DNA of 64,000 nt, taken from assembly GCA_020073495.1 (NCBI GenBank), contig JAIQFD010000002.1:1-64000 (forward strand). The letters run 5' to 3'. This stretch comes from Terriglobia bacterium. Its GTDB lineage: Bacteria; Acidobacteriota; Terriglobia; Terriglobales; Acidobacteriaceae. Below the pieces are notes generated by a model, which was not told where the DNA came from, did no database searches, and saw only the letters and a list, made by a program, of their open reading frames with translations. Position numbers and translations under genes: made by a program. This document shows positions 1 to 64,000 of this stretch, piece after piece. Numbering within the stretch: the stretch's first letter is position 1; each line of letters opens with the position of its first letter.

Positions 1-1
1 G

Positions 2-193
2 ATAGCGGATCTGTCCGTGCGCGGTGTGGCGCTGGTCCTGCGAAACCCAGGTGCGCGCATTGGAATTGAGCAAGGCGGAAGCGTCCTCTCGGAGAAACAA
101 GCCCCCGACCACGGGCAGACGGGCGGAGGCAACCATGTAGGAGTAGTTCAACCACGCCGAGAATTGGCCCCATTCGGGGACGGCAAGCTGGCT
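2..193 (-). CDS. TonB-dependent receptor beta-barrel fragment (partial)
   Basis: Sixty-four uninterrupted reverse-strand codons run off the left window edge. The translation has amphipathic strand-like stretches (FSAWLNYSYM), a VVGGLFL turn and a SQDQRHT segment. From memory these resemble the C-terminal barrel of acidobacterial TonB-dependent receptors. No start codon or ribosome-binding site is present; the reading frame begins directly where the M16 peptidase frame loses its family resemblance, and the two are in different frames. If the call is right, the full protein would take up ligands across the outer membrane. The family call rests on recalled sequence character only. Confidence 0.4.
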
Positions 194-194
194 T

Positions 195-1025
195 TAGCCG
201 CGAACTCATGCCTCCGCCGAGCAAAGTATTCAGGATGTAGGAGGGATAGCGCTTGTCGTGCGCGATGGGATACGCTGGTACACCAACGCAGATCTGCACC
301 TGCTCCAGCGACTTCTTGTTGCGCAGGACGATGCGCGGCGAGATCTGCGGCGGCGCCTCGCGGAAACCGTTCTTGACCGGCTTCAGGTGCTGGAATTTCT
401 TCGCCACCAACTCCACGAACTTTTCGTGGTTCACGTTGCCGGCTGCGCTGACGATCAAGTTCCCCGGCGTGAAGCGTTGGCGATAGAAATCGAGGACCAG
501 AGGCTGCTCGAACCTGCGCACCGTCTCCTTGGTGCCCAAGATGGGCTTGCCCAGCGGATGGTCCCTCCAGAAATTCTGGGTGAAGATCTCGTGGACGAGA
601 TAATCGGGGCTGTCCTCGTCCATCTTGATCTCTTCCATGATCACGCCGCGTTCGCGGACGATGTCCTTGACGTCGAAGACGGGGTGCAGCACCAGGTCGC
701 TGAGCACATCCAGCGCGATCGGTAAGTGCTCGTCCAGTACTTTTACCGTGAAGCAGATGCACTCCTTGGCGGTGAAGGCGTCCATGTTGCCGCCGATGGA
801 GTCGACCTGGCGGGCGATGTCCTCGGCGGTACGGGTCTCCGTTCCTTTGAAGACCATGTGTTCGACGAAATGCGAAATGCCGTTCGCTTCGGCGTCTTCA
901 TGACGGGAGCCGGTCTTGATCCAGATCCCGATGGAGATGGAGCGAATGTGCTGCATCTCCTCAGTCAGGATCGTCAGCCCGCTGGGGAGAAGTTCTCGCC
1001 GGATGTTGCGCAATTCTTCTACCAT
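195..1025 (-). CDS. M16 family zinc metallopeptidase, N-terminal part
   Basis: This is the N-terminal 277 residues of an insulinase-like (M16/pitrilysin, processing-peptidase type) protease. The inverted zinc motif HFVEH lies near residue 54, and the downstream helix with the third zinc-ligand glutamate is seen as ERGVIMEEI. The start ATG at 1025 follows AAGGGA. Family members are about 420 residues or more. Here homology stops abruptly after GGGMSSRL, where FQ.IREKRGLAY would be expected; the same frame then reads low-complexity, Arg/Pro-rich sequence, and another frame reads a different protein. The gene is therefore truncated by a junction at about 191-198, not by an ordinary stop codon. 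It is divergent from rlmN. Confidence 0.85.
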
Positions 1026-1198
1026 GGTTCCCTTGGCCAAAACCCCCGCTAAGCCATTCTGACACACCATAATCCTTGGTGCGGAAAACATTACTCTTTT
1101 ATTCCCAATTGGTTATGGCCCACCCAAAGACCGCAGCCGGGTGCGGTGCCCAGGTTTCAAATTCCATACTCGCCAAGTAGAATCAGCTCATTGCATGC

Positions 1199-2308
1199 AT
1201 GCACGAGGCGGGACACATCGAACTCTTGGGTCTTACTCTTCAAGAACTTACAGGGATCGTGGAGAACGCCGGCCAACCCGCCTACCGGGGCCGGCAGTTG
1301 TTCGACGCCATCTATCGTCGGCGGGTGAGCGACCTCGCTGAGATCACGACTCTGCCGCAGGCGGTCCGTAGCCAGCTTGTCCAGCAAGGGTACCAGCTCG
1401 GACGGCCCCGCATCGAGAAGGACTTTGAGTCGGTCGACGGCACCATCCGCTACCTGATTGCCTTCTCCGACGGCCAGAGCGTGGAGACGGTGTGGATGCC
1501 GGAAGGCGACGAAGGCGAAGCTGGCGACGGAAGCGAAGCGGCCGCGGACCTGGAAGCAGCGGCACCGAACCGGAACCGGGCGACCATCTGCATCTCCAGC
1601 CAGATCGGATGCGCGGTCGATTGCAGGTTCTGCCTCACGGCACTGCTCGGCGTGAAGCGCAACCTTACCGCGGGCGAGATCGTCGGCCAGGTGACGACGG
1701 TGTTGCAGGACAAGAACGTCAGCCCCGAGCGTGACCGCATCAACCTGGTCTTCATGGGCCAGGGAGAACCGTTTCTCAACTACGACGCTTTCATGAAGGC
1801 GGTGCGCCTGCTCGCTGAAGGCGTCGGCATCTCCCCCCAGCGCATGACCGTCTCGACCTCGGGGATCGTGCCCCGCATCCAGGACTTGGGCCGGGAGGAG
1901 GTGCGTCCCAAGCTGGCCATCTCGCTCAACGGCTCCAATGACGAGGTGCGCTCGCGCCTGATGCCCATCAACCGCAAGTGGGACCTGGAGAGGCTGATGG
2001 CCGCGGCGCGTGAATTTCCCCTGCGCGGGCGCGAGCGCCTGACCTTCGAGTACGTGCTGCTCGATGAGGTCAACGATTCGGTCGAGAACGCCCGCGAGGT
2101 CGCCGCTCTGCTCCGCGGCATCCGCGCCAAGGTGAACCTGATCGCCTTGAATCCAGGGCCTGGGATAGAGTTCTCCACTCCGTCGGAGCAGCGGGTCCAC
2201 GCGTTCCAGCAGGTCCTGATCAAGGCGGGAGTTCCGACCTTCATCCGGCGGCCACGCGGCCGCGACATCTTTGCGGCCTGCGGACAGCTCAAGCGAACCG
2301 TGGCGTAA
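1199..2308 (+). CDS. rlmN: Dual-specificity RNA methyltransferase RlmN
   Basis: A 369-residue radical SAM enzyme predicted to methylate C2 of A2503 in 23S rRNA (and A37 of some tRNAs). The cluster-binding CxxxCxxC is visible as CAVDCRFC near residue 140. It is followed by the family hallmarks GEIVGQV, NLVFMGQGEP, TVSTSGIVP and LAISLN, and near the C-terminus by RRPRGRDIFAACGQL, which holds the methyl-carrying Cys. Length and domain order are normal. An acidic, low-complexity insert around residues 99-120 (EGDEGEAGDGSEAAAD) just before the cluster motif is unusual. The ATG at 1199 was chosen because homology begins close behind it (LGLTLQELTGIV). Confidence 0.96.
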   Translation: MHEAGHIELLGLTLQELTGIVENAGQPAYRGRQLFDAIYRRRVSDLAEITTLPQAVRSQLVQQGYQLGRPRIEKDFESVDGTIRYLIAFSDGQSVETVWMPEGDEGEAGDGSEAAADLEAAAPNRNRATICISSQIGCAVDCRFCLTALLGVKRNLTAGEIVGQVTTVLQDKNVSPERDRINLVFMGQGEPFLNYDAFMKAVRLLAEGVGISPQRMTVSTSGIVPRIQDLGREEVRPKLAISLNGSNDEVRSRLMPINRKWDLERLMAAAREFPLRGRERLTFEYVLLDEVNDSVENAREVAALLRGIRAKVNLIALNPGPGIEFSTPSEQRVHAFQQVLIKAGVPTFIRRPRGRDIFAACGQLKRTVA

Positions 2309-2314
2309 GAAGAA

Positions 2315-2432
2315 GTACTCAGTACTCGGTACTCAGCACCCAGTGATCTGCCGGCAATTCCAGCGGCGCGCTTGTCTCCCGCTGCTTCGCGGTTACGAAA
2401 TGAGGTACAACTGAGTACCGGGTACTGAGCAC
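2315..2432. repeat. Pair of GTACTGAG-type palindromic repeats, inverted
   Basis: Between rlmN and the acetyltransferase gene, 2315-2336 and 2411-2432 carry near-inverted copies of a motif with the core CTGAGTACCGAGTACTGA (the second copy has GGG for CGA in the middle). The arms could pair across about 75 nt. The same core recurs at 50812-50829 and 57686-57708, always in intergenic DNA close to a start or stop codon. No function is evident. Confidence 0.6.
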
Positions 2433-2437
2433 TTCTC

Positions 2438-2902
2438 TTGATCCGCAACGCCACCGCCGCCGACTTCCAGACACTCTGGCGCATCGACCAGGAGTGCTTC
2501 ATCGATGGGATCTCCTACTCCCAGGCAGAGCTTCGCCATTACATGAAGCGCCGGGGCGCATTCACTCTGGTGAAGGAAGATGAGGCAGGCATCGCCGGCT
2601 TTCTGGTGGCGGAGAGTTCGAGCCGGGGCGCCGGACACATCATCACCATCGACGTGCTGCCCCGGGCGCGGCGCGCGGGGATCGGCTCGGAACTGCTGCG
2701 CGCCGGCGAGCAGCGTCTGCGCGCCTCCGGCTGCGGTGCCGTCCTGCTCGAGACCGCGGTGGACAACGAGTCCGCCATCCGCTTCTACAAGCGCCACGGT
2801 TACTCGGTCCTGAAAACCATCCCGCGCTACTACCTGGACAGTCTGGACGCTCTGCTCATGGGCAAGCCGCTGGAGGCCGCGCGCTCGAATCGCCTGCCAT
2901 GA
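2438..2902 (+). CDS. RimI-like GNAT N-acetyltransferase
   Basis: A 154-residue single-domain GNAT protein. The acetyl-CoA-binding motif A is seen as RARRAGIGSELL around residues 76-87, preceded by the beta4 strand ITIDVLP. Motif B is ETAVDNESAIRFYKRHGY near residues 107-124. This pattern matches ribosomal-protein S18 alanine acetyltransferase RimI and its relatives. The context (rlmN upstream, pheA downstream) does not fix the substrate, so protein N-terminal acetylation is only likely. The start is a TTG at 2438, chosen because MIRNATAADF is the usual beginning and no in-frame ATG lies nearby. Confidence 0.8.
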   Translation: MIRNATAADFQTLWRIDQECFIDGISYSQAELRHYMKRRGAFTLVKEDEAGIAGFLVAESSSRGAGHIITIDVLPRARRAGIGSELLRAGEQRLRASGCGAVLLETAVDNESAIRFYKRHGYSVLKTIPRYYLDSLDALLMGKPLEAARSNRLP

Positions 2903-2987
2903 CCGCGCGGAAGACCAACCCGTCGAGCAGCGTTCCAGAATCAGCCGACAACGATGTCCTCCCAGTGAGGTACGATGAGATGCCTCG

Positions 2988-3797
2988 ATGAAAGTCGCCA
3001 TCCAGGGAGAACTCGGTTCCTTCAGCCACCAGGCTGCCAAGCGCATGCTGCCGGGGTGCACGGTTCTGCCTTGCGCCACTTCGCCGGAGGTATTCGAAGC
3101 GGTGAAGCGTGGCCGCGCCGGGGCCGCCGTGATCCCCATCGAGAACTCTCTTGCCGGCGCGGTGGCCGAGCATTTCGACCTGCTGCTGGCACACGATCTC
3201 TGGATCGAGTGCGAGTCCCTGCTTCGCATCGAGCACAACCTGATCGCCGCACCGGGGGTGAAGCTCGTCGAAGTGCGGCGCGTGTTTTCTCATCCCGTAG
3301 CGCTGGCGCAGTGCCGCGAATTCCTGGCCCGCCATCCCCGCATCCAGCCGGTGCCGTTCTATGACACCGCGGGCAGCGTGAAACACGTGGTTGCGGCCGG
3401 GCTGCGCGACGCCGCGGGCATCGCCGGGCGCCAGGCCGCGGCCGTCTATGGCGCGCGCATCGTGCGCGCCGGCATCGAAGACGACAAGAAGAACTTCACG
3501 CGCTTTTTCTTGGTCCGCCGTTCCCGACGCCTGCTGCCGGGCGCGGGCAAGACGTCGATCGCCTTCTCGGTGAAGAACATAGCCGGGGCGCTGTTCAAGG
3601 CGCTCAGCGTCTTCGCGCTGCGCGACATCTCGCTGAGCCGCATCGAATCCCGCCCTGTCCGCGGCAAGCCCTGGCAGTACGTTTTCTTCGTCGATTTCCT
3701 GCGCGGCGACGACCAGCCCGCGCGCAATGCCCTCCGCCATCTGGCCGAGATCTCCGACTTCGTCAAGGTGCTCGGCGTCTATCGCGCTGCGAAGTAG
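2988..3797 (+). CDS. pheA: Prephenate dehydratase
   Basis: A 269-residue monofunctional prephenate dehydratase, which converts prephenate to phenylpyruvate in phenylalanine synthesis. The N-terminal catalytic domain begins with the family signature MKVAIQGELGSFSHQAA. It continues with AAVIPIENSLAGAVAEHFDLL and the catalytic-region TRFFLVRR near residue 170. A C-terminal ACT domain (about residues 185-265, SIAFSVKNIAGALFKAL and SRIESRPVRG) would bind Phe for feedback inhibition; the ESRP motif for this is intact. There is no fused chorismate mutase, unlike enterobacterial PheA. It is a single gene in a run of plus-strand genes, not in an aromatic operon. Confidence 0.95.
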   Translation: MKVAIQGELGSFSHQAAKRMLPGCTVLPCATSPEVFEAVKRGRAGAAVIPIENSLAGAVAEHFDLLLAHDLWIECESLLRIEHNLIAAPGVKLVEVRRVFSHPVALAQCREFLARHPRIQPVPFYDTAGSVKHVVAAGLRDAAGIAGRQAAAVYGARIVRAGIEDDKKNFTRFFLVRRSRRLLPGAGKTSIAFSVKNIAGALFKALSVFALRDISLSRIESRPVRGKPWQYVFFVDFLRGDDQPARNALRHLAEISDFVKVLGVYRAAK

Positions 3798-3870
3798 CGG
3801 CGTGAGTTTGACTAACTGCAGCTCTGCTGGAACAATGAACCGAGCAACTATTCCTTCTTAGCGAGGCCTT

Positions 3871-4698
3871 ATGTCCGATCACGACGCCGGGGCTCCCGTG
3901 CCCCAGGACGGCGAAAACAACACAATCAAGTATGTCCTGCTCGCCATCGCGGGGATCTACGTCCTCTTTTCGCTCTATCTGATGTTCGACATGCGCGGGC
4001 GCATCGGCACCCTGGAAGACAAGCAGGGAGCGACGGCTGCCGCCCAGCAGGAGCTTGAGAAGAAGCTCACCCAGAACCAAGCGGCCTTAAAGGCCTCCAT
4101 CGGCGCCGTGGCCGACAAGGTCGGCATGACCGAACAGCAGTTGACGGAAAAGACAAAGGAGCTGCAGAAGTCGCAGAAAGCCGCCGAAGCGCGCCTGGCG
4201 AAGGAGCAGAAGGAGCAGATCGGGCAGGTCACCGGCCAGGTCGAGGGCGTGAAGTCGGAGGTCGGCGGGGTGAAGACCGACGTGGCCTCGACCAAGGCTG
4301 ACCTGGAAGCCACCAAGGCCAAGCTGGAGCGTACCATTGGCGACCTCGGCCAGCAGAGCGGCCTGATCGCGCACACCCGCGACGAGCTCGAGTACCTCAA
4401 GCACCGTGGCGACCGCAATTACTTCGAGTTCACTCTCACCAAGAAGAAGCGCCAGCCGGTCTCCACCGTCAGCCTCGAGCTTAAGAAGACGGACCAGAAG
4501 AAGAGCAAGTTCACGCTGAACGTGCTGGCCGACGACAAAACCATCGAGAAGAAGGACCGCACCGTCGCCGAGCCGTTGCAGTTCTACACCGGCAAGGACC
4601 GCACGCTGTACGAACTGGTGGTGTTCACGGTGGAGAAGGACAAAGTCACGGGCTATCTGTCGACTCCGAAGTCGGCCCAGGCTCCCAAGGCGAACTGA
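3871..4698 (+). CDS. Membrane-anchored coiled-coil protein of unknown function
   Basis: A 275-residue protein with a short cytoplasmic N-terminus and one membrane helix at about residues 20-42 (YVLLAIAGIYVLFSLYLMF). Next comes a long, Lys/Glu/Gln/Ala-rich coiled coil (about residues 45-175) with heptad-like repeats such as VEGVKSEVGGVKTDV. The C-terminal part, from about residue 180, is a beta-rich, lysine-rich region (FEFTLTKKKRQPVSTVSLELKK) with no motif I recognise. The layout suggests a tether holding a small globular domain away from the membrane. A good intrinsic terminator follows, so it is probably the end of its transcript. Function unknown. Confidence 0.75.
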   Translation: MSDHDAGAPVPQDGENNTIKYVLLAIAGIYVLFSLYLMFDMRGRIGTLEDKQGATAAAQQELEKKLTQNQAALKASIGAVADKVGMTEQQLTEKTKELQKSQKAAEARLAKEQKEQIGQVTGQVEGVKSEVGGVKTDVASTKADLEATKAKLERTIGDLGQQSGLIAHTRDELEYLKHRGDRNYFEFTLTKKKRQPVSTVSLELKKTDQKKSKFTLNVLADDKTIEKKDRTVAEPLQFYTGKDRTLYELVVFTVEKDKVTGYLSTPKSAQAPKAN

Positions 4699-4718
4699 CG
4701 ATCGGCGCGAATCACGTG

Positions 4719-4750
4719 GCGCGGCCTAATCCGGCCGCGCTTTTCTTTTC
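4719..4750 (+). terminator. Intrinsic terminator after the coiled-coil gene
   Basis: A perfect 8-bp GC stem (GCGCGGCC / GGCCGCGC, 4719-4726 with 4733-4740) closes a 6-nt loop and is followed by TTTTCTTTTC. It lies about 20 nt past the stop codon at 4698. Confidence 0.88.
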
Positions 4751-4794
4751 TCTGCGGCGGCGCCTCGTCTGTGGCTAAAATCTCCGCCACAGCC

Positions 4795-5316
4795 ATGACA
4801 ACCAATCTGCACACCGCCATCGAGATCCTGGTCCGCACAGGGGCCATCTACCTGTTCGTCCTCGCCGGCGTCCGCCTGAGCGGCAAGAGGGAAGTGGGCC
4901 AGATGACGCCCTTCGACCTGACGCTGTTGCTGCTGCTGTCGAACGCCGTACAGAACGCCATGACCGGCCCCGACACGTCGCTGGTCGGAGGCGTCGTGGC
5001 AGCGGGTACTCTGCTGGTCATGAACTACGTGGTCGCCGACCTAGCTGGATTCAACCGCCGGTTCCGCAAGTTCGTGCAGGGGTCACCGACCTTGCTGATC
5101 CACAACGGCGAGCTGATCGCGTCGCACATGGCGCGGGAGCACGTCACCATGGACGAAGTGGAGCGAGCGCTGCGGGAACACGGAATCGCTCACATCACGG
5201 ACGTTTCACTGGGGGTGCTGGAGGTGGACGGCTCCATCAGCGTGCTCAAGTACGACGACGTACGCCCCGAGGCCCAGCCGCACAAGCGCCTGCGCTTCCT
5301 GCAGAAGCACCAATAG
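4795..5316 (+). CDS. DUF421 (YetF/YcaP-like) membrane protein
   Basis: A protein of 173 residues from the ATG at 4795 (a GTG at 4771 is possible). Three hydrophobic segments occur in the first 85 residues, with the family motif RLSGKREVGQMTPFDLTLLLLLSN. A soluble C-terminal alpha/beta domain follows (SPTLLIHNGELI, then MDEVERALREHGI and GVLEVDGSISVLKYDD). This is the DUF421 architecture of Bacillus YetF and E. coli YcaP. The molecular role is not established; Bacillus members are linked to spore and stress physiology. It is slightly short at the C-terminus but complete. It converges with the gene ending at 5323. Confidence 0.85.
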   Translation: MTTNLHTAIEILVRTGAIYLFVLAGVRLSGKREVGQMTPFDLTLLLLLSNAVQNAMTGPDTSLVGGVVAAGTLLVMNYVVADLAGFNRRFRKFVQGSPTLLIHNGELIASHMAREHVTMDEVERALREHGIAHITDVSLGVLEVDGSISVLKYDDVRPEAQPHKRLRFLQKHQ

Positions 5317-5322
5317 GAAGCG

Positions 5323-5937
5323 CTAGCGCTTTTCCGTCAACACGAGCGGCTTGCGGTCGTAGAGCTCGATGTTGACGGTGAGGCCCCTGCGCTTGTCGAA
5401 GTCCGCTTTGGTGAAATTCGGCTGGGGCGTGGTCGCGTTCGGCGGGGGCGGCGGTGGAAAGCCTACCAGCAGCATTCCGTCCACCTGTCCGCCGGGCGGG
5501 ATCTTCATCTCCGCGGCGAGCGGAGGCTTTTCATATTGTTTCAGTTCCGGGTAGGCCTGAAAGTATCGGTTGAAGTCCATGGGAGCCGCCGCATCGTCCG
5601 TCCAGTTGCCCTGGGCGGTGTCGATCGTGACCGAGGCGCTCTTGATCCACATCAGCCGCTCGCCAAGGTTGCTGATGTGCACCTGCACCACAACCAGCAC
5701 ACCCGCCTGACCCTTCTGGTCCACCGCGTACACGCCGGCGATGGTCCCCGAACCGCCCGGCTTGGGGCGACCGCCGAGCAGGATCGTGCCCAGCACGACG
5801 GCTACGATCGCCAGTCCGATGGCCACGGGCACGATCGGCGGCAGGGTCCACTTGGCGCTGTCAAACTCCTCGGTCATGGGTACGTGGCCGGCATCGGGCG
5901 GGGCTTTTGGAGTGGGCTTGGGCGCGTTCTCAGGCAT
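5323..5937 (-). CDS. Single-pass membrane protein of unknown function
   Basis: A 204-residue protein. The N-terminal 30 residues are Pro/Lys-rich and probably disordered. One membrane helix follows (about residues 34-54, IVPVAIGLAIVAVVLGTILLGG). The exported part has beta-sandwich character (VVVQVHISNLGERLMWIKSASV), with a 'large-structure' pattern like DUF2393/FxLYD-type extracellular domains, and a GFPPPPPP stretch near residue 165. No catalytic motif is seen. It lies between convergent DUF421 and the polX gene on the same strand. A tentative reading is an envelope protein binding a partner through a beta-sandwich. Confidence 0.65.
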   Translation of the reverse strand: MPENAPKPTPKAPPDAGHVPMTEEFDSAKWTLPPIVPVAIGLAIVAVVLGTILLGGRPKPGGSGTIAGVYAVDQKGQAGVLVVVQVHISNLGERLMWIKSASVTIDTAQGNWTDDAAAPMDFNRYFQAYPELKQYEKPPLAAEMKIPPGGQVDGMLLVGFPPPPPPNATTPQPNFTKADFDKRRGLTVNIELYDRKPLVLTEKR

Positions 5938-6023
5938 GCGGCGCTCCTTCGTTCACTGTGATGCTCCGACCCGGCGCATCGGGTTTCCACGTTGCAACGC
6001 CGGAGGCCCAGCGCGAGTTCTTG

Positions 6024-7778
6024 CTACCAGGCATGCTTCATCGCCTTTGCGAACTTGTCAGGAGGCAGCGTGTTCAAGATGTCCTCCTTGGTCAGCCACG
6101 CACGACGCGCCTGCAATACGCCGTACTTGATTTTCTCCATGTGCGAGGTGTGGTGCGAGTCCGTGTTGATGACGATCTTCACCCCGCGCTCTTTCGCCAT
6201 GCGCAGGTGGCGGTCGTTCAGGTCGAGCCGGTCGGGAAACGAATTCAATTCCATCGCGACCCTTTTCTTCGCGGCTGTCTTCAGCACGGCGTCGATATCG
6301 AACTCGTAGGCCTCGCGGCGCAGCAGCAGCCGCCCGGTCGGGTGGCCCAGCGCCGAGACGTTCTTGTTCTCGATCGCGCGCAGGATGCGCTCGGTCATCT
6401 TCGCCGGCTCCTGGCTGAAGTGCGAATGCACGCTGGCGATGACCAGGTCCATCTGCTCCAGGACAGAATCGGAGAGGTCGAGTTCGCCGTCCGCCAGGAT
6501 ATCCACCTCGATCCCGGCAAGGATCTTGATGCCCTCGAACTTCTTCGCCGCCTCGTGGATGCGCTTGATGTGCTTTTCCGCGCGCTTGTCGTCGAGCCCG
6601 TTGGTCATGGCCAGGTTCTTGGTGTGGTCGGTGATGGCCATGTACTTGTATCCGCGCTCCCGCGCCGCCTCGGCCATCTCCTCGATGGTGTTACGGCCGT
6701 CGGTCTCCACGGTGTGCATGTGCACGTCGCCACGCAGGTCCTCGATCGTGACCAGGTCCGGGATATCATGCTCTTCCGCCGCCTCGATCTCCCCGCTGTC
6801 TTCCCTGAGTTCCGGAGGGATGTAGTCGAGTCCCAGCTTGGCGTAGATCTCCTCTTCGGTCTTGCTGGCGACGGGTTTCTCGGTCTTCAGGCGCGCCAGG
6901 CTGTACTCATTCAGCGTGTAGCCCAGCTTGAGCGCGCGCTGGCGCAGGGCCACGTTGTGGTTCTTCGAGCCGGTGAAGTACAGCAGGGCCGCGCCGAACG
7001 ACGCGGGGGCCAGGATGCGCACATCCACCTGCATTCCGGTGCGCAGCTTGAAGCTGACCTTGTTTTCGCCCTTGGCCAGCACTTCCATGATCCCCGGCAA
7101 TTCAAGGATCTTGGCGATGACGGCGTCGCGCTGTTTCTCGTTCTCGCCGCACTTGCCGGTGACCAGGACGTCGAGGTCGCCGACCGTCTCGCGCCCCCGC
7201 CGCAGCGATCCCGCGGGCGTCACCTTGTCCACGCCCGGCATCCCCTTGAGCTGCGCCACCAGCTTCTGCGCAACCTCGTCCGCCACGTCGATATGGAACC
7301 GGCCCGAGACCTTCCGGTACTGCTCGATGGCGCGCAGGATCTTCTGCTCGATCTTCTCGCTCAGGCGTGGCAGGCCGCGCAGCTTGCCTTCTTTCGCCAG
7401 CTTCTCTACCCCCGCCACATCGCACACCTGGAACGCATCCCAAATGAGCGCAATCGTCTTCGGCCCCAGCCCCGAGATCTTCAGCAGCTCCAGCATGCTC
7501 GGGTGGTACTTCTCCAATAACTCCTGGTGCAGCTTGAGCTTGCCCTGGTTCGAGAAGATCTCCTGGATGTTCGCCACCATGCCTTTGCCGATTCCCGGGA
7601 TCTCCAACAACTTCTTCGGCTCCTGCCAGATCTCCGAGACCTGCTGTGGCAGGCCTTCGATGGCCTCGGCCGCGCGCCGGTACGAGCGGATGCGGAACGG
7701 GTCGTCGTTCGCGACCTCCATCAGGTCCGCGGCTTCGGAGAGGATGTTGGCGATGTACTTGTTATCGAATGTCGGCAT
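6024..7778 (-). CDS. polX: Family X DNA polymerase with PHP domain
   Basis: A 584-residue bacterial PolX, predicted to fill short gaps in base-excision and end-joining repair. The N-terminal half has the 8-kDa-like and helix-hairpin-helix segments (IRSYRRAAEAIEGL; EIPGIGKGMVANI; SGLGPKTIALIWD). The nucleotidyl-transferase palm follows, with GSLRRGRETVGDLDVLV supplying the metal-binding Asp pair, and then FTGSKNHN and LNEYSL. The C-terminal PHP domain starts near residue 345 (GDVHMHTVETDG). It has HSH and NTDSHHTSHM metal ligands and would give 3'-5' exonuclease or phosphatase activity. The ATG at 7778 (MPTFDNKYIANILSEAADL) is preferred over a start 39 nt upstream because homology begins there. 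Confidence 0.95.
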   Translation of the reverse strand: MPTFDNKYIANILSEAADLMEVANDDPFRIRSYRRAAEAIEGLPQQVSEIWQEPKKLLEIPGIGKGMVANIQEIFSNQGKLKLHQELLEKYHPSMLELLKISGLGPKTIALIWDAFQVCDVAGVEKLAKEGKLRGLPRLSEKIEQKILRAIEQYRKVSGRFHIDVADEVAQKLVAQLKGMPGVDKVTPAGSLRRGRETVGDLDVLVTGKCGENEKQRDAVIAKILELPGIMEVLAKGENKVSFKLRTGMQVDVRILAPASFGAALLYFTGSKNHNVALRQRALKLGYTLNEYSLARLKTEKPVASKTEEEIYAKLGLDYIPPELREDSGEIEAAEEHDIPDLVTIEDLRGDVHMHTVETDGRNTIEEMAEAARERGYKYMAITDHTKNLAMTNGLDDKRAEKHIKRIHEAAKKFEGIKILAGIEVDILADGELDLSDSVLEQMDLVIASVHSHFSQEPAKMTERILRAIENKNVSALGHPTGRLLLRREAYEFDIDAVLKTAAKKRVAMELNSFPDRLDLNDRHLRMAKERGVKIVINTDSHHTSHMEKIKYGVLQARRAWLTKEDILNTLPPDKFAKAMKHAW

Positions 7779-7827
7779 CTGCGATTGGAATTCTATACCG
7801 GCGCCTTCTGGGCCCACGACCGTCTAG

Positions 7828-7856
7828 CAGAAAGCCCGGCGTCGCCGCCGGGGCTT
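7828..7856 (-). terminator. Probable terminator after the NUDIX gene
   Basis: On the reverse strand an AGCCCCGGC-type stem pairs with GCCGGGCT around a short loop and runs into TTTCT. It lies between the end of the NUDIX gene (7890) and the start of polX (7778). The U-tract is short. Confidence 0.45.
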
Positions 7857-7889
7857 AGGAGTGCAGAAGGTGACTTTCGAATCGCTCGC

Positions 7890-8468
7890 CTAGGGACGGG
7901 AGCGGCGGCGTGTGCGCCATCCCCGCTCTAGCCATAACAGCCCTACGATCGTCTTTCCGTCACAAATCTTGCCCGACGCGATCATCCCCAACGCCTGGCG
8001 GAGAGGGAAGAAGCGCTTTTGGATGACTTCGTCTTCCTCGGGCTGCGCTTTACCCGGGGTCAGACCGCTGGCCTCGTAGATCGCCATGGTCTCGTCCATG
8101 AACCCGGGCGATGAGTAGTAAGTGAACAGGTGCTTCCAATGCTTCGCGATGAATCCGGTTTCTTCCAGGAGTTCCCGCTTGGCGGCCGCGAGTTCACTTT
8201 CGCCGGCGTCGATGCGCCCCGCCGACAGCTCCCACAGGCGGTCGTTCGCCGGATAACGATACTGGCGGAGCAGCAGCACCCGCGGCTCTTTCCTGGTGTC
8301 GTCCACCACCAGCACGACGATCGATCCGGGGTGGCGTACCGCGTCGCGCCGCGCGCGTACCCCGCTTGGCTCCACCACCTCGTCCACGGTCACGGAGAAC
8401 ACCGGCCCGTGGAACACCGTCTTCGACGAGATTACCCGGACCTTTGCAGGACTCTTCTTCGTTGCCAT
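7890..8468 (-). CDS. NUDIX hydrolase, ADP-ribose pyrophosphatase type
   Basis: A 192-residue protein with a complete Nudix box near residues 87-109. It reads GRIDAGESELAAAKRELLEETG, fitting GX5EX7REUXEEXGU, so the metal-binding glutamates are present. Upstream it has RQYRYPANDRLWELSAG and downstream the YSSPGFMDE loop, features typical of ADP-ribose or ADP-sugar pyrophosphatases (NudF-like) rather than MutT. The likely role is removal of ADP-ribose and related diphosphates. The start ATG at 8468 (MATKKSPAKVRV) was chosen because sequence upstream is an intergenic repeat. Confidence 0.88.
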   Translation of the reverse strand: MATKKSPAKVRVISSKTVFHGPVFSVTVDEVVEPSGVRARRDAVRHPGSIVVLVVDDTRKEPRVLLLRQYRYPANDRLWELSAGRIDAGESELAAAKRELLEETGFIAKHWKHLFTYYSSPGFMDETMAIYEASGLTPGKAQPEEDEVIQKRFFPLRQALGMIASGKICDGKTIVGLLWLERGWRTRRRSRP

Positions 8469-8490
8469 CCGATCAATATATTGGATGGTG

Positions 8491-8536
8491 TCATCCTGAG
8501 CGAGCGCGGCTGGGTTTGCGACGCGAGTCGAAGGAC
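8491..8536. repeat. Interspersed CATCCTGAGCGAGCG repeat, copy 1
   Basis: TCATCCTGAGCGAGCGC is followed, after a variable 12-14 nt, by GCGAGTCGAAGGACC. The same arrangement occurs at 12657-12703, and a diverged form lies beside the tmRNA gene (about 42500-42532). I associate this type of intergenic repeat with acidobacterial genomes. It lies between the NUDIX gene and the divergent DUF2520 gene. Confidence 0.65.
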
Positions 8537-8574
8537 CCCTACCGCTGCCGAGGACCGACTGATATCCTCCCCGC

Positions 8575-9414
8575 GTGGCGAAGCCCACCATCGCGCTCGT
8601 CGGCGCCGGCAACCTTGCCCGGGCTCTTGCTCGCGCGCTCCAAGGCGCAGGGTATCGCGTGACGACAGTCGTGGCGCGCAACCGCGCAGAGTCGCGCCGC
8701 CGGGCCCGTGTCCTGGCGCGGCAAGTCCAGGCCCGCGTTCTCAGCCGCCAAGACGCGATCCCGGGCGACATTCTCTGGATCTGCGTGACGGATGACGCGA
8801 TCGCCTCGACCGCGGCGGAACTGGCCGCGAAATGGAACGGGCGAATCGCGCTGCACTCCAGCGGCGCCCTTACCAGCGACCTGCTGACGCCACTCCGCCG
8901 GCGCGGTGCTGCCGTCGCGTCGCTGCATCCCATGATGACGTTTGTCGGCCGCTCCAGCCCCTCGCTGTCGGGGATCTCGTTCGCGGTCGAGGGCGACCCG
9001 GCTGCGGTGCGCGTAGCCCGACGGATCGCGCGCGACCTCGGCGGTTCGGTGTTCGATATCGCGAAAGAAGGGAAGACCCTTTATCACGCCATGGGGTCGT
9101 TCTCCTCGCCCCTGCTGATCGCCTCGCTGGCGATGGCCGAGCAGGTCGGGCAGGCAGCTGGCCTTCCGCGCAGGTCCATCCCCAGGATCATGCAACCGCT
9201 CCTGCGCCAGACGCTTGAGAATTACTTCCGGGGCGGGGCGGCTCGTGCTTTTTCCGGTCCCATCGTGCGCGCCGACGTGGAGACCGTTCGCCGCCACCTT
9301 CGCGCGCTGAAGAAGGTGCCGGGCGCGCGCGACATCTACCTTGCCCTGGCGCGCTCCGCGCTCGACACTCTCCCGGTCCGCAACCGCTCCGCCCTTCGCA
9401 AGATCCTGAAATGA
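8575..9414 (+). CDS. Rossmann-fold/DUF2520 oxidoreductase-like protein
   Basis: A 279-residue protein. The N-terminal NAD(P)-binding Rossmann domain has VGAGNLARALARALQGAG at about residues 8-25. A six-phosphogluconate-dehydrogenase-like helical domain (DUF2520) follows from about residue 125, with ALHSSGALTSDLLTPLRRRGAAVASLHPMMTF and GPIVRADVETVRRHL. This is the architecture of proteins related to ProC and 3-hydroxyisobutyrate dehydrogenase that are annotated only as DUF2520. The reaction is not known. The start is a GTG at 8575. It stands alone between divergent nudix and convergent ribA. Confidence 0.82.
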   Translation: MAKPTIALVGAGNLARALARALQGAGYRVTTVVARNRAESRRRARVLARQVQARVLSRQDAIPGDILWICVTDDAIASTAAELAAKWNGRIALHSSGALTSDLLTPLRRRGAAVASLHPMMTFVGRSSPSLSGISFAVEGDPAAVRVARRIARDLGGSVFDIAKEGKTLYHAMGSFSSPLLIASLAMAEQVGQAAGLPRRSIPRIMQPLLRQTLENYFRGGAARAFSGPIVRADVETVRRHLRALKKVPGARDIYLALARSALDTLPVRNRSALRKILK

Positions 9415-9430
9415 TCTTTGCTGTTGCGCA

Positions 9431-9457
9431 AAAGAAAAAGCGCTCGATTCAGAGCGC
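9431..9457 (-). terminator. Intrinsic terminator after ribA
   Basis: Read on the reverse strand, GCGCTC TGAATC GAGCGC is followed by TTTTTCTTTTG, which is a good rho-independent terminator. It begins about 34 nt past the ribA stop. On the forward strand the same hairpin has only a CTTT tail, so it mainly serves ribA. Confidence 0.8.
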
Positions 9458-9490
9458 CTTTGCTGACCAGCGACGACCGCCGACGGGCGA

Positions 9491-10102
9491 CTACCGGGCC
9501 GTGAACAGATGCCCCATCTTCTTCCTCTTGGTTTCGAGGTACTTCTTGGCGTGCGGCTGCGCCTCGACCTCGCAGGGGACCCGCTCGATGATCTTGATCC
9601 CCGCCTTCTCCACGGCCTTCACTTTGTCGGGGTTATTGGAGAGCAGCCGGATCTCCTTCAGCCCGAGCGCTTTCAAGACCTCGCCCGGCAAGGTGAATTC
9701 CCGCAGGTCGGACTTGAAGCCCAGCTTCTCGTTGGCCTCGACCGTGTCCATGCCCTGGTCCTGGAGCGCGTAGGCCTGCAACTTCGCCATCAGCCCGATG
9801 CCGCGGCCTTCCTGCTGCTCGTACACGAGCACCCCGCTCCCGGCCTTGGCGATCATTTCCAGAGAAAGCTCCAGTTGCTGCCGGCAGTCGCAGCGCAGCG
9901 AGCCGAAGACGTCTCCGGTAAGGCACTGGGAATGGATCCGCACCAGTGGCGCCTTCTTGTGGATATCGCCCAGGACCAGCGCCACCGCGGTCTCGGTGCG
10001 GCGGTCCATCAGCCCCTGCCCCTCGAAGCCCATGATGCGGAAGTGCCCCCACCGCGTGGGGAAATCGGCCTCGGCCACCTTTTTCAGCTCGTAAGAAGCC
10101 AC
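9491..10102 (-). CDS. ribA: GTP cyclohydrolase II
   Basis: A 203-residue monofunctional enzyme that opens the GTP imidazole ring to give the first riboflavin precursor. The zinc-binding CLTGDVFGSLRCDC (about residues 59-72) supplies three Cys ligands. Also seen are the RIHSQC entry, the YEQQEGRGIGL motif and NNPDKV near residue 155. There is no fused RibB (DHBP synthase) domain, unlike many bifunctional RibBA proteins, and no other rib gene is nearby. The start is a GTG at 10102 (MASYELKKVAEADFP). The frame remains open far upstream opposite the sensor kinase, but that extension is antisense sequence. Confidence 0.93.
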   Translation of the reverse strand: MASYELKKVAEADFPTRWGHFRIMGFEGQGLMDRRTETAVALVLGDIHKKAPLVRIHSQCLTGDVFGSLRCDCRQQLELSLEMIAKAGSGVLVYEQQEGRGIGLMAKLQAYALQDQGMDTVEANEKLGFKSDLREFTLPGEVLKALGLKEIRLLSNNPDKVKAVEKAGIKIIERVPCEVEAQPHAKKYLETKRKKMGHLFTAR

Positions 10103-10195
10103 GCATTCATTATATCGGCAGGGATGCGTCGCCGTGTGACGCAGGTCACAGCAGTTCGCGCCGCGGCACGCTCCCCGTGCTAGATTTATGCCTTC

Positions 10196-11542
<1,347 letters not shown>

Positions 11543-12656
11543 AACTGCTCGTATTGCGGAATGATCTTGGTGGAGCAGAAGCGCGACTGCGCCGCGCTGC
11601 GCGCCCGCTGGCCCATCTCCGTGAGCTTCTTCTCGTCCGACAGCAATTCGACCGCCCAGCGCGCCATGGTGTCCACGTCGCCGACCTCACCGAGGAAGCC
11701 GGTGCGCTCATGCTCGATGACCTCGGGCACGCCGCCGACGCGGGTGGCGATCGCAGGCACTTCCGACGCCATCGCCTCCAGCGCCGCCAGCCCGAAGGAC
11801 TCGAGCTGGCTGGGCAGCAGCATCAGGTCCGAGATGGCCAGCTTCTCGTGCACCCGGTCCTGCTTGCCCAGGAAGAAGACACGCTCCTGGATGCCCTTGC
11901 GCCGCACCAGCCACTCCGCGGCCGCGCGGTCTGGGCCATCGCCCATCAGCAGCAACTTGGACGGAACCTGCTTCTGGACGCGGTCGAAGATCTCGATGAC
12001 GTCCAGCAGCCGCTTCACCGGCCGGAAATTCGACAGGTGGACCAGGAGGCGCTCCTGCGGGTCGGCGAACTGCGCCCGCCGCTGCCCCGCGCCCGGGTCG
12101 CGCCGGTAGATGTCGCAGTTCACGAAGTTATAGATCACTTCGATCGTGTTCTCGATCTCGAACACCTGCTGCGTCTTCTCCCGCAGGTACTTTGAGATCG
12201 CGGTCACGCCGTCACTCTTCTCGATGGAATACTTGGTGATGGGCAGGTAGGACCGGTCCACGCCGACCAGCGTGATGTCCGTACCGTGCAAGGTGGTGAC
12301 GAAGGGAAGCTTGCGGCCGCGCGATTCCAGCATCTGCCGGGCCAGCAGCGCGCTCACCGAGTGCGGGATGGCGTAATGCACGTGCAAAAGGTCGAGATCG
12401 TACATCTCCGCCACCTCGCCCATGCGCGTCGCCAGCGCCAGGTCGTAGGGCGGGTACTCGAACAGCGGGTACATCGACACGTCCACCTGGTGAAAATGGA
12501 TGTTCTCCATCTCCACTTGCAGGCGGAAGGGCTGGGAGTAGGTGATGAAGTGCACTTCGTGCCCGCGCTGGGCCAGTTCCATGCCCAGCTCGGTGGCCAC
12601 CACGCCACTGCCGCCGTAGGTCGGATAACACGTGATCCCGATCTTCACTTGGGCGT

Positions 12657-12703
12657 CATCCTGAGCGAGCGCCGTATCTTTTGCGGCGCGAGTCGAAGGA
12701 CCT
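12657..12703. repeat. Interspersed CATCCTGAGCGAGCG repeat, copy 2
   Basis: This has the same two conserved blocks as the copy at 8491-8536: TCATCCTGAGCGAGCGC, then GCGAGTCGAAGGACC after a divergent spacer. It lies immediately upstream of bshA, in the 277-nt gap before the tRNA genes. Confidence 0.65.
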
Positions 12704-12852
12704 CTACCTCAACATCATGGACGTTATTGGATGGCGTTCGTTGGGGCGGGATTCACGAATCCGCCATCGCGACTCGGCCGGCGTTGAGCACCGGCCTGCG
12801 GACGCCCCGAGTGTACCAGTCCGCCCCCTGCTGGCCGCGAGTGGCCGAGTGT

Positions 12853-12882
12853 TTGACCGCTCTGGATACGCCCGCGTATACT
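12853..12882 (+). promoter_or_regulatory. Sigma-70-type promoter of the tRNA pair
   Basis: A -35 box TTGACC (12853-12858) and a -10 box TATACT (12877-12882) are separated by 18 nt. The first tRNA begins 44 nt downstream. Both hexamers are within one or two bases of consensus. Confidence 0.7.
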
Positions 12883-12925
12883 TTTTGTGGAGCGAGAGTC
12901 CTGACTCGGATGAGAGGCTTTCTCC

Positions 12926-13002
12926 GGGCGGTTAGCTCAGCTGGTTAGAGCGCCTGCCTTACAAGCAGGAGGCCGAAGGTTCGAGTCCTTCACTGCCCAC
13001 CA
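12926..13002 (+). tRNA. tRNA-Val (anticodon UAC)
   Basis: A complete 77-nt cloverleaf. The acceptor stem GGGCGGT pairs with ACTGCCC; the D-arm contains AGCTCAGCTGGTTAGAGC; anticodon stem CCTGC/GCAGG encloses loop CTTACAA (anticodon TAC); the T-arm has GGTTCGAGTCC; and CCA is encoded. It is followed 24 nt later by tRNA-Asp, probably in the same transcript. Confidence 0.97.
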
Positions 13003-13026
13003 GTTTTTGCTCTCACCGCATATCGC

Positions 13027-13103
13027 GGGGACGTAGTTCAGTTGGTTAGAACGCTGCCCTGTCACGGCAGAGGTCGCGGGTTCGAGTCCCGTCGTCCCCG
13101 CCA
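13027..13103 (+). tRNA. tRNA-Asp (anticodon GUC)
   Basis: A complete 77-nt cloverleaf. Acceptor GGGGACG pairs with CGTCCCC, the discriminator is G, and CCA is encoded. Anticodon stem CTGCC/GGCAG encloses loop CTGTCAC (anticodon GTC), and the T-arm is GCGGG TTCGAGT CCCGT. A degenerate copy of its 3' third lies at 18235-18266. Confidence 0.97.
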
Positions 13104-13215
13104 TTCATTTCTGGCTCAGAAGCGAAGCTTCATTCTCCCGCACATCGGTGCCGCTCATACATCACTGACCCGAAGCCGTCTGCCGTGGTAGCAAGGACTG
13201 GCAGAGGGGAGTCTG

Positions 13216-14430
13216 ATGCCCTCGATCGTTTCAGCCAACGAAATCGCCGTAGAGCAGTCGGACGTGCTGCCGGCCGACCGGTTCGCGGACGTGTCGTTCG
13301 ACCGGCGCACGTTTCTGAAAGCGGCCGCGGCGCCGTGCATGATCGCGCTGGTAGGAGCCGCACTGCGCGAGCGATCGTTCGCGCTCCCCACCCCGGCTGC
13401 CGGGGAGGACGACCGCTTCGTGCGCGAGGCGCGTTTCTACGAAAAGCTTCCGGGAAACCTGGTGCGTTGCAAACTGTGCCCGCGGCAGTGCGAGGTCCCT
13501 GAAGGCGAGCGTGGATACTGCCGCGTGCGCGAGAACCGCAAAGGCAAGTACTTCACGCTGGTCCACTCGCGGGTGGTGGCGGCGCACGTGGACCCCATCG
13601 AAAAGAAGCCGTTCTTCCACTTCCTGCCCGGGGCGATGGCGTTCTCCATCGCCACCGGCGGCTGCAACGTGAACTGCAAGTTCTGCCAGAACTGGGAGAT
13701 CTCGCAGGCGCGTCCGGAACAGCTCCGCGGCCTCTACCTGCCTCCTGACGACCTGGCCGACAACGCGCGGCGCAGCCAATGCGGCGTGCTCGCGTACACC
13801 TACAGCGAGCCAGTTGTTTTTTCCGAGTACGTGATCGACGCGGCGAAAACGGGCCGGCGCGCCGGGCTCAAGAGCGTGGTGGTGTCGAACGGGTTCATCC
13901 AGCGCGAGCCGCTGCACGCCATGTGCGACGCGGTGGACGCCATCAAGATCGACCTCAAGTCGTACTCGGAGAAGTATTACCACGAAGTGGTGCGGGGCGA
14001 ACTGCGCCCCGTACTGGACAGCATCGTCAACGTGCGCAAGTCCGGGCGCTGGCTGGAGATCGTGTACCTGGTGGTGCCGACGCTGAATGACAGCGACGCC
14101 GAATTCCGCGGCGTCTCCCAGTGGATCAAGAAAGAGGTCGGCGCCGATGTCCCCATCCATTTCACGCGCTTTCGCCCGCTCTACCTGCTGACCAACCTGC
14201 CGCCCACGCCGCTGGCGACGCTGGAACGCGCCAAGTCCATCGCCGATGCCGAAGGATTGCAGTACGCTTACGTGGGAAATGTCCCGGGCCACCCGGGGGA
14301 GAACACGTACTGTCCGGGCTGCCGCAAGCTCCTGATCGAGCGCATGGGTTTCACGGCGACGCAGGTGAACCTGGACAAAGGGAAGTGCAGGTACTGCAAG
14401 CGCGCGATCCCGGGGGTGTGGAGCACCTAG
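13216..14430 (+). CDS. AmmeMemoRadiSam system radical SAM enzyme, Tat-type N-terminus
   Basis: A 404-residue radical SAM protein of the PflA-like family co-occurring with Memo and AMMECR1; its reaction is not known. An N-terminal cysteine cluster (CKLCPRQCEV...GYC, about residues 79-100) precedes the 4Fe-4S motif CNVNCKFC near residue 152. The C-terminus has a rubredoxin-like pair, CPGC and CRYC. Residues about 30-50 hold a twin-arginine signal (DRRTFLKAAAAP followed by a hydrophobic run), unusual for a radical SAM enzyme and suggesting export or membrane tethering. AGGGGAG precedes the ATG at 13216. The next gene is 16 nt downstream. Confidence 0.88.
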   Translation: MPSIVSANEIAVEQSDVLPADRFADVSFDRRTFLKAAAAPCMIALVGAALRERSFALPTPAAGEDDRFVREARFYEKLPGNLVRCKLCPRQCEVPEGERGYCRVRENRKGKYFTLVHSRVVAAHVDPIEKKPFFHFLPGAMAFSIATGGCNVNCKFCQNWEISQARPEQLRGLYLPPDDLADNARRSQCGVLAYTYSEPVVFSEYVIDAAKTGRRAGLKSVVVSNGFIQREPLHAMCDAVDAIKIDLKSYSEKYYHEVVRGELRPVLDSIVNVRKSGRWLEIVYLVVPTLNDSDAEFRGVSQWIKKEVGADVPIHFTRFRPLYLLTNLPPTPLATLERAKSIADAEGLQYAYVGNVPGHPGENTYCPGCRKLLIERMGFTATQVNLDKGKCRYCKRAIPGVWST

Positions 14431-14446
14431 CGAGCGGAGGCATTTT

Positions 14447-15946
14447 ATGAAAGCGCTCAAGCTCATCTCCTATACAGTCATATCTCTCATTTTCTTGGCA
14501 GCACTTGCGCCGGATGCACCGACGGTGCGTCCGCCGGCGGTTGCGGGCAGCTTCTATCCCGCCGATCCAAAGGCGCTCACGGCGATGGTGGATGGCTTTT
14601 TGGCGCGAGTGGACCAGCCAGCCACGGCGGAGCCCATCCTGGCCATGGTGGCGCCGCATGCCGGATACCCCTTTTCCGGACCCGTCGCCGCCTACAGCTA
14701 CGCGCAGCTGAAGGGACGCAAGATCAGCCGTGTGGTGGTCATCGCCCCATCCCACTATGAATCCTTCCCCTTCGTCGCTGCTTACGATGGCGACGCGTAC
14801 CGCACGCCCCTGGGCGAGATCCCGGTGGACAAACAATTCGTGAAGGAACTGGCGAAGGCCACACCCGTGGTGCAGATCTCCAGCCGCGGACATGCGCCGG
14901 CGGCGCACGGCGGCGAGCATGCGCTGGAAGTCGAGTTGCCGTTCCTGCAGAGAGTCCTCGGGGAGTTCACCCTCGTGCCGCTGGTGATGGGCGACCAGAG
15001 CTTCGACCAGGACCGCTCCCTCGGCTTGGCCCTCGCCAAGCTGATCCATGGGCCGGAAACTCTCATCGTGGCCAGCTCAGACCTTTCCCACTATCACCCG
15101 CAGCAGGACGCGGCGCAGATGGACCGCAAGATGCTCAAGGCGCTCGAGGAGTGGGACTACCGCGCGCTTTCCCGCAACATCGATGCGCGGGTCTGGGAAG
15201 CGTGTGGAGGCGGACCGATCATCGCCGCGATGATCGCGGCCGAGAAACTCGGCGCCAACCATGCGCAGGTGCTCAAGTACGCCACCAGCGGCGATACGAG
15301 TGGGGACAAGGGACGTGTGGTCGGGTATGCCGCGATCGCTTTCACCCGGGCAGCGCACGCCGGCACTGCGGAGAAGTTCTCGCTCACCGCGCAGGAGCGC
15401 GCCGAGCTGCTGAACATCGCCCGGCAAGCGGTGCGGGCGGCGGTGCTCGAGCGGAAGCGCTATGAGCCTCCGACGCCGAAATCCGATGCGCTCTTACAGG
15501 AGCGCGGCGCATTCGTGACGCTCAAGCGCCGAGGCGAATTGCGGGGATGTATCGGCGCTACAGTGGCGCAGAAGCCGTTGTACGTGACGGTCCGTGATGT
15601 CGCCGTCTACGCAGCATTGCAGGACCCGCGGTTTCCTCCCGTCTCGGCGGCCGAGTTCAACGATCTCGAATTCGAAGTGTCCGTGATTTCTCCCTTCCGC
15701 CGCGTTCTCGATGTCCGCGAGGTTCGGGTGGGCGAGCACGGCTTGCTGGTCCGGCGGGGGCGCAACGAAGGTCTTCTGCTGCCACAGGTCCCGATCGAGC
15801 AGAAGTGGGACCGCCACACCTTCCTCGAAAAGTGCTGCCACAAGGCCGGCCTGGACGCGGATGCCTGGAAGGACAGCGGCACCGACATCTTCGTGTTCAC
15901 GGCGCTGGTCTTCAGTGACGCCGACCAGCAGCGCCGAGAGCGCTAG
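14447..15946 (+). CDS. Fused AmmeMemoRadiSam proteins B (Memo) and A (AMMECR1)
   Basis: A 499-residue fusion. Residues about 25-290 are the Memo-like domain, with VRPPAVAGSFYPADP, MVAPHAGYPFSGPVAAYSY, VIAPSHYESF and a later SSDLSHYHP. Residues about 315-495 are the AMMECR1 domain, with GAFVTLKRRGELRGCIG and DPRFPPVSAAEFNDLEFEVSVISPFR. The hydrophobic N-terminal 20 residues (LISYTVISLIFLAALAP) look like a signal peptide or anchor not found in ordinary cytosolic Memo proteins. A strong GGAGG lies 6 nt before the ATG. It follows the radical SAM gene by 16 nt, so all three parts of the system are encoded in two adjacent genes. Confidence 0.9.
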   Translation: MKALKLISYTVISLIFLAALAPDAPTVRPPAVAGSFYPADPKALTAMVDGFLARVDQPATAEPILAMVAPHAGYPFSGPVAAYSYAQLKGRKISRVVVIAPSHYESFPFVAAYDGDAYRTPLGEIPVDKQFVKELAKATPVVQISSRGHAPAAHGGEHALEVELPFLQRVLGEFTLVPLVMGDQSFDQDRSLGLALAKLIHGPETLIVASSDLSHYHPQQDAAQMDRKMLKALEEWDYRALSRNIDARVWEACGGGPIIAAMIAAEKLGANHAQVLKYATSGDTSGDKGRVVGYAAIAFTRAAHAGTAEKFSLTAQERAELLNIARQAVRAAVLERKRYEPPTPKSDALLQERGAFVTLKRRGELRGCIGATVAQKPLYVTVRDVAVYAALQDPRFPPVSAAEFNDLEFEVSVISPFRRVLDVREVRVGEHGLLVRRGRNEGLLLPQVPIEQKWDRHTFLEKCCHKAGLDADAWKDSGTDIFVFTALVFSDADQQRRER

Positions 15947-18221
15947 CCGCAACCGCCGCCGCACTTATGTTGGACAGGGCGATGAGGACGGCGGTCCGGC
16001 CCAACCCGAAGACGGGAAGGAGGAACACGCTCACACCCAGCGCGCCCACGCAGGAACCCACCAGGTCCACGGCATAGAGGGCGCCCGCGTTGCGGCCGTC
16101 GGTGGAGAGAAAGAACGACCCGCTGGCGAGGGGAAACTGGCTGCCGCCAACGAGCCCGCACACTGCGGCCATCAGGGGAAATGCCGCCTGAGTGATCAGC
16201 GGCAGATACCGCGGGTCGCGGACCTCCGCCAGCCCGAACAGAGCGGCCCATAGCACGAGCGAAATCGCCGCGGCCGCCAACTGGATCACGATGGCACGGC
16301 GGAGCATCGATGCCTGGGTCAGGGGATGTCCGCGCCGGGCCAGCCACGTCCCCGCCGCCAGGCCCAGCATGAATCCCGCGATGATCACCGCCAATTGGTG
16401 GAAGACATAGCCGTAGACTGCCTGGAATCCCAGCAGGAGGAACACTTCCAAGGCCAGCATGGTCATGCCCATGGTGGCGACGCAGAGGGCGGCGCCGGCC
16501 GCGACGCGGCGCGAGCGTGGGAGCACCGCCAGAACGGCCATGCAGAACGCGGTTGCGCCGGCCAGGGCCGCCACCAGGGAAGCGAATCCGACGTGTGTGA
16601 GAGCGGAGAAGGGCGTCGCGTAGGAGCGGTCGAAGTGGGTGCTCCACGCCGCCACGTCCAGGTAGTAGGCCACGGGAGCGAAATCACGATTCGCCGGCGT
16701 GCCGGGCAGCGGCGCGGTCTGCTGGTCCATATCTGCGATGCGCTCGGCCGTCAGCCGGAAGGAAAGGAAGTAATCGCGGACGTACGCCGTCCGCAGATGC
16801 CGCTCCTGGATGCGCTGGGCCAGCAGGCGCGCATCGGTGGTCAGACGTCCCGGCTGGTTCGAAGCGAGGAAGTGAAGCGTATCCCCGGGAATGATCCGCA
16901 CCTCGGCGAAGCTCTGGCGCAGCGTCTGCTGGATGCACTGGAAAAATGCAGCGCGGACAGGGTTGAGGTAGTTCTCCGCAGCGGGCAGCTGGAAACCGAG
17001 CACTCCGCCTGGATTCAGCGCGGCGGAGGCTTCGCCGAAGAACTCGCGCGTGTAGAAACGGTTCAACTGGGCGGTCCGCGGCTCCGGGAGATTAAGGATG
17101 ATCACGTCGAACTTCTGCCTGGTGGTGCGCAGGAAGGCGCGGCCATCGAGGGCATGGACATGGATGCGCGGATCCTGCCGGATGCGCGCCCACTCGGCCG
17201 GGAAATGGCGCTCGGCGAGTGCAACGATCCGCGGGTCGAGTTCGACATAGTCCAACCGCTCCACCGAGGGATGCTGCATGACCTGCATCGCGCTCCCGTT
17301 CACACCTCCACCCACCAGCAGTACCGCGCGCGGATCGGGATGTTGCAGCAGCGCGAAGTGGACTGCCTCCTCCGCGGCCTCCAGGTCAGCGGAGGTGAAC
17401 AGGATGACCCCGCTCTGGGCCACGCTGCGCGTCCCGCCGGCGTCGAGCACGGCCAGGTTACCGTATCTCGAAGTCACGGCTTCCACCAGCTGCAACCCGG
17501 GCCACTGGCGGGATAGGGAAGCCGCCTCCCAACCAGGCGTCGATCTCCAGGCCAGGGCAGAGCACAGCAGGAGGAGCAAAGTCAGCGTGAGTGCAGGCCG
17601 CGGTCCGGTCGCGATCCACACCGCGACCAGTAGGCTAGCGGCTGCCACCAGAACCGCGATCTGGAAGGTGGAAAGGTAGGGAAGCAACACGAAGCTGGCG
17701 AGCACTCCGCCGCCTGCGGCGCCCAGCGATTCCAGCATGTAGGCATAGCCAGTGGCGGCCGCGGGCGAGGCTGCGATCTCCTGCATGTACCAGCGGCTGG
17801 CGACGGTGAAAAGCAGTCCGGAGATCGGACAGAAAATTCCCAGGGCGACGACGGAGGTCAGGAACATGCGTCCCGGGCCGAGCACCTCGCCGGGGACGGC
17901 GGGCACGACGACCCTGCTGTAGCGGACGACACAGATAGCCAGCGCCAGGGCCGCCGCGGACACCACCTGTAACCCCGCCACGAACTGGCGGTCGCGTTTC
18001 ATGCCGGATGTCAGGCGGCCGAGCAGCCCGCTTCCGAATGCCGTCCCCAGCAGCCAGACGGCCAGCATCACCCCGATGGAAAACTCATTGCCTTGGAAGA
18101 GTGAGAGGAGCTCCCGGAGCAGCACGATCTGTGCCGTCACGGCGGTGCCACCGATCAGCAGGAGCGCGCAACGCACCCCGCGCGAAGGACCGGTAAGGAC
18201 GACTTGGCTGGGAGCGGCCAT
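15912..18221 (-). CDS. Polytopic membrane protein with spermidine-synthase-like domain
   Basis: A 769-residue protein in three parts: about seven membrane helices (residues 15-225), a soluble SAM-dependent, SpeE-like domain (about residues 245-480), and a second block of about seven helices to the C-terminus. In the middle part VLLVGGGVNGSAMQVM is motif I, YVELDPRIVALA the acidic ligand, HVHALDGRAFL the next loop, and VIILNLPEPRTAQLNRFYTREFF the substrate region with an Asn-Leu-Pro-Glu variant. Such fusions are annotated as spermidine-synthase-like transporters; the substrate is unknown. It converges with the Memo-AMMECR1 gene and overlaps its last 35 nt. Confidence 0.8.
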   Translation of the reverse strand: MAAPSQVVLTGPSRGVRCALLLIGGTAVTAQIVLLRELLSLFQGNEFSIGVMLAVWLLGTAFGSGLLGRLTSGMKRDRQFVAGLQVVSAAALALAICVVRYSRVVVPAVPGEVLGPGRMFLTSVVALGIFCPISGLLFTVASRWYMQEIAASPAAATGYAYMLESLGAAGGGVLASFVLLPYLSTFQIAVLVAAASLLVAVWIATGPRPALTLTLLLLLCSALAWRSTPGWEAASLSRQWPGLQLVEAVTSRYGNLAVLDAGGTRSVAQSGVILFTSADLEAAEEAVHFALLQHPDPRAVLLVGGGVNGSAMQVMQHPSVERLDYVELDPRIVALAERHFPAEWARIRQDPRIHVHALDGRAFLRTTRQKFDVIILNLPEPRTAQLNRFYTREFFGEASAALNPGGVLGFQLPAAENYLNPVRAAFFQCIQQTLRQSFAEVRIIPGDTLHFLASNQPGRLTTDARLLAQRIQERHLRTAYVRDYFLSFRLTAERIADMDQQTAPLPGTPANRDFAPVAYYLDVAAWSTHFDRSYATPFSALTHVGFASLVAALAGATAFCMAVLAVLPRSRRVAAGAALCVATMGMTMLALEVFLLLGFQAVYGYVFHQLAVIIAGFMLGLAAGTWLARRGHPLTQASMLRRAIVIQLAAAAISLVLWAALFGLAEVRDPRYLPLITQAAFPLMAAVCGLVGGSQFPLASGSFFLSTDGRNAGALYAVDLVGSCVGALGVSVFLLPVFGLGRTAVLIALSNISAAAVAASALGAAGRRH

Positions 18222-18599
18222 GGACCGGCAGTGACCGCGGGTTCCGGTCCCGCCGTCCCCGCCATTGTTTCAAGAAGAAGTTCCGCGCACAATCGAGCGA
18301 TTCTGGGTCTTCTTGTTTCGGATGGGTTGGACTCTGTCTCTGGAGATAGGGACCCCGATGGCAAGAAAACCCGCGTGTCGCGAGGTAAGGTCTCGCAAAT
18401 AATCGAGGCAACCTTGTGTCGGAGCACTGTAACGACAGACTTTTCCGTGAGCCGCCCAACTCGGCTGTCCGAACCATCCGGCGGCTCCGCGGTTCGCGAG
18501 ATGCCCGCTGTGCGTGTGACACACATCACTGTGAGCGGTGCGAAGGCTTCCTATCCTCTAGGGTTGCCACCGCTCCCCCTGCAGGACGGAGGTCCTCGC
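18222..18599. other. Intergenic region between divergent membrane-protein genes
   Basis: This is 378 nt between the SpeE-like gene (reverse) and the OPT transporter (forward). It contains the tRNA-Asp 3' remnant at 18235-18266. The OPT frame is open through this stretch, but its translation is low-complexity and unlike the family. A Shine-Dalgarno GGAGG at 18588-18592 marks the real start. No other gene is supported. Confidence 0.55.
18235..18266 (+). repeat. Degenerate tRNA-Asp 3' end (possible attachment-site remnant)
   Basis: A 31-nt stretch (18236-18266) matches the T-arm, 3' acceptor strand, CCA and two flanking bases of the tRNA-Asp gene at 13027-13103, with three substitutions and in the same orientation. 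One substitution makes the T-stem fully Watson-Crick, and two hit the T-loop (TTCGAGT becomes TTCCGGT). The rest of the tRNA is absent. Direct repeats of this kind usually flank elements integrated at tRNA 3' ends. Confidence 0.55.
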
Positions 18600-20666
18600 G
18601 TGTCCACCATCGCACCACCACCCACCGAACGGAACCCGGAAGTGCGACCATCCGTCGCGGTTGATGCCGAGACGACATCGCTTCCCGCAAATGCGTACGA
18701 ACCGCTGAAGCCCGGAGAGTCGTACCAGCCGCTTGTTCCACCCGCAGCCCGGCTGCCGGAACTCACCACGCGATCGATCGCCTGGGGCATTGTGCTCTGC
18801 GTGATCTTCACCGTGGCGTCGGCCTACTCCGGCCTCAAGGTCGGGCAGGTCATGGAATCCGCTATCCCGATCTCCATCCTGACGATCGGCCTGGCGCGTA
18901 TGTACAAGCGGCGTTCCAGCGTGCTCGAGAACGTGATCGTGACCGGGCTGGGCGGCATTGCGGGATCGGTGGTGGCAGGCGCCATCTTCACTCTCCCGGC
19001 GCTGTATATCCTCAAGCTCGATCCACATCCCCTGCAGACCATCTTCATCTGTGTTGCAGGCGGCTGTCTGGGTGTCCTCTTCCTGATTCCGCTGCGGCGC
19101 TACTTCGTGCGCGACATGCACGGTCATCTCCCCTATCCCGAGGCAACCGCGATCACCGAGGTGCTGGTCACGGGGGAGAGGGGCGGGGCACAGGCGAAAC
19201 TGCTCTTGCAAGCCACGGCCATCGCCGGCGTCTACGATTTCTTCGTTACCACCTTCCAGGTGTGGAAGGAGTACGTGGACTTCCAATTCGTGCCTGTGAT
19301 CCGCGCGCTGAATGAGCGCGCCCGCATGGTGTTCAGCTTCGACGCCATCGGATTCATCCTCGGGCTTGGCTACGTCATGGGCCTGCGGAGTTCCATGATC
19401 CTGTGCGCGGGCGGCGTGCTGTCCAACTTCGTGCTGGTGCCGGTGATCTGGTTCATCGGCAGTCACCTGGATTCGGCGGTGTATCCCGCTGCCATCCCCA
19501 TCTCGAAAATGACGGCGGTGCAGATCTACCGCAGCTACGTGCGCTTCATCGGCGTGGGCGCCATCGCCACGGCCGGCATCTTCGGCATCATCAAATCGCT
19601 GCGGATCGTTGCCGGATCGCTCGGGATCGCGCTGCGCGTCTTCCAGCATGGAGAAGCTGCGGCGCCGGAACGCACCGACCGCGACGTATCCATGATCGGC
19701 ATCCTGCTGGGGATCGTGCTCAGCGCCCTGGGCGTCGCAGCTTTCCTGGGACATCTGCCGGTTTCGTGGACGGTGGTGGGCATCGGGTTGGCCCTTACGC
19801 TGATTTTCTCCTTCTTCTTCACCTCGGTGGCCGCGAACGCGATCGCGACCGTCGCCCGCAATCCAGTCTCCGGGATGACCATGCTCACAATTATCATCTC
19901 GTCGGTGGTGTTGTTGCGCTTCGGCGTCTCAGGAACGACGGGCATGTTCTTTGTCATGGCCATTGCGGGTATCGTGTGCACGGCATTGGCGGTTTCGGGA
20001 CAGGCGATCACGGACCTGAAGACCGGCTACTGGCTGGGCTCGACGCCGGCGGCGCAGGAGAAGATAAAATTCGCCGCCGTGGTCGCGGCCGCCATCGCCG
20101 CCGGCCTGACCATCGTGATGCTGGCCCGCACCTTCCAATTCGGCGAAGCGCTTGGCGGCGATATCCGCCCGGTGCTGGCTTCCCCGCAGGCGTCGATCAT
20201 GAAAGCGCTGGTGGAAGGCTTCATGAGCCACCAGCCGGTCGCGTATCTATTGTTCGGAACGGGCGCCATGATCGCCGTCATGCTGGAAATGCTCGGACAG
20301 CCGTCGCTGATCTTCGCTCTCGGAATGTACCTTCCGCTCGAGCTGAACACGCCGGCGCTGGTGGGAGGCTTTCTGTCGCACTTCCTGAACAAGCGTGCGG
20401 AGCAGAGCGGTGGCGAGCAGGGCAAGTCGATCCGCGAGCGCGGCGTGATCATCGCTTCGGGGCTGATGGCGGGAGGTGCCCTCGGAGGCGTACTGGGCGC
20501 GGCCCTTCGCCTGCTTCCGGCGTATCGTGAAGATCTGATCCGCACGCCGTTCTATTCCTCCGAGCCGGTGTCGCAGACTGTCTCGGCTGTGTTGTTCGTG
20601 GGACTCTGCGTGTACGTCTGGTTTGGATCGCTCAAGAGAAAGAAGGGACTGCAATGGAGCAAGTAA
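18600..20666 (+). CDS. OPT family oligopeptide transporter
   Basis: A 688-residue integral membrane protein of the oligopeptide transporter superfamily (bacterial COG1297 branch), a proton-coupled importer of small peptides or metal chelates. After a Pro-rich cytoplasmic N-terminus (about 60 residues) come about 15 hydrophobic segments. The family stretches SAYSGLKVGQVMESAIPISIL, HLPYPEATAITEVL and ARNPVSGMTMLTI are present. The GTG start at 18600 is chosen over earlier codons because GGAGG lies 7 nt upstream. Its last 13 nt overlap the next gene, a putative metallopeptidase, which suggests joint peptide uptake and cleavage. Confidence 0.9.
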   Translation: MSTIAPPPTERNPEVRPSVAVDAETTSLPANAYEPLKPGESYQPLVPPAARLPELTTRSIAWGIVLCVIFTVASAYSGLKVGQVMESAIPISILTIGLARMYKRRSSVLENVIVTGLGGIAGSVVAGAIFTLPALYILKLDPHPLQTIFICVAGGCLGVLFLIPLRRYFVRDMHGHLPYPEATAITEVLVTGERGGAQAKLLLQATAIAGVYDFFVTTFQVWKEYVDFQFVPVIRALNERARMVFSFDAIGFILGLGYVMGLRSSMILCAGGVLSNFVLVPVIWFIGSHLDSAVYPAAIPISKMTAVQIYRSYVRFIGVGAIATAGIFGIIKSLRIVAGSLGIALRVFQHGEAAAPERTDRDVSMIGILLGIVLSALGVAAFLGHLPVSWTVVGIGLALTLIFSFFFTSVAANAIATVARNPVSGMTMLTIIISSVVLLRFGVSGTTGMFFVMAIAGIVCTALAVSGQAITDLKTGYWLGSTPAAQEKIKFAAVVAAAIAAGLTIVMLARTFQFGEALGGDIRPVLASPQASIMKALVEGFMSHQPVAYLLFGTGAMIAVMLEMLGQPSLIFALGMYLPLELNTPALVGGFLSHFLNKRAEQSGGEQGKSIRERGVIIASGLMAGGALGGVLGAALRLLPAYREDLIRTPFYSSEPVSQTVSAVLFVGLCVYVWFGSLKRKKGLQWSK

Positions 20667-22051
20667 GAGGTTTGCAGGTAGAGAAGGGATCCGGTGCTAT
20701 GGACCAGGCGGGAAAGTTCGTCGCCGACGCCATTCTTGGGATAGACACGCTCTGGGGCGGCGACGTCATGTGTCCGTCCGGAGCCGGACGGTTCATTGCT
20801 GACTCGTGGTTTTCCAACGAGCCTCTGCCCGTCGCATACACCCATCCGGCCGCTGCGCGCCTGCGGGCCAGCGGCGGCATCACGGGGAAGAGCCTCGACC
20901 GGGACGCAGTCAACGACTACCTGCGCCAGGTCGATATTCCCGCGGCCGTCGCCGGGATCAGGAACGAAGCAGGGAAGGCCGGCGGGCTGCGCGGGGGCTA
21001 CTTGCTGGGTCTGGCGATCTGCGTGGAGACCATGTGGGAACTCGCCATGGAGATCCTGGGCAAGGGCGCTCCTGTCCCTTATGAGGAGTGTGTCCATGCC
21101 TCGACAGGCCGGGCGCCGGAACCCTCGAAGCCCGAGCGGAAGCGGGAGAGGGTCGCCGAATTGCTGGGGCGCGCGGGTTACAAAACTTTGGGGCCCAACG
21201 CATTGCTGGCTGCCGTGGACGAGTGGCGGCGCGAGCGTTTCGTCCCCATGGCGTCGGTGCGAGCGCTCAGCACGGCAGTGATCGCGCAGTTCGATCGCCT
21301 CAGCGAAGTCAACCTGCTGCCCCATCTTCCCCCAGAGCTCTGGCGTGCACCGCGGGCCAACATCGAGTTCCTGCCCATCAAGGAGGCCTGGTTCTCCGGC
21401 TCGATGAATTACATCGGCCGGGCGCGCAATGCGGACGGCAGCCCCAAGTACGAAGCGACCTACGAGATCAATGCCTCCCTTCACATCTCGGTCCCGGAGT
21501 TCCAGCAGCTCGTCAGCCACGAGGTCGTACCCGGACACGTGACGACCTTCGCCTACCTGCAAAATCTGTACGTGCGCGGGCTCGCCGGATTCGAAGCCAC
21601 CGTGCTCACTATGAACACGCGTGCCGCGACTTTGTTCGAGGGCGTCGCCAACAACGCGATCCTGATCGCGTATGGAGTGAACGAGGTCGAACAGTTGCCC
21701 GATGACGATCTTCAGATCGGAGTGCTGTTGGCGCTGCTTCAGGACGACGCGAAGAACCAGTCGTCCTATCTGACCTGGGGCGAGGGGCGGCAGCGCGACG
21801 AAGTCGCAGCCACGCTGCGGCGGGATTTCCTCGTGACCGAAGAGCGCGCCGACAAGCTGTCCGGGGCATGGGGACGGCACCCCCTCCTCGGCCGCATGTA
21901 TCTCCCGGCGTACAGGTCCGGCACTTTGCGGGTCGCCGAGATGCGACGCACTCATCCGGCCAAACTCGTGCTTCCGGCGCTCTACGGCTGCCATGGCCTG
22001 GTCGATATCGAGACGATCGAGGACGCACTGAAGAGCGGCCGCTCGAGGTAG
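20654..22051 (+). CDS. DUF885-like putative metallopeptidase
   Basis: A 465-residue protein. The motif SHEVVPGHVTTFAY near residue 285 has the H-E-x-x-P-G-H pattern of the DUF885 (M32/M3-like) metallopeptidases, and a second acidic region follows (NTRAATLFEGVAN, FEG...E). No signal peptide is seen, so it is probably cytoplasmic. It begins inside the 3' end of the OPT transporter gene (13-nt overlap), which supports a role in hydrolysing imported peptides. An alternative start is the ATG at 20699. Family assignment is from the zinc-motif pattern; the exact substrate is unknown. Confidence 0.65.
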   Translation: MEQVRGLQVEKGSGAMDQAGKFVADAILGIDTLWGGDVMCPSGAGRFIADSWFSNEPLPVAYTHPAAARLRASGGITGKSLDRDAVNDYLRQVDIPAAVAGIRNEAGKAGGLRGGYLLGLAICVETMWELAMEILGKGAPVPYEECVHASTGRAPEPSKPERKRERVAELLGRAGYKTLGPNALLAAVDEWRRERFVPMASVRALSTAVIAQFDRLSEVNLLPHLPPELWRAPRANIEFLPIKEAWFSGSMNYIGRARNADGSPKYEATYEINASLHISVPEFQQLVSHEVVPGHVTTFAYLQNLYVRGLAGFEATVLTMNTRAATLFEGVANNAILIAYGVNEVEQLPDDDLQIGVLLALLQDDAKNQSSYLTWGEGRQRDEVAATLRRDFLVTEERADKLSGAWGRHPLLGRMYLPAYRSGTLRVAEMRRTHPAKLVLPALYGCHGLVDIETIEDALKSGRSR

Positions 22052-22150
22052 CAAGGCTGCAGGCCGCCGATGTTCCCAAGGAGCGCGCCGACATCGAAAA
22101 GTTGGTGGGGAGCCAGGCAGGGAAGTAGCAGCCGTCAGTACACAGCCGGT

Positions 22151-22173
22151 GGGAAAGCCCCGGCTGAGGGGCT
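22151..22173 (-). terminator. Possible terminator after recR
   Basis: On the reverse strand AGCCCC (22173-22168) pairs with GGGGCT (22161-22156) and is followed by TTCCC, about 26 nt past the recR stop. The stem is good but the U-tract is poor. Confidence 0.4.
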
Positions 22174-22198
22174 ATCACGTGACGACATCAACTGACGA

Positions 22199-22798
22199 CT
22201 AGATCTCCCGCCTGCCCTCCATCGCCTTCAGCATCGTGACCTCGTCGGCGTACTCGATGTCGCTGCCGACGGGGATGCCCATGGCGATACGTGTGACCTT
22301 CACGTTCGGTCGCCGGATCGCTTTCGAAAGGTAGACCGCGGTGGCCTCTCCTTCGACCGTGGGGTTGGTGGCGACGATGACCTCATCCACCTCGCCGTGG
22401 TCGATGCGCTTCATCAGGTTGGAGATGCGGAGCTGCTCCGGACCCACGCCCTGCAACGGCGAGATGGAGCCGTGCAGCACGTGGTACACGCCGTTGAAGT
22501 GGCGCGTCTTTTCGATCGCCGCGATGTTGGTGGGTTCCTCGACCACGCACACCAGACGCTGGTTGCGCGTGGCACTCGAGCAGTAGCTGCAGGGATCGAC
22601 GTCGGTGATGTTGTTGCACACCGAGCAGAGGTGGAGCTTTTCCTTGACGTCGCGGATGGCACCGGCCAGCGCCTCCGCGTCCGCTTCCCCCGAGCGCAGG
22701 ATGTGGAAGGCAAGCCGCTGCGCGCTCTTCGACCCCACCCCCGGCAGCTTCTTCAGCTCTTCGATGAGTCGAGCCATCGGCTCGGCAAACTTGGACAT
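22199..22798 (-). CDS. recR: Recombination mediator RecR
   Basis: A 199-residue RecR that, with RecO and RecF, loads RecA at gapped DNA. It has the N-terminal helix-hairpin-helix ([20 protein letters not shown]), the C4 zinc finger [16 protein letters not shown] (residues about 57-72), a Toprim domain with [13 protein letters not shown] and [18 protein letters not shown], and the Walker-B-like C-terminus. It is one nucleotide downstream of ybaB and last in the conserved dnaX-ybaB-recR operon. Confidence 0.97.
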
Positions 22799-22799
22799 A

Positions 22800-23111
22800 T
22801 CAGAGCAGCCCCTGCAGCCCGCCCAGCATTCCGCCCAGGCTGGAGTGCATCGCGTCGTCCACCTTCCGCCCGGCTTCGTTGACCGCCGCGACGACCAGGT
22901 CCTGGAGCATTTCGACGTCGCCGGATTTCACCGCCTCGGGATCGATGGTGATGGAGAGCACCTGTTTGTTGCCGTTCATCTTCACCGTTACCGAGCCGCC
23001 ACCGGCCGAGGCGTCCACAATGGTCCGGCGCATCTTCTCCTGCAACTGCTCGGCCTGCTTCCGGGCCTGCGACATCATTTCTTGAAGTTTTCTCGGATCA
23101 AATCCACCCAT
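22800..23111 (-). CDS. ybaB: YbaB/EbfC family nucleoid-associated protein
   Basis: A 103-residue protein, small like the rest of the family, with the helical N-terminus [20 protein letters not shown] and the beta core [21 protein letters not shown]. Members bind DNA as tweezer-like dimers. It sits between dnaX (20 nt upstream) and recR, the usual arrangement. GAGGAG lies 6 nt before the ATG. Confidence 0.95.
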
Positions 23112-23131
23112 TCCAAACTCCTCGCAAGCGG

Positions 23132-24907
23132 CTAGCGGCCCTTTTCTTTATGGTCGATCACGGTGCGGATCTCCGCGCCAAACTTCTCCCGCATGCGGCG
23201 CACGACCGGGTCCTCGGCCGCGCGCGAGCGTGCACCGGGGCCTCCGTTCGAGGGCCGGGGCGGAGCCGCTTCGGGGACCGCCTGCCCGGGAGCCACGCGC
23301 ACCTTCATCGGGCGTGAAAGTGCAGCGGTTGCGGCGGCGTTGGCGATCCGCTTGGCCTCCGCATTCATCGCCATGTCTACGAATCTCGCGCCGGCCGAGA
23401 CTTTGACCACTACCTCGGCGCCCTCGGTACTCCACTCACCGCCCGCGAGCATCGTGGCCACGCCCTGTTGTTTTGCGTTCTCCAGCGCTCCGATGACTGC
23501 CGAACGCACGTCGGTGGACGCGGGCGCCGGCGGCACCGCAGGCGCAGGGGCCGGATCAGCGGCGATAGCGATTGCTGTTGCCGTCCGGCTGTACGGCGGC
23601 GCATCGGCCGACATCTCCGGTTTCGGCGCAGTGCCCTTCCGCGCGCGGTCCGCCTCGAACGGCGACGGGCCACGGGGCGCGGCCGCTCCCGGCCGTGCAG
23701 GAGTCGCCGTGGGCGTAGCCCGAGGAGCGACGTTGTTCGCAACGTCTCTACCGCTACTCTTCGCAGGCGCCGGATTCGCCACCCCGCTCAGGATCTCCTC
23801 GATGGGCAACAGCCGCTGCGCGTGCACCATCTTCAACAGGCCCAGCTCCAGGTGAAAGCGCTGTTCCTGCTTGTAACCGAGCTCGCTGTGCGTGCGCAGC
23901 AGGATCTGCAAGAATCGCGCCAGGTCCTCTTCGCTGAAGAGTCCGGCGACACGCGTCACGCGCGCGCGCTCGTCCGATGAGATTTGCAGCAGGGAAGATT
24001 CGCCGCCGGCGATCTTCGCCACCGTGGCGTTGCGCACGAAGCGCACCATCTGCCGCGCGAAGTGAGTCGGATTGTGCCCCTCGGTGACCAGCTTGTCCAC
24101 CAGCCGCAGTGCCTCTTCGCTGGAGTTGCGAGCCACCGCCTGCATCACCTGCTCCAGGATCTCGGAGGGCACCGCACCGACCAGGTCGCGCACCACGTCC
24201 GCACCCAGCGTCGTGCCGCAGCAGGCGATGGCCTGATCCATGATGGAAAGTGCGTCCCGCATGGAGCCGTCGCCGGCCTCGGCCAGCATGGCCAGCGCGT
24301 CGTCATCGGCCTTGACCCCTTCCTTGTTCCCGATCTCGCGCAGCTGGCGCACGATCTCCTCGAATTTCACCGCGTGGAACGAGAAATGCTGGCAGCGCGA
24401 GCGGATGGTTTGGGGGATGTCCTCCGGCTGCGTGGTCGCCATCATGAAGATGACGTGGCCGGGCGGCTCCTCCAGGGTCTTTAACAGCGCATTGAAGGCG
24501 GCATCGGTGATCTGGTGGGCCTCGTCCAGGATCCAGATCTTGTAGCGGTCGCGCGCCGGCCGGTAGCGCGTAGCATCGCGCAGTTCCCGGATCTCGTCGA
24601 TGCCGCGGTTGGTCGCCGCGTCGATCTCGACCACATCCACCGCGTTGCCCGCGCGGATTTCCATGCAGGAGTCGCACACCCCGCAGGGTTCCGGCGTCGG
24701 CTTGCTGGTGGAGCGGCAGTTCAGCGCCATGGCCACGATGCGTGCGATCGTGGTCTTCCCGATCCCCCGATGTCCGCTGAAGATGTAGCCGTGCGCGATC
24801 CGGCCCTGCTCGATGGCGTGTTTCAGGGTGCGGGTGACGTGGTCCTGCCCGATGACCTCGGAGAACGTCTGCGGACGGTACTTGCGTGCCAGGACCTGGT
24901 AGCTCAT
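23132..24907 (-). CDS. dnaX: DNA polymerase III subunit gamma/tau
   Basis: A 591-residue clamp-loader ATPase. The AAA+ domain has Walker [10 protein letters not shown] near residue 47, the zinc module [18 protein letters not shown], Walker B WILDEAHQ and sensor [19 protein letters not shown] with the arginine finger. Domain III ends near residue 365. The tail (about 370-591) is Ala/Pro-rich with a DNA/polymerase-binding-like C-terminal module, the tau-type length. I looked for a programmed-frameshift slippery run and saw none obvious. It is the first gene of dnaX-ybaB-recR. Confidence 0.95.
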
Positions 24908-24940
24908 GGAGAAGTCCGATTATACCGTGTGCCGCCCGCG

Positions 24941-25219
24941 CTATTCGGGACCGGAGGCAAGGTCGGGGGCGGGCGTGTTCAACACGCGCAGCGCATCCTC
25001 GGCTTCCGACTCCAGCACCTGCAGCCGGACCCGCCCGCCGAAAACGAGATGGAGTGGCCCGGCGATGCGGGCCAGGTTCTCGTCGGCGATGAACGCCTCG
25101 ATCCCCGCCGCTTCCAGCAGCATGCGGCCGGTGATCGCCTGGTGGAGATTGTCGTACTCGGCGACGGTCACCAGGCGGTCTGGAGTATCTGGGTCCCAGT
25201 AGGCCATTTGGGGTCCCAC
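24941..25219 (-). CDS. DUF2007 family small protein
   Basis: A 92-residue protein (GTG start at 25219 with AGGA 7 nt upstream; an ATG at 25207 is the alternative). The core VTVAEYDNLHQAITGRMLLEAAGIEAFIADENL followed by VRLQVLESEAEDALRVL is the DUF2007 'putative prokaryotic signal transducing protein' fold, related to ferredoxin-like PII folds. No biochemical role is established. It lies 33 nt upstream of dnaX on the same strand. Confidence 0.75.
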   Translation of the reverse strand: MGPQMAYWDPDTPDRLVTVAEYDNLHQAITGRMLLEAAGIEAFIADENLARIAGPLHLVFGGRVRLQVLESEAEDALRVLNTPAPDLASGPE

Positions 25220-25373
25220 CCATTATCCTGCCGATCCGCCCAACCGCTTGGAAGGATTGCCTGCAACCGGGCGGGTAGTCGCTCCCAAGCCCCGTTCTTA
25301 CTTGCAAACGGGCCTGTAACAGGGGTAGGCTTGCGGCCACAATGGATCGCTACTCGCGCCTTGGGAGGACGTT

Positions 25374-25730
25374 ATGGCTCTGAAGTTGTCGGTCAAGAAC
25401 GTCAACGGCGTCACCGTCGTGTACTGCTCGGGAAGGATCGTCTTCGGCGAGGAGGCAGCGGATCTGCGTGAGCGCGTCAAGGAAATGCTGGCCACTGTCC
25501 ACCAGATCGTGCTGAACCTGGGCGGCGTCAGCTACATCGACAGCGGAGGTCTCGGGACCCTGGTCGGGCTTTACACTTCGGCGCGCGCTGGCGGCGGAGA
25601 GATCAAGCTCGCCAACCTCACCCAGCGCGTCCGCGATCAGCTCCAGATCACGAAGTTGGTCACCGTATTCGAAGTGTTCGACAGCGAGGAGAAGGCCATC
25701 AGTTCCTTCGCGGAACAAGCTACAGCATAA
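25374..25730 (+). CDS. STAS-domain anti-sigma factor antagonist-like protein
   Basis: A 118-residue single STAS domain with the core LNLGGVSYIDSGGLGTLVGLYTSAR (residues about 48-72). Its Ser after the Asp (IDSGGLG) is the phosphorylation site in SpoIIAA/RsbV proteins. It would bind a kinase anti-sigma factor and free a sigma factor, but neither partner is encoded nearby. GGGAGG precedes the ATG, and a terminator follows at 25761. Confidence 0.88.
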   Translation: MALKLSVKNVNGVTVVYCSGRIVFGEEAADLRERVKEMLATVHQIVLNLGGVSYIDSGGLGTLVGLYTSARAGGGEIKLANLTQRVRDQLQITKLVTVFEVFDSEEKAISSFAEQATA

Positions 25731-25760
25731 GACCAGCACTCCCTCCTGGGGACGCTAAAG

Positions 25761-25783
25761 CGCCCGCAATAGCGGGCGTTTTA
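25761..25783 (+). terminator. Intrinsic terminator after the STAS gene
   Basis: CGCCCGC (25761-25767) pairs with GCGGGCG (25772-25778) around AATA, and is followed by TTTTATGTTT. Confidence 0.85.
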
Positions 25784-25842
25784 TGTTTGCGGGAAGGGAA
25801 ATCTGAGGTCCGCGAGCGTGCTTCCTGCCCCCTGGCTCCGTG

Positions 25843-26124
25843 CTAGCTGGCTATCCCTAGCTCTTCGCAGCGGTGCTCGGCGATATGCCTGGCGATCATC
25901 AGGGACGTCTTCAGGAGTTTGCGTTGCAGGAACAGCTCGAAATCATTGGAATGGCTGCCGCGGCGGTCGGTCCGGCGGTCTTGTTTTTCATGCTCCCGCG
26001 CCTTCTGACGACTGGTGCGCAACTTCTCCTGGAACTGCCTGGCCTGCTCCCGCAGGCGCAGCATCTCCGAACACCCTGCCGGCAGGACGGGTGCGACTGC
26101 CTCGGACGTTGCCAGTGTTGCCAT
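25843..26124 (-). CDS. Small hypothetical protein
   Basis: A protein of 93 residues from the ATG at 26124, with a short Ala/Val-rich N-terminus and then charged helices (EMLRLREQARQFQEKLRTSRQKAREHEKQDRR). The last 30 residues look conserved-protein-like (NDFELFLQRKLLKTSLMIARHIAEHRCEELGIAS in parts). The frame stays open further upstream, but that part is antisense to nothing recognisable and Arg-rich. I do not recognise it; a real gene is plausible but unproven. Confidence 0.4.
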   Translation of the reverse strand: MATLATSEAVAPVLPAGCSEMLRLREQARQFQEKLRTSRQKAREHEKQDRRTDRRGSHSNDFELFLQRKLLKTSLMIARHIAEHRCEELGIAS

Positions 26125-26297
26125 TTGGGCTCGGAACCTGTTCGGGGAGGGGCTGTAATAATAGTACGAAGAGGTCTGCTCCGCAAGTCCGTCGTTTGCC
26201 CCTTTCGCCAGGGTTCGTCGCCCGGCAGGCCAGCCGGGGCGTCGGACGAGGTTTTCCCTGTTGCCGGTGCGGCGTACTTCCAGCTCGCGGCTGCCGT

Positions 26298-26669
26298 TTA
26301 CACTCCTGTAGCTTCCGCCGCAAGCACGACAGTTGCCTTTTTCGCGCCCTTCGAAGTCGTGGCGAAGATCGAGCCGAGGTTGACACCTTTCCGCGCCAGC
26401 GTCTCCAGGTACCTGGCTAATGCGCCCGGCTTGTTGGGCAACTCCACCCGATCGACAGTCGTCTCGGAGTACCTGCACCGCGCCTGGTCGAGAGCGCTCT
26501 TGGCCTTCCTGGCGTTATCGACGACCACGTAGACGCTGCCTTGGGCTCCGTGCGCCATGCCCAGGAGGGCGAGGATATTGACCTTGGCATCTCCCAGGAT
26601 CCTCGCAACCTCTGCCACCGTACCTGGCCGATTTTCCACCTCGATCGTGAACTGTTTCCCTTTCGCCAT
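26298..26669 (-). CDS. Tandem ACT-domain protein
   Basis: A 123-residue protein made of two ACT repeats: FTIEVENRPGTVAEVARILGDAKVNILAL (residues about 6-34) and VELPNKPGALARYLETLARKGVNLGSIFATT (about 73-103). Each has the ligand-binding glycine-containing loop. GGAGG lies 7 nt before the ATG at 26669. There is no enzyme domain, so it may be an amino-acid sensor. It lies 166 nt downstream of glnD, whose own C-terminus ends in two ACT domains, hinting at shared amino-acid sensing. Confidence 0.8.
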   Translation of the reverse strand: MAKGKQFTIEVENRPGTVAEVARILGDAKVNILALLGMAHGAQGSVYVVVDNARKAKSALDQARCRYSETTVDRVELPNKPGALARYLETLARKGVNLGSIFATTSKGAKKATVVLAAEATGV

Positions 26670-26834
26670 AGCAGCACCTCCGAATGCAGCTCGTGCGCCC
26701 AATCCAAACTTACGAGCGCGATTATATAGCCAGAGAACACACCCGGATTGCAGCAATGCCGCCATCTCTCAGGGCTTGGAGTTTCGATGTGAGGTCGACG
26801 GCTCACACCGCACTGGGGCTCGAGGCTCTCTTGG

Positions 26835-29438
26835 TCAGAGGCTTTTCGGGTCTTCCAGCTCGTTCAGAAGGGCAGTTTCCAGGCGCTTCTGCTGCTCGCG
26901 GGTGAGCTTGCCGTTCGCCGATGTAAGGTAAAAGACGTCGATCGCGGTCTGTCCTTCCGTGTCGATCAATGCGATCTCGATATTGCAGTTCTGACGGGAA
27001 AAGCAGGAGCTGATCCGGTGCAACAGGCCCGGCCGATCCTGCGCGATCACTTGCGCCAGCGTGCTGCTGGATGAGCATCGATCGTCGAAATCGATCCGAG
27101 TCGGCACCCGGACCTTGGCGGGCAGGTTCTTCTCCGCGCGCAGGCGGTCCTTTAACATGCGCTGCAGGTCAGCCTCTCCCCTCAGGATCGCGGCGATGTC
27201 GCGCTTGAACCGATCCCATTCGGGCAGGTTCAGTTCCAGCGTCCGGAACCGGTCCGTGAAATAGAAAGTGTCCACCACGGTCCCGGCCTGGTTGGAAAAG
27301 GCATTGGCCTTGACGATGTTCATGCCCCAGGCGGCGAGCACGCCGGACACCGAGGCGAAAAGAAAAGGACGGTCTTTCGTCACCAGCGTCAGTTCATACC
27401 AGTGGCGCCCGCGTTTGAGGTCGAGCTGGATGGAGTCCTGGCTGAGGAGCCCCGCCATCTTGAGATGTTGCAGCACCTCCTGGGCGGGGTAGGATTCGAG
27501 ATACCGCTTCGGCAGACCTTCCAGGAAAGTCTTGAGTTTCTTGCTCGAAGCCGGCGCCAGGCTGTGCAGACGCGCCACGTGCTCGCCATCGCCGTCGGCA
27601 TGGAGCCGCTCGTCGAGGGTGCGGTTCAAGTGGTTCACGGTGGCAATGTAAAGTTGCCAGATGTTCTCCGCCTTCCAGGGTGTCAGGGCATCGGGGTTCA
27701 CTGCCTTGATGTCGGCGTAGGTGAGTAAGCACAACATCTTCAGACGCTCCGGCGTGCCGACCTTTTCCGCGAAGGCGTGGATCGTCCCCGGATCGAAGAT
27801 GTCCCGGCGCAGCGTCTCCGACACCTCCAGGTGACTGCCGATCAGAAAGCGGACCGTTTCTTGGTCCTGGCGGTCCAGGTCTAGCCGGTTCAGGCACCGT
27901 TCCGCGATCTCCAGGCTGCTCACGACATGGTTCCCGCTGGGCACGCTCTTGCCGGTGTCGTGCAGCAGGAAGGCCAGGTAGAGCAGCTCCGGTTGGACGA
28001 GTTCGTCCAGGATCTCCCGGTAGCCTCGCTCCCACTCGGTCTGCGATTGGCGCAACCGGTGCAGGTTCTCGATGGCAAGGAAGGAATGCTCGTCCACCGT
28101 GAACCGGTGGTGAAAGTCACGCACCACCAGGCAATCGATGGCCTCCAATTCCGGCAGGAGCAGGGTCAGCAGCCGCAACGAGTGCATGGCTCGAAGTGCG
28201 TCGGCGGCGTGCGGCTGGACCAGGATCTCCCACAGATGCAGCCAGAGCTCGGCGCCGCGCGGGGGTGTCGCCGCCAGCGAGGGCAGCACTTGCTCGATCC
28301 GTTGCTCTGTGGTCGCGCTCAGCTTCAGCCCGTGGTGGGCCAGGAAATGGAAGGTGCGCAGCAGAAGGTCCGGGTTCTGCAATGCGGACGGCTGCCGCAG
28401 GTAGATCAATCCATCCACCACGGAGAAGTCCGCATTCGACAGGCGCGACCGCCAGTTCTGGAACTGCCGGTGCAGCGAAGACCATGCGGCCGGGATCTCC
28501 TCCAGCAATTGCGTCGAGACACGGTGGATTGATCGGGCATGGCCGAAATAGATTTTCATCCAGTCCGCAGCGCTCAGCGATGCACCCCCCGGAGCCCCGA
28601 TTGTGCGGGCCGCCGCCTCATCCTGGGCCTCCCAAGTCAGGGTGTTGTCGTCACGCCCGTGGCGAAAATGCAGAAAGCAGCGGACCGAGAACAGGAATTC
28701 CAGCGCCGCATCGAATTGTTTGCGCACCCGCTCCGGCAACAGCGACTTCGCCTCCGGCCATTCTCGTAGCTTGTGGATGGCCGAGATCAAGGCGAGCCAG
28801 CAGGCCACGTTGTAGTCGCGCAGGCCTCCCGGTGTCTCTTTGAGGTTGGGTTCCAGGTGGAAGATCGTGTTGCCGAACTTGGCGTGACGAGCGCGCGTGA
28901 CTTCCGCCAGGCCTTGCACCAGGGTCTGCGATTCCCGCATGACCAGCTTGGGAATCAGCTCATCGTGCAGGCGCTTGTAGAGTTGCGGATCCCCGCCGAT
29001 GTATCGGCAGTCGAGCAGGGAAATCGTGAACTCGACGTTGTTCGTATCGAAGCGGTCGCACTCCGACAACGTGCGCGTGGTGGGACTCAGTCTCAGGCGC
29101 AGGTCCCACAGTTCCTGCGAGAAGCGCCGGATCCTGTCCTTGAAGGCCTCTTCGGTGTCCCGCTCGGCGTGCAGGAAGAGAAGGTCGATGTCGGAGTGAG
29201 GGAAGAGCCAGCCTCGTCCGAATCCGCCCAGGGCCACGAGGGCAAAATTACGCGGCCCGCTCGGTTCGGGCGAAATGATCTCTTTCCAGAGCCGGATCGC
29301 GATGCCCTCGACCAGGGCTGTCCGCTGCTCCAGCGCAGCCCGGCCATCGCCGGTGGACAGGAAGCTTTGCTGGATCCGCGCCGATTCCTGGGTGTACAGG
29401 TCCCGCAATTCGCCGCTCAATGAGGATGCCGTCGCCAT
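26835..29438 (-). CDS. glnD: Bifunctional PII uridylyltransferase/uridylyl-removing enzyme
   Basis: An 867-residue nitrogen-status sensor that uridylylates and deuridylylates PII in response to glutamine. The N-terminal nucleotidyltransferase carries [20 protein letters not shown] near residue 70, with the G-S/D-x-D-x-D catalytic pattern. A GlnD PII-UTase domain follows, then the HD hydrolase motif [15 protein letters not shown] near residue 500. Two C-terminal ACT domains occupy about 690-770 and 800-860 ([48 protein letters not shown]). It is 20 nt downstream of glnK, in an amtB-glnK-glnD operon. Confidence 0.95.
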
Positions 29439-29458
29439 GCGGCGTCTTTTCTGCTGCG

Positions 29459-31236
<1,778 letters not shown>

Positions 31237-31415
31237 GATTACTTGCCCGGCTCCGCGGTGCGAGACAGGGCCCAGCGTGCCACTCTAACCGTCAGCGCCG
31301 ACCTCAAGGAAATCAAAACTACTTATCGCCTCGATTAGAAATTGTTATTGCGCACCGCAGCGGAACTCCGACGGCGCGTCGTGGATTCGGTTCCCCGTGA
31401 GTACCAAAGTGGGAC

Positions 31416-32366
31416 TCAGACCCCGTGCCCGTATCCCACTTCCGTCACGGACACGTGTTCGAGCCAATCGGCGGAGCGGGGATGATGGCCCCGGGTCACC
31501 TCGCGGAACCCCTGCTGCAATTTCCGGCAAATCGGACCAGTGCGGCCCGCGCCGATCGGACGGAAGTCGATCTCACGCAAGGCGATCACTTCCGCCGCAG
31601 TGCCGCACACGAACACTTCGTCCGCGGTGTAGAGCCGGTCGCGGGAGATGTGTTCCTCGATGACGGTGACATCGAGGTCGCGTGCCAGCGCCAGCAGTGT
31701 GTCGCGCGTGATCCCATCGAGGATGGCGGCGGTTGGCGGCGTGTAGAGGACGCCGTTCCGCGCCAGGAAAAGATTTTCGCCGGTACACTCGGCGACGTAC
31801 CCGTGCGGGTCGAGCATGATGGCTTCGTCGAAACCCAGCCGCCGCGACTCCGTTTTGGCCAGCACCGAGTTGACGTAGTTGCCGGCGATCTTCGCCTTGG
31901 TCATGGAGGCGTTCGGGTGGTGCCGCGTGAACGAGGCCGTGTTGGCGCGCACCCCTTGCTGAAGCGCCTCCTCGCCCAGATAGCTTTCCCACTTCCAAAC
32001 CGCCACGCCGACGTGCGGGACCCCGCAGTCCACGCTGAGGTTCCACCCGCCTTCGGCCAGATAGATCAATGGCCGGATGTAGCACTCGGCGAAGCCATTC
32101 GCCGCCACCACCATCTTGGTCGCTTCGGTCAGCTCGGAGAGCGAGAAGGGCAACTCGATGAAGCCCAGCACGCGCGCCGATTGCAGCAGGCGCTCGAGAT
32201 GGTCTCCCAGGCGGAAGATCGCCGGCCCGTCGCTGGTCTGGTAGCAGCGGATCCCCTCGAAGACGCCGATCCCATAGTGCAGTCCCGGTGTCATGAAATG
32301 CAGAGTGGCCTCTTCGAACGGCACCAGCTTGCCGTTCATCCAAACGAATTGTGACGTCTGACTCAT
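31416..32366 (-). CDS. ilvE: Branched-chain amino-acid aminotransferase
   Basis: A 316-residue fold-type IV PLP enzyme for the last step of Val, Leu and Ile synthesis. Seen are FEGIRCYQT near residue 39, AEGGWNLSVD, the PLP-lysine region ASMTKAKIAGNYVNSVLAK (Lys near residue 160) and EVFVCGTAAEVIALREIDFRPIGAGRTGP at the C-terminus. The ATG at 32366 (MSQTSQFVWMNGKLVPFEEA) fits the family start. It is the last gene of the ilv operon, 8 nt after ilvC. Confidence 0.94.
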   Translation of the reverse strand: MSQTSQFVWMNGKLVPFEEATLHFMTPGLHYGIGVFEGIRCYQTSDGPAIFRLGDHLERLLQSARVLGFIELPFSLSELTEATKMVVAANGFAECYIRPLIYLAEGGWNLSVDCGVPHVGVAVWKWESYLGEEALQQGVRANTASFTRHHPNASMTKAKIAGNYVNSVLAKTESRRLGFDEAIMLDPHGYVAECTGENLFLARNGVLYTPPTAAILDGITRDTLLALARDLDVTVIEEHISRDRLYTADEVFVCGTAAEVIALREIDFRPIGAGRTGPICRKLQQGFREVTRGHHPRSADWLEHVSVTEVGYGHGV

Positions 32367-32374
32367 GACTCTCC

Positions 32375-33394
32375 TCACCCCTGTAGATCTGGTCTTACGT
32401 TCACCGCATCGAGGAAGGGCATCATCTTCCGCAATTCGGCGCCCACCTTCTCCAGCAGTTGGTCCTGTTCGCGGCTGCGGGTCGCCTTGAACCACGGGCG
32501 GCCGTTCTGGTTCTCGGCGATCCACTTTTTCGCGTAGGTACCGTCCTTGATCTCGGCCAGGATCTTCCGCATCTCACGGCGGGTTTCCTCGGTGATGATG
32601 CGCGGGCCTCCGGTGTAGTCGCCGTGTTCCGCCGTGTCGCTGACCGAGTACCGCATGTAGTTCAGCCCCCCGCGGTACATCAGGTCCACGATCAGCTTCA
32701 GTTCGTGCAGGCATTCGAAGTAGGCGATCTCCGGCTGGTACCCGGCCTCGACCAGGGTTTCGAACCCCGCCTTGACCAGCGCGCTGACGCCTCCGCACAA
32801 GACCGTCTGCTCACCGAACAGGTCGGTTTCCGTCTCCTCGGTGAAGGTGGTTTCGATGACGCCCGCCCGGGTCACTCCGAGCGCTTTGGCGTAAGACAGG
32901 GCGAGGGCCTTGGCCTGGCCGGTCGCGTCCTGGTGCACGGCGAGCAGCGCCGGCGTTCCGCCGCCCTCTTGATAAAGTTCGCGCACGCGGTGCCCGGGCG
33001 CCTTAGGCGCGATCATGGTCACGTCGACATCCTTCGGCGGCTCAATGGTCTTGAAGCGGATGTTGAAGCCGTGGGCGAACATCAGCATCTTGCCCGCCTT
33101 GAGTTGGGGCGCGACGCAATGGCGGTAGAGCTCCGGCTGGGCGGTGTCGGGGACGAGCAGCATGATCACGTCGGCCCACGCCGCCGCCGGTCCCACGCCG
33201 CAGACGGTCAATCCGGCTGTCTCGGCGGCCTTGCGAGAGCGGCTCGCATCGTGCAGGCCCACGCGTACCGCCACTTCGCTGTCCTTCAGATTCAGAGCGT
33301 GGGCGTGCCCCTGCGACCCATAGCCGATGATGGCCACTTTCTTCTTGCGAATGAGCTCGAGATCCGCCGCATCGTCGTAATACATGGTTGCCAT
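32375..33394 (-). CDS. ilvC: Ketol-acid reductoisomerase (NADP+)
   Basis: A 339-residue class I KARI. The dinucleotide fold starts [20 protein letters not shown], and [12 protein letters not shown] carries Arg and Ser residues consistent with NADPH preference. The Mg-binding C-terminal domain has the E-x-D-type ligands in [18 protein letters not shown] and later [22 protein letters not shown]-like sequence. The start at 33394 (MATMYYDD) is behind GAGGA; 33385 is an alternative. It lies between ilvN (57 nt gap) and ilvE. Confidence 0.96.
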
Positions 33395-33451
33395 GAGCGT
33401 CTTCCTCGCTTTCGTCGTCACTGTTCGCCTGCCGCTCGAGTCAGTGCGTGT

Positions 33452-34009
33452 TTAGACCGAACACTGGACGTCTTCCGACTGCTCGGCTGTCGTCGTCGTG
33501 GCCTGTGTCTGGCTGGTGGCCGAAAAGTACGATTTCGGTCCTCGTAACATCCCGACCCTTCCGGTGCGCACCATCTCCAGCACGCCGTACGGCCGCAGCA
33601 CCTCGAGCAGGCCGTCGATCTTGTCTTCGGTCCCCGTGATCTCGATGACCATGGACTCCGGGGCCACATCTACGACGCGCGCCCGGAACACCGTCACCAA
33701 CTGCATCAGGTGGGTGCGGCTGTGTTCGTCGGCCGCGACCTTGATCATGGCCAGGTCCCGGAAGATGGCCGGCAACCCGTTCACGTTCTGCACGTGCAGC
33801 ACGTTGACCAGCTTGTAGAGGTACGCCTCGATGCGCTGCGCCGCGTGCACATCGGCCTCCACGGTGATGGTCATGCGCGACACGCCGGGCTGCTCGGTGT
33901 GGCCGACGGTGAGCGATTCGATATTGAATGCCCGCCTGCGGAAGAGCGACGCAACTCGGTTCAGGACTCCTGGCTTGTTTTCGACGTACACGACGAACGT
34001 GTTCAGCAT
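33452..34009 (-). CDS. ilvN: Acetolactate synthase small regulatory subunit
   Basis: A 185-residue subunit with an N-terminal ACT domain (FVVYVENKPGVLNRVASLFRRRAFNIESLTVG, then GVSRMTITV) that confers valine feedback inhibition, and an ALS_ss C-terminal domain (LAMIKVAADEHSRTHLMQL; GTEDKIDGLLEVLRPYGVLEMVRTG). It ends with a Thr/Gln-rich tail. The start is 7 nt after the ilvB stop. Confidence 0.95.
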   Translation of the reverse strand: MLNTFVVYVENKPGVLNRVASLFRRRAFNIESLTVGHTEQPGVSRMTITVEADVHAAQRIEAYLYKLVNVLHVQNVNGLPAIFRDLAMIKVAADEHSRTHLMQLVTVFRARVVDVAPESMVIEITGTEDKIDGLLEVLRPYGVLEMVRTGRVGMLRGPKSYFSATSQTQATTTTAEQSEDVQCSV

Positions 34010-34016
34010 CGTCTCC

Positions 34017-35729
34017 TCATTTCCCTGCGGCTGCGGCCTGCTGCTGCGGTGCGGGCCGCCGGATCATCTCGTGCAGGTCCGCGCCCGCCGGAACCATCGG
34101 GTAGACCGTGTCTTCCTTCTCCACGTGGAACTCGATCAGGCACGCGCCGCGGTGTCTCCGCGCCTCCTGCACCGCTGGGCCGACCTGCGAGCGTTCCCGG
34201 ACCGACATGGCGCGCAGGCCGAAAGACTCGGTCAGCTTCACGAAATCCGGATTGCGCAACGGCGTGGCGTGATAGCGGCCGTCGTAAAAGAACTCCTGCC
34301 ACTGCCGCACCATGCCCAGATAGCCGTTGTTGATGAGCGCGATGTTGATGTCCAGGCCTTCCTGGCCGATGGTCGCCAGCTCCGCCATGGTCATCTGGAA
34401 ACCGCCGTCCCCGACCACCACCCAGACCTCCGCGTCCGGCCGCGCGAACTTGGCGCCGATGGCGGCCGGCAGGGCAAAGCCCATGGTGCCCAGTCCCCCG
34501 GAGGTGATCAGCGAGCGCGGTTCCGCGTGGTGGTAGTACTGCGCCTCCCACATCTGGTGCTGGCCGACGTCGGAGACGACCAGCGCGTGGCCCTTGGTCT
34601 CGCGCCACAGGTCGTTGATGACGTGGGCGGCATACAGGTGCCCGCTGTCCGGCAGGTTCTGGATGTCCCGCACCGCCGAGTCGCCCTTGATCTCCGCGAT
34701 GTGGGCCAGCCAGTCAGACCGGTCGCCAGGTTCCGCTTGCGCCGCCAGGTGCTCCAGCACCTCGCCGACGTCAGCCACCAGGGCGACATCCACTTTGACG
34801 TTCTTGTTGATCTCGGCGCGGTCGATCTCGACGTGGATCTTGGCCGCATGACGAGCGTAGGTCTTCAGGTTCCCGGTCACGCGATCGTCAAAGCGCATGC
34901 CCAGCGCGATCAGAAGGTCCGCCTCCTGGATCGCGTGGTTGACCCAGGCTTCGCCGTGCATGCCCATCATTCCGAGATTCAGCGGGTGCTGTGCAGGAAG
35001 ACATCCGATCCCCAGCAGGGTCATGGCCACCGGGACATTGGCTTTCTCGACGAACTGCCGGAGCGCCTGGGTCGCGCCCGAGAGCATGATGCCGTGACCG
35101 GCCAGGATCAGCGGGCGCTTGGCACGGTTGATCAGCTCGAGTGCCTTGTCGTATTCCGCCGGGTCGCAACCCAGAGAAGGCCGGAAACCGGGCAGCTGCG
35201 GTACTGCCTGCTCCCAATCGAATTCGCACGAGCCCTGCTGCGCGTCCTTCGTGATGTCCACGAGCACCGGGCCCGGACGGCCCGCACGCGCGATATGGAA
35301 CGCCTCCCGCAGGGTGCGCGCGACCTCATCAGGGCGCGTCACCAGTGCGTTGTGCTTGGTGATGGGCAGCGTGATGCCCGTGATGTCGATCTCCTGGAAT
35401 GCGTCGGAGCCGATCAGCTTGCTGCCCACCTGGCCTGTGATGCACACGATGGGGGAGGAATCCAGCATGGCGGTGGCGATGCCGGTCACCATGTTGGTGG
35501 CTCCCGGGCCCGAAGTCGCGATCGCGACTCCGACCCCTCCGCTGGCGCGCGCGTATCCGTCGGCCATATGGGTCGCGCCCTGCTCGTGACGCACCAGCAC
35601 GTGGTGGATCGGATATTTCCAGATCGCATCGTAGGTCGGCAGGATGGCTCCGCCGGGGTAGCCGAACACGTGCGTCACGCCCTCGCGCACCAGGCAATCC
35701 CATATGATCTCCGCGCCTGTCTTCTTCAT
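34017..35729 (-). CDS. ilvB: Acetolactate synthase large catalytic subunit
   Basis: A 570-residue TPP-dependent AHAS. The N-terminal domain has the activating glutamate in VLVRHEQGATHMADGYARAS, a QVGSKLIGSDAFQEIDI FAD-binding-domain entry, and the C-terminal TPP motif GDGGFQMTMAELATIGQEGLDINIALINN. It catalyses the first committed step to Val/Leu (acetolactate) and Ile (acetohydroxybutyrate). The start is 15 nt after ilvD; ilvN follows. Confidence 0.97.
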   Translation of the reverse strand: MKKTGAEIIWDCLVREGVTHVFGYPGGAILPTYDAIWKYPIHHVLVRHEQGATHMADGYARASGGVGVAIATSGPGATNMVTGIATAMLDSSPIVCITGQVGSKLIGSDAFQEIDITGITLPITKHNALVTRPDEVARTLREAFHIARAGRPGPVLVDITKDAQQGSCEFDWEQAVPQLPGFRPSLGCDPAEYDKALELINRAKRPLILAGHGIMLSGATQALRQFVEKANVPVAMTLLGIGCLPAQHPLNLGMMGMHGEAWVNHAIQEADLLIALGMRFDDRVTGNLKTYARHAAKIHVEIDRAEINKNVKVDVALVADVGEVLEHLAAQAEPGDRSDWLAHIAEIKGDSAVRDIQNLPDSGHLYAAHVINDLWRETKGHALVVSDVGQHQMWEAQYYHHAEPRSLITSGGLGTMGFALPAAIGAKFARPDAEVWVVVGDGGFQMTMAELATIGQEGLDINIALINNGYLGMVRQWQEFFYDGRYHATPLRNPDFVKLTESFGLRAMSVRERSQVGPAVQEARRHRGACLIEFHVEKEDTVYPMVPAGADLHEMIRRPAPQQQAAAAGK

Positions 35730-35744
35730 CTCTGCTTCCTTTCG

Positions 35745-37553
35745 CTACTCCGTCACCGCTCCCTGCGCCGCCGACGACACCAGCCGCGCGTACTTGGCCA
35801 GCACGCCGCTGGCGTAACGCGGCTGGGGCGCGCTCCAGCCCGCCAGCCGCGCCTTCATCTCGTCCTGCGACAGCTCCACGCGCAACTCCCGGCGCGGTAT
35901 GTCGAACACGATCATGTCGCGGTCGCGCAGCGCGGCGATCGGACCTCCACACGCGGCCTCTGGAGCGACGTGGCCTGCCATCAGTCCGTGCGTCGCCCCG
36001 GAGAACCGCCCATCCGTGATCAGCGCCACCGAGTCACCGAGCCCCGCACCGCTGATCGCGGCTGTGACCGCAAGCATCTCGCGCATGCCTGGTCCGCCCC
36101 GCGGCCCCTCGTACCGGATGACCACCACGTCGCCGGCGCGGATGCCGCCGCTCTGCACCGCGGCGAAGGCTTGCTCCTCGCTGTCGAACACGCGGGCCGG
36201 CCCCCGATATTGCAGGAGGTTGTGTCCGGCGACCTTCACCACGCAGCCTTCCGGCGCGAGATTGCCCTTCAGGATCACGATGCCGCCACTGGTCTTGAGC
36301 GGACGCTGCAACGGGCGCACCACCTCTTGCCCAGCCGTTTCCTGCGCCTCGCCAGCCTCTTCTCCAATGCTTCGTCCCGTCACCGTCATGGCGTCGTGGT
36401 GCAGCAGGCCAGCCTGCCGCAGCCGCTGCGCCACCAGGCGCGTGCCCCCCGCCTGGTACAGATCGGTGGCCACGAACCTGCCGCCTGGCTTTAGATCGGC
36501 GAGCAGAGGTACCCGGGCGCTGATGCGGTCAAAGTCGTCGATGCTGAGGGAGACGCCGGCCTCCCGCGCGATCGCCAGAAGATGCAACACGGCGTTGGTG
36601 GAGCCGCCCGTGGCGGCGACGCTGGCGATGGCGTTCTCGATCGATTCGCGGGTGATGATCTCGCGGGGCCGGAGATCGCGGGAGTAGAGCTGCATCAGCA
36701 TCGCACCCGCTTTCCACGCGGCACCGGCCTTGTTGTGGTCTGTCGCGGGCACGCTGGAGGCCCCCATGGGCGCGATACCGAGGAACTCGCAGGCGGTAGC
36801 CATGGTGTTGGCGGTGAACTGGCCGCCGCAGGCGCCGGCCCCGGGACAGGCACTGTTCTCCAGCGCCGCCAGCTGCGCGTCGCTCATCTGCCCCTTGGCG
36901 TGAGCGCCGACCGCCTCGAACACGTCCTGGATGGTGACGGCGTGGCCCTCAAAGCTCCCCGGCGCGATCGAGCCTCCGTACAGCACTAGGCCGGGCACGT
37001 TCACGCGCACCAGGGCCATGACCGCCGCCGGGATGGTTTTGTCGCATCCCACTAGGACGATCAGGGCGTCAAAGAGATTGCCGCGCGCCACCAGTTCGAT
37101 CGAATCTGCGATCACCTCGCGGCTCACCAGCGAGGTCCGCATGCCTTCCGTGCCCATCGTGATCCCGTCGGAGATGGACACGGTGTTGAATTCCATCGGC
37201 GTGCCGCCGGCGCTGCGAATGCCCTGCTTGACGTATTCCGCGAGTTGCCGCAGGTGATGATTGCAGGGGCCGATCTCGATCCAGGTGTTGGCGATGCCGA
37301 CGATGGGGCGTTGCAGATCTGCGTCGGTGAAGCCTGCACCCTTCAGCATGGCGCGCGCCGGCGCCCGGCTGGCCCCGTCGGTCACTGCGCCGCTGCGCTG
37401 TTTGCGCAGCGGTCCGCTCTGGGTCTCGCGCGGTCCGCCGAACAAGCTCGCCTGCGGTGGTCGCTTGGACGGTTCCGACGTCGCCGCTAGGGACGAAAAG
37501 TCGCGCGGTTCACCGAAGAAATTCGGCTGGGGGGCCGGCTGCCGCGTTGCCAT
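35745..37553 (-). CDS. ilvD: Dihydroxy-acid dehydratase
   Basis: A 602-residue Fe-S dehydratase for the third step of Val and Ile synthesis. Cluster cysteines are in [16 protein letters not shown] and [19 protein letters not shown], and the C-terminal region has [13 protein letters not shown] and [12 protein letters not shown]. The family start corresponds to about residue 45 ([22 protein letters not shown]). The extra N-terminal 45 residues are Pro/Ser-rich and contain two similar units (PNFFGEPRD and ASLFGGPRE). AGGAG lies 6 nt before the ATG at 37553, so the extension is probably translated. It is the first structural gene behind an attenuator. Confidence 0.96.
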
Positions 37554-37570
37554 GAAGACTCCTAATCGTT

Positions 37571-37620
37571 CTATGAAAAATGAAAAAGCCCACTCGCCAT
37601 TTGCTTCTGGCGGTGGGCTT
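37571..37620 (-). terminator. Attenuator terminator of the ilv operon
   Basis: Reading the reverse strand, AAGCCCACCGCCA (37620-37608) pairs with TGGCGAGTGGGCTT (37599-37586), with one bulged or mismatched position. The hairpin is followed by TTTTTCATTTTTCAT. It starts 21 nt after the stop of a leader peptide rich in branched-chain residues and ends about 17 nt before ilvD, which is the classical layout for transcription attenuation. I did not derive an explicit antiterminator pairing. Confidence 0.85.
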
Positions 37621-37641
37621 AAGCTTCTTGCTTTACTTAGC

Positions 37642-37737
37642 TCAAGTCCTGCCGGCCAGAACGGGGGTAATAAGCAGTACTACGCTTACGCCGATAAGCA
37701 GCAGTACCCCTACCGTGTTCTGGCCAACGTGTGACAT
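37642..37737 (-). CDS. ilv operon leader peptide
   Basis: A 31-residue frame (ATG at 37737, TGA at 37644-37642) whose middle reads [15 protein letters not shown]. Sixteen of the 31 residues are Val, Leu or Ile, the end products of the operon. Stalling of the translating ribosome when charged tRNAs are scarce would prevent formation of the terminator that begins 21 nt downstream. There is no clear Shine-Dalgarno sequence; a TATATT at 37753-37748 could be a -10 box that would put the transcript start only a few nucleotides before the ATG (nearly leaderless). No codons are unusual. Confidence 0.8.
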
Positions 37738-37860
37738 GTGAAAGGGCAATATACGCGGGATCGACGACCAGGCGTACGCGTAAATTTTCGATTGGAGCTA
37801 TCGAAAAATCAGGAGCGACGCCCGGAGTGCCGGAGCACGCCGCTCCGGCACGCGCAGGGG

Positions 37861-38721
37861 CTATTCCGCAAACATCAATTCCTTGGCCCGCTCCGCCGCT
37901 TTGACCACCGCCTTGATCAAGGTGACGCGCAGCTTGCCCTCCTCGAGTTCGAGGATGCCATCGATGGTGCAGCCGGCGGGCGTCGTGACCGCGTCCTTGA
38001 GCAGAGCCGGATGGTCGCCGGTCTGCAGCACGACCTGGGAGGCCCCCATGGCCGTCTGCGCCGCCATCAGCGTCGCGATGTCTCGCGGCAGGCCCACCTT
38101 CACGCCGGCCTCGGCGAGTGATTCCAGGATGATGTACACGAACGCGGGGCCACTCGCCGAGAGGCCGGTCACCGCGTCCATGTGCTTCTCGTCGACGAAC
38201 ACCGTCCTGCCCACCGTTTCGAACAGATGACGCGCGATCTCCAGGTGGGACTGGTTGGCGTTCGCTCCTTTGCAGATGCCCGTCATCCCGCACCCCACCA
38301 TGCACGGCGTATTCGGCATGGCGCGCACCACCGGCACGCCGGCGGGCAGGCGCGCTTGCATGTAGCTGGTCGGTACCGATGCCGCCACCGAAATGACGAA
38401 CTGTTTCTTGGTCACCACCGGAGCGATCTCTTCCAGCACCGGACCGACGGCCGGAGGTTTCACGCAGATCAGGATGATGTCGGCGTTCCGGACCGCTTCA
38501 CGATTGTCCGTTCCCACCGCGATGCCCAGGGACCGGCTGCGGCTCCGCGCGCTCTCCGCATGCTGCACGGAGGCCCGCACGCGTCCCGCGGGCAGGCCCT
38601 TTTGCAGTAGGGCTTGCAGCAGGATGCTCCCGATCTTGCCTGTGCCGATCACCGCTACGCGCTTGCTCGCGAGAGCAGGCTCCAGCGTTCGTTCTTTTGT
38701 CTTTCGTCCGGTTCGTTTCAC
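37861..38721 (-). CDS. proC: Pyrroline-5-carboxylate reductase
   Basis: A protein of 286 residues from a GTG at 38721, making proline from P5C with NAD(P)H. The Rossmann motif KRVAVIGTGKIGSILLQALL comes near residue 20, ILICVKPPAVGPVL is in the middle, and the family signature region is AMPNTPCMVGCGMTGI followed by AVTGLSASGPAFVYIILESLAEAGVKVGLPRD. The C-terminal LLKDAVTTPAGCTIDGILELEEG closes the domain. The exact start is uncertain: no ATG occurs close to the Rossmann fold, and upstream sequence is Arg-rich. It stands alone between the ilv leader and a small Cys-rich gene. Confidence 0.9.
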   Translation of the reverse strand: MKRTGRKTKERTLEPALASKRVAVIGTGKIGSILLQALLQKGLPAGRVRASVQHAESARSRSRSLGIAVGTDNREAVRNADIILICVKPPAVGPVLEEIAPVVTKKQFVISVAASVPTSYMQARLPAGVPVVRAMPNTPCMVGCGMTGICKGANANQSHLEIARHLFETVGRTVFVDEKHMDAVTGLSASGPAFVYIILESLAEAGVKVGLPRDIATLMAAQTAMGASQVVLQTGDHPALLKDAVTTPAGCTIDGILELEEGKLRVTLIKAVVKAAERAKELMFAE

Positions 38722-38949
38722 CGATCTTGCCCAGCTTTCTCCCGTCCAGTCCTCCACCCGGCGTGGGCGGGGCCTTTCTGGCGACGGGAACCCCCATCGT
38801 ACTAGCAACCGATTGTACGTTTCCGGTTTTCTCAGACGTGAACCAGTTCGCTTCGGTTCTTCCGATAGCTCTCATCCAAATTTTGAGTTTCTCATTGCGC
38901 TCTGTGGCGGGTAAGAAGGAGAAGTAGTTTTCTCTTCCTAGGAGACGCC

Positions 38950-39186
38950 ATGTTCTGTCCGTTCTGCCATACCGATTACGACGACGACGCTCCCTGCTTT
39001 TGCCATCCTCCCTCACAGCGGAATGCTGCGGCGTCGGATGCGAAGAGGATCGTGGCTCTGCCGGATGTTCCCAAGCCACCGGAACCGCCCGCCGGCCTCG
39101 ACAATCCTTTCTGGAGGCCGGAGGCGACCATGCCCGTGGCAATTCCTTTGACCCCCAACGCCAAGAGGATCGCACCGCTCTCCTGA
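38950..39186 (+). CDS. Small Cys-rich protein of unknown function
   Basis: A 78-residue protein. Its N-terminus MFCPFCHTDYDDDAPCFCH has CxxC and CxC pairs that look like a small zinc ribbon. The rest is Pro-rich with a PFWRP motif, and it repeats the short unit AKRIV/AKRIA. AGGAG lies 6 nt before the ATG, which is good support for translation. It is just upstream of the first tmRNA-derived repeat. Unrecognised; possibly restricted to Acidobacteria. Confidence 0.5.
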   Translation: MFCPFCHTDYDDDAPCFCHPPSQRNAAASDAKRIVALPDVPKPPEPPAGLDNPFWRPEATMPVAIPLTPNAKRIAPLS

Positions 39187-39199
39187 GCGGAGTCGAGGG

Positions 39200-39291
39200 G
39201 CGAAATCCTGTACGCCGACCGAAGCTCGGCCGAAGGATCGCAATCCGCATTACTCATAAGACGAAGATTGGTGGAGGCGGCGGGAGTTGAA
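39200..39291. repeat. Repeat A: tmRNA 3' end plus 3' flank
   Basis: A 92-nt copy of the segment at 42494-42583, comprising 23 nt (39269-39291, starting TGGTGGAGGCGGCGGGAGTT) identical to the complement of the tmRNA 3' end, and about 69 nt of its flank. The flank is near-identical over 39241-39268 (one substitution, plus/minus the first bases) and more diverged at 39200-39240. It marks the left edge of the perR-katG segment; the copies at 42417 and 42561 mark the right edge. Confidence 0.85.
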
Positions 39292-39546
39292 TTGTGCAGC
39301 CGTGTTGCAAATAAGCAGCTTATTGAAAACTAAGCACGCTGCAATCTCTTGAAACGCGGGATACGAGGATATCTGGTACGTATTAAGTACGCGAGATTTC
39401 CGTTCCGTCACATCGAGATCTGTTCTTCGCTGAACCACTCTGCCTCAGGATTCCTCCTCTGGCCCTGGGCGGGTCATCCGACATCGAGAAGTCACATTCC
39501 CCGTGGACTAATTCTCCGGGGGCAGGTCAACCAAAAGTCCTGAGTC
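39292..39546. other. Non-coding, relatively AT-rich stretch upstream of perR
   Basis: The DNA between repeat A and the perR promoter is visibly richer in A/T than the surrounding genes and has no credible gene. It is inside the proposed inserted segment. Confidence 0.4.
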
Positions 39547-39577
39547 TTGACAAAATTGCACATTAGATAGAATCTAA
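39547..39577 (+). promoter_or_regulatory. perR promoter with overlapping Fur/PerR-type operator
   Basis: A -35 box TTGACA (39547-39552) and a -10 box TAGAAT (39568-39573) are spaced 15 nt apart. The operator TTAGATAGAATCTAA (39563-39577) is a 7-1-7 inverted repeat with six of seven pairs matching, the geometry of Fur-family boxes, and it overlaps the -10. The regulator ATG is at 39585. Autoregulation, with control of downstream katG, is likely. Confidence 0.7.
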
Positions 39578-39584
39578 ATCATTC

Positions 39585-40040
39585 ATGGACGCCGAGGCGA
39601 TTAAAAGGTCCTTGCGAGGCAGCGGGTTGCGGTGCACTCCGCAGCGCTACGCCGTGATGGCATTCTTGATGGAAAACAACAGGCATTCCACGGCTGCGGA
39701 AATCTTCGAAGCCGTGAATCGCGTGGATCCGCGCTCTTCAAGGGCCACGACTTATAACAATCTGCGGGACCTGGTGCAGGCGGGTTTGGTGCGTGAAGTG
39801 GCCGTCGAGGGCCGCGCCGCGCGATTCGATGCGAAAGGCATGCGGCATCACCACTTCATCTGCGACCGCTGCGGCAATGTTGAGGACATCGAGTGGTACG
39901 ACGTGCCCAGGCCTGCCTCGCGCTCTCTCGGTAAGCGGATTCTTCGCGAATGCGAACTCATTTTCCGGGGACTCTGCACGAAGTGCGCGCTCCGCAACAC
40001 GCTTCCCGTAAAGTGTCGCAGGCGCGTGGATACCCGATGA
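39585..40040 (+). CDS. Fur family regulator, PerR-like
   Basis: A 151-residue protein. The N-terminal winged helix (LRGSGLRCTPQRYAVMAFLMEN; TAAEIFEAVN; SRATTYNNLRDLVQAGLVRE) precedes a metal-sensing domain with HHHFICDRCGNVEDIEW. The structural-zinc cysteines are seen as CDRC and CTKC. The HHHF region and lack of an extra C-terminal His cluster favour PerR (peroxide sensing) over Fur, and its position directly before katG strongly supports this. The promoter carries a 7-1-7 box. It lies inside the segment bounded by tmRNA-end repeats. Confidence 0.88.
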   Translation: MDAEAIKRSLRGSGLRCTPQRYAVMAFLMENNRHSTAAEIFEAVNRVDPRSSRATTYNNLRDLVQAGLVREVAVEGRAARFDAKGMRHHHFICDRCGNVEDIEWYDVPRPASRSLGKRILRECELIFRGLCTKCALRNTLPVKCRRRVDTR

Positions 40041-42368
<2,328 letters not shown>

Positions 42369-42416
42369 GCTCGGCGGAAGAAGAGAGCTGTCAACATTGA
42401 TAATAAATTACTTACA

Positions 42417-42440
42417 TGGTGGAGGCGGCGGGAGTTGAAC
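42417..42440. repeat. Repeat B: short tmRNA 3'-end copy
   Basis: Twenty-four nt identical to the complement of the tmRNA 3' end (the first 20 are TGGTGGAGGCGGCGGGAGTT), 48 nt past the katG stop and 144 nt before the real tmRNA end. Unlike repeat A it lacks the shared flank on its left. The DNA after it is a GC-rich, repetitive stretch with hairpins (GCGGGC...GCCCGC, 42451-42490). Confidence 0.85.
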
Positions 42441-42493
42441 TTGAGCCGTTTTGCGGGCGTGAGCCGAGCCGCAGGCGAGGCGGGAGCCCGCAG

Positions 42494-42584
42494 GCGAAAT
42501 CCTGAGCCGGAACGAAGTTCGGCGAAGGACCTCAATCCGCATTACTCATAAGGCGAAGATTGGTGGAGGCGGCGGGAGTTGAAC
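42494..42584. repeat. Repeat C: original tmRNA end and flank
   Basis: The right-hand partner of repeat A. Positions 42561-42584 are the 3' end of the intact ssrA gene. Positions 42533-42560 match the A flank with one substitution, and 42494-42532 is a diverged partner that also resembles the CATCCTGAGCGAGCG repeat family (TCCTGAGC...GAAGGACC). Confidence 0.8.
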
Positions 42585-42925
42585 CCGCGTCCGAAAGGGT
42601 CACTGGCAAAGAGCCTACATGCTTAGTCCGTTCCCGCTTCCGTTGCCGGAAACATTCGCCTCTCGCGCTCAGAAACGGACAAGAAACGCGATTGGCTAGC
42701 CTGAAAGTCTCGCCCCAAGCCCCCAGACGTAGGACTCAGAGCCAGCCCGCTGTGCGACGCCCTTCCGCAGCCCGCGGACGAAGCCGCGGAGGACGGCTAC
42801 TTAACTAATTAAGCAGCGTATGCCAGTTCAGTGTTGGCAATTGTTGTTTTGCACGCGATTTCGGGTGTGTGCACCCCGGCATGCCTCTCAGCCGCAAGCT
42901 CTTCCGTCGAAGCCGTGACGCCCCC
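42561..42925 (-). ncRNA. ssrA: Transfer-messenger RNA
   Basis: A 365-nt tmRNA on the reverse strand. The 5' end GGGGGCG pairs with CGCCTCC before the encoded ACCA at the 3' end, and the 5' part has the conserved GTCACGGCTTCGAC. The T-arm is GGGTTCAACTCCC. The resume codon GCC (42838-42836) begins a nine-residue tag, ANTELAYAA, ending at TAA (42811-42809). It rescues stalled ribosomes with SmpB (not in the window). Its 3' end is duplicated at 39269 and 42417. Confidence 0.97.
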
Positions 42926-43191
42926 ACTTGGCACCCCGGTCGGGGTGGTCGGGACTGGCCACAACAGGGCCTCTCGGGCCCTTGCAGCGAGTCAAAGATC
43001 TACTTCCACGGTAGACCGTATCTGCGTGGGAGTCAATCGGTTACAGAGATGCTTCCAGTGGCGCAAGACTCAGGGAAGGTCATGGATCACGGCGGACAGC
43101 CGACTGAAGACTGCTTCCCAAAATTGCATCCCGCACGTCAAAACCACATCCAACCCCCTTGCCGGTAGAATTGGCGGTCCCAGGAGAATGG

Positions 43192-44796
43192 ATGTCATCG
43201 GAGTGTTTACCGTGTTCCGCGATCCCGCATACCACCGCATTATTCGCGGACTACCTGAATCACTTCGAGAGAACGCGCTCTTTCTATCCGCGCCCGCCAT
43301 TCGATCGCTCCTGGATATCAGAAGAAGCCGGACGCATCCGCTACGACCAGCAGCGACGTGAGCGTGTCGCCGCCATCCTCGACCGGCAGAACCGCGCCTG
43401 GGGCGCCTCCCAGGAGACCCTCGACAACATTGCCCGCCTGCGCTCGGGGGCCTCGGTCATCGTCACCGGGCAGCAGGTCACGCTCTTCGGCGGACCGCTT
43501 TTTTCTCTGTACAAGGCCCTGACCGCCGTCAAGCTTGCCACAGAGTTCTCCCAGGGCGGAGTGGACTGTGTCCCGGTTTTCTGGCTGGCCACGGAAGACC
43601 ACGATCTCGAAGAGGTCAACCACGTCACGCTGTTTGCGGCCGACAACTCCCTGAAGCGATTCTTCACGTCGGCGCGAGGGACCGAAAATGCGCCGGTCGG
43701 ATCCATCCGTTTCGGCGCCGACATGGAGTCTCTCGCCGCCGAAGCCGCGCAGGCACTGGGCGATTCCGAGGCCGCCGATTTTCTGCGCCAGAGTTACCGT
43801 GCCGGCGAGACCTTCGGCAGCGCCTTCGGCACACTCTTCTCCCGGCTGTTCAAGCATTCCGGCGTGGTACTGCTCGATGCCTCCGACCCCGAACTTCGCC
43901 AGGTGGCGGCCTCGGTGTACCGGGCCGCGGCGGTCGGGGCTGCCGACCTCGATGAAGCCCTCTTTCGTCGCAACCAGCTGCTCGAATCCGCCGGCTATCA
44001 CGTCCAGGTCCATGTCACTTCCGAATCCACCCTGCTATTCGCGCAGCAGGACGGCGGCCGCTTTCCCGTCCATCGCGCCAACGGAAAGTTCGAAATCGTC
44101 GGCGAAAAGCTGTCGGAATCGGAGCTGGTGGCGCGCATCGCCGCCGCACCCCAGGAGTTCAGCGCCAACGTTCTGCTGCGCCCGGTGGTGCAGGATTACC
44201 TGCTCCCGACGCTGGCCTACGTCGGTGGCCCGGCCGAAGTCGCGTATTTCGCCCAAGCGGCGGTGGTCTACGAGGAACTACTGGGGCGTGTTACGCCCAT
44301 CCTGCCGCGCTTTGCCGCCACCTTGGTCGAGGCCCGCATCAAGCGCCTGCTGGACCGCTACCAGATCAAGGTCACCGACACCTTCCACGGCGACGAGCAC
44401 CTGCGCGTCCTTCTGGCCGAACACACCTTGCCCGAGGATTTGAATGCGACCTTCGGCCAGGTATCCAAGTCTGTGGACGATTCGCTGCTCCAGCTCAACG
44501 CAGTTCTGGAGCGCGTGGATAAGACCTTGCTGGACGCCGCTGCCACGGCCGCGTCCAAGATGCGCTACCAGATCGAGCGCCTGCGCGAGCGCGCCGCCCG
44601 CGCCCAGCTCCGCCGTGGCGAGGACCAGGCTCGCCACGCCTCCGAACTGAGCGCGGCGCTGCATCCCAATAAGAATCTGCAGGAGCGCGAGGTCGCCGGC
44701 ATCTCCTACCTCGCCCGCCACAGCACTCAGCTCCTGCTCCGCCTTTACGACGCCGCCCAGACCTCCTGTCCGGACCATCAGATCGTCTACCTCTGA
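43192..44796 (+). CDS. bshC: Bacillithiol biosynthesis cysteine-adding enzyme
   Basis: A 534-residue BshC, which adds cysteine to GlcN-malate in the last step of bacillithiol synthesis. Diagnostic stretches are VIVTGQQVTLFGGPLFSLYKALTAVKLA (about residues 88-115), FWLATEDHDLEEVNH, FPVHRANGKFEI and SANVLLRPVVQDYLLPTLAYVGGPAEVAYFAQ. The C-terminal portion has a long helical region and an RLRERAARAQLRR coiled coil. AGGAGA precedes the ATG at 43192; an upstream TTG at 43159 lacks this. The partner bshA is at 11512-12648. Confidence 0.95.
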   Translation: MSSECLPCSAIPHTTALFADYLNHFERTRSFYPRPPFDRSWISEEAGRIRYDQQRRERVAAILDRQNRAWGASQETLDNIARLRSGASVIVTGQQVTLFGGPLFSLYKALTAVKLATEFSQGGVDCVPVFWLATEDHDLEEVNHVTLFAADNSLKRFFTSARGTENAPVGSIRFGADMESLAAEAAQALGDSEAADFLRQSYRAGETFGSAFGTLFSRLFKHSGVVLLDASDPELRQVAASVYRAAAVGAADLDEALFRRNQLLESAGYHVQVHVTSESTLLFAQQDGGRFPVHRANGKFEIVGEKLSESELVARIAAAPQEFSANVLLRPVVQDYLLPTLAYVGGPAEVAYFAQAAVVYEELLGRVTPILPRFAATLVEARIKRLLDRYQIKVTDTFHGDEHLRVLLAEHTLPEDLNATFGQVSKSVDDSLLQLNAVLERVDKTLLDAAATAASKMRYQIERLRERAARAQLRRGEDQARHASELSAALHPNKNLQEREVAGISYLARHSTQLLLRLYDAAQTSCPDHQIVYL

Positions 44797-44829
44797 CAGC
44801 TGTGAACGGAGAACTGGTATGATTCCGCT

Positions 44830-45135
44830 ATGGCGAAGGGCGCCAAACAGTTCGACGTCACTTGTCCCTGCTGTAGTGCCGTGCTGAAGGTGGACGCTTC
44901 CGACCAGGCGGTCATCTCTCACACCCCGCCTCCGCGCGTGAAGATGTTTGCCGACCTCGATGCCGCCGCCAAGGCCATGCACGAGCAGGACAGCCGCAAG
45001 GAATCTCTTTTCCGTCAGGCCGTGGACGCCGAGAAAAACAAGGCCAACCTGCTGGAAAAGAAATTCCAGGAGGCGGTCAAGAAGGCAAAAGAAACTCCTG
45101 ACGAGAAGTTCATCCGCGACATCGACCTCGACTAG
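44830..45135 (+). CDS. Small zinc-ribbon protein of unknown function
   Basis: A 101-residue protein with CPCC near residue 13 (FDVTCPCCSAVLKVD), suggesting a half zinc ribbon. A long charged helix follows (KESLFRQAVDAEKNKANLLEKKFQEAVKKAKE), and the end is acidic (RDIDLD). It sits 33 nt after bshC and 5 nt before the phosphodiesterase gene, so it is probably in the bshC transcript. Its role is unknown. Confidence 0.7.
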   Translation: MAKGAKQFDVTCPCCSAVLKVDASDQAVISHTPPPRVKMFADLDAAAKAMHEQDSRKESLFRQAVDAEKNKANLLEKKFQEAVKKAKETPDEKFIRDIDLD

Positions 45136-45140
45136 CGGTC

Positions 45141-45797
45141 ATGCCTCGCCCTCTCCTCCTTGGCCATCGTGGCGCGCGGCGTTACGCCCCGGAGAACACC
45201 CTCCAGGCCTTCGATCTCGCCCTAACCCACGGCTGTGATGGCTTCGAATTCGACCTCCGGCGCACCGGCGACGCACGGTCGATCCTCTGCCACGACCCCA
45301 AGCTCCATCACCTTACGGTCGCCGAAAGCACCTACGCCGACATCCAGTCGGCGGTGAGCTCCGTCGCCTGCCTGGAAGATGTTGTGTCACGCTATGCCGG
45401 CCGCGCCTTTCTTGACCTCGAGCTGAAGGTCCCGCAGTTGGAAGACGCCGTGATCACCGCCCGGCGCGAGCACAAGCTGCGGGATTACGTGGTCTCATCG
45501 TTCCTGCCCGATGTGCTCGACGTCCTGCGCGCCCGCGATCCGCTCACTCCTCGCGGCTTCCTCTTCGAGCATGGGGAGGGACTCATGCGCTGGGCCGCGC
45601 TCGACGTGCAATACGTCCTGCCGCAGCACCGCCTCGTCTCGCGCGAACTCGTGGACGACATTCACTCCGCCGGGCGCAAGGTCCTGGTCTGGACCGTGAA
45701 TCACGAAAGGGAGATGCTCCAGCTTGCGGAGTGGGGAGTGGACGGGATCATCTCCGACGATACGAGACTTCTCAGCGCAACGCTCCGCGGCGGCTGA
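45141..45797 (+). CDS. Glycerophosphodiester phosphodiesterase
   Basis: A 218-residue GDPD/UgpQ-type TIM-barrel enzyme that releases glycerol-3-phosphate from phospholipid headgroup diesters. The catalytic motif GHRGARRYAPENTLQAFDLAL opens the protein, with both catalytic His candidates and the metal pair (EFDLRRTGD) present. The C-terminal VLVWTVNHEREMLQLAEWGVDGIISDD is the family end. It has no signal peptide, so it is cytoplasmic. It starts 5 nt after the zinc-ribbon gene. Confidence 0.92.
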   Translation: MPRPLLLGHRGARRYAPENTLQAFDLALTHGCDGFEFDLRRTGDARSILCHDPKLHHLTVAESTYADIQSAVSSVACLEDVVSRYAGRAFLDLELKVPQLEDAVITARREHKLRDYVVSSFLPDVLDVLRARDPLTPRGFLFEHGEGLMRWAALDVQYVLPQHRLVSRELVDDIHSAGRKVLVWTVNHEREMLQLAEWGVDGIISDDTRLLSATLRGG

Positions 45798-45850
45798 TGG
45801 GGGGAAAGGGGACGACTGCGGACCGTCAACTGTGTTTAAATCTTTTCCGC

Positions 45851-46753
45851 ATGTCCACCGGTGAAAAATTCGAACGGGCGGTCGGCATCATGGCCCGCCT
45901 TCGCGCCCCGGGTGGCTGTCCCTGGGACCGCGAACAGACCTTCGATTCCATCAAGCCCTACACCCTCGAGGAGACCTACGAAGTCCTCGAAGCCATCGAC
46001 CACCGCGACTGGGACGAGCTCACGGGCGAGCTCGGCGACCTGCTGCTCCAGGTGCTTTTCTACGCGGAGATGGCGCAGGAAGAAAAACGCTTTTCCATCG
46101 ACGATGTCCTGGACCGGCTCTCCAACAAGCTCGTGGACCGGCACCCGCACGTCTTCGGCGATGTGAAAGCCGAGACTTCCTCCGACGTCCTGCGCAACTG
46201 GGAGGCGCTCAAGGCGGAGGAGAAGAAGAAGCGTTTGGCTGCCGGCGGAGGCAAGGCCGCGAAACCCGGAGACGAATCGAGATCCGTGCTGGCCGGCATC
46301 TCCTCGGCCATCCCCGCACTGCTCGAGTCCTACAAGCTCAGCTCTCGCGCCGCTCACGCCGGCTTCGATTGGCCGAACATCGAGGGACTCTTCGAGAAGC
46401 TGGGGGAAGAGACCGGCGAACTGCGCTGCGAGGTAGCCAAGCTGCCGCCCCCGGGGCCGCGGCCGCAGCTTCGCGGCGTGGCTGGCGCGCGCGGCGTCGC
46501 CATCCCCGAGGATCTGCGCTCCCGCATGGAAGACGAGGTCGGCGACATGTTCTTCGTGCTGGTCAACATCGCGCGCTACCTGTCGCTCGATCCTGAGTCT
46601 GCCCTGCGCAAGACCAACCGCAAGTTCAAACGCCGCTTTCAGTGGCTGGAGGAGGAGCTCCGCAAGTCGGGCCGCTCCCCGCAGCAGGCCTCGATGGACG
46701 AGATGGAATCCTTGTGGCAAAGGTCCAAGCAGCAGGAACCGCACCGCACATGA
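45851..46753 (+). CDS. mazG: Nucleoside triphosphate pyrophosphohydrolase
   Basis: A 300-residue two-domain MazG that hydrolyses NTPs to NMPs as a housecleaning enzyme. The first domain has LRAPGGCPWDREQTFDSIKPYTLEETYEVLEAI and the EExxE-ExxD metal site (ELGDLLLQVLFYAEM). The second, at about residues 180-260, contains AHAGFDWPNIEGLFEKLGEETGEL and EDEVGDMFFVLVNIARYL. A linker rich in Lys/Pro/Gly separates them. The ATG at 45851 was chosen; the stop codon overlaps the start of the next gene (ATGA). Confidence 0.93.
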   Translation: MSTGEKFERAVGIMARLRAPGGCPWDREQTFDSIKPYTLEETYEVLEAIDHRDWDELTGELGDLLLQVLFYAEMAQEEKRFSIDDVLDRLSNKLVDRHPHVFGDVKAETSSDVLRNWEALKAEEKKKRLAAGGGKAAKPGDESRSVLAGISSAIPALLESYKLSSRAAHAGFDWPNIEGLFEKLGEETGELRCEVAKLPPPGPRPQLRGVAGARGVAIPEDLRSRMEDEVGDMFFVLVNIARYLSLDPESALRKTNRKFKRRFQWLEEELRKSGRSPQQASMDEMESLWQRSKQQEPHRT

Positions 46754-47517
46754 GCGAGCTCTCCATCCGCCACTGCCATGCGGTCGAGGAGTTCGAGGCC
46801 TGCGTCGTCCTGCAGAAAGAAGTCTGGGGCTTCGACGACATCGAGGTCGTGCCCCTGCGCATGTTCGTGGTCGCCAGCAAGATCGGAGGCCAGGTCATCG
46901 GCGCCTTCGAGCAGAGCCGGCTCATCGGATTCGCTTTGGCCATTCCCGGGAGCCGCGGCGGACACCAGTACCTGCATTCGCACATGCTTGCGGTCCGCGA
47001 GGACCACCGCAACACCGGCATCGGCCGCCGCATCAAGATGGCGCAGCGCGACGACGCCCTCATGCGCGGCTTCGACCTCATCGAGTGGACCTTCGACCCG
47101 CTGGAGATCAAGAACGCTTTCCTCAACCTGGAACGCCTGGGCGCGATCGCCCGGCGCTACAACATCAACCAGTATGGCGTCGCCACATCTCCCCTGTGGG
47201 GCGGCTTGCCCACCGACCGCCTGGTTGCCGAATGGTGGGTGCGTTCGCAGTGGGTCGAGAAGCTGATCGCGACCGGCGCTCATCCGCCGGTCGTGCCCGT
47301 GCATACCGTTTCCGTGCCTGCCGACATCTACACGTGGAAGTCGAAGCCCGAGACCCGGGACAAGGCGCGCGACATCCAGGCGCGCAACCGCGAGAAGTTT
47401 CTCGCCGCCTTCCGCGACGGGCTCGTCGTCCTCGGCTTCCGGCGCACCAAGCGCGGCGACGGCACCTATCTGCTGGCGCGCTGGGATGAAGATTGGTCCT
47501 ACGCTTCGGAACCCTAG
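46750..47517 (+). CDS. GNAT-family acyltransferase (COG3375 type)
   Basis: A 255-residue protein. The GNAT core has HMLAVREDHRNTGIGRRIKMAQRDDALMRG (residues about 78-107) and IEWTFDPLEIKNAFLNLERLGAIARRYNINQYG, the latter typical of the COG3375 family. Members next to N-succinylamino-acid racemase are known or proposed N-succinyltransferases for D-amino acids. Here the gene overlaps mazG by 4 nt and lies 3 nt before an OSBS/NSAR-type enolase, supporting this role. Confidence 0.85.
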   Translation: MSELSIRHCHAVEEFEACVVLQKEVWGFDDIEVVPLRMFVVASKIGGQVIGAFEQSRLIGFALAIPGSRGGHQYLHSHMLAVREDHRNTGIGRRIKMAQRDDALMRGFDLIEWTFDPLEIKNAFLNLERLGAIARRYNINQYGVATSPLWGGLPTDRLVAEWWVRSQWVEKLIATGAHPPVVPVHTVSVPADIYTWKSKPETRDKARDIQARNREKFLAAFRDGLVVLGFRRTKRGDGTYLLARWDEDWSYASEP

Positions 47518-47520
47518 ACC

Positions 47521-48645
47521 ATGAAGATCGAAGCCCTCACGCTCCGCGAGATCCGCATGCCGCTCGTCCATTTCTTCGAGACGAGCTTCGGGCGAACCTC
47601 CGAGCGCCGCATCCTGCTGGTCACCGCGCACTGCGAGAGCGTCGACGGCTGGGGCGAATGCGTCGCCGGCGAGGGTCCGTTCTACAACGAAGAGTCCACC
47701 GAGACCGCGTGGTACGTGATCTCCCAGTTTCTCGCCCCGGCCACCGTCGGCAGACCCCTGGAACGCCCCTCCGACTGCGTCTCGCTCTTCACTCACGTTC
47801 GGGGCCACCGCATGGCCAAGGCCGCAGTCGAAGCCGCACTCTGGCACGCATTTTCTCTCCAGGCGGGCCAGCCGCTCTGGCGCCTGCTCGGCGGCACGCG
47901 CCGACAGATCGAGTGCGGCGTTTCCATCGGCATCCAGGATTCGGTCGAGCATCTTCTGGACAAGATCGCCATCGAACTCGCCGCCGGCTACCGTCGCATC
48001 AAGGTGAAAGTGAAGCCCGGGTGGGACATCACCGTGCTCGAGCGCATCCGCTCGCGCTGGCCCGACATTGTGCTCAGCTGCGACGCCAACTCGGCGTATA
48101 CGCTCGACCAGGTCGAACACCTGAAGAAATTCGACCAGTTCCGGCTGCTCATGATCGAGCAGCCCCTGTGGAACGACGACATCTTTTTCCACGCGCGCCT
48201 TCAGAAGCAGCTCCGGACCGCGCTCTGCCTCGACGAATCCATCCATCACGCGCGCGACGCCGACACCGCCGCCGACCTCGGCGCATGCCGCATCATCAAT
48301 ATCAAGCAGGGAAGAGTGGGCGGATTGACCGAAGCCGTTCGCGTCCACGACGTCTGCCGCAACCGCAACACCGCCAACTGGTGCGGCGGCATGCTCGAGT
48401 CTGGCGTCGGCCGCGCCCTCAACATCGCGCTCTCCACCCTTGAGAACTTCCGCCTGCCCGGCGATGTGTCGGCCTCGAAGCGCTACTGGAAGGAAGACAT
48501 CATCGATCCCGAGGTCGAAGTCACCCCCGACGGTCTCATCCGCGTCCCCGAGTCCCCCGGCCTCGGCTACCGCGTCAAGACCGAACTCATCGAAAAGCTG
48601 ACCGTGCGCAAGGAGACTTTCCGCGCCGGCTCCGACTGCACCTGA
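47521..48645 (+). CDS. menC: o-Succinylbenzoate synthase / N-succinylamino-acid racemase family enzyme
   Basis: A 374-residue enolase-superfamily protein of the NSAR/OSBS (MenC type 2) subfamily. The catalytic Lys pair is in RIKVKVKPGWD (K-x-K), the three metal ligands in LSCDANSAYTLD, MIEQPLWNDD and LCLDESIH, and the second general base Lys in RIINIKQGRVGG. Such enzymes make o-succinylbenzoate for menaquinone and/or racemise N-succinylamino acids. No other men gene is present and a GNAT gene precedes it by 3 nt, which favours the racemase role, though both are possible. Confidence 0.88.
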   Translation: MKIEALTLREIRMPLVHFFETSFGRTSERRILLVTAHCESVDGWGECVAGEGPFYNEESTETAWYVISQFLAPATVGRPLERPSDCVSLFTHVRGHRMAKAAVEAALWHAFSLQAGQPLWRLLGGTRRQIECGVSIGIQDSVEHLLDKIAIELAAGYRRIKVKVKPGWDITVLERIRSRWPDIVLSCDANSAYTLDQVEHLKKFDQFRLLMIEQPLWNDDIFFHARLQKQLRTALCLDESIHHARDADTAADLGACRIINIKQGRVGGLTEAVRVHDVCRNRNTANWCGGMLESGVGRALNIALSTLENFRLPGDVSASKRYWKEDIIDPEVEVTPDGLIRVPESPGLGYRVKTELIEKLTVRKETFRAGSDCT

Positions 48646-48659
48646 GCCCACTGAACGTA

Positions 48660-48683
48660 ACGCCCGGCAGATTCGCCGGGCGT
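48660..48683. terminator. Hairpin between convergent genes
   Basis: ACGCCCGGC / GCCGGGCGT is a perfect 9-bp stem with a 6-nt loop between menC and the convergent gene at 48704. Neither side has a U-tract, so it may be a weak bidirectional terminator or only an insulator. Confidence 0.4.
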
Positions 48684-48703
48684 CACCAGCTGCCGATCAC
48701 CAG

Positions 48704-49651
48704 CTATTTCTGTCCCGCTATTGCCGCATCCTGCTTCTTCAGCAGTTCCAAACCCTGCGCGAAGTTCAGGTCATTGGGAACCACGCGGAAGTTCGTCGCC
48801 GTATCATCGTCGCGGATGTGGATCGGCTTGAAGATCAGCACCTTGCCATCGAATCGCAGGCGCATCGCGGTGATCTGCCAGTCCTCGTTCCCGGTCACAT
48901 CGGACTGGTGCACCATGAACTCTCCTCCCTTCTCCAGGTGTCCCAGGATGCCCCACCCGAAATTCACGTCGCGGAACAGCTTGGCGTCGATCTCCACCAG
49001 CCGCCCCGCCCGCGGATCGATGAGCATGTGGCCTGCCATCCCTTGGTACACCTGCAGCTCCCGCGACGGAGGATCGTAATCCGGGTTCGGTTTGAAGCTC
49101 AGCCGGACCACGGGGCCGCGCGGCCCTTCCTCTCTGCCTTCGAACTCATAGACGAAGGCGTCCGGCAGGGCGCGCACCATCTTGCGTGTGCGCTTGTCGT
49201 CCTCTTGCTGCTGCTTGGCCTTTTGCTGGCGGGCCTGGGGATCCCTCATCAGTTTGTTGAGCCGCTCATCGTCGGCCTTGCGTTCCTCTGCGGTCAGCGG
49301 GCGGTCGTTGATCGCCATCAACCGCGCGATGATCCCGTCCTTGGTTTCGATCATCTCCTTCGTCAGGATCCCGCGCTTGCCATTCTCTTTCAGGATGTAC
49401 CGGAACGACGGTCCGCCACCCTTTTCGTCGGCCTCCATCTGTCGATCGATCGCATTGCGCACCAGCGCCTGCGCCTCTGGCGCCGTCAGCGGCTTTTCGC
49501 TGGCTAGAGTTGTTCGTGGGCGATTATTCGCCGCACCGGCAGCCGGCTTGGCCGGTTGATCCTGCGCCCGCGCCGTGACGCACATCGCTGTCGCCAGGAG
49601 CGCGCACCCCAGCGCACGCACATTTTGGGTCCCAGGGTTCATGGCTTTCAT
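48704..49651 (-). CDS. Secreted protein of unknown function
   Basis: A 315-residue protein with an N-terminal signal peptide (VRALGCALLATAMCVTARAQ, cleavage around residue 30). A Lys/Gln/Asp-rich helical region (about residues 110-160, QQKAKQQQEDDKRTRK) precedes a beta-rich C-terminal half (VVRLSFKPNPDYDPPSRELQVYQGMAGHMLIDPRAGRLVEIDAKL). The latter is reminiscent of LolA/outer-membrane lipoprotein-sorting folds in composition. I do not recognise the family. It converges with menC, with no partner gene. Confidence 0.65.
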   Translation of the reverse strand: MKAMNPGTQNVRALGCALLATAMCVTARAQDQPAKPAAGAANNRPRTTLASEKPLTAPEAQALVRNAIDRQMEADEKGGGPSFRYILKENGKRGILTKEMIETKDGIIARLMAINDRPLTAEERKADDERLNKLMRDPQARQQKAKQQQEDDKRTRKMVRALPDAFVYEFEGREEGPRGPVVRLSFKPNPDYDPPSRELQVYQGMAGHMLIDPRAGRLVEIDAKLFRDVNFGWGILGHLEKGGEFMVHQSDVTGNEDWQITAMRLRFDGKVLIFKPIHIRDDDTATNFRVVPNDLNFAQGLELLKKQDAAIAGQK

Positions 49652-50185
49652 AGATTAGACGACGGCGCTCCGTCTTGCTGTTGCTTTTTGAGCACTTGGT
49701 GGTCGATTCGGAGTTGGGCACCGCTCTGATTCCAAAGAAGTTAGGCTACTAAACGCCATTATTCGTTAGCAGTTAGTATTCATCTTGCAATCATCCATCC
49801 AACAGCAGGCACCGTGCTTCGATCTGTGGGCTGCGCATCGGCCCGCGCCGGAACAGCGAAATGCCCGCTTTTTTCCTGTATGCTCACCTCCTCGCGAGCG
49901 CTTCACCAGATCGAATTCTGGACCAACTATTCACTTCCCGTTCACTCCACCTATGATTGCCGTCTTCATTTCTCCAGGTTAGATTCGCAGGGACGTTTAC
50001 CAGTAAGTTACTGCACGGACTTTGGTGCTTCCAGATACCACACTCCGCGAAAAACCCGATTGCCCGCCGCCATGCCGTCGGGTATAGTCTGCACAAGCTA
50101 TTCTGTTTCGGTACTTTGCAACGCAACTTTTGTGCGCAGCTTCCGGAACTGTGTGGCTCACGATGCGTCGTGGAGGGCCTCGCCT
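49652..50185. other. 534-nt intergenic region upstream of bactofilin
   Basis: I saw no coding gene. The bactofilin frame remains open for 124 codons before its likely ATG, but that sequence has no protein character. It contains the promoter-like element at 50060-50088. The first 150 nt are A/T-richer than average. Confidence 0.5.
50060..50088 (+). promoter_or_regulatory. Possible bactofilin promoter
   Basis: TTGCCC (50060-50065) and TATAGT (50083-50088) have a 17-nt spacing. The -10 differs from consensus by one base, while the -35 matches at four. It would give a leader of roughly 90 nt. Confidence 0.4.
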
Positions 50186-50782
50186 ATGTGGAAAACTCAT
50201 AAAGAGGAAGTCAAGCCGCCGGCGCCAACGGCCCCGCAGCCATTTCCTTCGGCATTCACACCGTCCAAGGAGGTTCGTCCCATGGAAGCGCCCAAGCCGA
50301 TCGATAACTTCAAGGCTGACGTGGCTCATATCGGGAAGTCGGTTCTCGTGAAAGGCGAACTCTCCGGCAGCGAGGATCTCTATCTCGATGGCGAAGTCGA
50401 AGGCAGCATCGAGCTCCGCGATCACAGCTTGATCGTTGGGCCCCACGGCCGCGTTCGCGCCAATGTCCATGCCCGCGATATCGTGGTCCACGGCAAGGTG
50501 GACGGCAACGTCCGCGGCACCGAGCGCGTGGAACTGAAAAAGTCCGCCGTGCTCGTCGGCGACATCTCCACCCAGCGCATCATCATCGAGGACGGTGCCT
50601 TCTTCAAGGGCGCCATCGACATTCAGAAGGAAGCCTCCAAGCCTGAGACCAAGTCCGAGACCAAGCGCGAGATGGCCATGGCCGCCGCTGCTTCGTTCTC
50701 TGCGGCGGCTTCCTCATCGTCCAGTTCAAGCACAGGATCGGCGGGCACCTCTCAGTCGTCCCTGCTCGAGAAAAAGTACTGA
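50186..50782 (+). CDS. Bactofilin
   Basis: A 198-residue polymer-forming cytoskeletal protein. The central beta-helix (about residues 45-150) shows the repetitive pattern VLVKGELSGSEDLYLDGEVEGSI, VIGPHGRVRANVHARDIVVHGKVDGNVRGTERVELKKSAVLVGDI. It is flanked by a Pro-rich N-terminal tail and a Ser/Ala-rich C-terminal tail. It assembles nucleotide-free filaments on the membrane, often for cell-wall modification. The ATG at 50186 is chosen; 50282 is an alternative. A methyltransferase gene follows after a short repeat. Confidence 0.9.
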   Translation: MWKTHKEEVKPPAPTAPQPFPSAFTPSKEVRPMEAPKPIDNFKADVAHIGKSVLVKGELSGSEDLYLDGEVEGSIELRDHSLIVGPHGRVRANVHARDIVVHGKVDGNVRGTERVELKKSAVLVGDISTQRIIIEDGAFFKGAIDIQKEASKPETKSETKREMAMAAAASFSAAASSSSSSSTGSAGTSQSSLLEKKY

Positions 50783-50811
50783 ATTCCCGGGACTTGACTG
50801 AGCGCCGAGTG

Positions 50812-50829
50812 CTGAGTACCGAGTACTGA
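50812..50829. repeat. GTACTGAG-type repeat
   Basis: CTGAGTACCGAGTACTGA, 5 nt before the methyltransferase ATG; the same core as at 2315-2432 and 57686-57708. Confidence 0.6.
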
Positions 50830-50833
50830 AGTC

Positions 50834-51493
50834 ATGGGTTCCGTTACACACTCGATCTTCCGCCTGTTTCGCGGCTCGCCGGAGGCCGAAGCTCCGGCCG
50901 TCGAGGTTGCCGAAGTCTTCTCGCGCCGCTCCAGTGGGCTGAACGAATTCACCCGTGCCATCGCGGGGCAGGAAGGCCTGCGCATCCTCGACCTGGGCAC
51001 CACTTCTCCGGTCAATATTGCGCGTCTCACCGGCTTGGGCCACAAGGTCTACACCGAGGACGTGCTCACCGCCTCCGGCGATCCCTCACTCATCATCGCC
51101 ACCGAGAACGGCAAGCCGATGTACGACGTGCCCCGCTTCCTGGCCGAGAACCTGGTCTTCGAGAAGGAACTCTTCGACGCCGTCTTGTGTTGGGACATCC
51201 CGGATTACATGCCCGAGGCCTTCGTCAAACCCATGGTGGAGCGCTTCCATTCGGTGATGAAGCCCGGCGGCATCCTGCTGGCCTATTTCCATACCCGGGA
51301 TGCCGGGCCCGACGCGCCCTGCTATCGCTACCAGCTCACCGGCAAAGACACCCTCGAGCTTCATCTTGGCCCCCGCTTCCGCCTGCAGCGCGTCTTCAAT
51401 AACCGCAACATCGAGAACCTCTTCCGCGGGTTCGCGTCCCTGAAGTTCTTCCTCGCTCGCGACAACGTCCGCGAAGTCCTCGTCGTCCGCTAG
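50834..51493 (+). CDS. Class I SAM-dependent methyltransferase
   Basis: A 219-residue protein with motif I LRILDLGTTSPVNIARL near residue 50 (an unusual LGTTSP in place of GxGxG), acidic post-I region YTEDVL, and LFDAVLCWDIPDYMPE as motif II followed by VMKPGGILLAYFH. The C-terminal portion is basic. The substrate is unknown. It follows bactofilin in the same direction; I recall this pairing from acidobacterial genomes but cannot check it here. Confidence 0.7.
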   Translation: MGSVTHSIFRLFRGSPEAEAPAVEVAEVFSRRSSGLNEFTRAIAGQEGLRILDLGTTSPVNIARLTGLGHKVYTEDVLTASGDPSLIIATENGKPMYDVPRFLAENLVFEKELFDAVLCWDIPDYMPEAFVKPMVERFHSVMKPGGILLAYFHTRDAGPDAPCYRYQLTGKDTLELHLGPRFRLQRVFNNRNIENLFRGFASLKFFLARDNVREVLVVR

Positions 51494-51527
51494 GCAGAGT
51501 TTCCTGCGGAGACGCCCGTCAGGGCGT

Positions 51528-52625
51528 CTACCGCGCCCTCGTGCTTCGTACCAACGCCCGCCCCACGCCCGGCGATCTCATCGCCGCTACGATGGGCTTC
51601 CTCAATAGCCGCGGCAGGTCCATCACCCACCGCAACCATGAGGCGTTCCCGAACACTGGCTGCAATCTCGCTCGATATTCCCGCGCATACCACTCCACAT
51701 CGCCTCGCACCGCGGCTTCGGCCGCAAGCCGTCCGCTGCGCAGCGCCAGCGTGATGCCATCCCCGATGAAGGGATCCACGAATCCGGCGGCATCTCCCGC
51801 GCACAGCACCTGGTCCCGCACCGGTCGCGGCCGCTCGAACACCAGCGGCGACGTGGCCACCGCTTCACCCACCGCGCGCCATCCCCGGCTCCGCTCCGCA
51901 AGCGCCGGATGCAGTGCAAACACCTCCGCCAGGCTCGACGCCCGGTCCGCGCGCACCATGGCACACGCGTTCATCCGCCCTTCGCTGACCGGCTGCACCC
52001 CGCAGTAGCCACCTTCGAAAAAATAGAGATCCACAGACGGTGGTGCGGTTACGCCCAGCTCGCCCGTCGCGAAATGAGCCTTCAGCCCGATGCAGCGCCG
52101 CCTGCCCGTCGGCTGTGGCAGTGTGCCGCTGCCTCTTCGCAATCGCGACCACCTTCCGCTCGCGTCGATGAGTGCGGTCGCCTCCAACTCCTGTGGGGGA
52201 CAGCCGCCCTCGGCTGTCACAACCGTGACTCGATACGGACCCTCGCCTTCGACGGCTTGCGCTTCGATCTCCTGCCGGCATTCCGCTCCCGCCGCCTCCG
52301 CCGCGCTCCACAGGGCATGATCCAGAGCGTAGCGCGTGATGCTCGCCGCTTCCGGCTCCACCGGCACCGCGACCGTTTGTGTATCCACGAACAACCGCGC
52401 CAGCCGGATCCTTGGCGCTCCATCCAGCAACCGCTCCGCCGTCTCCGGATCGAGTTCCCGCAGCGTTTCCACGCCCTCTGCCGACACGAACTCGCCACAG
52501 ACTTTCTGACGCGGCAGCCGCCCGCGCTCCAGCAGCAGCACGTGTTGGCCGGCGCGCGCCGCAGTGATCGCCGCCGCCGTCCCCGCCGGCCCTCCACCAA
52601 CCACGATAATGTCGTACTTGCTCAT
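51528..52625 (-). CDS. FAD-dependent oxidoreductase, geranylgeranyl-reductase type
   Basis: A 365-residue flavoprotein. The dinucleotide-binding GGGPAGTAAAITAARAGQHVLLLERG opens it, KVCGEFVSAEG is the GGR-like conserved Cys motif near residue 43, and CAGDAAGFVDPFIGDGITLALRSGRLAAEA near residue 270 is the second FAD motif. It is probably a reductase acting on isoprenoid or polyketide-derived double bonds. It lies 13 nt after the methyltransferase gene on the same strand; a type III polyketide synthase, which I recall as a frequent third partner, is not in the window. Confidence 0.85.
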   Translation of the reverse strand: MSKYDIIVVGGGPAGTAAAITAARAGQHVLLLERGRLPRQKVCGEFVSAEGVETLRELDPETAERLLDGAPRIRLARLFVDTQTVAVPVEPEAASITRYALDHALWSAAEAAGAECRQEIEAQAVEGEGPYRVTVVTAEGGCPPQELEATALIDASGRWSRLRRGSGTLPQPTGRRRCIGLKAHFATGELGVTAPPSVDLYFFEGGYCGVQPVSEGRMNACAMVRADRASSLAEVFALHPALAERSRGWRAVGEAVATSPLVFERPRPVRDQVLCAGDAAGFVDPFIGDGITLALRSGRLAAEAAVRGDVEWYAREYRARLQPVFGNASWLRWVMDLPRLLRKPIVAAMRSPGVGRALVRSTRAR

Positions 52626-52638
52626 AAAATCCCGGCGA

Positions 52639-53313
52639 TTACGGCGATCCCGGCGATTTCCAAACGATCACTCCCATTCGGTAAAGGTAGTGATTCCTGA
52701 TCTCCACCCGCCCCAGCACATCCTTCAGCAGTTCGCGGATCTCCTCGGGTGTGTACGCCGCGCGCACCGACGCCGGCCCGTCATTCCTCGTCAGCGGGCT
52801 GCGGAACAGCGGAAACCCTGCGTACACCAGCGCCAGGTGCACCGGGCTGCGCCGCAGGTCGTTGATCAGCACCGCTCGTCGGCAGACCCGCAGACCCTCC
52901 TGCACGAATTCTTTGACTTGGGACGGATCGAGGTGGTGCGCCAGCAGCGAGCATCCCACCACGTCGAAGCTCTCACTACGGAAGGGAAGCGCTGTAGCAT
53001 CACCGGCTACGCCGGGGCACTCATGGTTCAAGTGGGATGGTGCCCGGTCCGCGACCGTGACCCGGAGCGTGATTCCGAGCGGCGCCAGTCGTGCCGCCGC
53101 GTCGCGCGCCAGGTGCCCGCCGGCTCCGCCGACATCGAGCATTCTCAGCTCGCTCGCTCCAGTCTCCCGGGCGACGCGCTCCAGCATGTACGCCATCGTC
53201 CCCACCCCGCCGAACCAGCGGTTGATGAGCTCCAGGTCCGCCAGGGCCGTGCCCAGCTCTGGGGCCGTCCAGGCTTCCGCGTCCAGCAGTTCGGGGGTGA
53301 CCACACGTTTCAT
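52639..53313 (-). CDS. Class I SAM-dependent methyltransferase
   Basis: A 224-residue protein. Motif I LRMLDVGGAGGHLARDAAARL occurs near residue 60, VADRAP follows, and GDATALPFRSESFDVVGCSLLAHHL is motif II/III. The N-terminal segment ELINRWFGGVGTMAYML resembles methyltransferases next to type III polyketide synthases. Its start (ATG at 53313) follows a perfect inverted repeat. It precedes the reductase gene by 13 nt, and they are presumably cotranscribed. Confidence 0.82.
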   Translation of the reverse strand: MKRVVTPELLDAEAWTAPELGTALADLELINRWFGGVGTMAYMLERVARETGASELRMLDVGGAGGHLARDAAARLAPLGITLRVTVADRAPSHLNHECPGVAGDATALPFRSESFDVVGCSLLAHHLDPSQVKEFVQEGLRVCRRAVLINDLRRSPVHLALVYAGFPLFRSPLTRNDGPASVRAAYTPEEIRELLKDVLGRVEIRNHYLYRMGVIVWKSPGSP

Positions 53314-53326
53314 CGGGTAATTGGAA

Positions 53327-53386
53327 AATCGGGTAATTGGGTAATTGAGCTCACGACCACAAGCCCGATTACCCAATTACCCGATT
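53327..53386. repeat. 19-nt perfect inverted repeat
   Basis: AATCGGGTAATTGGGTAAT (53327-53345) and its exact complement (53368-53386) are separated by 22 nt between the ABC exporter stop and the methyltransferase start. A partial further copy, CGGGTAATTGG, lies at 53314-53324. It could fold into a stable hairpin at the 5' end of the methyltransferase message. Confidence 0.85.
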
Positions 53387-53392
53387 CCTCAA

Positions 53393-55141
53393 TCACACGA
53401 TTTCCAGCTCTTCCTCGAGTAGTTGCTTGTTATAGAGTTCGGTGTAGTACCCATTGCGCGCCAGCAGCTCGTCGTGCGTGCCGTATTCGACGATGCGGCC
53501 GCCGTGCAGCACCGCGATGCGGTCCGCATTGCGCACCGTGGAAACGCGGTGCGAGATGAAGATCGTCGTTCGCCCGCGCATGATCTCCCGCAGTTGGTTC
53601 AGGATCTTTTCCTCGGTGTAGGTGTCCACGCTCGACAGCGCGTCATCGAGCACCAGGATCCTGGGATCGCGGACCAGCGCCCGCGCGATCGCCGCGCGTT
53701 GCTTCTGCCCGCCGGACAGCGTGATACCACGCTCCCCCACCATGGTGTCGTACTTCTCCGGGAAGCCCTCGATATCCGCCGCGATGTTGGCTGCCTCCGC
53801 GGCCGCCCGCACTTGTTCTTCGCTGGCTTCTTCCGTGCCGAACGCGATGTTCTCCCGCACCGTGGCGCTGAACAGGAAAGTCTCCTGCGGCACGAACCCG
53901 ATCTTGCGCCGCAGCGTTTCCAGCGGGATCTCGCGGATGCGCCGCCCGTCGATCAGGACCGAACCCTGCGCCGCGTCATAGATGCGCGGGATCAGGCTCA
54001 CCAGGGTGCTCTTGCCCGACCCCGTCGGTCCCACCACCGCCAGGCTGCTGCCCTCCGGGATCGTCAGGTTGATGTCGCGCAGCACCGGCGTCCCGTTGTA
54101 CGAGAAATTCAGGTTTCGGAACTCGATTTGCCCGTGGATCTCTTGCAGGGCGAACGCCCCCGGTCCCCCAGACTCGTCCACGATCTCCGGCTGCTCCGTC
54201 AGGATCTCGTTGATGCGCCCCAACGACGCCGTGCCCCGCTGGAAAATGTTGATCACCCAGCCCAGCGCGATGATCGGCCAGGTCAGTTGCATCATGTAGG
54301 TCAGATAGGCGGCGAACCCGCCGACCGTCATTCGCCCCATCACCGTCTGCCGTCCGCCCAGCCAGAACACCAGGATGAACGCCAGACCCAGCATGGTTTC
54401 CAGCGTGGGCCAAAGCATGCCCATCAAGCGGATCAGCGGCAGGCTGCGGTTCACGTACTCGCGGTTGGCCGCCTCGAACGCGCTGATCTCGGAGTTCTCC
54501 TGCACGTACGCGCGCACCACCCTCACGCCGGAGAAATTCTCCTGCGCGCGCGCCGAGATGTCGGAGAACATGGCCTGGATCCGCTCGAACTTTTCGTGGA
54601 TCTGTCGTCCGAAGTACTGCACCACGACCGATACCACCGGCAGCGGCGCGAACGCCCACAGCGTCAGCTTCGGGCTGAGGGCCCACATGAAGAACAGCGC
54701 CCCCGCCGTGAACACAATGGTGTTCGCCGAGTACATGATGGCGGGGCCCAGCAGCATGCGTACCGCGTTCAGGTCGTTGGTGGCGCGCGCCATGATGTCG
54801 CCCGTGCGCGTCCGCTGGTAGTAGGAATACGAGAGCGATTCCAGGTGCTTGAACAGGTCGTTGCGCAGGTCGTACTCGATCTCCCGCGAGATCCCGATCA
54901 CCACCCACCGCGTCAGGAACTGGAAGATGCCCTTGGCCAGCGCCACCCCGACCAGCAGCAGGGAATAGGTGAGCAGCTTCTCCCGGGTCACCTCGGTGTT
55001 CAGGCTGTCCACTGCCCGCTTGATCACCTGCGGGAACAGGATCCAGATGCCGTTGTTCAGCAGCACGCAGAGCGTGCCCGCCACATATCCCCAGCGGTAT
55101 CTCCACAGGTACGGCTTCAGCGGTCCCATCGATTTCAGCAT
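53393..55141 (-). CDS. ABC exporter (transmembrane plus ATPase), MsbA-like half-transporter
   Basis: A 582-residue half-transporter with six membrane helices (about residues 10-320) and a nucleotide-binding domain. The latter shows Walker A VVGPTGSGKSTLV near residue 372, Q-loop VPQETFLFS, signature LSGGQKQR near residue 478 and Walker B ILVLDDALSSVD. The position after the Walker B aspartate is Asp, not the usual catalytic Glu, as in the degenerate subunit of heterodimeric exporters. No partner is encoded beside it. MsbA-like lipid A export is a guess from the neighbouring lptF-lptG. Confidence 0.85.
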   Translation of the reverse strand: MLKSMGPLKPYLWRYRWGYVAGTLCVLLNNGIWILFPQVIKRAVDSLNTEVTREKLLTYSLLLVGVALAKGIFQFLTRWVVIGISREIEYDLRNDLFKHLESLSYSYYQRTRTGDIMARATNDLNAVRMLLGPAIMYSANTIVFTAGALFFMWALSPKLTLWAFAPLPVVSVVVQYFGRQIHEKFERIQAMFSDISARAQENFSGVRVVRAYVQENSEISAFEAANREYVNRSLPLIRLMGMLWPTLETMLGLAFILVFWLGGRQTVMGRMTVGGFAAYLTYMMQLTWPIIALGWVINIFQRGTASLGRINEILTEQPEIVDESGGPGAFALQEIHGQIEFRNLNFSYNGTPVLRDINLTIPEGSSLAVVGPTGSGKSTLVSLIPRIYDAAQGSVLIDGRRIREIPLETLRRKIGFVPQETFLFSATVRENIAFGTEEASEEQVRAAAEAANIAADIEGFPEKYDTMVGERGITLSGGQKQRAAIARALVRDPRILVLDDALSSVDTYTEEKILNQLREIMRGRTTIFISHRVSTVRNADRIAVLHGGRIVEYGTHDELLARNGYYTELYNKQLLEEELEIV

Positions 55142-55261
55142 TTTGTCGGATTTCCCGGACCTTCCTCGATCTGCTTAGATGACCGGATCAGGGAGGCAGT
55201 TACAAAAGAGAATCTTCTTCCGATCCCGGCGATCTCCAGCTCCCGGCGATCCCCCGATCGT

Positions 55262-57583
55262 TTAGGTGGGCACCTTCAGCAGCAGGTACCCGCCCGCCAT
55301 GGCAAAGATCACATCCGGTGACCACGCAGCCAGCGCCGGGGGTAGCTGATTGACGTTCCCCAGCGCCTCAAACAGGCTTGCGCCGACCCAGTACACGATG
55401 GCGATGCCGATCCCCATGGCCACACCGGTGAGTGCCCCGCGCCTGCCCAGCCCCAGCGCGAAGGGAAGTGCCAGCAGCGCCATGACGAACGTGATGATGG
55501 GGAACGCGAACTTCTTGTGCAACTGCACCCGCAGGCGTACCGTCTCGAACCCGCTCTGCTGCAGGTCCTGGATGTAGCGGTTCAGCTCGTCGTAGTTCAT
55601 CTCCGACGACTGCTTCACTTCTTTCTTGAAGTAGGTCGGCGGCTCGTCCATCTCGTCGAAGGTCCGGGCGTCGAACCTGCGGAACTCCTCGATCGCCGGC
55701 CCATGGAAGCTGCGCGTCCAGCCCTGCTCGAAGATCCACTTGTCGATGTTCGCTCCCCAGTGCGCCTCGCGCGCGTACACCCGCTTGGTCAGCTCGAACG
55801 TCCGGGGATCGAACTCGAACGCCGAGATGCCCCCGAACTGGTTGGCGTTCGCGTCGAACAGCTCGTAGTAATAGATGGTCGAGTGCTGCCCGAAGATCCA
55901 CTTGCGGTCCGGACGCAGGTAGGTCTGCGCCGGCCTGCCTTTGATCTGGTTCCACAGCGCGTCCTGACGCTTGTTGGCGTGGGGCAGGTAGAACTGGTCG
56001 AAGAAGAACAGCCCCACCGGCAGCACCGCCGCGAACACCAGCACCGGCAGCGCCGCCCGGTAGATGCTGATACCCGTCGCCTTCATCGCCGTGATCTCGT
56101 TCGATTTCTGCATCAGCCCGAAGGTGACCAGCACTGCGATGAGCACGCTCATCGGCATCATCAAGTACACCATGGACGGCAACACGTTCAGCAAATACTC
56201 GCCCACGGTCACCAGCGGCACGCGGTTCCGGATGATGTCCCCCAGCAGCTCGAAGAACGAGAACACGATCGTCAGCACCAGGAACATCGCTAGCACCATC
56301 GCCACGAACGTCAGGAAGTCGCGCAGGATGTAGTCGTCGAGGATCTGCGGGAAGTGCGCGCTGAACACCCGCCGCCGCGAAGCAGCGCGCTCGAACGCCC
56401 CGGCCGCGGTATCGGTCCGGCGCTGCATCCTTTGCAGCAGGCGCGCCCACAGGCCCCGCAGGGAACCGATCTCGATGGGCATCCGGTCTACCCGCCACAG
56501 CAGGAAGATCCCGCCCACCGCGAATGCGAGGTTGGCCAGCCACGCGCCCAGCGTCGGCGGCAGCTTGCCCTGCCGCGCCAGCGCCACGCCGCCCAGCGAC
56601 GCGAAGTAATACAGGAACACCAGCAGGATGGTCAGCACGAATCCCGCGCTCTTGCCGCCCTTCTTTGCCGACAGTCCCAACGGGATCCCCACCATGGCCA
56701 GCACCAGGCACGCCGTCGGCAGCGCCAGCCGCCGTTGCAGTTCGATGGTCAAGAACCGCCGCGCTTCCGGGAACATGCTGCGGGAATGGTGAAAAAGCTC
56801 CGCCGAGGTCAATTCCGGGATCGGCCTCAGCCCGTATTGCAGCTTCTGGCCCGACTCTGGCTCCGGCAGCGTGATCGGGATGTTGGTGTCGCTGAAGGTC
56901 GTGATCGAGTACTGCTGGGGATTGCGCGGCACGCTCTCATGTTGCGATCCGTTCTTCAGGCGCAGGCGCAATCGGTTGGGCGATTCGCTCACCACTACGC
57001 CCTCTTCCGCCAGAGTGATCTTCGGGGCCGATGGGGTCGAGATGTCCGCCAGGAAGATGCCCTTCCAGATGGCGGCTCCCGACGCCGCCTGAACGTCCTG
57101 CACGTACAGCACGTAGTTCTCGAAATTCTCGTAGAAGACCCGCGGCTGGACCTCGAACGAGGCCTGCGAGCCTTTCAGCCGGTTCTGCAGGTCGGCCAGC
57201 TTGCGCGCCGACCACGGCGCCACCCACACCTGGTTCACCAGCGCGATCATCCACGCCGCGATAGCGAACAGCGCGATCACCCGCACGAACAGGCTCACTC
57301 CGATGCCGCTCGCCCGCATCGCCGTGACCTCGCTGTCGGCCGCCAGCCGGCTCAGCCCGATCAGGATCCCCACCAGCACGCCCATCGGGATGGTGACCGT
57401 CAGCGCCGTCGGCAGCGTGAAGGCGAAGATCTCCGCCACGCTGGGCACGGGCGCGCTGTTGCGCACCACCAGCTCCATCAGCCGGCCCACGTCGCGCATG
57501 AAGATGACGAACGTGAACACACCCGCGCCGATCAGTGCATGCCACAGCACCTCGCGCAGGATGTACTTGGTCAGGATCCGCAC
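55262..57583 (-). CDS. LptF-LptG fused lipopolysaccharide export permease
   Basis: A 773-residue single chain with two YjgP/YjgQ-type permease halves. The first (residues about 1-370) begins MRILTKYILREVLWHALIGAGVFTFVIF and has QRRLALPTACLVLAMVGIPLGLSA. After a basic linker (about 380-415), the second starts LDDYILRDFLTFVAMVLAMFLVLT and ends with FPIITFVMALLALPFALGLGRRG and a last-helix region. Each half has the two N-terminal and four C-terminal helices flanking a beta-jellyroll. In most bacteria these are separate LptF and LptG. It is immediately upstream of lon's 3' side, with the ABC half-transporter downstream. Confidence 0.92.
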   Translation of the reverse strand: MRILTKYILREVLWHALIGAGVFTFVIFMRDVGRLMELVVRNSAPVPSVAEIFAFTLPTALTVTIPMGVLVGILIGLSRLAADSEVTAMRASGIGVSLFVRVIALFAIAAWMIALVNQVWVAPWSARKLADLQNRLKGSQASFEVQPRVFYENFENYVLYVQDVQAASGAAIWKGIFLADISTPSAPKITLAEEGVVVSESPNRLRLRLKNGSQHESVPRNPQQYSITTFSDTNIPITLPEPESGQKLQYGLRPIPELTSAELFHHSRSMFPEARRFLTIELQRRLALPTACLVLAMVGIPLGLSAKKGGKSAGFVLTILLVFLYYFASLGGVALARQGKLPPTLGAWLANLAFAVGGIFLLWRVDRMPIEIGSLRGLWARLLQRMQRRTDTAAGAFERAASRRRVFSAHFPQILDDYILRDFLTFVAMVLAMFLVLTIVFSFFELLGDIIRNRVPLVTVGEYLLNVLPSMVYLMMPMSVLIAVLVTFGLMQKSNEITAMKATGISIYRAALPVLVFAAVLPVGLFFFDQFYLPHANKRQDALWNQIKGRPAQTYLRPDRKWIFGQHSTIYYYELFDANANQFGGISAFEFDPRTFELTKRVYAREAHWGANIDKWIFEQGWTRSFHGPAIEEFRRFDARTFDEMDEPPTYFKKEVKQSSEMNYDELNRYIQDLQQSGFETVRLRVQLHKKFAFPIITFVMALLALPFALGLGRRGALTGVAMGIGIAIVYWVGASLFEALGNVNQLPPALAAWSPDVIFAMAGGYLLLKVPT

Positions 57584-57616
57584 GTTCGCTCAAGTATACC
57601 CGCTGCTCCGCGGGTG

Positions 57617-57685
57617 CCCCACCCTAGCCCGGTTTTGGCTAGGGTGGGTAGAAAGTACGAAGGGCCCGCTCTTCAGCAGGCCCTT
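57617..57685. terminator. Two strong hairpins between lon and lptF-lptG
   Basis: CCCCACCCTAGCC (57617-57629) pairs with GGCTAGGGTGGG (57637-57648), and AAGGGCC (57660-57666) pairs with GGCCCTT (57679-57685). Both lie downstream of lon on the reverse strand. The U-tract is weak (CGTACTTTCT), so termination is possible rather than certain. Confidence 0.45.
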
Positions 57686-57706
57686 CTGAGTACCGAGTAC
57701 TGAGTA

Positions 57707-57708
<2 letters not shown>
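57686..57708. repeat. GTACTGAG-type repeat
   Basis: CTGAGTACCGAGTACTGA plus GTACT, ending 1 nt from the lon stop codon (57707). Confidence 0.6.
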
Positions 57709-60103
<2,395 letters not shown>

Positions 60104-60341
60104 TGGGCTCCCTTTTTAAGACCCCTCAACCCTGATTCTAAAACACTGCTCCCCGCCGTGCCTCTTGCCCTTCATTACCACAGTCACAGGCCGATTAGGT
60201 ACTTGATTCTTGCCTCTGGAAACCGGCTGGTCATCCCCACTACAGCGAGATTACACGACCCTCGCCCTCGCTCGCAACCGCACGTCGTCGTCTCCGCCTG
60301 CATCAGGGTTTGGCCTTAAACTCGGTCCCATGTATGCGGAA

Positions 60342-60376
60342 TAGAAAAAATCTCGGGGCGGCCTCGCGGCCGCCCC
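60342..60376 (-). terminator. Intrinsic terminator after the mtrB-like gene
   Basis: On the reverse strand a perfect 9-bp stem GGGGCGGCC / GGCCGCCCC with a 4-nt loop (60376-60355) is followed by GAGATTTTTTCTATT, about 25 nt past the stop. Confidence 0.85.
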
Positions 60377-60400
60377 GCACCTTGGTTCTCCCAAGCGGAA

Positions 60401-63016
60401 TTAGAAGCTGTACTTCAACGAAACAGTTCCCACATTGGCGTGGAAATCGCGAAGAGTGGTTACCCTTAGCAGTACTAAGCTATCGGGATGGTCTTTCGAG
60501 TTGTAGTCGTAGTAATCCCACAGGCCCTTGAACTGGACTCCCTTGGCGACATCAATGGCAACGCCTAAATGAGCCTTGTGCCAGTTGATGGCTTGAGGAC
60601 CGAGAGGCTGATCCGGGAACGGACCGGGGAAGACGCAGCCCGCGGCTACGGCCGCTCCTGGACATGGGGTGATCGGGTTGCCTGCAAGCGGGGGTGAGTT
60701 GCCGTAAATGTCCCCCACCACGAGGAGCGGCATGCCAGTATCGATCCGCAGCCAATCGGTCTTCCCGTTGTCGCCAGTGAATTCATAGCCTGCGCTCAGA
60801 GTGAGGCGTTTGACCGGTTGGTAGGAAATGTTTGTGTAGGCGGAATTCGTGGTCTCCTGATAAGCCAGAACAAGCGCCCGAGCGGTGTTGCCGTTAGCAC
60901 AGACACTCGGAGGGGTAAGGCCGGGAAACGCGTTGGCTGGTACCGGCATGCAGGTCGCCGCCTTGATGTCCTGGTCCAGGTAAGTCCATCCAAAGTCGAA
61001 GGTGAGCTTCGAGTTGGGGTTCATCGTGGTCCCGAGTGTGTAGTAGCGCCAATGGTCCTTGTGTCCATAGACCGGCACGACCCCGGTCGGGAACAGGGGG
61101 TTGTTTGTGCCTGCCACGGTATCAGATTGGGCAAAGGCGTTGCGGCTCTCGACGAAATGCAGGCCCCCATTGATGCTGACCCGGCGATTCACCTTGAAGG
61201 TGCTGTAAACCCGCGCCCGTTGCTGGTGACGCGGATTGAGGAGGACGAAGGAGTTGTCGGCATCCTGTAATTCCACATCGCCATTGATCCGCCATGCGTC
61301 CACGGGCCGGACAACGACGCCCATCAGGGCTGTGTGCTGGTTGATTCTTTCGCCGTCCACGGTGCCGCTATTGGTCACAACCGAGGAAATCGGCGGAACC
61401 GCACCGCTTCCATCGTTTGCAAACGTGGTGGTCACCTGGCTGAGGATGCCGCCGACAGCAGCATTGCCATCCCTCAACTCCCGCCCTGCGTAGCGGTATC
61501 CGATGTAACCGCTGAAATGACGGCTCGGCTGCCAGTTCACCTTAAAGGTGTTGAAGTACGAACGCTCCCCTACGAGGCTGCTGTAGGCGGTTACTTGTTC
61601 GTAGTTTCCAGAAGCCGCGTTGCCTGCGGTCGTCAGGCCTGTGAGGGTGAGAATGTCGCTGACGCAAGGGTTCCGGAGTGGTGTCAGCGTCACAGCGCCG
61701 GCTGGAAATCCGGCAGGCGCCCCCAGGGCGCCAGCGGGGAGAACGCAGTTGAACGCCGTGTTCGTGAAAGCACCTGGTTCACGCCAGTTCAGCCAGCGGA
61801 ACTTGTCCGAAATGCTCCAGTTCTTGCCGAAGTGGTAGGTCACGCCGAGGTCGACGTTGGCCGAGACACGATCCGTGCTGGGAATACCGCTGTTCAGGGT
61901 AGCGGTACTGCCATGCATGAACTCGTTGAAGTTCAGGTAGTCGGAAGTCGCGGAACTGTACGTGCCGCTGGCGGTGATATCCAGATTGCGGAAATAGTTC
62001 GACTGCAGCGAAAACTGTCCGCTCGGAATGTCGGTGCGGACATTACCGCGCCTAAAGTAGGGGCCGCCTGGGCCGGTATTCAGGAGAACGCCGGTGCATC
62101 CCGCGTTGATTATGAAAACATTATTCGGCTGGATGGTCTGTCCGTTAAAGCACGAGGGCAGGGTACCACCGAGGGGCGGTAACAGAACGCCAATATCGAC
62201 CTGCGGTCCACCCGTGTTGCCCAACGCGTATAACACGTTGCCATCCAGGAAGCCGATATCGTTCTTGTCGTGCTCGAAGAATGCGTCGAGGCTGATGGTG
62301 GTGCGTGGAAGCATCTTCAGGTCCACGCCGAACTGGTAACGGTCGGACCGCCATTGGGAGTCCTCCGTCAAGATGGTGCGGATGGGGGCCTCCAGGCTGG
62401 TGTCGACGGTTCCGTACGTGGCATTGCGGGCATAGCCCAGGCGGAAGCTGATGGCCGACTCGGGCAGCAGCGTCAGGGTGAAATCCCCCATGTTGCGCGC
62501 CGTGGTCTGCAGGTGTGGGCTATCCGTGTACCACGGCAGTGCCGACGGGGTGATTGCGTTCGTGCAACCCACGCCGCACGTGGCGATGCCCGGATTCAGG
62601 TTCATCGGATTCGCGAACAGGTTGTAATCAAAGTAATTCTTATCGCGCCGGTAAAGGGCGACGAAGTTGTACCACTTGTTCTTCTGCATCCGCAGGCGGG
62701 CCACGCTTTCCGGATCGCCGCCGAATCCGAAGCTGCTCACGTACAGGTTGTCGAAGAGCAGGCCCTGGTGGCTGATCGATTGCATGGACAGATCCGCACC
62801 CAGGATCCGCGGGCCGCTGTACAAGTTCACGAATGTGCCGTACGTCTGCTGATTGCCTTCGGCGTCCGCGATGTGGCCGCCGAGTTCGATGGACTGATGC
62901 ACGGTGTAGTCGCCCCAAACACGTCCCTTGTCATCTTCCCCTTGGCTCTGCGCCAGGGTGAACAGCGGCGACGCCAGCATCAGGATGGCGACAAAGATTG
63001 CATGCTTCCTTTTCAT
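60401..63016 (-). CDS. MtrB/PioB family decaheme-associated outer-membrane porin
   Basis: A protein of 871 residues with signal peptide MKRKHAIFVAILMLASPLFTLAQ, then a large outer-membrane barrel (repeated 8-12-residue amphipathic strands, and the final aromatic residue of LKYSF at the C-terminus). The MtrB/PioB/DmsF class sheathes a periplasmic decaheme cytochrome. The early segment LRMQKNKWYNFVALYRRDKNYFDYN and later PFDFGWTYLDQDIKAATC-like repeats are typical. The usual N-terminal CxxC of Shewanella MtrB is not seen, but a CGVGC (CxxxC) occurs at about residue 125. It is 87 nt downstream of a decaheme cytochrome gene. Confidence 0.88.
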   Translation of the reverse strand: MKRKHAIFVAILMLASPLFTLAQSQGEDDKGRVWGDYTVHQSIELGGHIADAEGNQQTYGTFVNLYSGPRILGADLSMQSISHQGLLFDNLYVSSFGFGGDPESVARLRMQKNKWYNFVALYRRDKNYFDYNLFANPMNLNPGIATCGVGCTNAITPSALPWYTDSPHLQTTARNMGDFTLTLLPESAISFRLGYARNATYGTVDTSLEAPIRTILTEDSQWRSDRYQFGVDLKMLPRTTISLDAFFEHDKNDIGFLDGNVLYALGNTGGPQVDIGVLLPPLGGTLPSCFNGQTIQPNNVFIINAGCTGVLLNTGPGGPYFRRGNVRTDIPSGQFSLQSNYFRNLDITASGTYSSATSDYLNFNEFMHGSTATLNSGIPSTDRVSANVDLGVTYHFGKNWSISDKFRWLNWREPGAFTNTAFNCVLPAGALGAPAGFPAGAVTLTPLRNPCVSDILTLTGLTTAGNAASGNYEQVTAYSSLVGERSYFNTFKVNWQPSRHFSGYIGYRYAGRELRDGNAAVGGILSQVTTTFANDGSGAVPPISSVVTNSGTVDGERINQHTALMGVVVRPVDAWRINGDVELQDADNSFVLLNPRHQQRARVYSTFKVNRRVSINGGLHFVESRNAFAQSDTVAGTNNPLFPTGVVPVYGHKDHWRYYTLGTTMNPNSKLTFDFGWTYLDQDIKAATCMPVPANAFPGLTPPSVCANGNTARALVLAYQETTNSAYTNISYQPVKRLTLSAGYEFTGDNGKTDWLRIDTGMPLLVVGDIYGNSPPLAGNPITPCPGAAVAAGCVFPGPFPDQPLGPQAINWHKAHLGVAIDVAKGVQFKGLWDYYDYNSKDHPDSLVLLRVTTLRDFHANVGTVSLKYSF

Positions 63017-63103
63017 ACGTCGGCTCCCATCCAACGGCTCTTCTCCGCGAAGGAGAGGCCGCGGCGGATTTTGATTTCGATTTGCCATGGTTCTTCTCCT
63101 TCC

Positions 63104-64000
63104 TTATTTGAAGAAAATATTGCTCACGTTTGAGCCGTGAATACTCATGTGGCAAACGATGCAAACTTGCCGGTACTGGTTCTGCGCGCCATGCACGCCC
63201 GTCGGGATTTGCTCATGGCACTGCAGGCAAAGGGTGTTGATGCGTGCGGTGAGCAACATGCGCGGATAGACCGAGGAGTGCGGGGTGTGGCAGGCCATGC
63301 ATCCCTCGACCCTCACGGGTTCGTGCTCGAAGACGAACGGTCCGCGTTTGTCCGCGTGGCACTTCGTGCAGATGAGGTCCTGATTGGGCGCCGACCGGAC
63401 CATGCGATCTCTCACCGCGCCGTGCGCATTGTGGCAATCGGTGCACTTGATCAAGCCCTCGTTCACGCGATGGCGGAACGTCTTCTGGAAGTCGGCCTTC
63501 TGTTCCGCGTGGCACGAGTAACACAGCCCTGGCTGCTTGTTCACCAGCAGGTACTCCGCCTTGGTGTGGTGGATGGAGTGGCAGCTCGTGCAACTGACGC
63601 CGTTCTCATTGTGCGTTGACCGCATGAACTCCCGCTGTTCCACCTTGGCTTCGTGGCAGGTCAGGCAGCGCTTGGTGATGTCTTGGCTCTTGGCCCCTGC
63701 GAAGGTGAAGATCTTGGTCTTATCGCCCCCACCTTCCACGTGCGCTAGCCCAGGACCATGGCACGATTCGCAACCGTGCGCACCGTGTGTCATCTTGGTT
63801 TCTTTGGTGGTCATCCAGTGCGGCGACGCCTCGAAGCCCTTGTACAGTTCGTCGTGGCACCCCTGGCAGGTAGCCACGCCAACATACTGGCCCGAATCCG
63901 TTGCCTGAGACGATGGCGTTGCGGCTTTAGCCTTGTCCTCGGCAGCGCCTGGATTGGCGCCCATGAGGAACGTACCGGAAAGTGCGCGGGCCGAATGCGC
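63104..64000 (-). CDS. DmsE-type decaheme c-type cytochrome (5'-partial)
   Basis: This gene is open to the window edge at codon 298; the start lies outside. Ten CxxCH haem sites are visible (CQGCH, CESCH, CLTCH, CTSCH, CYSCH, CTDCH, CTKCH, CMACH, CLQCH, CIVCH), and extra histidines provide distal ligands. The sequence resembles the DmsE/MtrA family: GQYVGVATCQGCH, a STHNENGVSCTSCHSIHHT segment, and VCHMSIHGSNVSNIFF at the end. It would fill the adjacent barrel and pass electrons through the outer membrane. A terminal oxidoreductase or outer-surface cytochrome may lie upstream beyond the window. Confidence 0.93.
   Translation of the reverse strand, partial: AHSARALSGTFLMGANPGAAEDKAKAATPSSQATDSGQYVGVATCQGCHDELYKGFEASPHWMTTKETKMTHGAHGCESCHGPGLAHVEGGGDKTKIFTFAGAKSQDITKRCLTCHEAKVEQREFMRSTHNENGVSCTSCHSIHHTKAEYLLVNKQPGLCYSCHAEQKADFQKTFRHRVNEGLIKCTDCHNAHGAVRDRMVRSAPNQDLICTKCHADKRGPFVFEHEPVRVEGCMACHTPHSSVYPRMLLTARINTLCLQCHEQIPTGVHGAQNQYRQVCIVCHMSIHGSNVSNIFFK

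Follow-up and report, generated by a model that had tools for sequence, protein, structure and literature searches.

A probable ribosome-mediated transcription attenuator in front of the ilvDBNCE operon of an Acidobacteriaceae genome, and leaders of related architecture in the phylum

Background

The leaders of the E. coli operons ilvGMEDA and ilvBN, like those of trp, his, leu and thr, combine tandem control codons with an intrinsic terminator, an antiterminator and a protector helix 1:2. Mycobacterial polycysteine attenuators are leaderless short frames which sense an amino acid; the Cys-rich leaders described below are comparable to these, although they occur in a different phylum. In the present work we analyzed a stretch of 64,000 nucleotides, below named the window, from a Terriglobia bacterium whose genome (G000) comprises 3.70 Mb in 8 contigs. 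The window's element has in common with the E. coli attenuators the tandem end-product codons, the terminator, the competing antiterminator and helix 1:2; it differs from them in phylum and sequence, in its apparently leaderless peptide and in the location of the stop codon inside region 2.

The closest parallel in the literature is found in those parts of PMC10272879 which treat an attenuator with an upstream frame in front of Corynebacterium ilvB and the re-reading of the ilvB-OMG motif. The Corynebacterium ilvBNC attenuator (ilvB-II motif) is described as possessing a branched-chain leader peptide without ribosome binding site as well as a terminator, an antiterminator and an antiantiterminator (PMC11857589, PMC10272879). 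Its control codons are given as CUU and GUA (PMC11857589), i.e. codons which are enriched here too. According to these descriptions it is nevertheless set apart from our case: it is actinobacterial, it precedes ilvB and not ilvD, and it is a different RNA. The same work re-reads the ilvB-OMG and Leptospira ilvB motifs of various phyla as short frames with many branched-chain and Thr codons (PMC10272879). As described, these motifs go with ilvB, whereas the window's element precedes ilvD; neither motif was detected in Rfam scans of the window's leader and the loci of seven relatives. With respect to Acidobacteria, Korolev et al. report that short leader genes peak directly in front of genes, in other groups as well, and offer reinitiation as explanation (PMC4833913). 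Leaderless genes were predicted in three of three Acidobacteria genomes, with a mean of 13.3% of genes (PMC3160421).

The mechanism itself is classical; what the window seems to add is an element that is well supported computationally, in a phylum where it is seemingly uncharacterized. A preliminary description of the locus had stated that no characterized case was known in this phylum, and our search of the open-licence literature, which found no branched-chain attenuator described there, agrees. The survey of Lopatovskaya et al. 2010 could contain such predictions; hence, we make no firm claim of priority. The use of pathway-matched attenuators across the phylum, which is more interesting than the window's element, looks undescribed in the literature searched.

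The leader frame and its operon

The element is located on the minus strand between proC, which ends at 37861, and five genes of branched-chain amino acid synthesis. The order is proC, TATATT, leader, terminator, AGGAG, ilvD-ilvB-ilvN-ilvC-ilvE, and for each of the six genes an NCBIfam model scores above its curated cut-off. The nearest relative of the genome is G001, whose IlvD is 83% identical. The features are:

37748..37753, minus strand: probable -10 element TATATT (from the sequence; 10 nt between its end and the leader ATG, with the same spacing for TATAGT in G001)
37642..37737, minus strand: leader peptide frame of 31 codons plus TGA, without Shine-Dalgarno sequence (frame of similar residues in G001)
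37669..37713, minus strand: control codons 9-23, five of them GTA (sequence and frame census)
35745..37553, minus strand: ilvD, dihydroxy-acid dehydratase (TIGR00110, above cut-off)
34017..35729, minus strand: ilvB, acetolactate synthase large subunit (TIGR00118, above cut-off)
33452..34009, minus strand: ilvN, acetolactate synthase small subunit (TIGR00119, above cut-off)
32375..33394, minus strand: ilvC, ketol-acid reductoisomerase, ATG chosen as start (TIGR00465, above cut-off)
31416..32366, minus strand: ilvE, branched-chain amino acid transaminase, ATG chosen as start (TIGR01122, above cut-off)

The leader frame extends from the ATG at 37737 to the TGA at 37644-37642. It contains 15 L/I/V residues; among the 15 codons 9-23, 12 are of this class. 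A census of the 478 window frames of 15-60 codons, taken over all six frames, identified the leader as the only one with at least 11 L/I/V per 15 codons. The observations from which the preliminary description had started, namely a branched-chain-rich frame of 31 codons 21 nt before a strong terminator, with ilvD following next, were all confirmed in the sequence. At the ilvD end, AGGAG (37563-37559) lies five bases 5' of the ATG at 37553.

The ten bases GCCCTTTCAC separate TATATT from the leader ATG, and there is no Shine-Dalgarno sequence among them. The hexamer had likewise been pointed out earlier as lying close to the ATG, with the suggestion of a nearly leaderless peptide. This reading gains support, because G001 has a TATAGT exactly ten bases before its leader ATG; no Shine-Dalgarno sequence is seen there either. 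Judged from the spacing of the -10 element and the start regions of both genomes, the window's leader peptide may be leaderless or nearly so. No match to a -35 element was seen upstream of the leader, and for the range 37400-38000 the output of a simple scanner contained no promoter and no terminator; the terminator stem carries a bulge. A plus-strand frame of 53 codons (37580-37741), antisense to the leader and resembling a signal peptide, was rejected as a gene because it is stopped after 11 codons in G001.

Predicted RNA structures and simulated ribosome positions

The leader contains four segments and a tail:

37717..37728, minus strand: region 1 (codons 4-7), partner of region 2 in the untranslated leader (folding; compensatory double change in G001)
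37639..37662, minus strand: region 2, frame end including the stop codon, partner of region 1 or 3 (folding; complementarity to the terminator arm, p = 0.013 against shuffles)
37605..37625, minus strand: region 3, partner of region 2 (antiterminator) or region 4 (terminator) (folding)
37586..37598, minus strand: region 4, 3' arm of the terminator stem, whose 5' arm is 37620-37609 (folding)
37576..37585, minus strand: T-rich tail TTTCATTTTT of the terminator (sequence)

The fold of the 202-nt leader has an energy of -75.7 kcal/mol compared with -55.6 ± 4.1 kcal/mol for 200 shuffles (z = -4.9), none of which was as low. The terminator stem AAGCCCACCGCC...GGCGAGTGGGCTT (37620-37586) comprises 12 bp with a bulge, and its first paired base follows the stop codon by 21 nt; the hairpin amounts to -24.9 kcal/mol and is followed by a U-rich tail. 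The preliminary description had proposed to fold the leader in both states in search of an antiterminator. Our computations revealed one which competes with the terminator: according to the predicted folds helix 1:2 (12 bp), which forms without translation, antiterminator 2:3 and terminator 3:4 are mutually exclusive.

In order to represent a ribosome, an unpaired block was extended to 12 nt beyond the first base of the A-site codon, and nothing upstream was allowed to pair. For a cotranscriptional test, we folded the RNA made before region 4 with A-site codons from 7 to the stop. A 15-bp antiterminator 2:3 resulted for A-site codons 7-23; it weakened across codons 24-27 and was absent from 28 to the stop (codons 28-32). 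As the stop codon is located inside region 2, a simulated ribosome at the stop covers this region. For the window's full-length RNA, the terminator was kept at every simulated ribosome position: with stalls at codons 7-23, the antiterminator state was less stable than this fold by about 6 to 11 kcal/mol. When region 2 was barred from other partners, the gap was 0.4-1.5 kcal/mol (codons 7-22) and 6.7 kcal/mol (codon 23). The terminator is thus favored at equilibrium; for the model to hold, helix 2:3 would have to form while region 4 is not yet transcribed, which is the usual kinetic argument. The full-length fold of the G001 leader contained the antiterminator and no terminator at codons 10-22 only.

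With a probability of roughly 0.87, we consider the element to be a classical four-segment attenuator through which the ribosome controls transcription of ilvDBNCE. As far as the sequence can tell, the interpretation given in the preliminary description is supported. Computation established the frame, the helices with their mutual exclusion, the conservation in G001 and the codon bias; the place of the promoter, translation of the frame and an effect of amino acids are inferred in this model. Transcription would probably start at the leader AUG or a few bases off. If charged tRNA for Val, Leu or Ile runs low, the ribosome would stall in codons 9-23 and keep region 1 unpaired; region 2 could then pair with region 3, and RNA polymerase would continue into ilvD. 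If charged tRNA is plentiful, a ribosome reaching the stop codon would mask region 2, which would allow the 3:4 terminator to form. An untranslated leader would adopt helix 1:2 and subsequently the terminator.

Conservation in the nearest relative and at other ilvD loci

The leader peptide of G001 is MSCIGHNVVGVLLLSVGILLPISPLVAGGT. The terminator stem is unchanged, and the position of the stop codon within region 2 is identical. Helix 1:2 shows a paired exchange from GGCCAGAA/TTCTGGCC in the window to GGCCACAA/TTGTGGCC in G001. Between the two leader frames there are 11, 3 and 6 differences at codon positions 1, 2 and 3, i.e. the fewest at the second position, in a small sample.

To a wider set of 110 ilvD upstream regions, which includes some labeled as other phyla as well as two loci identical in sequence (L073 and L092, both negative), a fixed rule was applied: a hairpin of at most -12 kcal/mol with a U-rich tail had to be preceded, at a distance of 9-75 nt from the stop, by a frame with at least 7 L/I/V per 12 codons. 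This rule was passed by 29 of the 110 regions, compared with 1 of 550 dinucleotide shuffles. In the window's own family, only 4 of 21 ilvD loci satisfied it; L089, a family member outside these four, has a similar peptide and, by eye, a poor T-tract. The preliminary description had made its reading depend on relatives conserving the Val/Leu/Ile content of the peptide and the terminator. Both are retained in G001, and the arrangement recurs at the 29 loci, whereas within the family the expectation holds for the said minority only.

At 23 of the 29 loci, which are related to one another, the region around the stop codon is complementary to the 5' arm of the terminator beyond shuffles (p ≤ 0.05; p = 0.013 for the window); no clear complementarity was found at the remaining six (L022, L030, L036, L045, L052, L080). 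Three of the 29 carry Chloroflexi or Anaerolineae labels (L030, L051, L052); their Leu/Ile-rich leaders have a different terminator, GGGCTGTCC...GGACAGCCC. They too precede ilvD, so that more than one phylum has this arrangement.

A further observation concerns the 5' end of the leaders. In at least 10 of 17 loci picked by eye (L004, L009, L012, L017, L036, L041, L050 and similar ones), a short conserved hairpin ATGGCGAT...ATG...ATCGCCAT encloses the start codon, with a paired change to TGGGCGAT/ATCGCCCA in L036. There is complementarity, too, between the 3' arm of this hairpin and region 2; this would give a chain of five competing segments. No such hairpin exists upstream of the ATG in the window's copy.

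Codon choice

GTA makes up 5 of the 7 Val codons in the window's leader compared with 3% in the operon (p = 5e-7). The same preference was computed for the 29 leaders, where GTA accounts for 50 of 162 Val codons, while 8.8 are expected from the ilvD usage of the same loci; ATT occurs 47 times (22.8 expected) and CTT 23 times (9.6 expected). Helix constraints could be the source of part of this bias. The preference for GTA, ATT and CTT leads to predictions on which tRNA isoacceptors carry the starvation signal.

Alternative explanations

The frame might encode a small hydrophobic peptide with a function of its own, and the terminator might simply end the transcript of this peptide or of proC. 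The leader peptide is indeed hydrophobic, and the upstream gene proC has the same orientation. However, the leaders of relatives conserve the residue class and not the protein sequence, several of them have an Arg inside the stretch (e.g. LVVVVRSVGVIITPAASG), rare codons are used, and the stop codon sits within the antiterminator strand. All these features make a functional peptide very improbable.

T-box and riboswitch-type RNAs control branched-chain genes in other phyla, and the operon could therefore be governed by a leader RNA of this kind, with the frame being incidental. A ppGpp riboswitch is mentioned in front of some ilvB genes (PMC10272879). However, in an Rfam scan of the window's leader no family, including the Trp, His, Leu and Thr leaders and the T-box, reached its gathering score, and the loci of seven relatives gave no cis-regulatory match, so that such control is hardly to be expected here. 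The sub-threshold scores, namely Trp_leader with 15.9 bits (cut-off 41), a snoRNA and others further off, were taken as chance matches.

The least credible explanation is a chance neighborhood of frame and hairpin without regulatory function: although the element is absent before ilvD in most family members and the scanner found no strong promoter, G001 keeps the residue class, the stop position, the -10 spacing, the terminator and a compensatory helix change, and shuffled sequences almost never pass the rule satisfied by the 29 loci.

A shared core in other leaders of the phylum

Apart from the attenuator of the window, many leaders of the phylum follow one pattern: the frame ends with GGA TGA TG, and these letters recur as the 3' arm of the terminator, with GGCCATCATCC in between. 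Due to this repetition, the stop codon belongs to the antiterminator strand. Two covariance models were built for this family, the core of which is GGATGATG...GGCCATCATCC. R1 includes the codon region; R2, built from ilvD leaders only, ranges from region 2 to the U-tract and excludes the peptide region. R2 matched 56 and R1 57 of the 396 genomes of the phylum (E ≤ 0.01 for R2). Among 58 examined R2 matches, from which 9 judged false had been excluded, 55 have the TGA at the expected place. The window's leader was matched neither by R2 nor by R1 (best elsewhere E = 0.65). Consequently, the window's copy has the architecture in common with the family and not the sequence, and we do not claim common descent.

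The alignment A1 consists of the 31 loci chosen by the terminator pattern, minus L014 and L040; A2 additionally omits L011 and L027. Because of this choice, the conservation in A1 is partly by construction; the fixed-rule count and the complementarity shuffles are independent of the pattern. In A1, 95.7% of the cells of helix 2:3 are paired, there is no pair with a two-sided change, and the covariation score is reached by 118 of 500 shuffles. For the terminator helix, three pairs are changed on both sides, a count reached by 22 of 500 shuffles.

In five matches (L117, L124, L166, L168, L179), region 2 reads GGATGATGTAG and offers stops in two frames (TGA, TAG); here, the pathway-fitting peptide ends at the second stop with ...MM.

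Control codons and downstream genes

Of the 87 places matched by R2, 67 were examined; the 20 omitted ones were 8 opposite-strand echoes of terminators counted before, 3 overlapping or two-strand cases and 9 weak matches. Downstream genes were named by NCBIfam or by likeness to the window's ilv genes, those of L163, L173 and L140 by the start of the protein. Places repeating an R1 locus took the gene label of that locus, and the label "Cys" for the siroheme synthase domain of L144 is our own assignment. The genes located 3' of R2 matches include ilvD, ilvB and ilvN as well as those for citramalate synthase, homoserine dehydrogenase, aspartokinase, cysteine synthase, a siroheme synthase domain and prephenate dehydratase.

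The peptides differ accordingly: LAIIIRSIIL precedes citramalate synthase (L186), TTIVITTTTCG aspartokinase (L150), LTCTCPRRCVACCC cysteine synthase (L193), and ICPICSCCC the siroheme synthase domain (L144). For 40 places (25 branched-chain, 12 Thr, 3 Cys), labels were permuted. The top residue class fits the gene in 34 of the 40, compared with 16.5 expected from permutation; this number was never reached in 20,000 permutations, which is no true probability, as related genomes are not independent. The six mismatches were all scored as Cys (L117, L124, L121, L179, L140, L190); in the first five of these, an alternative frame or stop of the same match is Val-rich. The other 27 examined places comprise 9 presumed false positives (neither a fitting gene nor a fitting peptide), 5 prephenate dehydratase genes, 4 short frames of unknown identity, 3 LysR, 2 glutamate synthase and 2 MFS genes, 1 thiol-disulfide oxidoreductase-like gene and 1 contig edge.

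In the window's genus, a search for sister attenuators covered 12 loci of G000 and G001 in front of leuA-like, homoserine dehydrogenase and cysteine synthase genes, the homoserine dehydrogenase domain being present in G000 only. For each family match, 700 nt of upstream sequence were inspected; the match may start partly inside the gene, and so may this stretch. T-tailed hairpins occur in 4 of the 12 loci, none with a matching peptide frame; no sister attenuator was found at these loci, and in the window's genome the loci of cysteine synthase showed no Cys leader. Therefore, only the ilv case is claimed for this genus.

A reading which would unite these results, and to which we give even odds, is that the phylum uses one modular attenuator across amino acid pathways. 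The RNA core would be shared, with the stop inside an antiterminator strand which repeats the 3' arm of the terminator (GGATGATG), and only the control codons would be swapped: Val/Leu/Ile for ilv and citramalate synthase, Thr for aspartokinase and homoserine dehydrogenase, Cys for cysteine synthase and the siroheme synthase domain. Duplication would have carried the module from operon to operon, and the version found in the window's genus would have diverged in sequence and have a leaderless peptide. If this is true, ribosome-mediated attenuation is a main control of branched-chain, threonine and cysteine synthesis in members of this soil phylum, and R2 supplies an annotation rule for such attenuators. 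A near-constant core with exchanged codons would moreover allow tests of the movement of attenuators between operons.

Further observations on individual leaders

Cys-rich frames such as ICPICSCCC and RILTCTCPRRCVACCC end in the shared core at L144, L193, L195 and L206; behind them lie genes for cysteine synthases or a siroheme synthase domain, whereas L195 has a thiol-disulfide oxidoreductase-like gene in this place. Thr-rich frames, some with Ile or Met, occur in the shared core at L149, L150, L153, L166, L168, L174, L188, L191, L192, L194 and L204, where they precede homoserine dehydrogenase or aspartokinase; L166 and L168 contain also several Met codons. L216, one of the 12 loci inspected in the window's genus, with a Thr-rich frame before a weak hairpin, was rejected, as the gene is a cysteine synthase. 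At L170 and L198 the core precedes the large subunit of glutamate synthase, and the leaders contain Thr, Ile or Met, not Glu or Gln.

At L151, L167, L177 and L185, Leu/Ile-rich leaders plus core are located before a short frame; scans of this frame in L167 and L177 gave no match to an NCBIfam model. The core precedes genes of LysR-type regulators at L145, L165 and L184. The Val/Leu/Ile-rich leaders of L145 and L184 suggest that regulators of branched-chain genes are under attenuation. Finally, five loci (L010, L015, L027, L029, L055) share an AT-rich motif (~ATGAA...GTAA..ATTATAA) upstream of the leader, directly 5' of a -35-like TTGA; this motif may be the operator for a regulator acting alongside attenuation.
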